Translations under genes and position numbers: made by a program | Part shown: in pieces, positions 1 to 22,825 of the stretch | Numbering within the stretch: the first letter of the stretch is position 1 | Layout: the number at the start of each line of letters is the position of its first letter | Virus record (IMG/VR): IMGVR_UViG_3300031703_000058 | Location: 1-22,825 of that record | From: a virus | Reading direction: 5' to 3' (one strand) | Length of the DNA stretch: 22,825 nucleotides | Notes under the pieces: model-generated | Database searches by the model: none | Seen by the model: the letters and a program-made list of their open reading frames with translations, nothing else | What the model was told of the DNA's origin: nothing

Positions 1-1088
1 CAAGAATAATTGTTCAATTCTTTAATTAGGTTTAAGCTATTTTCTTCTACTATCAAGTCATAGTCTTGTAACAATGCAATGCCATAGGTGACAGACCCTT
101 GGCCTTTTATCGCTTTGACTATATTACACCCCTTTGATTTTAGTTCGTGCAAAAGCCGGGGTTCTGCGCTATCGCCCACAATAAGGCTATCGCTTGCATG
201 CTTTAAATTAAGTTCGGCAATTTGTGATGTGGTCAAAGCTTTAAGATAAAAGCATTCTTTTAAATAGATTATTTTATTGGTGGTATCAATGTTGGTTTCA
301 ATAAGTGTGTTTTCGTCATTTGCAAAACCATAATCTTGGCCAAATACAGATACCCCTATTTTTTTAAATTCGCCTATCTTCCAATTTTCAAATATGACCC
401 CCTCGGCTTTTGCAAGCCAAACCCCAAGCAATTGATGTTTGTATTTGTCCGGCCTACGTTTCTTTATGTTTTCTATTTGCTCTAAATAACTTTTAGATAG
501 GTTTTTTATGTTATCTAAATATGTTGTATGTATATAGGTTGTATTTCCTTTGGTTCCATTTAGGCCATCATTAATACCCCTACTTTGATAAAAGCGTTCA
601 TATATCCAATGCTCTTTTGTAACCGGGTTCAATATAAGTATGACCCTATTTTTTTGTTTAAGGTTTCTTATACTCATATCTATTTTATCAAAAATATCTT
701 CCGATACAAGTTCTTCGGCTTCTTCCATTACCCAAGTTGTGACGTTTGTTAAACTTTTTAAATTCGCGCTTTGGTCACCGCTTGAAGTTCTTATACCGCG
801 AAATATGATCTTGCTTCCCGATAGCTTATTTTTAATTTCATCTTTGGTTATATAGAAATGGTCTTGCAATTTAAGTGTTTCTATTTTATCCAAAAATTCG
901 GGTATGATAGAAATGTGGGCCGAAGTCAAAGTATACCTTGTAAATAATATTATATGGCCGGCTTCATAAGTAAGTAACAACAAAAGCAAGTTTATTGAAT
1001 ACGATTTACCGGACCCCCGGCCACCGGTTACAATAAAATACCTTGATGCTGCATTTTTTATGGGCGCATACTTTTTATTTATAATCAC
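1..1088 (-). CDS. terL: Terminase large subunit, 3' end cut by window
   Basis: Packaging motor ATPase and nuclease that cuts the concatemer and pumps DNA through the portal. I translated 362 residues before the window edge. Residues 22-29 read GGRGSGKS (Walker A), about 117-127 TTWVMEEAEEL (Walker B with the catalytic acid pair), and 152-154 LNP fits the coupling motif. The RNase H-fold nuclease starts near 250 with GQDYG (D252), followed by VGDSAEPR (D306). The last nuclease acid and the C-terminus lie beyond base 1. The start is GTG at 1088, overlapping the small-subunit stop as GTGA; an in-frame stop directly upstream rules out a longer form and no ATG lies near. Its pairing with terS supports the call. 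Confidence 0.95.
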   Translation of the reverse strand, partial: MIINKKYAPIKNAASRYFIVTGGRGSGKSYSINLLLLLLTYEAGHIILFTRYTLTSAHISIIPEFLDKIETLKLQDHFYITKDEIKNKLSGSKIIFRGIRTSSGDQSANLKSLTNVTTWVMEEAEELVSEDIFDKIDMSIRNLKQKNRVILILNPVTKEHWIYERFYQSRGINDGLNGTKGNTTYIHTTYLDNIKNLSKSYLEQIENIKKRRPDKYKHQLLGVWLAKAEGVIFENWKIGEFKKIGVSVFGQDYGFANDENTLIETNIDTTNKIIYLKECFYLKALTTSQIAELNLKHASDSLIVGDSAEPRLLHELKSKGCNIVKAIKGQGSVTYGIALLQDYDLIVEENSLNLIKELNNYS

Positions 1089-1354
1089 TTAAATTTTATA
1101 ATATCATTAAAGTTAATATTAAAGCCATCACCCGAAGAAATATCTACGCTCTCTTTTGGCTTTCCGTATCGATACCCAAAGTATAAATTCATAGCCCTAG
1201 CATCACCATTAAAAATTTGCTCACCTAGTTTTTTTATGACCTTTTCATTGTCAATTAAATTATCTAGTTTTTCAATAAGCTTTTGTTCATCAGCTTTTTT
1301 AGGTCTACCGGCCCCATCACGTTTGCCGCCGTTATTTTTTCTTTTATCTTCCAT
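1085..1354 (-). CDS. terS: Terminase small subunit-like protein
   Basis: An 89-aa protein expected to recognise phage DNA and load the large terminase. The N-terminus is basic and contains GGKRDGAGRPKKADEQK, a signature common in small terminases and their DNA-binding N-termini. A helical middle (about 25-55) leads to LYFGYRYGKPKESVD, which I recognise from small terminase-like proteins of Bacteroidota phages. It overlaps the large subunit by 4 nt. A CGTTATATA motif lies 23 nt upstream of the ATG. The position and the motif make the role likely, though it is short for the family (often 130-180 aa), so it may be a minimal version. Confidence 0.8.
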   Translation of the reverse strand: MEDKRKNNGGKRDGAGRPKKADEQKLIEKLDNLIDNEKVIKKLGEQIFNGDARAMNLYFGYRYGKPKESVDISSGDGFNINFNDIIKFK

Positions 1355-1377
1355 TGAATTATTATTGTTTATTCAAT

Positions 1378-1386
1378 TATATAACG
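1378..1386 (-). promoter_or_regulatory. CGTTATATA leader motif ahead of terS
   Basis: Nine-base element found five times on the minus strand, each time just upstream of a start codon. This copy lies 23 nt before the terS ATG. Its function is unknown. Confidence 0.4.
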
Positions 1387-1389
1387 TAA

Positions 1390-1506
1390 TTACTTATGGT
1401 TTTTATTTAGCTTTAATCTTAATATTCTTTTTCTTATCAAGATACGCTCTTTACCCATTGGTAATTTGTCTAGTAATTGTTGTAGCTTTTGTATTAATTT
1501 CTTCAT
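1390..1506 (-). CDS. Small basic hypothetical protein (38 aa)
   Basis: A 38-residue ORF (MKKLIQKLQQLLDKLPMGKE...) whose ATG overlaps the previous stop as ATGA, the same coupling used by well supported genes here. It is very rich in Lys, Leu and Arg and should form one amphipathic helix. I recognise no family. It could be a real translationally coupled microprotein or a chance frame in A-rich DNA; the coupling is the main support. Confidence 0.4.
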   Translation of the reverse strand: MKKLIQKLQQLLDKLPMGKERILIRKRILRLKLNKNHK

Positions 1507-1625
1507 TTTTCTAGGTTCAATAGTTCTTCAATTTCACACAATAACATATTGTCAATATCTTCTTTACTATAATGATCTTTGTTTTGTTCGTATGCTAAAC
1601 ACCAAGGGCTTTTAATTTTTTTCAT
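1503..1625 (-). CDS. Small hypothetical protein (40 aa)
   Basis: A 40-residue ORF starting MKKIKSPWCLAYEQNKDHYS and ending in an acidic, leucine-rich helix. Composition is unlike random A-rich sequence (Trp, two Cys, Asp/Glu-rich end), which supports coding. It follows the DnaA-like gene by about 30 nt and overlaps the next small ORF by 4 nt. No family recognised. Confidence 0.5.
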   Translation of the reverse strand: MKKIKSPWCLAYEQNKDHYSKEDIDNMLLCEIEELLNLEK

Positions 1626-1654
1626 AGTATTGTATTTTTAATTAGTATTAAATA

Positions 1655-2227
1655 TTATGATTCGCATGTTATTACTTCATAATCATTTTGGGGTTTTTTC
1701 CATTGGAAACTTTTTAAAACCATTTGGGCGCGTTCATCGTATTGTTCTTTTTCATTATTGTTTAGTTTACGATATTCAAGTTCGGTTTCTGTATACCCAT
1801 CATGTCTTTCGATTTTATATTCTTTGATTGTGTTTAATGCTTCTATGTATTTTTTTTCTAATTCATCATAGTTATCTTGCACTTCAAGTAATTTTGATAG
1901 TTGGCTATATTCAAATTGTGATGAAACATTAAAATGGCTTTCAAGTTTGCGCCAATATTCAACTTCATATTTTCTATATATAATAAATTGGTTAAAAGAA
2001 TTAATAGCGGTTGCATGGTGGTATGATTTTATTTCTGAATTTGCCGCTAAATATTTTGCAATACCTTGGTAGGTCATTTTAAATTTTGTTTTTAATATAT
2101 AACAAAAAAATGCGCGGTGTTCAATTACTTGGCGCGCCCTTGATTTGTTGTATATGTCTATTGATGTTATTTCATACAAAAGGTCATAAGTTTCTTTTGG
2201 GTTTTTTAGTAATTTAAAGTTTGTCAT
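1655..2227 (-). CDS. DnaA domain IV-like protein (190 aa)
   Basis: Putative DNA-binding protein of the replication block. Residues about 25-85 contain ARQVIEHRAFF, then MTYQGIAKYL and YHHATAIN, a helix-turn-helix layout resembling the C-terminal DnaA domain that binds origin boxes (compare the DHsTV signature). Only this DnaA part is present; there is no AAA+ domain. The rest (about 90-190) is charged and helical. A longer frame opens at 2296, but I chose the ATG at 2227: it removes a long overlap with the upstream gene, leaves a usual 14-nt overlap, and sits 18 nt after a CGTTATATA motif. It may recruit host replication proteins or regulate; the function is inferred. Confidence 0.6.
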   Translation of the reverse strand: MTNFKLLKNPKETYDLLYEITSIDIYNKSRARQVIEHRAFFCYILKTKFKMTYQGIAKYLAANSEIKSYHHATAINSFNQFIIYRKYEVEYWRKLESHFNVSSQFEYSQLSKLLEVQDNYDELEKKYIEALNTIKEYKIERHDGYTETELEYRKLNNNEKEQYDERAQMVLKSFQWKKPQNDYEVITCES

Positions 2228-2396
2228 TGCTTTGTAGCTTTTGTATATATAACGCAGCGTCCATAAGTTCTTCTTTAAGGTGCTGCAAAAAATCATCTTT
2301 GTTATTGTCTTGTAAGGTTGTTTTGTATTTGTCTATTCCTACACAACTTCTTATGTCAAATTCGCGTTTAAGATCTTCAACTATTTTATCTTTCAT
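2214..2396 (-). CDS. dATP/dGTP pyrophosphohydrolase-domain-like small protein
   Basis: A 60-residue protein: LKREFDIRSCVGIDKYKTTL near the N-terminus, then FLQHLKEELMDAALYIQKL. This resembles the short phage family annotated as dATP/dGTP diphosphohydrolase or DUF550/MazG-like, in which the EExxD helix (here EELMD) would bind metal. Such proteins are thought to adjust nucleotide pools. Complete MazG enzymes have further acidic helices, so catalysis is uncertain. The ATG at 2396 overlaps the exonuclease stop as ATGA; an in-frame upstream start at 2426 is less likely. Confidence 0.6.
   Translation of the reverse strand: MKDKIVEDLKREFDIRSCVGIDKYKTTLQDNNKDDFLQHLKEELMDAALYIQKLQSNDKL
2246..2254 (-). 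promoter_or_regulatory. CGTTATATA leader motif ahead of DnaA-like gene
   Basis: Copy of the five-times repeated 9-mer, 18 nt before the ATG at 2227. It lies inside the 3' end of the preceding gene, so it is not simply intergenic filler, and it supports the shorter start of the DnaA-like gene. Confidence 0.4.
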
Positions 2397-3106
2397 TCTG
2401 TCCTTAATTTTAATAGGTGGTAACACTCGGCATATTTTTGTCTTGCTTTGCCTTTGTATTCTTGTTTAAATAATTCGTATAATTTTCTTGTATATTGATA
2501 TTTGGTATCACAATCTTTAAAATATTTCTTGGCGAATACGCGCCCACGACCTTTGAATGCGTTTACATTGTCGGCTTGGTCCCCGACTATCATTTGTTCA
2601 TAAAAATTATACATTGCTTCATCTTCGGATATGTCAAGTATTTCTTTTTTAGAGTAGAAATAATTGTAGATTTTCGCGGGAAATTGTCGGTAATCTTTAT
2701 CAATGCTAACGATCATTACTTCATCGCGGCCTATATCATCTGAAATATTTTTCCAATACCTTGCCACTACATCATCAGTTTCAACGCCATAGGCATAAAT
2801 ACTATCATAGTAATCTTTTACATATTGGTGCATTTCATTTAGTAGTGGGGGCAATTCTTGTTTTTTCCTATTGGCCTTATAAGTAGATGTTATGAGTTTA
2901 CGAAAATTTCCTTTTGAACCGCTAAATGTCAAAACCTTTTCTATTGGCATTTTGTCTTCAAGATCGTTTATTATTTTAAAATATGCTTGGTCAAATTTAT
3001 TTCTTGCATCTTCAATGTCTTTATAGAAAAGATCATCGTCCGGCGTTTCACGTTTTCGATAACAACTTGCAAAGATTAAACTATCGGCATCTATTAATAA
3101 AATCAT
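2393..3106 (-). CDS. 5'-3' exonuclease, FEN/T4 RNase H type
   Basis: A 237-aa nuclease expected to remove primers and flaps or process ends during replication and recombination. Metal-binding acids appear in the family order: D6 and D8 in IDAD, E109/D111/D112 in ETDD, D136 and D138 in SIDKDYRQ, and D176/D179 in IVGDQADN. YKANRKK (about 76-82) matches the conserved basic arch segment. VNAFKGRGRVFAKK after residue 181 fits the helix-3-turn-helix DNA-binding site. Length is close to compact phage FEN proteins. It overlaps both neighbours by 4 nt and so should be translated together with them. Confidence 0.88.
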   Translation of the reverse strand: MILLIDADSLIFASCYRKRETPDDDLFYKDIEDARNKFDQAYFKIINDLEDKMPIEKVLTFSGSKGNFRKLITSTYKANRKKQELPPLLNEMHQYVKDYYDSIYAYGVETDDVVARYWKNISDDIGRDEVMIVSIDKDYRQFPAKIYNYFYSKKEILDISEDEAMYNFYEQMIVGDQADNVNAFKGRGRVFAKKYFKDCDTKYQYTRKLYELFKQEYKGKARQKYAECYHLLKLRTE

Positions 3107-3390
3107 ATCTCTGTAAGTGTTTCCTTTATCATCTTGTGGTGCATCTTTTGCATCTTCTTTTGCTCTTTAGTAACCATTTTTATAATAGATGGTAAATCTC
3201 TAAAAAGTTGGTCTACATTCATTACCAATGTTTTTTCTTCAATATCACCATACCCAAAATATAACTCCCCATCACCGCACCATAAAGTGTGCGTTTCATA
3301 TATATAAGTATGTGTTTGTGCATCTTTTAATTGCTTTTCTAATCTTTCAATCTTTTCTTCTAATTCTTTTATCCTGTTATCTTGTCCCAT
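3103..3390 (-). CDS. Hypothetical coiled-coil protein (95 aa)
   Basis: Residues 2-25 form a likely coiled coil (IKELEEKIERLEKQLKD). The middle contains an aromatic and acidic patch, LWCGDGELYFGYGD, and the C-terminus is a Lys/Met/His-rich helix (KKMQKMHHKMIKE). I do not recognise a family. It overlaps the exonuclease start by 4 nt, so it may be an accessory factor of the replication block, but nothing in the sequence proves it. Confidence 0.7.
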   Translation of the reverse strand: MGQDNRIKELEEKIERLEKQLKDAQTHTYIYETHTLWCGDGELYFGYGDIEEKTLVMNVDQLFRDLPSIIKMVTKEQKKMQKMHHKMIKETLTEI

Positions 3391-3542
3391 TTGTCTATTG
3401 TTATATTAAGTTTTAAATAATTTTTATTCTTGGTTTCTTTTACTTGGTAGTTAATTTGTACATCGGTTATTTCACTATCTTGGGTAGTATGATATTCTAT
3501 TTGTTTTTTTAGTTTTTCCCAAGCCGCTTTGTTTACTTCCAT
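3369..3542 (-). CDS. Small hypothetical protein (57 aa)
   Basis: A 57-residue ORF starting MEVNKAAWEKLKKQIEYHTT. An N-terminal amphipathic helix is followed by alternating residues that suggest two beta strands (TDVQINYQV and NYLKLNITID). It overlaps the next gene by 22 nt on the same strand. Its balanced composition supports coding. Function unknown. Confidence 0.6.
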   Translation of the reverse strand: MEVNKAAWEKLKKQIEYHTTQDSEITDVQINYQVKETKNKNYLKLNITIDKWDKITG

Positions 3543-3554
3543 ATAAAAAAGTTA

Positions 3555-3767
3555 TTAATCTATTTTTATTATTCCATTTGGTAATGAATCTAAATCATCT
3601 CCCCAAGTTGTAACTACAATCATATCTTCGCCATCAAATGAATGAGATTCTTCAAAACATTCGGCAAAAATGCTATCTTTGTTTAATATAGCAAACAATC
3701 TTTTGTAAAGCCCTTTGTAGCCTTTTGATTTTTGATTTACTAGTCTGTATGTTACAAATGTGGTCAT
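3555..3767 (-). CDS. Small hypothetical protein, possible ferredoxin-like fold (70 aa)
   Basis: The start MTTFVTYRL, then YKGLYKRLFAILNK and a later IVVTTW strand suggest a beta-alpha-beta arrangement, faintly like the short SinR/Cas2-like proteins with a VTYxL strand followed by YxxLYxxL. No catalytic residue can be assigned, and I would not call it a Cas2 protein. The gene stands 12 nt from its downstream neighbour and has an A-rich leader (AAAACAAAACC) before the ATG. Confidence 0.6.
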   Translation of the reverse strand: MTTFVTYRLVNQKSKGYKGLYKRLFAILNKDSIFAECFEESHSFDGEDMIVVTTWGDDLDSLPNGIIKID

Positions 3768-3786
3768 GGTTATTTTGGTTTTGTTT

Positions 3787-4134
3787 TTAGTTGTTATCTT
3801 CTAATTCAGCTATGGCCAATTTTATTTTTTTAGTTTCTGTCTTTACCGCGCTTTCGATTATTTCAAAATGTTCATTTGAAGTTGTAGATAGTAAAGTGAT
3901 TAAATCATTACTTCTTTTTTTTAAATCGTTTATCGATATATGGTTTTTAATTTCGTGATACTCATTGTCTAAATATTCATCACATTCGAGATCCGCAAGT
4001 TTTACATCTTTAAGACTTTTAGCTTTTTTGTTTAAGCCCATATCTTCAATACCACTTAATTCATCATTAAGGCCATTTAAAAGGGCATTATAATCTTCTA
4101 AAAATTCGGCAATTCTTTTTTTTAAGTTTTCCAT
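3787..4134 (-). CDS. Hypothetical helical acidic protein (115 aa)
   Basis: Almost wholly helical, with Leu/Glu/Lys/Asp in heptad-like spacing and no membrane segment or Cys. No family recognised. It is the first gene after an 82-bp gap and carries a leader (AACTAAACAAAAACAGAAA before ATG) nearly the same as that of the 49-aa gene at 8106, hinting at shared control. It may open a separate transcription unit running to the terminase genes. Confidence 0.7.
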   Translation of the reverse strand: MENLKKRIAEFLEDYNALLNGLNDELSGIEDMGLNKKAKSLKDVKLADLECDEYLDNEYHEIKNHISINDLKKRSNDLITLLSTTSNEHFEIIESAVKTETKKIKLAIAELEDNN

Positions 4135-4216
4135 TTTCTGTTTTTGTTTAGTTAATACTATTTCAATATACTACAATATACAAAAAAATATGTTATTAAC
4201 AAAATTGTGGACAACT
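4135..4216 (-). other. A/T-rich intergenic gap with a DnaA-box-like 9-mer
   Basis: Very A/T-rich spacer between the PD-(D/E)XK gene and the 115-aa gene. On the minus strand 4206-4214 read TTGTCCACA, one mismatch from the DnaA box TTATCCACA, followed by an easily melted A/T tract. That suits a small replication origin or a promoter region, but there is one box only and no clear repeats. No good TTG/TAnnTTTG promoter was found in it. Confidence 0.25.
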
Positions 4217-4639
4217 TTAATCGGGTGATATGTCAATATTTATTCTTACCGCTTGGTTTTCTTTAAGCAAGTATACATCTTTATGTATTCTTTTTTTTGT
4301 GTATACGCTTGTATCGGGGCAATACTTTTTAACCGGCTTTGGCATTTCAATTGTATCAAGCCAATACATAAAATTGCCTTTAGGATCGTTTACAAAGAAA
4401 ATTTTTACAATGTCTTTATCAATTGCCATTAGTGAATTATATTTATCACTTTCAAGCATTTTTTCTTCATAGTATTTTTTTCTGAATTTCATTTCTAAAA
4501 TACAATTTTTTCCTTTTGGCGTTTTTCCAAAAGCATCATAAGTTTTATTTCCGGTACCGCAATGTTCTAAACTCCAACCATCAAGATTTAATAAAAATAC
4601 GACCGCTTTTTCCCAATCGTTAATTGTTTTAATTTCCAT
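4217..4639 (-). CDS. PD-(D/E)XK nuclease-like protein (140 aa)
   Basis: Putative metal-dependent nuclease. The core is D35 in TYDAFGK, a short strand-turn with TPKGKN, then E49-M-K51 in ILEMKFRKKYY, which fits the D...ExK active site of the PD-(D/E)XK superfamily. Residues 57-95 contain a helix and IFFVNDPKGNFMYWLD. I recognise this as a recurring phage protein with the ExKFRxKYY signature, of unknown substrate. The start overlaps the preceding 69-aa gene by 11 nt. It may act in recombination, Holliday-junction resolution or host DNA breakdown; none is shown by the sequence. Confidence 0.65.
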   Translation of the reverse strand: MEIKTINDWEKAVVFLLNLDGWSLEHCGTGNKTYDAFGKTPKGKNCILEMKFRKKYYEEKMLESDKYNSLMAIDKDIVKIFFVNDPKGNFMYWLDTIEMPKPVKKYCPDTSVYTKKRIHKDVYLLKENQAVRINIDISPD

Positions 4640-4838
4640 TTTCCCATATTATATTTAATTCCTTTATCCAATTTTTAATTGTCCTAGGTGAACAAGTACA
4701 TGGCTTTGTAAATTTATGATTATAGTATTCACTATGTAGCCTACAAATTAAATCAAATTCAATAGTGTTTAAAGTATTTTTTTTAACGCTTCTAAAATTT
4801 GACCAAATTTCAAAATCTTCTTTATTAAATATTACCAT
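4629..4838 (-). CDS. Small CxC-motif protein (69 aa)
   Basis: Helical 69-aa protein with FDLICRLHSEYYNHKFTKP followed by CTCSPRTIKNWIKELN. C47-T-C49 plus a short helix resembles a small conserved protein that I associate with Bacteroidota phages; RTIKNWIKEL may be a DNA-contacting helix. A histidine pair (H35, H41) could join the cysteines in metal binding, but this is a guess. It overlaps both neighbours, by 7 and 11 nt. Confidence 0.6.
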   Translation of the reverse strand: MVIFNKEDFEIWSNFRSVKKNTLNTIEFDLICRLHSEYYNHKFTKPCTCSPRTIKNWIKELNIIWENGN

Positions 4839-4978
4839 CTCTTAATTTTTATTTCATTTAACTTTTTTCTTTTGTCTTCACACCCACAATCGGTACCCCA
4901 ATGTTTATGATATCGATTTACCAAAAACTTAATTCCGGTATACTTTGTAAAGTAATAAATAATATTTCCTAGTTTCAT
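4832..4978 (-). CDS. Small DCGCED-motif protein (48 aa)
   Basis: A 48-residue protein: a hydrophobic helix (LGNIIYYFTKYTGIKFLV), then WGTDCGCEDKRKKLN. The TGIK...DCGC...R.KLN layout matches a tiny conserved protein often seen in Bacteroidota phages, of unknown role. The CGC pair (C31, C33) mirrors the CTC of the neighbouring 69-aa protein. It overlaps the next gene by 7 nt and lies 20 nt after the 136-aa nuclease-like gene. Confidence 0.65.
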   Translation of the reverse strand: MKLGNIIYYFTKYTGIKFLVNRYHKHWGTDCGCEDKRKKLNEIKIKRW

Positions 4979-4998
4979 TTTTTTAAAATTTTTGTTTT

Positions 4999-5409
4999 CT
5001 AAATACTTATATTAAAAAGATTTTTTTGCTTTTCAAAATACAACATATATTCTTTATCATTTGATGATCCACTTCTAGGTTTTCGGCCCCCTATAATTCC
5101 TTTGGCAAAAATATTTGAAGTCTTACCATATATTAAGCCATCTAAACAAGCCCAAATTATAATTGATGGTTTACCCATATCTACAAGCTTTACCATTTTA
5201 CGCGCCGCCAAGGGTAGGGGGTACGCTTCTTTTATATTTCTATTTCTTCCCTTTACCTCTATATAACAAATTTTTTCATTTATAGTTACCTTATAATCTA
5301 CATCATATTTACCGAGTTTTTTCCATTTGGCAGAAAATTTTTCACAAAATATTTTAATAGCTTTTTCTTCTCTTTTAAGATCATTGTTTGATTCAAAAAT
5401 TTTGCTCAT
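4999..5409 (-). CDS. PD-(D/E)XK endonuclease-like protein (136 aa)
   Basis: Second protein here with a restriction-endonuclease-like core: D38 in YDVDYKV, a strand, then E51-V-K53 in CYIEVKGRNRN. A helix follows (YPLPLAARKMVKLVDMG) and then strand IIIWACLDG. This order is usual for small phage VRR-NUC/Hjc-like or related nucleases. It is distinct in sequence from the 140-aa one. The ATG overlaps the sigma-like gene stop as ATGA. The substrate is unknown; host genome degradation and recombination are both possible. Confidence 0.6.
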   Translation of the reverse strand: MSKIFESNNDLKREEKAIKIFCEKFSAKWKKLGKYDVDYKVTINEKICYIEVKGRNRNIKEAYPLPLAARKMVKLVDMGKPSIIIWACLDGLIYGKTSNIFAKGIIGGRKPRSGSSNDKEYMLYFEKQKNLFNISI

Positions 5410-5885
5410 AATAATTTTTTCAATTTGTTCTTTACTTTTTTATATGTATTATATAATGAATAGTATTGTATTTTACTTTTTCTTGAAAATTCGGCTATGC
5501 TTTCGCCCCCTTGTATTATTTCAAATACTTTGCGGTCATACCAATACATTTTTTTTAAAGCTTTTTCTACCTTTAAATATGGTTCAATGTAATTAATATC
5601 ATTTTGACTAATTTGTATATCATCAATAGAAATTAAATTTATGTTTTTAGCTTTGCGCTTATAATCATAAAACAATGTTTTAAGGGTTTTATATATATAA
5701 TAGTAATTAATTTCACTTTCATTATACATTATATCAAGCCCCTTTTTTTCTATCAATAGCATTATTTTAATATACATTTCTTGTGTAAGATCTTCGGCTA
5801 ATTCTTTTTTGCAACCAAAAGACATACAAATTTCTACCCATTGTATGTGCTTGTTTGCTATTAATAACATTGTTTTTTTTACCAT
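5406..5885 (-). CDS. Sigma-70-like (ECF-type) factor
   Basis: A 159-aa protein resembling a minimal sigma factor. AEDLTQEMYIKIM (about 30-42) matches the region 2 core binding helix (E-D-L-x-Q-E-x-F in ECF factors). After a linker with variable Asn/Ile/Tyr, residues about 112-159 (WYDRKVFEIIQGGESIAEFSRKS, then SLYNTYKKVKNKLKK) match region 4 with its helix-turn-helix. It probably redirects host RNA polymerase to phage promoters, or only acts as a DNA-binding regulator since region 2 is divergent. A start at Met6 is also possible. It lies 1 nt after the ATPase gene and overlaps the nuclease gene by 4 nt. Confidence 0.65.
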   Translation of the reverse strand: MVKKTMLLIANKHIQWVEICMSFGCKKELAEDLTQEMYIKIMLLIEKKGLDIMYNESEINYYYIYKTLKTLFYDYKRKAKNINLISIDDIQISQNDINYIEPYLKVEKALKKMYWYDRKVFEIIQGGESIAEFSRKSKIQYYSLYNTYKKVKNKLKKLL

Positions 5886-5886
5886 A

Positions 5887-6723
5887 TCATTTTAAAGGGT
5901 CATATAAATCATTTACGATTGTAGGTAGGCCTTTTTCGTTTACTTCAAAGCTGAAAGTATCAAAAGGGTACCCACGACTTCGCCCACATTTTACAGATGT
6001 ATAACCTTTGTTTTGGAAATTTTGTTCGAGTAGTATAACACTTTCAGATTTTTTTTCTAGGGCACTACCTAGGTGACCGGTCCCAAGTTTTGCGCTACCA
6101 AAATTTTGATGTATTACATTTATTATGTGACAATTATTTTGTTGTGATATTCGCATTAAGGCACTAACTAAATTATTGCTTGCTTCAATAGAATTTACGT
6201 CATTGCACAAATCGGCTACTCCATCTAAAATAACCAAAGATGGTTCACTTATGTTTTCTTTTAAATAGTACTCAAGAAATTTTAATCTATCGACATAGCT
6301 AATTGTTCGCAATGCAAATGTTTTATATTTTTCTTTTGGAATATTTGAATCCATGTGTAGGGGCCTTTGAAATACACGGCTTGCATGATAGGTCGATTGT
6401 TCGGTGTCAATATGAATAAGGCTACCATTACCCCTATGGCCTTTTATTTTCCCACCATATATATTTGTACCACTTAAATATGCGCTTGCTAGTAAACTAC
6501 AAAAAAAGCTTTTACGGGTCTTGGGGGGCGCGGTGATGGTGCTTAAATTTCCATAGCTGCAAATTCCAATTGGCACTATTGTATCACCTAGCGGTCTTTG
6601 AATTACTTTTTCACCATAACTAATTGCCGTTGGTGGGTAGCTAATTTTTTCTTCAATATCAATGAAACAAGTATCTGCGATAAATTCCATTAACATATTT
6701 TCTTCGGTTTGTTTTTCTGTCAT
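5887..6723 (-). CDS. RecA-fold ATPase (AAA_25/RepA-like)
   Basis: A 278-aa P-loop ATPase of the RepA/DnaB-like RecA fold, probably a replicative helicase-like motor or helicase loader. STITAPPKTRKSFF (61-74) stands where Walker A is expected; the usual glycines are replaced, leaving APPKTRKS with K71 and S72. IHIDTEQS (about 103-110) fits a catalytic-acid strand, LVILDGVADL (163-172) is Walker B, and NVIHQNFGSAKLGTGHLGSALEKKSE resembles the RecA loop and sensor region. The first 50 residues look like an N-terminal adaptor. It begins after the terminator at 6737-6768, so it may be read at a lower level than the SSB gene. Confidence 0.75.
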   Translation of the reverse strand: MTEKQTEENMLMEFIADTCFIDIEEKISYPPTAISYGEKVIQRPLGDTIVPIGICSYGNLSTITAPPKTRKSFFCSLLASAYLSGTNIYGGKIKGHRGNGSLIHIDTEQSTYHASRVFQRPLHMDSNIPKEKYKTFALRTISYVDRLKFLEYYLKENISEPSLVILDGVADLCNDVNSIEASNNLVSALMRISQQNNCHIINVIHQNFGSAKLGTGHLGSALEKKSESVILLEQNFQNKGYTSVKCGRSRGYPFDTFSFEVNEKGLPTIVNDLYDPLK

Positions 6724-6736
6724 TCGTTAAATATAT

Positions 6737-6768
6737 AAAAAAAAGGTGCAAGCTAAAAAACTTACACC
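6737..6768 (-). terminator. Intrinsic terminator after the SSB-like gene
   Basis: On the minus strand GGTGTAAG (6768-6761) pairs with CTTGCACC (6752-6745), eight pairs with one G-U, across an 8-nt loop, and an unbroken run of eight T follows (6744-6737). The orientation fits the minus-strand genes and not the plus strand. It lies 19 nt after the SSB stop. Confidence 0.85.
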
Positions 6769-6786
6769 CTTTATAAATTAGGTCAA

Positions 6787-7104
6787 TTAAAATGGCAAGC
6801 CATCATCTTCAACTTTTTTGTTTGGTATTGCGCTTTCAAAAGATTGTGTTTCTTCACGTTCTGCAACTTGAATTTTGCCGTCTGAAACCCAAACGACCTT
6901 ACCATTACCCAAATATGTTTTTTGCATTTTGGCCTCACGTTGTTCTTTGCTTTGGCTATCTACAATTGCTACATTATTTCCGTATCTTGTTTCATCTTGT
7001 AATACGATACTAAAATTATAAAAAACGGCATTATCGCGGCCTTTTACGAATTTTTCCTTTGGGAGTTTATCTACCCTAATACTTGCATTAATTATTGCAC
7101 TCAT
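6787..7104 (-). CDS. Single-stranded DNA-binding protein-like
   Basis: A 105-aa protein that probably coats ssDNA in replication and annealing. INASIRVDKLPKEKF, FYNFSIVLQDET, NNVAIVDSQSKEQ and VVWVSDGKIQVAE give an OB-fold-like strand pattern. The C-terminus ends in an acidic stretch and DDGLPF, the tail by which SSB proteins hold partner enzymes. It is not a close copy of bacterial SSB but of a small phage type. The gene is followed by a strong terminator, fitting a protein needed in large amounts. Confidence 0.78.
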   Translation of the reverse strand: MSAIINASIRVDKLPKEKFVKGRDNAVFYNFSIVLQDETRYGNNVAIVDSQSKEQREAKMQKTYLGNGKVVWVSDGKIQVAEREETQSFESAIPNKKVEDDGLPF

Positions 7105-7140
7105 TGTTTATATATATTTATTGATTAATATTCTATTTGT

Positions 7141-7275
7141 TTAGTTTTTCTCATTTTCTAAAATTTCTATATTTTTTTTAACTGAATAACCATTAAGTCT
7201 TAAAAGATTTTTAGCCTTTATAACCTCTCTTTGTTTTATTCGGTAGTGCTCGAATATTTCGTTGCTTATTGCCAT
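7141..7275 (-). CDS. Small hypothetical protein (44 aa)
   Basis: A 44-residue ORF starting MAISNEIFEHYRIKQREVIK, with KAKNLLRLNGYSV following. The (V/I)IKAKxLLxxNGY signature looks like a tiny conserved phage protein, often C-terminally extended, of unknown role. It lies between the Rad52-like and SSB-like genes, 12 nt after the former. It may be an accessory factor of annealing or SSB. Confidence 0.6.
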   Translation of the reverse strand: MAISNEIFEHYRIKQREVIKAKNLLRLNGYSVKKNIEILENEKN

Positions 7276-7287
7276 AGTGTTTTTTAT

Positions 7288-7821
7288 TTATTTTGTTTTA
7301 AATTGGCCATGCTTAAATCTAACTTTGCCTTTATGATCTTTACAAGCCAAAGCAATTAATTTATTGCCATCAAATTGACTAGCCCATTTCCATTGCTTTA
7401 ATTTAAGTTCATAGGTTTGTTTTGCGCGGCCCCCCTCTATTTTAAATTCGTTTGATTCTAGTTTAATCTGTATAACCGGATAATCATACAATTCAATACC
7501 AATACCCAAATTAAAACAAGCGCGTTTAAAACTATCACTTGCTAAACCTTTTTGGCTATCGGCTTGGCTTTCGGTTCCGGTATCTTCTTTTGATACCCAA
7601 TGTTTGTTTTCTTGGTCCCAAATTGATACAATACAATTTTTATTGTCCCTTGTGTGTTCGCGCTTCCAACCAAGGACCCCACAAACTTCATTAAGTCTTT
7701 TGATGTCTACCCTTGCATCTTTATATGCTAAAATGGTAGCATAACCACCTTTGTTTATAGATTGTACCCTAAAGTCAATATCTTGTATTTCTAAAGGTTT
7801 TGATAAATTGTTTAATTCCAT
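7288..7821 (-). CDS. Rad52/22-like single-strand annealing protein
   Basis: A 177-aa recombinase that likely anneals complementary ssDNA. DFRVQSINKGGYATILAYKD at the N-terminus and, at 78-112, SKEDTGTESQADSQKGLASD with KRACFNLGIGIELY match the Rad52-family core (the EDxGxG...KGxxxDAxKRA signature of Sak-like phage proteins). It lacks the C-terminal tail of eukaryotic Rad52, as usual for phage versions. Neighbouring SSB, exonuclease and NinG-like genes fit a phage recombination set. Its leader, AAACAATAACAGA before the ATG, resembles those of the genes at 8106 and 4134. Confidence 0.82.
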   Translation of the reverse strand: MELNNLSKPLEIQDIDFRVQSINKGGYATILAYKDARVDIKRLNEVCGVLGWKREHTRDNKNCIVSIWDQENKHWVSKEDTGTESQADSQKGLASDSFKRACFNLGIGIELYDYPVIQIKLESNEFKIEGGRAKQTYELKLKQWKWASQFDGNKLIALACKDHKGKVRFKHGQFKTK

Positions 7822-7825
7822 TCTG

Positions 7826-7957
7826 TTATTGTTTATATAATTGTGATACTTCTATTTTTGCTTTTAGTTCTTCTATCTTATTACACAAAGCTTCTATTCT
7901 AAATGTATACTCGTCAAATTTAGTTTGGGCGGTTTCTTGTGAAAAGTTATTTACCAT
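7826..7957 (-). CDS. Small helical hypothetical protein (43 aa)
   Basis: A 43-residue ORF starting MVNNFSQETAQTKFDEYTFR and ending with a heptad-like helix (LCNKIEELKAKIEVSQLYK). The ATG overlaps the previous stop as TAATG, and the stop is 4 nt from the Rad52-like start. It may be a short coiled-coil partner protein. No family recognised. Confidence 0.55.
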   Translation of the reverse strand: MVNNFSQETAQTKFDEYTFRIEALCNKIEELKAKIEVSQLYKQ

Positions 7958-8106
7958 TATTGTATGTTGTATAAGGTTGACTTTAATACATCTAAATTTT
8001 CTTTAATTCTAATTTGCTCAAAAGGCTCATCAAGTAAAATTGCCCTTTTTAACTCTAATTCAAATTTTTTAATCTTGCTTTTTAAATCATGTTTTTGTGT
8101 TATCAT
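7957..8106 (-). CDS. Small helical hypothetical protein (49 aa)
   Basis: A 49-residue ORF starting MITQKHDLKSKIKKFELELK, helical throughout, ending YNIQ. It is coupled by TAATG to the next small gene. Its leader (AACTAAACAAAAAACAGA just before ATG) is nearly identical to that of the 115-aa gene at 4134. Function unknown. Confidence 0.55.
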   Translation of the reverse strand: MITQKHDLKSKIKKFELELKRAILLDEPFEQIRIKENLDVLKSTLYNIQ

Positions 8107-8122
8107 TCTGTTTTTTGTTTAG

Positions 8123-8308
8123 TTAGTTTTTAATTTTGTTTTCCATTACGGCATCAATTATTTCTTGTCTTTCAAATAAAAGTAATCTATTAAATCTATA
8201 AGGTTTTAATTTTTCGGCTTTTATTAAATTAGCTATTGTCCCAACCGAACATCTTAAAAATTCGGCGGCTTCTTTTGTATTAAAAAAAATAGGGGGTTCT
8301 TTTTCCAT
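8123..8308 (-). CDS. Excisionase/MerR-like HTH protein (61 aa)
   Basis: Small DNA-binding protein: FFNTKEAAEFLRCSVGTIAN, then LIKAEKLKPYRFNRLLLFER with a basic wing. This is the HTH_17 (excisionase/MerR winged-helix) layout, in which helix 2 and the following beta hairpin bind DNA. It is the first gene after the early promoter (8336-8365), so a regulator of the early operon is more likely than an excisionase; no integrase lies in the window. Confidence 0.78.
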   Translation of the reverse strand: MEKEPPIFFNTKEAAEFLRCSVGTIANLIKAEKLKPYRFNRLLLFERQEIIDAVMENKIKN

Positions 8309-8335
8309 TTATAAGTATTAAATATTAATAATACC

Positions 8336-8365
8336 CAAAGATAGATAAAAAAAAGTAATAAACAA
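8336..8365 (-). promoter_or_regulatory. Bacteroidota-type promoter of the early operon
   Basis: On the minus strand a TTG (8365-8363, inside a T-rich tract) and TATCTTTG (8343-8336) are separated by 19 nt, an exact fit to the Bacteroidota primary sigma consensus TTG-N(17-23)-TAnnTTTG. Transcription would start near 8328, leaving a leader of about 20 nt before the ATG at 8308. The -33 TTG overlaps the T-run of the terminator just upstream. Confidence 0.7.
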
Positions 8366-8405
8366 AAAAAAGAGCTAAACGGCTAATTAAACCTTTTAAC
8401 TCTTT
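8364..8405 (-). terminator. Strong intrinsic terminator after the NinG-like gene
   Basis: On the minus strand AAAGAGTTAAA (8405-8395) pairs with TTTAGCTCTTT (8379-8369), 11 pairs with one G-U, and the stem continues after one mismatch with GGT/GCC around a TTAATTA loop. A run of eight T follows (8371-8364, overlapping the stem end). It separates the late and early blocks. Confidence 0.85.
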
Positions 8406-8433
8406 AATTATCTAATAACTAAAACAGAATAGA

Positions 8434-8464
8434 CAAATATAAGTTAATTCATTTTATCTACCAA
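8434..8464 (-). promoter_or_regulatory. Second promoter candidate inside the NinG-like gene end
   Basis: TTG (8464-8462), a 20-nt spacer and TATATTTG (8441-8434) also match the Bacteroidota consensus. Transcription would start near 8427 and meet the terminator within about 65 nt, so it could make a short RNA or need antitermination. A chance match is possible in DNA this A/T-rich. Confidence 0.4.
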
Positions 8465-8857
8465 TTGTTTGTAATGAATTATTTTGTCATTTAATTCATC
8501 GGTACTAAATTTTACAATTTGTTTAGATTTTACAAATAATTCTTCGGCGGTACCATCACCAAATTTTTCATCTAATTTTTTACTAAAAATAAATTGTCTA
8601 CCATAATTGTATACATTACAAGATACACATTGTGGCATGCAATTCAATATTTCCCATCTAGTAGAATAATTTTTCCTACTCATAAAATGGCCGCATTGCA
8701 TACCATCACCAAACCAATGGGTTTTTTTGTCACAAGTGAAACAAGAAACCATACCAAGATCATCAGCATATTTTAATCTAATAAATTGGCTAAATATAGC
8801 ATCTAGTTTTTTTACAATTTTACTTCGAGATATTTTTTTTGGTTTTTTAGTTGGCAT
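8444..8857 (-). CDS. ninG: NinG/Rap-like HNH recombination nuclease
   Basis: A 137-aa zinc-binding nuclease-like protein. LDAIFSQFIRLKYAD is the usual N-terminal helix, followed by CFTC (C39, C42), MQCGHFMSR (C55, H57), TRWEILNCMPQC and VSCN (C77, C80, N81), then KKLDEKFGDGTAEEL. This is the NinG (lambda Rap) order: zinc knuckle, GHF motif and CxxCN, with a G-x(3-6)-E-L tail. Rap is a structure-specific nuclease that acts on recombination joints, so it pairs well with the Rad52-like and FEN proteins. It stands after the lysis genes, separated by a 181-bp gap, and is followed by a strong terminator. Confidence 0.8.
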   Translation of the reverse strand: MPTKKPKKISRSKIVKKLDAIFSQFIRLKYADDLGMVSCFTCDKKTHWFGDGMQCGHFMSRKNYSTRWEILNCMPQCVSCNVYNYGRQFIFSKKLDEKFGDGTAEELFVKSKQIVKFSTDELNDKIIHYKQLVDKMN

Positions 8858-9038
8858 TTTTTAGGGCTTCAAAATAAAATTTTGTGTTTTTATATTTGTT
8901 AATTAAAATTATATATAATAACTTTACACTTTTTTATTACTTCAAGTATAGAAATATTAAATAAATAAACAAAAAAATACATCAAAATAAGAATAGAAAA
9001 ATATATAGTTTTTGGACCCTTAATATAAGCAAAAAATT
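8858..9038 (-). other. A/T-rich 181-bp gap without a clear gene
   Basis: Extremely A/T-rich spacer between the holin-like and NinG-like genes. It holds a 12-nt palindrome, ATTATATATAAT, at 8908-8919 and one 27-codon low-complexity frame that I do not accept. No good terminator or TTG/TAnnTTTG promoter was seen on the minus strand. It could still hold a promoter for a phage sigma factor. Confidence 0.4.
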
Positions 9039-9551
9039 CTATCTGTTTTTATTAAGTTGTTTTTCTTTATTTTTAGAACCAATAGATGAACCAAAAAAGA
9101 AGTTTATTACCTGTTGGCGTTCTTGCAATAAGGCCGTAGTTAAACCACCAATTGCCGAAGAAATAATTGCAATTAATGTTTTGTCTTCCATATATATCAC
9201 TACAAGTATTTCAATAATCAAGGCAATAAAAACTATCCACAAATTCCAAAAAATAACCCTTTTGGCTATGTTATCGGCCATTTGGTTTTCTACCTTATAC
9301 ATTTCACGCGCACCGGCGCGATCTTGGTAATCTAATTCAATAAGCTTATAGGCTTCTTTTTCTTGTTCGGGGCTTATACCATCATCTTTTTTTATTAGTG
9401 TCTTAACGGCCCCCAAAATATCACCGGTAGCCACATCACCAACCATACTAATGGCTTTTTCTAAAATATCGGACCGGCCAATTTCGCGAAGCCAATTGCC
9501 AACCCTTGTACCATCACCACCATTTTTTTTTAATTTTAGGTTTTTACTCAT
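9039..9551 (-). CDS. 3TM holin-like protein (GTA_holin_3TM type)
   Basis: A 170-aa membrane protein that probably forms the holes that release the endolysin. The soluble N-terminal half includes LELDYQDRAGAREMYK-like charged helices (SARExY signature). Two hydrophobic segments (about 99-118 VIFWNLWIVFIALIIEILVV and 124-141 TLIAIISSAIGGLTTALL) follow, then the family end QERQQVINFFFGSSIGSKNKE, whose FFFGSS patch may be the third membrane segment. It lies beside the one-TM protein and M15 peptidase in a lysis block. Start overlaps the previous stop as TAATG. Confidence 0.75.
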   Translation of the reverse strand: MSKNLKLKKNGGDGTRVGNWLREIGRSDILEKAISMVGDVATGDILGAVKTLIKKDDGISPEQEKEAYKLIELDYQDRAGAREMYKVENQMADNIAKRVIFWNLWIVFIALIIEILVVIYMEDKTLIAIISSAIGGLTTALLQERQQVINFFFGSSIGSKNKEKQLNKNR

Positions 9552-9703
9552 TACTTATTTTTTTTTCTTAAAATATACCATTTATTTAATGTGTATAATA
9601 TAGTAACCAATAAAAGAATGATTTTTAAAGCAACATCAATATTTGTCATTGAAAACAGAAAAGTACCTAAATTAATAAAAAGGGTTTTATAGTCTTGGTC
9701 CAT
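9551..9703 (-). CDS. Small one-TM lysis-block protein (50 aa)
   Basis: A 50-residue protein starting MDQDYKTLFINLGTFLFSMT, with a hydrophobic segment at about 22-40 (VALKIILLLVTILYTL) and a basic end (RKKNK), so N-out/C-in is likely. It sits between the M15 peptidase (4-nt gap) and the 3TM holin-like gene (TAATG overlap), which suggests an accessory holin, antiholin or pinholin. No family assigned. Confidence 0.65.
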   Translation of the reverse strand: MDQDYKTLFINLGTFLFSMTNIDVALKIILLLVTILYTLNKWYILRKKNK

Positions 9704-9707
9704 TTTT

Positions 9708-10187
9708 TTATTCGGTGTAAAAAGTGTATAAACCTTTTTTTCTTGTTATTAAAGCTTGTTTTCTATTTTTACCTTTGTTAAAAGATATGTGAACCCAATG
9801 TGGTTCAAATTTACCATACTCCCAAATAATTTGATCATAGTCTAAATTTTCGCGTACCCAATCAAATATTTCTTTATTTGTTTTACCCCCCATATTTGTA
9901 ATATCAAAAGCTTTTCCATCTAAATGGCTGCTAGTAAAAGACCCTCCAAGACTAGAATTAAGTTCTTTTGACCTAAACATACTATTAATTTTTATTGGTT
10001 CACCTACCCATTTTCGTATCGGTTCAAAAACTTCTTTTGCAAGTTCTACCATATTTTTAATTTGCTCTTTGGTAGGTACGTTTTTTATGTCATTACGCTT
10101 TGCATGGTTTGATTTTATGGCTTCCCTATATGAAATATGTTCACTTATGTTTTTAGGGTTTTTATTTGTCTTTTTTGTAGCTTCCAT
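9708..10187 (-). CDS. Peptidase M15 endolysin
   Basis: A 159-aa peptidoglycan peptidase (M15_3/VanY-like). Zinc ligands appear in order: H88 and D95 in SSHLDGKAFDI, and H133 in HWVHISF; SMFRSKELNSSLGG (about 69-82) is the usual substrate loop. No signal peptide or membrane segment, so export would depend on the neighbouring holin-like proteins. The first 40 residues are Lys/Asn-rich and look disordered. It likely cuts peptide cross-links in the host wall for lysis. The start lies within the end of the 74-aa gene (26-nt overlap). Confidence 0.88.
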   Translation of the reverse strand: MEATKKTNKNPKNISEHISYREAIKSNHAKRNDIKNVPTKEQIKNMVELAKEVFEPIRKWVGEPIKINSMFRSKELNSSLGGSFTSSHLDGKAFDITNMGGKTNKEIFDWVRENLDYDQIIWEYGKFEPHWVHISFNKGKNRKQALITRKKGLYTFYTE

Positions 10188-10386
10188 CTTTTAAATCTAT
10201 TATAATTGGTCCATACTTTTTTTCAATTTCTTTTTTAAAATTCTCACTCTTTACATTATTTTCTGCGAACATGTGCGACAAAGTATGTATTTGAGTTTGC
10301 AATAAACCAATATCATGTAATATTGCTAATTTTTTTTGTTCAAATTCTTGAAATGCTTTTAATTCCTTTTTTGATAGTTTGCTCAT
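10162..10386 (-). CDS. Small coiled-coil hypothetical protein (74 aa)
   Basis: Lys/Glu-rich helix-forming N-terminal 55 residues (KELKAFQEFEQKKLAILHDI...) end in KKYGPIIIDLKDGSYKKD. The YGxxxIDLxxGxY end resembles tiny phage proteins of unknown role found near structural and lysis genes. No signal peptide or lipobox, so a spanin is unlikely. It lies 4 nt after the adhesin-like gene. Confidence 0.65.
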   Translation of the reverse strand: MSKLSKKELKAFQEFEQKKLAILHDIGLLQTQIHTLSHMFAENNVKSENFKKEIEKKYGPIIIDLKDGSYKKDK

Positions 10387-10390
10387 TTTA

Positions 10391-11248
10391 TTATAGGTAA
10401 TAATTCATAATATTTTCCGTTACTTCTTCTTGGTTTAGGCTTAAATCTTTGTATAGTATAAATTCAGCTATAAACATTTCGGTTGTATTTCCCAACATAA
10501 AATTAATTGGCGATGTCAAGGCACCGGGTACACTATATAAATTAATTAATGCCGGGTCACTCTCAAATTCGCGAAAAAAACCATCTTCACCGGTATAAGA
10601 AATACCATTTTGTATAATTTTTGAATAAATTGATTTAAAACTATTTCTCTCGCCCGGTTCCCTACTTGGTAATAATTGAATAAGTGGCCTACCGGGTGGC
10701 CTACCAACATCTTTTAAAATATTATATTCCAATTGGCCGGGTTCTTGCCTTGGGCTATAAGATGATACATTATAAGATTGTAAACTATTAAATCTTGGGC
10801 GAAATTCGGTTATTAATGATAGTTGTGTTTGATTTGCAAAATATATTGTTGGTTTTCTATTTTGAAAAAACATTATTTTATCCTTAATTATATATGGCGC
10901 GTTAAAAGGATCTGCTGTTAAAGTTTCATTACTACCACCGGCTTGGTCATACCATTTAACGACCCTTAATGTGGTTCCGAATGGTAATAAATCTGTTTCG
11001 TTTATTTGTGTTTCTAGTAAGTCAAAAGTTTCTAGTTCTTTATTTATAACTTGTATTACATATTGCTCGGGGTTACTTGTAAGGTTTCTTAAAGAATAGC
11101 CGCTTTCGGGTTCACCAAATTTTTCAATAAAAGATTTTTCTCTCGGTATTTCACAACTAGCATAAGGCTTATAAACAAGGCCCCAATTTACGTCATTGTC
11201 ACATACACCCGATCCCCACCAACTTTTTGAATATATTTCATTTGCCAT
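10391..11248 (-). CDS. LamG/arabinofuranosidase-like virion adhesin
   Basis: A 285-aa protein, probably a receptor-binding or decoration component. GYSLRNLTSNPEQYVIQV, then VVKWYDQAGGSNETL, and KPTIYFANQTQL follow the order AYSLRxL...VxxWYDQSGxxNxxxQ...KPxIxF of a concanavalin-like arabinofuranosidase/LamG fold often attached to phage tail fibres. The C-terminus FILYKDLSLNQEEVTENIMNYY matches the closing (S/Y)...IExNINxYY element of the same fold. There is a Pro/Arg-rich insert at about 188-206. It may bind host glycans; catalytic acids cannot be assigned. It lies between the head connector and the lysis block, away from the tail genes. Confidence 0.6.
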   Translation of the reverse strand: MANEIYSKSWWGSGVCDNDVNWGLVYKPYASCEIPREKSFIEKFGEPESGYSLRNLTSNPEQYVIQVINKELETFDLLETQINETDLLPFGTTLRVVKWYDQAGGSNETLTADPFNAPYIIKDKIMFFQNRKPTIYFANQTQLSLITEFRPRFNSLQSYNVSSYSPRQEPGQLEYNILKDVGRPPGRPLIQLLPSREPGERNSFKSIYSKIIQNGISYTGEDGFFREFESDPALINLYSVPGALTSPINFMLGNTTEMFIAEFILYKDLSLNQEEVTENIMNYYL

Positions 11249-11318
11249 TTTTTATTTTTTTATTTTTTAAAAACAATTTTAGTTTTTCAATGTTTTTTGC
11301 TTTTGGTTTATAAGTCAT
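11238..11318 (-). CDS. Possible microprotein (26 aa)
   Basis: A 26-codon frame (MTYKPKAKNIEKLKLFLKNK...) starting 9 nt after the connector stop and overlapping the adhesin start by 11 nt. It is nearly all Lys/Asn/Leu, so chance is possible; spacing alone supports it. Confidence 0.3.
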   Translation of the reverse strand: MTYKPKAKNIEKLKLFLKNKKIKNGK

Positions 11319-11327
11319 TTTTACAAA

Positions 11328-11837
11328 TTAAAGTACCCAACCATTAAATAGACTATCATTAGATGGTGAAATATCATCATTTTTTGAGTTATTATACTCG
11401 GGGTATGTAGATGAATTATATCTCATAAAGTCAATAAATCGCCTTGAATACCATTCGGCATTTGTACGCGCTTTTTCAACTAAAAAATCAATTTCAGATT
11501 TATCTACGCTTTGAGAATTTTCGGCTTGATGCTTGTATACGCCCCCATTAGCAATAGTATATGCACAAAATGGGTAGAAATTCGCTTGGCCAAACCAAAT
11601 TAGCATACTTACAATATGGTCGTTTAATAATGTTTTCCATCTTGCATTGGCCGGCAAATCAATTCCGGCTACAATTGCAGCCGTTAAACCATCATACATT
11701 GGGGTACCAATTATTTCTTGCACATCAATTTCTTGCGCGATTTTGATATGCTGCAAAAGTTTTGAAGTATCCAAATTTCCGTCAATAATTGAGTTTCTTA
11801 CTAGGTCGGTTCTATTTATAAAAAGTATTGTAGCCAT
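11328..11837 (-). CDS. Head-tail connector/adaptor (DUF6712-like)
   Basis: A 169-aa protein expected to sit under the portal. The N-terminus LFINRTDLVRNSIIDGNLDT is followed by LLQHIKIAQEIDVQEIIGTP, a pattern I recognise from DUF6712 head-tail adaptors of Bacteroidota phages (IxxAQ..xIQxxLG). The rest is helical, with many aromatic residues. It lies 6 nt after the portal gene, the usual place for a connector. The end is Ser/Asn-rich. Confidence 0.7.
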   Translation of the reverse strand: MATILFINRTDLVRNSIIDGNLDTSKLLQHIKIAQEIDVQEIIGTPMYDGLTAAIVAGIDLPANARWKTLLNDHIVSMLIWFGQANFYPFCAYTIANGGVYKHQAENSQSVDKSEIDFLVEKARTNAEWYSRRFIDFMRYNSSTYPEYNNSKNDDISPSNDSLFNGWVL

Positions 11838-11843
11838 ATATTT

Positions 11844-13922
11844 TTATTTTACGCCCGGGTAGTGTCCTTGATTCGGCATGTTAACCGGGGCAATTTCAGA
11901 TTGTTTTGTGCCCCAAGGTGATTTAATAAAACTTGGTGGTATATTTCTGTCTTTTTTATAAGCATCTAAATTGTCAGATGGTTCGGTGTTCTTTTTAAGG
12001 CGATATAAAACGCGAACCCATTTATGACGGCAATATACACCCCCCTTAAATTTAAACAAATCGTAGGCTTTTCCTTTGTGTCCTAGCCTATCATTTACGC
12101 CGTCCCTTGATGCTTCGTCTATACCCTCTAGTCTGTAAACAACACCTCTTTTAGATAAATTCATCATATTTTTACAAAAATCTCTTGACTCGTTTCCATC
12201 TTTCATTTGCTTTGTAGACCCAACCGCGTACTTGTATCTAATCTTATAATTTTTACTATCTAAATAACTAAAACCATTTGGCCTTGATGTGACTTCATCG
12301 GCAAATTTTCTAAAGAAAGATTTTTTTTGTTTAATACATAAATTGGCCCAATCTTCATCACTTATTTGTACGTCTGTGTCTAATTGATCTACCAATTCGT
12401 ATTCATCACCTATAGTTTCACCTTTTAAATTATTTAAAATTTGCTCTCCCAAATCATCAGATAAAAATTCCGAATGCGATTCACAAGGCATATACCAAGT
12501 CTTGCCGTCTTCTTCAATATGTTCGTGAAAACCTTTACAACCTATCATTTTTGCAATTTCTTGGGCTTCTTCTTTTGTTGCGTAGGCTTGTTTTCCGTCA
12601 ATTTGTTTTAAATCTATTGTCGCCATATTGGCTTTAATATAACCGCAAATTTTTGGGGCCGCTTCTGCGCCGTATCTTTCGGTTTGCTCTTTTATGCAAG
12701 TGTCCCAAGGGTATTTTTCAAGATTTACCTTTGACATTTCAAGCCCGGTTTCTTCTTCAATAGTTTCTTTGTCTTGCAAAGTCTTATCTACCTCTGTAAA
12801 TTCAAGTGGTTGTAAGGTCGTAAAGTATAGGTTTAAGCTAATTTCGTTATAAGCTAGTATCTTATCAAAGTTATCTATTAAAAGTTCTTGAAATGGCCTT
12901 ATAATAGTGTTATCCATGAGAATGGAAGCGGCGGTGATTTCATCGGCATTATTTCCGAAACCGGACCCATTATTAATACCTAGTAATTTTGGTGAAACTA
13001 CCCGGTGAGATAACATTACTTTTTTTTCGCACTCTTCCGACAAAAATTGATATTGATTGTGCGCATCACTTAATTGAACCGGCGTTATTTCGGCTTGGCT
13101 CTCTTTATTGTCATTAAAGCTTACAATCATACGGCCGCTATTACTTGACCCTTGAAATTTTGCGGCTATCCTACTTTCAATTAATTTACGTTCCTGTTGG
13201 TTTGGGACCCCATTATTAAAATTTAATAAAAGCCCCGGGCTTAAACCATTAAGAATATTGTTTAAATGATAGTTTGATACCTCCTCTTCGAGCTCACTAT
13301 ATTGAAGCCCACCTTGATAGTCTACCGGGGAATAGTAATAAAAACCACTTTTATAGGGCTTTATGTATAATATTTCAATATCATCATTTGACATACCCCA
13401 AGCCGAAATTCTTATTGGTTCATCGGCATTAGTAAGATTTACCCAATCATTAAAATAGTAATACGCCGGTACGTTCCCATCTTCATCACATTTTGCAGCG
13501 CGTAAAGTTTCAATAGGCATGTGTTCAATTTCAGCAATTCTAGTTCTATCTTTTGAATACACAACTTGAATAGCACATTGGCCCATTAGTTTCAGATCAT
13601 AGCACAATTTTCTTACTATTTCTTTTTTAAACAAAGATACCATCTGTGCATACTCATTCGGTCTTCGGTTACTATCGGTAGCGTTTAAGCCTTTACCATA
13701 AATTTGTTGGCTTATACCATTTATACATGCTGAATTTGTTGGTGAACCATTAAATCGGTCTATCAAAAATTTGAAATGGTCATTATATTCGCCATACGAA
13801 ACCCAAGCTTCGCCGTCTACTTCTTTTACAATTGGGCTAGAATAGGTGTTTAATTGAATAAAGCTAGTTTCTGAATTTTTAGTTTTTTTGGCAAATTGTC
13901 CCTTGCTATTTCTTTTTCTCAT
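11844..13922 (-). CDS. Portal protein with extra C-terminal domains
   Basis: A 692-aa protein. Residues about 1-385 look like a portal: a basic start, GLNATD, SHRVVSPKLLGINNGSGFGN and IRPFQELLIDNFDKIL, typical of Bacteroidota phage portals. Added parts follow: YPWDTC...RYG...APKICGYIKA (404-431), a Cys/His motif GCKGFHEH...WYMPCESHSEF (461-486), and, at 579-641, SRDFCKNM with GVYCRHKWVRVLYR, resembling the C-terminal domain often attached to minor head or protease proteins. The start overlaps the previous stop as ATGA. Portals of this kind are commonly 400-550 aa, so the extension is notable. It probably forms the DNA channel and carries head-maturation functions; that is inference. Confidence 0.8.
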   Translation of the reverse strand: MRKRNSKGQFAKKTKNSETSFIQLNTYSSPIVKEVDGEAWVSYGEYNDHFKFLIDRFNGSPTNSACINGISQQIYGKGLNATDSNRRPNEYAQMVSLFKKEIVRKLCYDLKLMGQCAIQVVYSKDRTRIAEIEHMPIETLRAAKCDEDGNVPAYYYFNDWVNLTNADEPIRISAWGMSNDDIEILYIKPYKSGFYYYSPVDYQGGLQYSELEEEVSNYHLNNILNGLSPGLLLNFNNGVPNQQERKLIESRIAAKFQGSSNSGRMIVSFNDNKESQAEITPVQLSDAHNQYQFLSEECEKKVMLSHRVVSPKLLGINNGSGFGNNADEITAASILMDNTIIRPFQELLIDNFDKILAYNEISLNLYFTTLQPLEFTEVDKTLQDKETIEEETGLEMSKVNLEKYPWDTCIKEQTERYGAEAAPKICGYIKANMATIDLKQIDGKQAYATKEEAQEIAKMIGCKGFHEHIEEDGKTWYMPCESHSEFLSDDLGEQILNNLKGETIGDEYELVDQLDTDVQISDEDWANLCIKQKKSFFRKFADEVTSRPNGFSYLDSKNYKIRYKYAVGSTKQMKDGNESRDFCKNMMNLSKRGVVYRLEGIDEASRDGVNDRLGHKGKAYDLFKFKGGVYCRHKWVRVLYRLKKNTEPSDNLDAYKKDRNIPPSFIKSPWGTKQSEIAPVNMPNQGHYPGVK

Positions 13923-14308
13923 AATACTATATAATCATTATTAAAGCCGTCATATTCTTGGTATACACCTTTATTTAATTTATAAAAATAATCGGGGTCC
14001 CCTTGAATATTTATTTTTTGTTCGGTACAAAATATCATATCCCGATATATTACATTCGTTTTTAATATGTCCGAAAAAATAGTAATATTGTAAAAGTGAC
14101 CCTCTACCATATTTGTATATGTGTTATTGTAGATGTTTATTTGGTCATTTATAATTTCAATATTTCCAACACCCAATATTCTAGGCACCAAAGCATATTC
14201 AACAATTACATTCGTGCTATTGTCTTGTATATTCATAAAGGCGGTAGTGACATAATCACGCATTATACAAGTAAATCGGTTTGCGGCTTGGGGTCTAAAT
14301 ATAATCAT
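13919..14308 (-). CDS. Hypothetical beta-rich structural protein (129 aa)
   Basis: A protein of alternating hydrophobic strands (FYNITIFSDIL, NVIYRDMIFCTEQ) with no membrane segment. It resembles small unnamed proteins next to portals in Bacteroidota phages, possibly a tail-completion or collar part. The ATG at 14308 is preferred over an in-frame TTG at 14311; CGTTATATATTTG ends directly before it. It overlaps the portal gene as ATGA. Confidence 0.55.
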   Translation of the reverse strand: MIIFRPQAANRFTCIMRDYVTTAFMNIQDNSTNVIVEYALVPRILGVGNIEIINDQINIYNNTYTNMVEGHFYNITIFSDILKTNVIYRDMIFCTEQKINIQGDPDYFYKLNKGVYQEYDGFNNDYIVL

Positions 14309-14312
14309 CAAA

Positions 14313-14321
14313 TATATAACG
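14313..14321 (-). promoter_or_regulatory. CGTTATATA leader motif ahead of the 129-aa gene
   Basis: Copy of the 9-mer, 4 nt before the ATG at 14308. TATATTTG is embedded here but would place transcription start inside the gene, so it is unlikely to be the -7 box of this gene. Confidence 0.4.
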
Positions 14322-14347
14322 TATAAATATAACTAATTTGTAAAAAC

Positions 14348-14377
14348 AAAAAAAAAGCACCCTATAAAGAATGCTTT
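14348..14377 (-). terminator. Intrinsic terminator after the tail-tube-like gene
   Basis: On the minus strand AAAGCATTC (14377-14369) pairs with GGGTGCTTT (14362-14354), nine pairs with two G-U, over a 6-nt loop, and a T9 run (14356-14348) follows, overlapping the stem end. It lies about 23 nt after the stop. Confidence 0.78.
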
Positions 14378-14400
14378 AATTTTAAAAAGTATATTAATTT

Positions 14401-14931
14401 CTACGTTGGTACCACTTGTGTACTAGAGATATTTGTAGGTAAAAGAGTTATAAATACCGGTGCGTTTTCTTCCATTGCTTCCATAGTTACAACAAAGCCG
14501 CTTAAATCTCCGGGGGCGGTTCCGGTTTGAATTTGACCCGATGTCAATTCCGTACCATTATTTTTCCCGACAAGAAACAGATTTCCGTAGTAATCTTCTA
14601 CAAGACAATTAGGCCTTGCTTGTGCAACAATTTCTAGTTGTTCTTGAGTACAAGCATCTAAAAATGTTAATGTTAGATTTAATGTTTGTGTGTAAAATGT
14701 CGTTCCGGCATCTCTACTCGATGTAATTGTGGTGTCAAGACTTGAAGCCCCTTTTACTTCATACTTAAACCATTCAATAGCGGCATCAGTATATGCAAGT
14801 GTACCCTCGCAAGTACTTGGATCAATTATTACAGAGCTTATATTTCCGAATGGCATTAGGTAAATATTCTTTATCCCGCCAAAAGCGGCCTTACATGGTA
14901 ATTTACGACCCGATTTGATTAAACATGGCAT
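14401..14931 (-). CDS. Tail tube (major tail)-like protein
   Basis: A 176-aa protein: MPCLIKSGRKLPCKAAFGGI, then TFYTQTLNLTLTFLDACTQE, then ARPNCLVEDYYGNLFLVGKNNGTELTSG and DLSGFVVTMEAMEENAPVFI. The order (T-L-x-L-x-F-x-x-L-D, then GRPxxIVEDxxGNxFLxG, then GxxxGDxSGYxxT-E) is what I recognise in tail tube/major tail proteins of Bacteroidota siphoviruses. It would form the tube through which DNA passes. It sits downstream of the capsid gene, with terminators on both sides, so it may be made at a set level. A capsid decoration protein is the alternative. Confidence 0.62.
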   Translation of the reverse strand: MPCLIKSGRKLPCKAAFGGIKNIYLMPFGNISSVIIDPSTCEGTLAYTDAAIEWFKYEVKGASSLDTTITSSRDAGTTFYTQTLNLTLTFLDACTQEQLEIVAQARPNCLVEDYYGNLFLVGKNNGTELTSGQIQTGTAPGDLSGFVVTMEAMEENAPVFITLLPTNISSTQVVPT

Positions 14932-14951
14932 AGTTTTATATTTTTTTTATT

Positions 14952-14985
14952 AAAAAAGGGTAGATAAGTTTTTACCCACCTACCC
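14952..14985 (-). terminator. Intrinsic terminator after the major capsid gene
   Basis: GGGTAGGTGGG (minus, 14985-14975) pairs with CTTATCTACCC (14968-14958), eleven pairs with three G-U, over a 6-nt A-rich loop; T6 (14957-14952) follows. It stands about 25 nt after the capsid stop. Confidence 0.8.
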
Positions 14986-15010
14986 GATTTTTATTATTAA
15001 TTATTAATTT

Positions 15011-16018
15011 TTAAGCGTATTGTACGATGTCATTTGTCCCAAATTGTACCCCCGAAGTAAACCTCATTACCATACGGATTGTATCGCTGCCGTCCAAATT
15101 TGTCATGTCTAAAACCTTGATTTCGTTTGAATTATTCATTAAACCGGTCCCAAAAAATAAATTTGACCTTTGCGCCGCGTACATTTTATTGTCACTCATT
15201 CCCGGACAAACAAAAACTTTAACGCCGTTCACCATTAGTGAGCCGTTATTATACCAAGTTGGACCCATGTTATTAACACCGGCGGCCCCTTGGCCATTTG
15301 CTAAAAACCCCCCGAGAGCAGCCACATACAATTTTGCCGCTTTGCTTGATACATATACAAAAAGGTCTTCCTTACCAAAAAGTGTATTTGGTATTGCGTT
15401 TGTAACCTTTGTCATTTCACCGATTATATTTGCAGCCGTTAAACCACCACCGGGTGCCAACACAACTTGTGCCGCCGGTATATCACCGGCCGTTACAGCG
15501 GTTTGTATAATTTTTTCAAAACCATCAAAAGAATTAGGTGCCGTTACGCTGTTAAAATCACCTCTCCAAATATTTTGCTCATTATTACTCGCAACTTCCG
15601 CAGAAACGTGAGCAATTAGAAAATCTGAAAAATTAGGCGGTAATGTTTGTGAAAGACCATAACCCATTTGTTCCGATTCCCAATTTTTTACAAAATCTTT
15701 TCGGCAAAGGCTCAAGTTTACTTGTAAAGGCTTCGGCTCTAAAATACGTTCTGTAAGTGTAATTGTAGATGTCGCGTCAAATTCACATGTAGCGGTCTTT
15801 ACCAACCCATCGGTTCCCAATTTCTGTATAACCTCTTTCCATGAGATGTTAGCCTTAATGGTGAGGCCGCCATCATCAATAGTACTCGCACTCAATAAAG
15901 CTGCTGCGATATATTCACCGGCGAAAGACCCGGCATAACTTGAATTTATAACTACGGCGGTAGCAAGGTTTACATTCCTTTTACTTAAACCTACATTTCT
16001 TTTGTTTAATTTATTCAT
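15011..16018 (-). CDS. Major capsid protein
   Basis: A 335-aa HK97-type-sized capsid subunit. The N-terminus (LNKRNVGLSKRNVNLATAVV) is basic and then hydrophobic; the middle holds WKEVIQKLGTDGLVK, ILEPKPLQVNLSLCRKDFV and a flexible loop-like stretch; the C-terminal half has YVSSKAAKLYVAALGG, VNGVKVFVCPGMSDNKMYAAQRSNLFFGTGL and IRMVMRFTSGVQFG, the usual end of capsid proteins in this group. It lies directly after the scaffold-like gene (5-nt gap) and before a terminator, matching a high-output gene. It assembles the head shell with the portal. Confidence 0.85.
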   Translation of the reverse strand: MNKLNKRNVGLSKRNVNLATAVVINSSYAGSFAGEYIAAALLSASTIDDGGLTIKANISWKEVIQKLGTDGLVKTATCEFDATSTITLTERILEPKPLQVNLSLCRKDFVKNWESEQMGYGLSQTLPPNFSDFLIAHVSAEVASNNEQNIWRGDFNSVTAPNSFDGFEKIIQTAVTAGDIPAAQVVLAPGGGLTAANIIGEMTKVTNAIPNTLFGKEDLFVYVSSKAAKLYVAALGGFLANGQGAAGVNNMGPTWYNNGSLMVNGVKVFVCPGMSDNKMYAAQRSNLFFGTGLMNNSNEIKVLDMTNLDGSDTIRMVMRFTSGVQFGTNDIVQYA

Positions 16019-16023
16019 TTTTA

Positions 16024-16590
16024 TTATTTATTTAATTTGCTTAATACTCTATCTAAAGTTGTTCTATATTGACCTTTACCAAATTGCACTTGTGTTTTTT
16101 GTGGTGTTTTTGATTCGGGGCTATGTCGTAAAGGTTTTCTTGATGCACTCATTTTTTCTTTTTTCTTTTCTTCAGAATAAAGTTTTTTAAGTTCTTCAAT
16201 ATCGGCTTTTACTTCTTCAATTACCGGGGCAATAACTTCAACAACGGCTTCAATAATTGCTTCAATTTCGGTCGCTACTTCTTCGGGTACTTCGGTTTCA
16301 ATAACTTCTTCAAGGTCTTCGGTTTCTTCTTTTGCCGGTACTTCATCAGATACTTCGCGTACATCTGCTATAAGACCCTCGGCTTCTACAACAACCAAAC
16401 GCCCATCTTCGAGTAAATACTCACCCACAGGCATTGCGATTTTTTCTTCATCGCTCATAATAAAAATTTCACTATCTTTTTCAAAAGTTTCGGCGGATAC
16501 AATAGTTCCGTTTTCTAACTTCATTTCTTCAAGCTTCACTTCTATATTTAAAAGCGTTCTAATTTGATTTAACATTTTTGTTTTTTCCAT
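16024..16590 (-). CDS. Scaffold-like acidic protein
   Basis: A 188-aa protein expected to guide capsid assembly and be cleared by the protease. The N-terminal 85 residues hold MLNQIRTLLNIEVKLEEMKL, NGTIVSAETFEKDSEIFIM and VGEYLLEDGRLVVVEAEG, a pattern I know from scaffold-type proteins of Bacteroidota phages. A long Glu/Val/Ile-rich, low-complexity stretch (about 90-140) follows, probably a flexible or helical spacer, then a basic linker and YRTTLDRVLSKLNK at the end, likely the capsid-binding helix. Position between the paralog group and the capsid gene agrees. A CGTTATATA motif lies 6 nt before the ATG. Confidence 0.7.
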   Translation of the reverse strand: MEKTKMLNQIRTLLNIEVKLEEMKLENGTIVSAETFEKDSEIFIMSDEEKIAMPVGEYLLEDGRLVVVEAEGLIADVREVSDEVPAKEETEDLEEVIETEVPEEVATEIEAIIEAVVEVIAPVIEEVKADIEELKKLYSEEKKKEKMSASRKPLRHSPESKTPQKTQVQFGKGQYRTTLDRVLSKLNK

Positions 16591-16596
16591 ACTATA

Positions 16597-16605
16597 TATA
16601 TAACG
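16597..16605 (-). promoter_or_regulatory. CGTTATATA leader motif ahead of the scaffold-like gene
   Basis: Copy of the 9-mer, 6 nt before the ATG at 16590, in a TA-rich leader. Confidence 0.4.
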
Positions 16606-16632
16606 ATTATTAATTTAATTTTTGCGTTTTTA

Positions 16633-16791
16633 CTATGTCCTTGTTATTGATCCGATGCCTTGCGCTTCAAATGAACCATCACAACATTCAATAGAATAAG
16701 TTGATGTGTCCCAACAAAGGCACGCGCTATTACCCCCTAATGGCGATGAATTACTTTCAATTATTGGCTTATTTTTATTTCTTCTATTCAT
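16633..16791 (-). CDS. Cysteine-rich CDGS microprotein (52 aa)
   Basis: A 52-residue protein: a basic start (MNRRNKNKP), then ACLCWDTSTYSIECCDGSFE and AQGIGSITRT. The four cysteines (C24, C26, C36, C37) lie in a C-x-C...C-C-D-G-S...Q-G-I-G signature that I have seen in small Bacteroidota phage proteins and on larger virion proteins. Function is unknown; metal binding or a capsid-associated role is possible. It is coupled to the last paralog by TAATG and precedes the scaffold-like gene. Confidence 0.65.
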   Translation of the reverse strand: MNRRNKNKPIIESNSSPLGGNSACLCWDTSTYSIECCDGSFEAQGIGSITRT

Positions 16792-17225
16792 TAAATAGAG
16801 CGGCTTTCATCTGAAAATCTTTGTTTTTGGCTTTCAAATTCATTTTGTTGTTCTTGAAAAAATTCTATTTCCCTAATGTGTTCTTCCCAATTCGGGTATA
16901 CATCATTTACATCAATTCCAAGTTCATCAGCTTTTTCTTTAATCCCATTTAATCTTTCCAAATCATCGGCCACATCATCGGGGGTTAAAAAACTCTCGGA
17001 GTTATTAAAATATACATCGTAAATTTCGCGGCCTATTTCATACCAAGCATCATATTTTTCATCAAACCATTCATCTACCGAATAACTTAAACGGCCCACT
17101 TCATCTCTTAATGTTTCAAATTCATAGTCTAATTCATCTACAAGGCCCAATTTTACGTTTTGTCTTTTAAGGCTTGTTTTTTTATTTGCTATTCTTGCAA
17201 ACACTTTTTCTTTTGTCGTTTTCAT
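16791..17225 (-). CDS. Head-block paralog C (144 aa)
   Basis: Third of three tandem related proteins. N-terminus KEKVFARIANKKTSLKRQNV then KLGLVDELD; middle acidic helices; KADELGIDVNDVYPNW near 105-120. The start is the ATG at 17225, not a frame start at 17258, because the paralogs begin the same way. No family assigned. Location between protease and scaffold suggests a prohead-internal or head decoration part. Confidence 0.72.
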   Translation of the reverse strand: MKTTKEKVFARIANKKTSLKRQNVKLGLVDELDYEFETLRDEVGRLSYSVDEWFDEKYDAWYEIGREIYDVYFNNSESFLTPDDVADDLERLNGIKEKADELGIDVNDVYPNWEEHIREIEFFQEQQNEFESQKQRFSDESRSI

Positions 17226-17242
17226 TTTTATATATATATTAA

Positions 17243-17698
17243 TTAGGCGTTTTTCCAAAAATCATTAAAACCGGTATAACTTGTAACTTCGCGGTATTTG
17301 TCTTTTGCATCGGATATTAAAGCCGGGGCATTGTCTACCCTTTGTTTTAAATCATCAAAATCACTATAAATTTCGTTTGGGTCAATACCTAATTCATCGG
17401 CTTTTGTTTCTAATTCATTTAAAGCTTCGGTTAAAATTTCGGTAATTTCCGGTAAATCGGTTGTTGTACCATTTATAATATAATCATCAAGGCTATATTT
17501 CATTTTAAAATCATCATAGGCATCAATTATTTCATCGCCATATTCATAAGCTAAATATGAAGCTTCGCTTTCGGCTTGGTCAAAGGCATCGGCTTCTGTT
17601 TCAATTGTTGAAACTAATGACAAATCTACTTTATGTGATTTAAGGCTAGTTTTATTTGCCGCTATTTTATCAAATACTCTTTTTTTGGTGTTTCGCAT
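17243..17698 (-). CDS. Head-block paralog B (151 aa)
   Basis: Second of the three paralogs. N-terminus KKRVFDKIAANKTSLKSHKV then DLSLVSTIE; middle acidic and helical (AFDQAESEASYLAYEYGDEI); then KADELGIDPNEIYSDFDDLK; Tyr/Phe/Trp-rich end (TSYTGFNDFWKNA). 17 nt separate it from paralog C. Function unknown; a shared N-terminal sorting or cleavage signal is inferred. Confidence 0.72.
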   Translation of the reverse strand: MRNTKKRVFDKIAANKTSLKSHKVDLSLVSTIETEADAFDQAESEASYLAYEYGDEIIDAYDDFKMKYSLDDYIINGTTTDLPEITEILTEALNELETKADELGIDPNEIYSDFDDLKQRVDNAPALISDAKDKYREVTSYTGFNDFWKNA

Positions 17699-17699
17699 T

Positions 17700-18086
17700 T
17701 TATATTTGGTTTAATTTTGAATTTGCTTCATTTATTTTTTCCAAAGATTCTTCGTAAAGGTCAAAAGAATCTTTAAATTGGTTTAATTCGCTAGGTTCTA
17801 CGCCCAATTCTTTAGCCAAATCTTCGGTTTCAATAAGCTTTTGTTCTAGCCTATTTGTTTCATCGATTAAATTTTCCAAGTCTACTTCTAAACTATTTGA
17901 AAAACTAGCAAATTCGCTTTGTATTCTTTCAAGTTCTTCAAAGTCAATTTCTATATTTTGTAAAATTACACTTACACTTGATGCAATACTTGTTAATTCA
18001 AAAACTACGTTTAATTCTATATTATGCTTTTTAAATTTTTTTTTCTTTGGCATTTTAGAATTTACCCTATCAATACTATTTTTCAT
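17700..18086 (-). CDS. Head-block paralog A (128 aa)
   Basis: First and most divergent of the three paralogs. N-terminus KNSIDRVNSKMPKKKKFKKH then NIELNVVFEL; coiled-coil-like acidic centre (LENLIDETNRLEQKLIETED); LAKELGVEPSELNQFKDSFD near the end. The KTSL of B and C is replaced by a Lys-rich run. It overlaps the protease gene by 11 nt and sits 1 nt before paralog B. Function unknown. Confidence 0.7.
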   Translation of the reverse strand: MKNSIDRVNSKMPKKKKFKKHNIELNVVFELTSIASSVSVILQNIEIDFEELERIQSEFASFSNSLEVDLENLIDETNRLEQKLIETEDLAKELGVEPSELNQFKDSFDLYEESLEKINEANSKLNQI

Positions 18087-18663
18087 TTAATATATCTTTT
18101 ATTTGGTTTAATACTTGTCCCGACATTTTTTCTTTGTCTTTTGGTTTGCTTGAAATTTTATCGGCAAAAAATCCCTCTATACTGAAACCCTTGCAAAGAC
18201 CCGATAAAATATATTGGTCCCAAACTTCATCATTATTGACCTTAATACTTCCTACCCACGAACCAACCGGTACGTCAAGGCCATACAATGCCGTTTTATC
18301 TTTTTGTTTATCTTCGACAATCCAACTTTCAACCAAGGTAAGCCCGGTTATTTTGCTAGCATGCTCTAATGTAGCATTGCTTTGATTACCATTTTGAAGA
18401 AATAGTTGTGATGCCTTATTTATAGTTTCTTTTGAAAAAAATATGTAATATTCGCCGTTTTCATCTTTTCTATAAATCGGCTTGTCCGGTATTAATAAAG
18501 GCCCCATTAAGATTTTCTTTTCTTTATCTACTTCGGCAAGTTTTATTTCTTGCTTTTTGAGCGCGACAAAGGGGCTCTCAATGGCCGGGTCCGATACAAT
18601 TGAGATTGCTTCAATTCCGGCTTCAAAATCGTTTTCATCTAAAATTAGTTCTATGATCTTCAT
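18076..18663 (-). CDS. Prohead protease, XkdF/S78_2-like
   Basis: A 195-aa serine protease expected to process scaffold and capsid partners. MKIIELILDENDFEAGIEAISIV and DPAIESPFVAL form the usual N-terminus; ILMGPLLIPDKPIYR follows; the likely catalytic His is H101 in LEHA and the likely Ser is S114 in VESWIV; then GSWVGSIKVNNDEVWDQY and GFSIEGFF close the fold. All of these match the XkdF-like putative serine protease family. It is the first gene of the head block, downstream of the tape measure. A CGTTATATA motif lies 3 nt before the ATG. Confidence 0.85.
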   Translation of the reverse strand: MKIIELILDENDFEAGIEAISIVSDPAIESPFVALKKQEIKLAEVDKEKKILMGPLLIPDKPIYRKDENGEYYIFFSKETINKASQLFLQNGNQSNATLEHASKITGLTLVESWIVEDKQKDKTALYGLDVPVGSWVGSIKVNNDEVWDQYILSGLCKGFSIEGFFADKISSKPKDKEKMSGQVLNQIKDILNEK

Positions 18664-18666
18664 AAA

Positions 18667-18675
18667 TATATAACG
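18667..18675 (-). promoter_or_regulatory. CGTTATATA leader motif ahead of the prohead protease gene
   Basis: Copy of the 9-mer, 3 nt before the ATG at 18663, in the 34-nt gap after the tape measure stop. Confidence 0.4.
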
Positions 18676-18697
18676 CGTTTAGTTTTTAAATTTGCAT

Positions 18698-20515
18698 TTA
18701 CCCAATACTTGCACCCTCAATTATATTACGTTCAAGTTCTTGGCTTGTGGTTACGTCATTTGAAACTACAAATGCTCTAGCCGGTCTTTGGCTTTGGCCA
18801 CCTATTGCATCTGCTAATTGGTTTGTGCCGCTTTGGCCTACAATATTGAAATCGGGGGGTGTCGGGGCACCGCCGCCGCCGCTTGTATTTGGTACGCTGC
18901 CGGTGTTACCTTTACCGCTTGGGTCAATTGATTTAATTGCAGCGATATTTTTTAATGCAACCGCGCCGGCCAAACCGGCTTGTATAAATGGGTATGCCGG
19001 AAATACTGCGGTAATTGGTGACTCATTAGCCGTTGCAAAAGCATTCATTGTACCCTGTATACCGCTTATAGTTGCGCTTGCTATGGCCATTGCTTTACCT
19101 ACCTTACTATCTTTACCGGCTAATTGCCCTACCATATCAAAAGTGGCCTTTGCATCATTTAATGCTTGGTCCAAAAGTTCGGCATCTGTGGCGGCCTCTG
19201 CTTGAGCATTTTTATCTTTTACATCTTTTATTTCATCGGCATAGAATTTTTTAATTGCAGCTTTTTCTTTTTCTGTGGCATCTAACAAAGTTAATTCTGC
19301 AAGGGCTTCAATTTCTTGTTGCTCTAGTCTTTCAATGTCTGTAATTTCTTTGTGATCATCTTGAATTTTCTTTATAGCATCAAGTCTTATTACTTCGTCA
19401 GCTTCTTTTTTATCTGCAAAAGTTTTATCTATTAAATCAATTGCGGTTTTTCTTGCAGTTTCTAATACAAGGGTATTTTCGCCGTACTTTTTAGCTTGTG
19501 CAATTAAATCATCATACTTTTTTGCGACCGCTATTTTTTCTTGATTTTGTTTATCAATTAATGATAGGGTAAATTCGGCTTCAAGTCTTCTTATTTCTTC
19601 AATAGATTTTCTTTTGGCTTCGGCTTCTTCATCGGCAACTTTTTTTACATCTTCATTTAATTTTTCTTGGTCGGCTTTGTCTTGTAGTAAATACCCATCA
19701 CGCGTATTTTTTAATTTTCTTAATGCTTCATCGGTAGCTTCAATAGTTTCATCACCCTTTTTTTCAACTTCTTCGGGGTCAAATAACATTGATGAAGTCA
19801 TTTCTAAAAACCCGGCAGCTAAATTTGTACCCTCATCTAAAACCCCTAATTTTGCTAAACTATTTGTAATACCATCTACTAAACCAAGTATAAGTATCAT
19901 AGGGGTACTCAAAAAAGCGATAATTCCTTTGGTTATTTTTTGGTTTCTTTCGGCTGCATCAACTTGGGCCTTTTTTTGTCCCTTTTGTTGTTCTAGTAAA
20001 AGTTCGGTACTTGCAATTATTTCATCGGTTTGTTGCCGCTTTAGGTCTTTTATTTCTTTTTCGGTTTTCCCTTGTAATTTAAGGGTGTTTTCCATTTGAC
20101 CGGTTACACCTAGTTGGGCTTGCTGCGCTGCCAAAGTAGCTTGTGTAGATTGCAATTGTTTTTCTTGCTCACCGGAAACACCATCTACAAGGCTAGTTAT
20201 TTTTTCCCAATTTTCAACAATCAATGCAATGGCTACAACCGCTAAACCAATACCGCTAGATATTAAAGCCGTCTTCATAGCTTTACCGCTTAATTTTGCA
20301 GCCTTTGCAACCCCCACGAATTTAGAAGCAAGGCCGCCGGTCATTCTATCCAATGCCCCTAAAGCTGCGCCACCAATTTGTTGCATGCCCGACATTTCTT
20401 CTTTGGCCTTTTTTGTGGTTTTTTCGGTTTTCTTTATTTCATTATTTAATTTATTGACATTTTTAACCGCTTTATCGGTTTTTCCAATAATTTCAAATTC
20501 TGCTATTTCCGGCAT
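18698..20515 (-). CDS. Tail tape measure-like protein
   Basis: A 605-aa protein that probably fixes tail length and helps DNA entry. The N-terminal 45 residues are Lys-rich coiled coil; a hydrophobic segment lies at about 83-101 (ALISSGIGLAVVAIALIVE) and a second near 200-217 (IAFLSTPMILILGLVDG); long charged coiled coil covers about 270-450; a hydrophobic Ala/Gly-rich part lies at about 480-535 (AMAIASATISGIQGTMNAF); the tail is Gly/Pro-rich. By the usual 0.15 nm per residue it would span about 90 nm, a siphovirus- or myovirus-like tail. Small for a tape measure but within range. The 47-aa ORF overlaps its start by 13 nt. Confidence 0.8.
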   Translation of the reverse strand: MPEIAEFEIIGKTDKAVKNVNKLNNEIKKTEKTTKKAKEEMSGMQQIGGAALGALDRMTGGLASKFVGVAKAAKLSGKAMKTALISSGIGLAVVAIALIVENWEKITSLVDGVSGEQEKQLQSTQATLAAQQAQLGVTGQMENTLKLQGKTEKEIKDLKRQQTDEIIASTELLLEQQKGQKKAQVDAAERNQKITKGIIAFLSTPMILILGLVDGITNSLAKLGVLDEGTNLAAGFLEMTSSMLFDPEEVEKKGDETIEATDEALRKLKNTRDGYLLQDKADQEKLNEDVKKVADEEAEAKRKSIEEIRRLEAEFTLSLIDKQNQEKIAVAKKYDDLIAQAKKYGENTLVLETARKTAIDLIDKTFADKKEADEVIRLDAIKKIQDDHKEITDIERLEQQEIEALAELTLLDATEKEKAAIKKFYADEIKDVKDKNAQAEAATDAELLDQALNDAKATFDMVGQLAGKDSKVGKAMAIASATISGIQGTMNAFATANESPITAVFPAYPFIQAGLAGAVALKNIAAIKSIDPSGKGNTGSVPNTSGGGGAPTPPDFNIVGQSGTNQLADAIGGQSQRPARAFVVSNDVTTSQELERNIIEGASIG

Positions 20516-20646
20516 TGTAATTCTTTTTTAAGTTGTTTGTACCCCTCTTTAAATGTTTCAGCAAGTTTATATTTGCCTTGGGCTATTCTTATATTTTCAG
20601 TATCACCATCTACAATTTGCAATAGGTCTATAATATCTTTTATCAT
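20503..20646 (-). CDS. Small hypothetical protein before the tape measure (47 aa)
   Basis: A 47-residue ORF (MIKDIIDLLQIVDGDTENIR... ending KKELQCRK). It begins at the ATG overlapping the tail gene stop (ATGA) and ends 13 nt inside the tape measure start. Helical and charged. Such a position often holds a tail assembly chaperone, but it is too short for known ones; I make no assignment. Confidence 0.6.
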   Translation of the reverse strand: MIKDIIDLLQIVDGDTENIRIAQGKYKLAETFKEGYKQLKKELQCRK

Positions 20647-22808
20647 ATTAATGTATTTAAAAGTTCAAATTCTGTTTTACCGGTTGTAAGGTCGGTAGTA
20701 AGTGAATTAATTTTATATGTTTCTTGGTTTACTTTAATTAAATTGTTTAATTCAAGATCATAATAAATTTTTAGGGGCAAAACCGCCGAAACTTTTACAA
20801 GCCGTCTTCTATTGCTAAAAACATCTTGTATATAAGTTTTATATTTTGTTTCAAAAATAGTATCTACAAAACAACTAGAATTAACCCCACTTTCGCGCGC
20901 TAGGTATTCGCTAATTTCACGCTGAAAATGTATTGATGTTTCGGTTGTGCCACATTGTAAAGCTAAAGTATTTGATGGCACAAAATATTTATTTATTTCT
21001 GCTACATTTGAAACAACATCAGTATCAATGATTTTCATTCTAGTACCGGTGTTTGAAATTGGGTAAAATATTAAGGGGTCACCATAATAACTTTCAAAAT
21101 TATCATCTACAAAAAACCCATATTGTATTGTAGTATTACCAATATTACTAGCCGAAGTATCATTGTCAAATAGTCTTTCAAATTGCATGTGCTCAAATGG
21201 TGCTATCACGCTATAATCTTCACTTGGCGCATCATAAGTTTGATTGTCTAATGTATATGAAGTAGACCCCCAAGGCGAATTAAATATTTGTTCATATTTT
21301 TTAGCCAATAGGGTGCCAAGGCCTTTATATGTAAAATTTACTTTGCGAAATGGCAAAGCTACTTCTACATCAGATTTAGTTACATCTATAAATTCATCAA
21401 TTACAATAGGTACTTTTGTGTTTGCAGCATAATAACTATCTAGGGTCCTAACTACTAAAATACCTAGGGTATCAATATAGGCGGTCAAATTAAATAACTT
21501 AAAAAGACCGGACAAAAAATCTATTATTTTCATCTTTGGTATTTGTTCGGTTATGTTAAATTCACGAACCGCGCTTGTGGCAAATGTGGCTTGGTTTGCA
21601 TATTCAATACCACCGGTATATTCAATAAAATCTTCATCACGAAATTCATATTCAACGCGCCATTTTATGCCGCCGGCTGCAAATTGCACCAATACATCAC
21701 TTCTAATTTCTATCGCGTAAGTTCCATTTTCAAAAGCTGTGGTCCATGGTATTTGAATCGGTATTATAGCTTGTTGGCCACCGGGGGTATTTACCAAAAT
21801 ATTAAAACCATTTGGGCCGGTTACTCTCACATCGTATGTGTCCGGGGGGGGGCCACTTGCTACCGGTGTTAAAAGCAATGATACCCTTGGTGATTTTACT
21901 GAAAATTCATCACCTACCGATTTGTCAATTGTTAATTGGCCATTTTGAAAACTTGACAATTCAGCCGGTATATTAGAATAATCGCCAAAAGGGTTTTCAT
22001 TTGCTACGCCATCGTATGTAGTAAATTCAGCATCGCCAAAACTTGTAGTTTCTACATCACCCTTTTTTCTATGCAACCACATAAATAAATCGTGAAATTC
22101 TTTATTGGTAGCATCATTAAAAAAATCATCTGAAAAAACAATGCCACTTGCGTAACCATTTGCAATAGTGTATTTTGTTTCAATGGCTTCTATAATAGCT
22201 TGTAATCTTAAAGCATACTTAAATTGATTCCAATTGATGCCGTTACCGGTATTAACCGCTACATTTCCATATTGGCTTGAGCTTGCATTACCATTGTAAA
22301 TCATTCTATCGGTATGGGTAATTAAAGGTACGCAAATATTGTCATTTGTATTTGGTGAGTAATTTTGTATATAGTCGGTTATATTGTTAAAATCGTAAAC
22401 TTGTGAATATTCATTTAATGTAGCTAAACTACTTAATAAATCATCACCTAGTATGTCTTTTAAATCTACTACATTACCGAAAAATGTTATGTGATAGGTA
22501 TGGGCTACATTGTTTTTTAAGCCTACTCTATTAAGCTTTATTTTACCATTTTTAAAAGGTGTATTATTTATTTCTAAATATGCCGGGGCCTTTGTTCTTG
22601 CATCAAAACCGACTTGAATATTGGAATTATAGTAATGCTTGAATATTTTATTATTTACATTTGATGCCGGTACTGCAAAAGTTTGTGTAAACTCGGTAAA
22701 AACCTTTGCGATGTCTTTTACGTTTTGAATCGTTTGTGTAAGTGATACACTTTCATCTTTAAATAGATCTACTCTTTGGTTGTTTATATATAATTGTAGT
22801 TGGCGCAT
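20643..22808 (-). CDS. Large tail/baseplate-type structural protein (721 aa)
   Basis: MRQLQLYINNQRVDLFKDES at the N-terminus, followed by a phage-tail-like start (SVSLTQTIQNVKDIAKVFTE, then TQTFAVPASNVNNKIFKHYY). This opening is one I recognise in large virion proteins of Bacteroidota phages, apparently tail tip or baseplate hub. The remainder is beta-rich (for example GPNGFNILVNTPGGQQAIIP, about 325-345) with many Asn/Asp/Thr and no membrane segment or enzyme motif. The C-terminal part (about 560-721) resembles a hub barrel by strand pattern only. Start ATG at 22808; the promoter or upstream gene is outside the window. Confidence 0.6.
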   Translation of the reverse strand: MRQLQLYINNQRVDLFKDESVSLTQTIQNVKDIAKVFTEFTQTFAVPASNVNNKIFKHYYNSNIQVGFDARTKAPAYLEINNTPFKNGKIKLNRVGLKNNVAHTYHITFFGNVVDLKDILGDDLLSSLATLNEYSQVYDFNNITDYIQNYSPNTNDNICVPLITHTDRMIYNGNASSSQYGNVAVNTGNGINWNQFKYALRLQAIIEAIETKYTIANGYASGIVFSDDFFNDATNKEFHDLFMWLHRKKGDVETTSFGDAEFTTYDGVANENPFGDYSNIPAELSSFQNGQLTIDKSVGDEFSVKSPRVSLLLTPVASGPPPDTYDVRVTGPNGFNILVNTPGGQQAIIPIQIPWTTAFENGTYAIEIRSDVLVQFAAGGIKWRVEYEFRDEDFIEYTGGIEYANQATFATSAVREFNITEQIPKMKIIDFLSGLFKLFNLTAYIDTLGILVVRTLDSYYAANTKVPIVIDEFIDVTKSDVEVALPFRKVNFTYKGLGTLLAKKYEQIFNSPWGSTSYTLDNQTYDAPSEDYSVIAPFEHMQFERLFDNDTSASNIGNTTIQYGFFVDDNFESYYGDPLIFYPISNTGTRMKIIDTDVVSNVAEINKYFVPSNTLALQCGTTETSIHFQREISEYLARESGVNSSCFVDTIFETKYKTYIQDVFSNRRRLVKVSAVLPLKIYYDLELNNLIKVNQETYKINSLTTDLTTGKTEFELLNTLI

Positions 22809-22825
22809 ACTATCTTATATTGTTT

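Follow-up and report, generated by a model that had tools for sequence, protein, structure and literature searches.

A variable gene family between the prohead protease and scaffold of uncultivated marine phages: candidate cargo with a leader resembling the scaffold tail

Introduction

What are three small tandem genes doing between the prohead protease and the scaffold of a phage? The question is raised by a stretch of DNA of 22,825 nucleotides (22.8 kb) from IMG/VR virus record IMGVR_UViG_3300031703_000058, positions 1 to 22,825, hereafter the window, in which the main genes lie on the minus strand. Read as transcribed, the head block runs from an XkdF-type protease through the three genes, here called A, B and C, to a 52 aa protein, the scaffold and the MCP, with the portal further on (Table 1). 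The protease scores 60.2 bits against Pfam PF14550, above the curated cut-off of 24, and the 52 aa protein yielded no annotation. We compared this block with more than 200 related loci (L numbers below), gathered by scanning with alignments of the MCP, the protease and the family. The group probably consists of uncultivated marine Bacteroidetes phages, a host assignment suggested by one MAG contig and by what the nearest cultured phages infect.

Table 1 Features of the head block in the window, with the coordinates of two kinds of protein at related loci.
Feature	Position	Strand	Evidence
Prohead protease, XkdF type (Peptidase_S78_2), 195 aa	18076..18663	-	PF14550 E=2.6e-16, phrog_24921 E=7.5e-51
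EIKLA (EIKLAEVD), protease residues 39-43, candidate site	18535..18549	-	same place in 24/30 distinct protease segments
Candidate cargo gene A, 128 aa	17700..18086	-	independent profile E=7e-22; AF2 mean pLDDT 89.7
Leader of A, MKNSIDRVNSKMPKKKKFKKHNIELNVVFEL	17994..18086	-	conservation break near residue 32; AF2 confidence low, about 59 over first 20 residues
Candidate cargo gene B, 151 aa	17243..17698	-	independent profile E=7e-31; AF2 mean pLDDT 85.1, three-helix body
Leader of B, MRNTKKRVFDKIAANKTSLKSHKVDLSLVSTI	17603..17698	-	family conservation, leader/body identities, AF2 model
KVDLS, candidate leader/body cleavage junction of B	17618..17632	-	motif statistics; L015/L024 swap boundary after KVALG
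Candidate cargo gene C, 144 aa, from ATG	16791..17225	-	BLASTP to B E=6e-17; L085 orthologue in same position
Leader of C, MKTTKEKVFARIANKKTSLKRQNVKLGLVDEL	17130..17225	-	family conservation; L085 comparison
NVKLG, candidate leader/body cleavage junction of C	17145..17159	-	motif statistics
52 aa CLCWDT...CCDGS...AQGIG protein, conserved slot boundary	16633..16791	-	present in each inspected slot
Scaffold, 188 aa	16024..16590	-	phrog_24921 second half E=3.6e-6; location between protease and MCP
EVKLE (EVKLEE), scaffold N-terminus, candidate site	16528..16542	-	same position in about 25-26/42 distinct scaffold segments
Scaffold C-terminal tail TTLDRVLSKLNK, resembled by leaders	16027..16062	-	PSSM scan with permutation; hhalign E=0.0021
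MCP, 335 aa	15011..16018	-	phrog_11320 E=2e-28; P12024S gp2 homologue; position and conservation in relatives
NVNLA (NVNLAT), MCP N-terminus, candidate site	15962..15976	-	26/37 distinct MCP N-arms
Fusions of protease and candidate cargo body	L013 3634-4521, L023 2365-3273, L038 3812-4741, L072 3-644, L204 105-1058		
MGNLKISALPAATELQGDENIVVVQNG protein	L028 3355-3804, L091 1709-2161, L093 2176-2628, L204 1990-2439		

Results

A, B and C belong together by profile search

B and C are clear paralogues, 35% identical over 117 aa (BLASTP, Table 1). Pairwise BLAST of A against B gave a borderline match located at the ELG motif (E=0.002), and A against C gave no match. We built an independent profile from related loci, leaving out the window sequences and their nearest relatives, and it recovered A and B with the E values listed in Table 1, against 0.012 for the best control, a shuffle, among 600 shuffles and the other window ORFs; C has no separate score because an identical copy at L001 stood for it. 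By this profile, copy A groups with B and C in one family. An earlier note, made from the letters of the window, had read three tandem homologous genes between protease and scaffold with two shared signatures, and this reading holds: the pattern beats chance, the N-terminal signature is a genuine family feature in an alignment of 96 distinct complete members, and the second signature is equally genuine, taking the form A-x-E-L-G-[IV]-[DE], in which L and G hardly vary across the family. Further copies exist beyond the window, and the related phage L003 likewise has three in tandem.

A conserved leader precedes a variable helical body

In the alignment of 96 members, columns 1-32 carry about 2-4.3 bits each and column 33 falls to about 1 bit, delimiting a leader of about 27-32 residues; beyond column 33 lies one conserved island, A-x-[ED]-L-G-[IV]. 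Median pairwise identity is 57% in the leader versus 23% in the body over 8,778 pairs, and 41 pairs combine leaders at least 90% identical with bodies less than 25% identical, both pair counts being inflated by relatedness. AF2 models of A and B, computed from their own alignments, show a leader of low confidence followed by a body predicted confidently as a helical bundle, in which the ELG motif forms the turn preceding the last long helix. The leaders of A, B and C each carry a net charge of +6 and their bodies -17, -23 and -22, respectively. Across the family, the median body charge is -12.1 per 100 aa, against -11.7 for the scaffold. We considered DNA mimicry by all bodies and dropped it for the family, since 27 of 124 bodies are neutral or basic.

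Searches of 70 members against PHROGs and Pfam gave nothing convincing for the bodies, with scattered coiled-coil noise, and a fold search returned no PDB match with E<1, the best viral model being an unnamed protein at E=0.22. Nearly all bodies nonetheless fit a single profile with the A-x-E-L-G turn, which does not cover a few leader-bearing proteins.

Body exchange behind leaders that keep their place

The clearest exchange was observed between loci L015 and L024, whose MCP genes are 92% and protease genes 95% identical. In their last copy of the family, the leader DNA is 99% and the body DNA 53% identical; identity starts at the leader ATG, is lost immediately behind the KVALG codons and returns at the ATG of the next gene, the 52 aa CLCWDT gene, showing that bodies have been swapped behind a retained leader. 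Comparison of the window with its sister locus L085 showed a like exchange in copy 1, with leader and body identities of 63% and 27% for that copy, 81% and 61% for copy 2, and 75% and 76% for copy 3. Copies 2 and 3 are thus orthologues in place, and the closest window relative of the L085 copy 1 body is window copy 3 (44%). Window A, in turn, is 70% identical overall to a relative in the more distant phage L178. Leader type also follows array position: earlier copies comprise 44 NI-type leaders and 1 RL-type, last copies 30 RL-type and 9 NI-type. Together, these three patterns indicate that leaders hold their position in the array while the bodies behind them are exchanged.

Simple recent tandem duplication is ruled out, as each of copies 2 and 3 is closer to the L085 copy at the same position than to the other. 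The repeated duplication that the earlier note had seen at this locus is therefore not a series of simple recent events, and its suggestion that A is the oldest copy finds no support, the leader of A being of the usual first-position type and its body differing from that of L085 copy 1.

The genes occupy one slot in varying number

All 237 leader-bearing ORFs lie inside the slot between protease and scaffold, and none outside it. Among 118 loci with both slot ends, 42 have no family gene, 34 have one, 36 have two (in 4 of these, one of the two bodies is a protease fusion) and 6 have three; with near-duplicates removed, the 87 distinct loci hold none (32), one (21), two (28) or three (6). On an MCP tree of 81 rows, copy number must have changed at least 32 times; for the zero-copy state, well-supported branches call for 11 changes or more. 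This frequent absence, together with the number of changes, marks the genes as dispensable and quick to turn over. The small CLCWDT gene was found in each inspected slot, including the empty ones.

A tblastn search of an annotated phage collection (50,697 records) gave no match to the family, and no cultured phage with it was found. In 399 genomes of Flavobacteriaceae, the family of the MAG, 8 weak matches were found, each lacking the leader's first half. The sole locus on a genome contig belongs to a Flavobacteriaceae MAG, and its slot is empty.

The leader resembles the C-terminal tail of the scaffold

Scaffolds of this group end near-invariantly in TTLDRVL[SN]KLNK. We scanned a PSSM of these 12 tail residues over 2,040 distinct non-scaffold ORF products, and 69 of the top 100 matches were leader proteins; 93% of leader proteins have their highest-scoring window at the N-terminus. 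The observed median was reached in 0 of 500 column permutations, a test that relatedness inflates, and two top "non-scaffold" matches turned out to be divergent scaffolds (L003, L190). Profile comparison with hhalign aligned leader residues 3-14 with the last 12 scaffold columns, the best of six targets (E=0.0021), at a probability of just 13.5%; the resemblance spans 12 residues. The scaffold N-terminus was considered as a source of the leader and gave a weaker match than the C-terminus (hhalign E=0.084). A protein of the cultured phage P12024S, a distant relative, ends in LAERLENLNK, a pattern similar to the scaffold tail of the window. The C-terminus of the P22 scaffold is a coat-binding element that can load fused cargo into capsids (PMC9962691). 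In the phages studied here, the scaffold tail probably binds the MCP.

The leader/body junction carries a candidate protease-site motif

At the leader/body junction, a motif (KVALG, KVELG, KVDLS) stands at a near-fixed position in 92 of 120 leaders; the junction of copy A is weaker (NIELN). We described it with the pattern [KREQN]-[VI]-x-L-[AGSE]-x-[VIMTA], composed after the motif had been seen, which has a background of 8e-5 per residue in other proteins, with several of these background matches falling in MCP or protease copies that had escaped the sorting. The motif recurs at fixed spots in the leader, the protease, the scaffold and the MCP, all expected protease substrates, making it a candidate protease site (Table 1). 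Also, the MCP of P12024S starts at the point where a cut at the motif would leave other MCPs. As the pattern was composed post hoc and the motif adjoins the catalytic domain of the protease, we treat it as a lead and no proof; in the protease the motif may be structural, as it borders the start of that domain.

In some loci, a body of the family is fused to the protease (Table 1), with the protease tail in place of the first half of the leader and the KVxL part retained in most, as would be expected if the body still needs release. Free copies in L133 and L143 match the fused body of L013 at 97-99% identity.

Discussion

Proposed role of the family

We consider it probable, at roughly 0.6, that A, B and C are cargo proteins, each composed of a capsid-targeting leader mimicking the scaffold, a protease site and an exchangeable acidic three-helix body. 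The basic leader of about 27-32 aa, with its helical motif x-[LI]-[ED]-[KR]-V-x-x-K-[LM]-[PN], would imitate the C-terminal tail of the scaffold and bring the protein into the prohead as it grows, through binding to the partner of that tail, probably the MCP. The XkdF protease would probably then cut at the KVxL-[AGS] junction and may likewise cut the scaffold, the MCP and itself; the acidic body would remain inside the head after the cut. At infection, the body would probably enter the host with the DNA; its variability would fit, more speculatively, an arms race against host defences. Presence in the virion, cleavage of the leader and ejection are predicted steps of this scheme. The earlier note had likewise proposed head-internal proteins with a common, removable leader, and this part stands well, in that the architecture, with its conservation break, body swaps, scaffold-tail likeness, shared motif and protease-body fusions keeping the motif, is what such proteins should display; the part built on simple duplications and an oldest copy A falls away, leaving the proposal partly supported. 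Against the reading of the three as cargo, we count that a single weak fold and the ELG turn are common to the bodies, whereas those of the T4 internal proteins are unrelated.

The most serious competitor, although we hold it to be unlikely, is that the proteins are accessory scaffold or core proteins, which would enter the prohead through the scaffold-like motif, tune its assembly or size and then be degraded or expelled, with no delivery. The bodies are as acidic as the scaffold and all helical, the leader is like the scaffold tail, the genes adjoin the scaffold gene, and IPIII of T4 likewise influences head assembly (PMC9026906). This reading sits poorly with the 32 of 87 distinct loci that lack copies despite having the same protease, scaffold and MCP, and with the exchange of whole bodies between phages of nearly identical MCP.

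Alternatively, the leader could be conserved mainly as a DNA recombination anchor for body exchange, its peptide targeting nothing. Where different phages have identical leaders, the underlying DNA agrees at 98%, silent changes being few, and the block of identity begins at the ATG, both as an anchor would have it; we nevertheless find this improbable, for the peptide pattern persists despite DNA divergence, both in the L003 leaders and between window and RL-type leaders (38-50% identical), and the leader matches the scaffold tail in register.

It is more doubtful still that these are non-virion proteins acting on the capsid or scaffold pathway in the infected cell, for example as chaperones or as blockers of rival phages or satellites, with the scaffold-like leader serving to bind capsid protein: such a peptide could sequester capsid protein, and variability and copy turnover suit a conflict, but the shared KVxL junction, kept in protease fusions, is left unexplained. 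Outer head decoration or neck proteins are least probable, since the leader resembles an internal scaffold tail, the genes lie between protease and scaffold and the acidic helical bodies have no match to decoration proteins, even though small variable proteins of head genes often lie on the surface and some relatives have another protein, fibre-like and of 150 aa, inserted close by.

Comparison with known systems

Returning to A, B and C as cargo, their organisation suggests that they work like the capsid-targeted internal proteins of T4, by analogy and without homology. In T4, a short N-terminal signal packs the internal proteins, the protease removes the signal and the proteins are then injected; each of Ip1-3 is an inhibitor of a different GmrSD restriction enzyme, and only the leader is common to them (PMC9026906, PMC3012670, PMC12373910). 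Like IPI-IPIII, the proteins described here carry a short conserved N-terminal leader on small variable proteins (57% versus 23% identity, with the break near residue 32), occur several per phage, are dispensable and form a set that is plastic among related phages, each encoding a prohead protease, which here may remove the leader at the candidate KVxL-[AGS] site. The T4 leader has 10-19 aa against 27-32 aa here, where it resembles the scaffold C-terminal tail; T4 bodies are basic and unrelated to one another, whereas nearly all bodies here fit one profile, a divergent helical family, mostly acidic, with the ELG turn; and the T4 protease is gp21, whereas that of these marine Bacteroidetes phages is of the XkdF type. 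Homology to known internal proteins was found neither with the 70 members searched against PHROGs and Pfam nor by tblastn in the 50,697 phage records.

In P1, DarB carries an N-terminal packaging signal, about 30 N-terminal residues directing the protein into the head, and the head-internal Dar proteins act against restriction (PMC9024508). DarB is very large, and the Dar proteins are unrelated to the family described here, with no homology found. The P22 system shares with our proposal a coat-binding scaffold C-terminus that suffices for cargo loading (PMC9962691); its tag is engineered and at the C-terminus of the fusion, whereas here a natural N-terminal leader would do the loading. The nearest cultured relatives are the Nonlabens (Persicivirga) phages P12024S and P12024L (gp1-gp2, NC_018271), homologous in protease and MCP. 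In these, the scaffold region is fused to the protease, its LAERLENLNK end is directly followed by the MCP, and there are no family genes.

We can put forward a wider claim only tentatively and at rather less than even odds, namely that the leader is a portable loading tag mimicking the capsid-binding tail of the scaffold, with acidic helical bodies swapped at the protease site to give a head-packed, injected anti-defence set that arose independently of that of T4. If the cargo reading is true, these marine phages would hold a separate counterpart of T4-style protein loading with a different protease, one in which the origin of the targeting signal is visible as a copy of the scaffold tail. 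It would then predict which small uncharacterised genes of these phages are delivered at infection, name a probable cleavage motif of XkdF-type prohead proteases and provide a hypervariable set of candidate anti-defence proteins in marine Flavobacteriaceae phages. The leader profile is offered for finding more such proteins.

Other observations on the head block

Some relatives carry, between protease and scaffold and beside the CLCWDT gene, a protein of 149-150 aa (MGNLKISALPAATELQGDENIVVVQNG...) in which the leader is absent; it may be a fibre or decoration protein. The MCP N-terminus of the window (15962-16018, minus strand) is longer than that of relatives, which start MKKRNVNLAT, and has the motif doubled (NVGLSKRNVNLAT). 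At L003 (1044-1244), a 66 aa slot protein joins a leader-like N-terminus (MNAINRINSKLF) to a YPWDECI...AAPKICGYIK domain, whose counterpart in the window forms part of the C-terminal extension of the portal. That portal (11844-13922, minus strand) has 692 aa, and its long C-terminal extension contains a DUF3721 match at residues 447-484 and the corresponding YPWDTCI...AAPKICGYIK segment.
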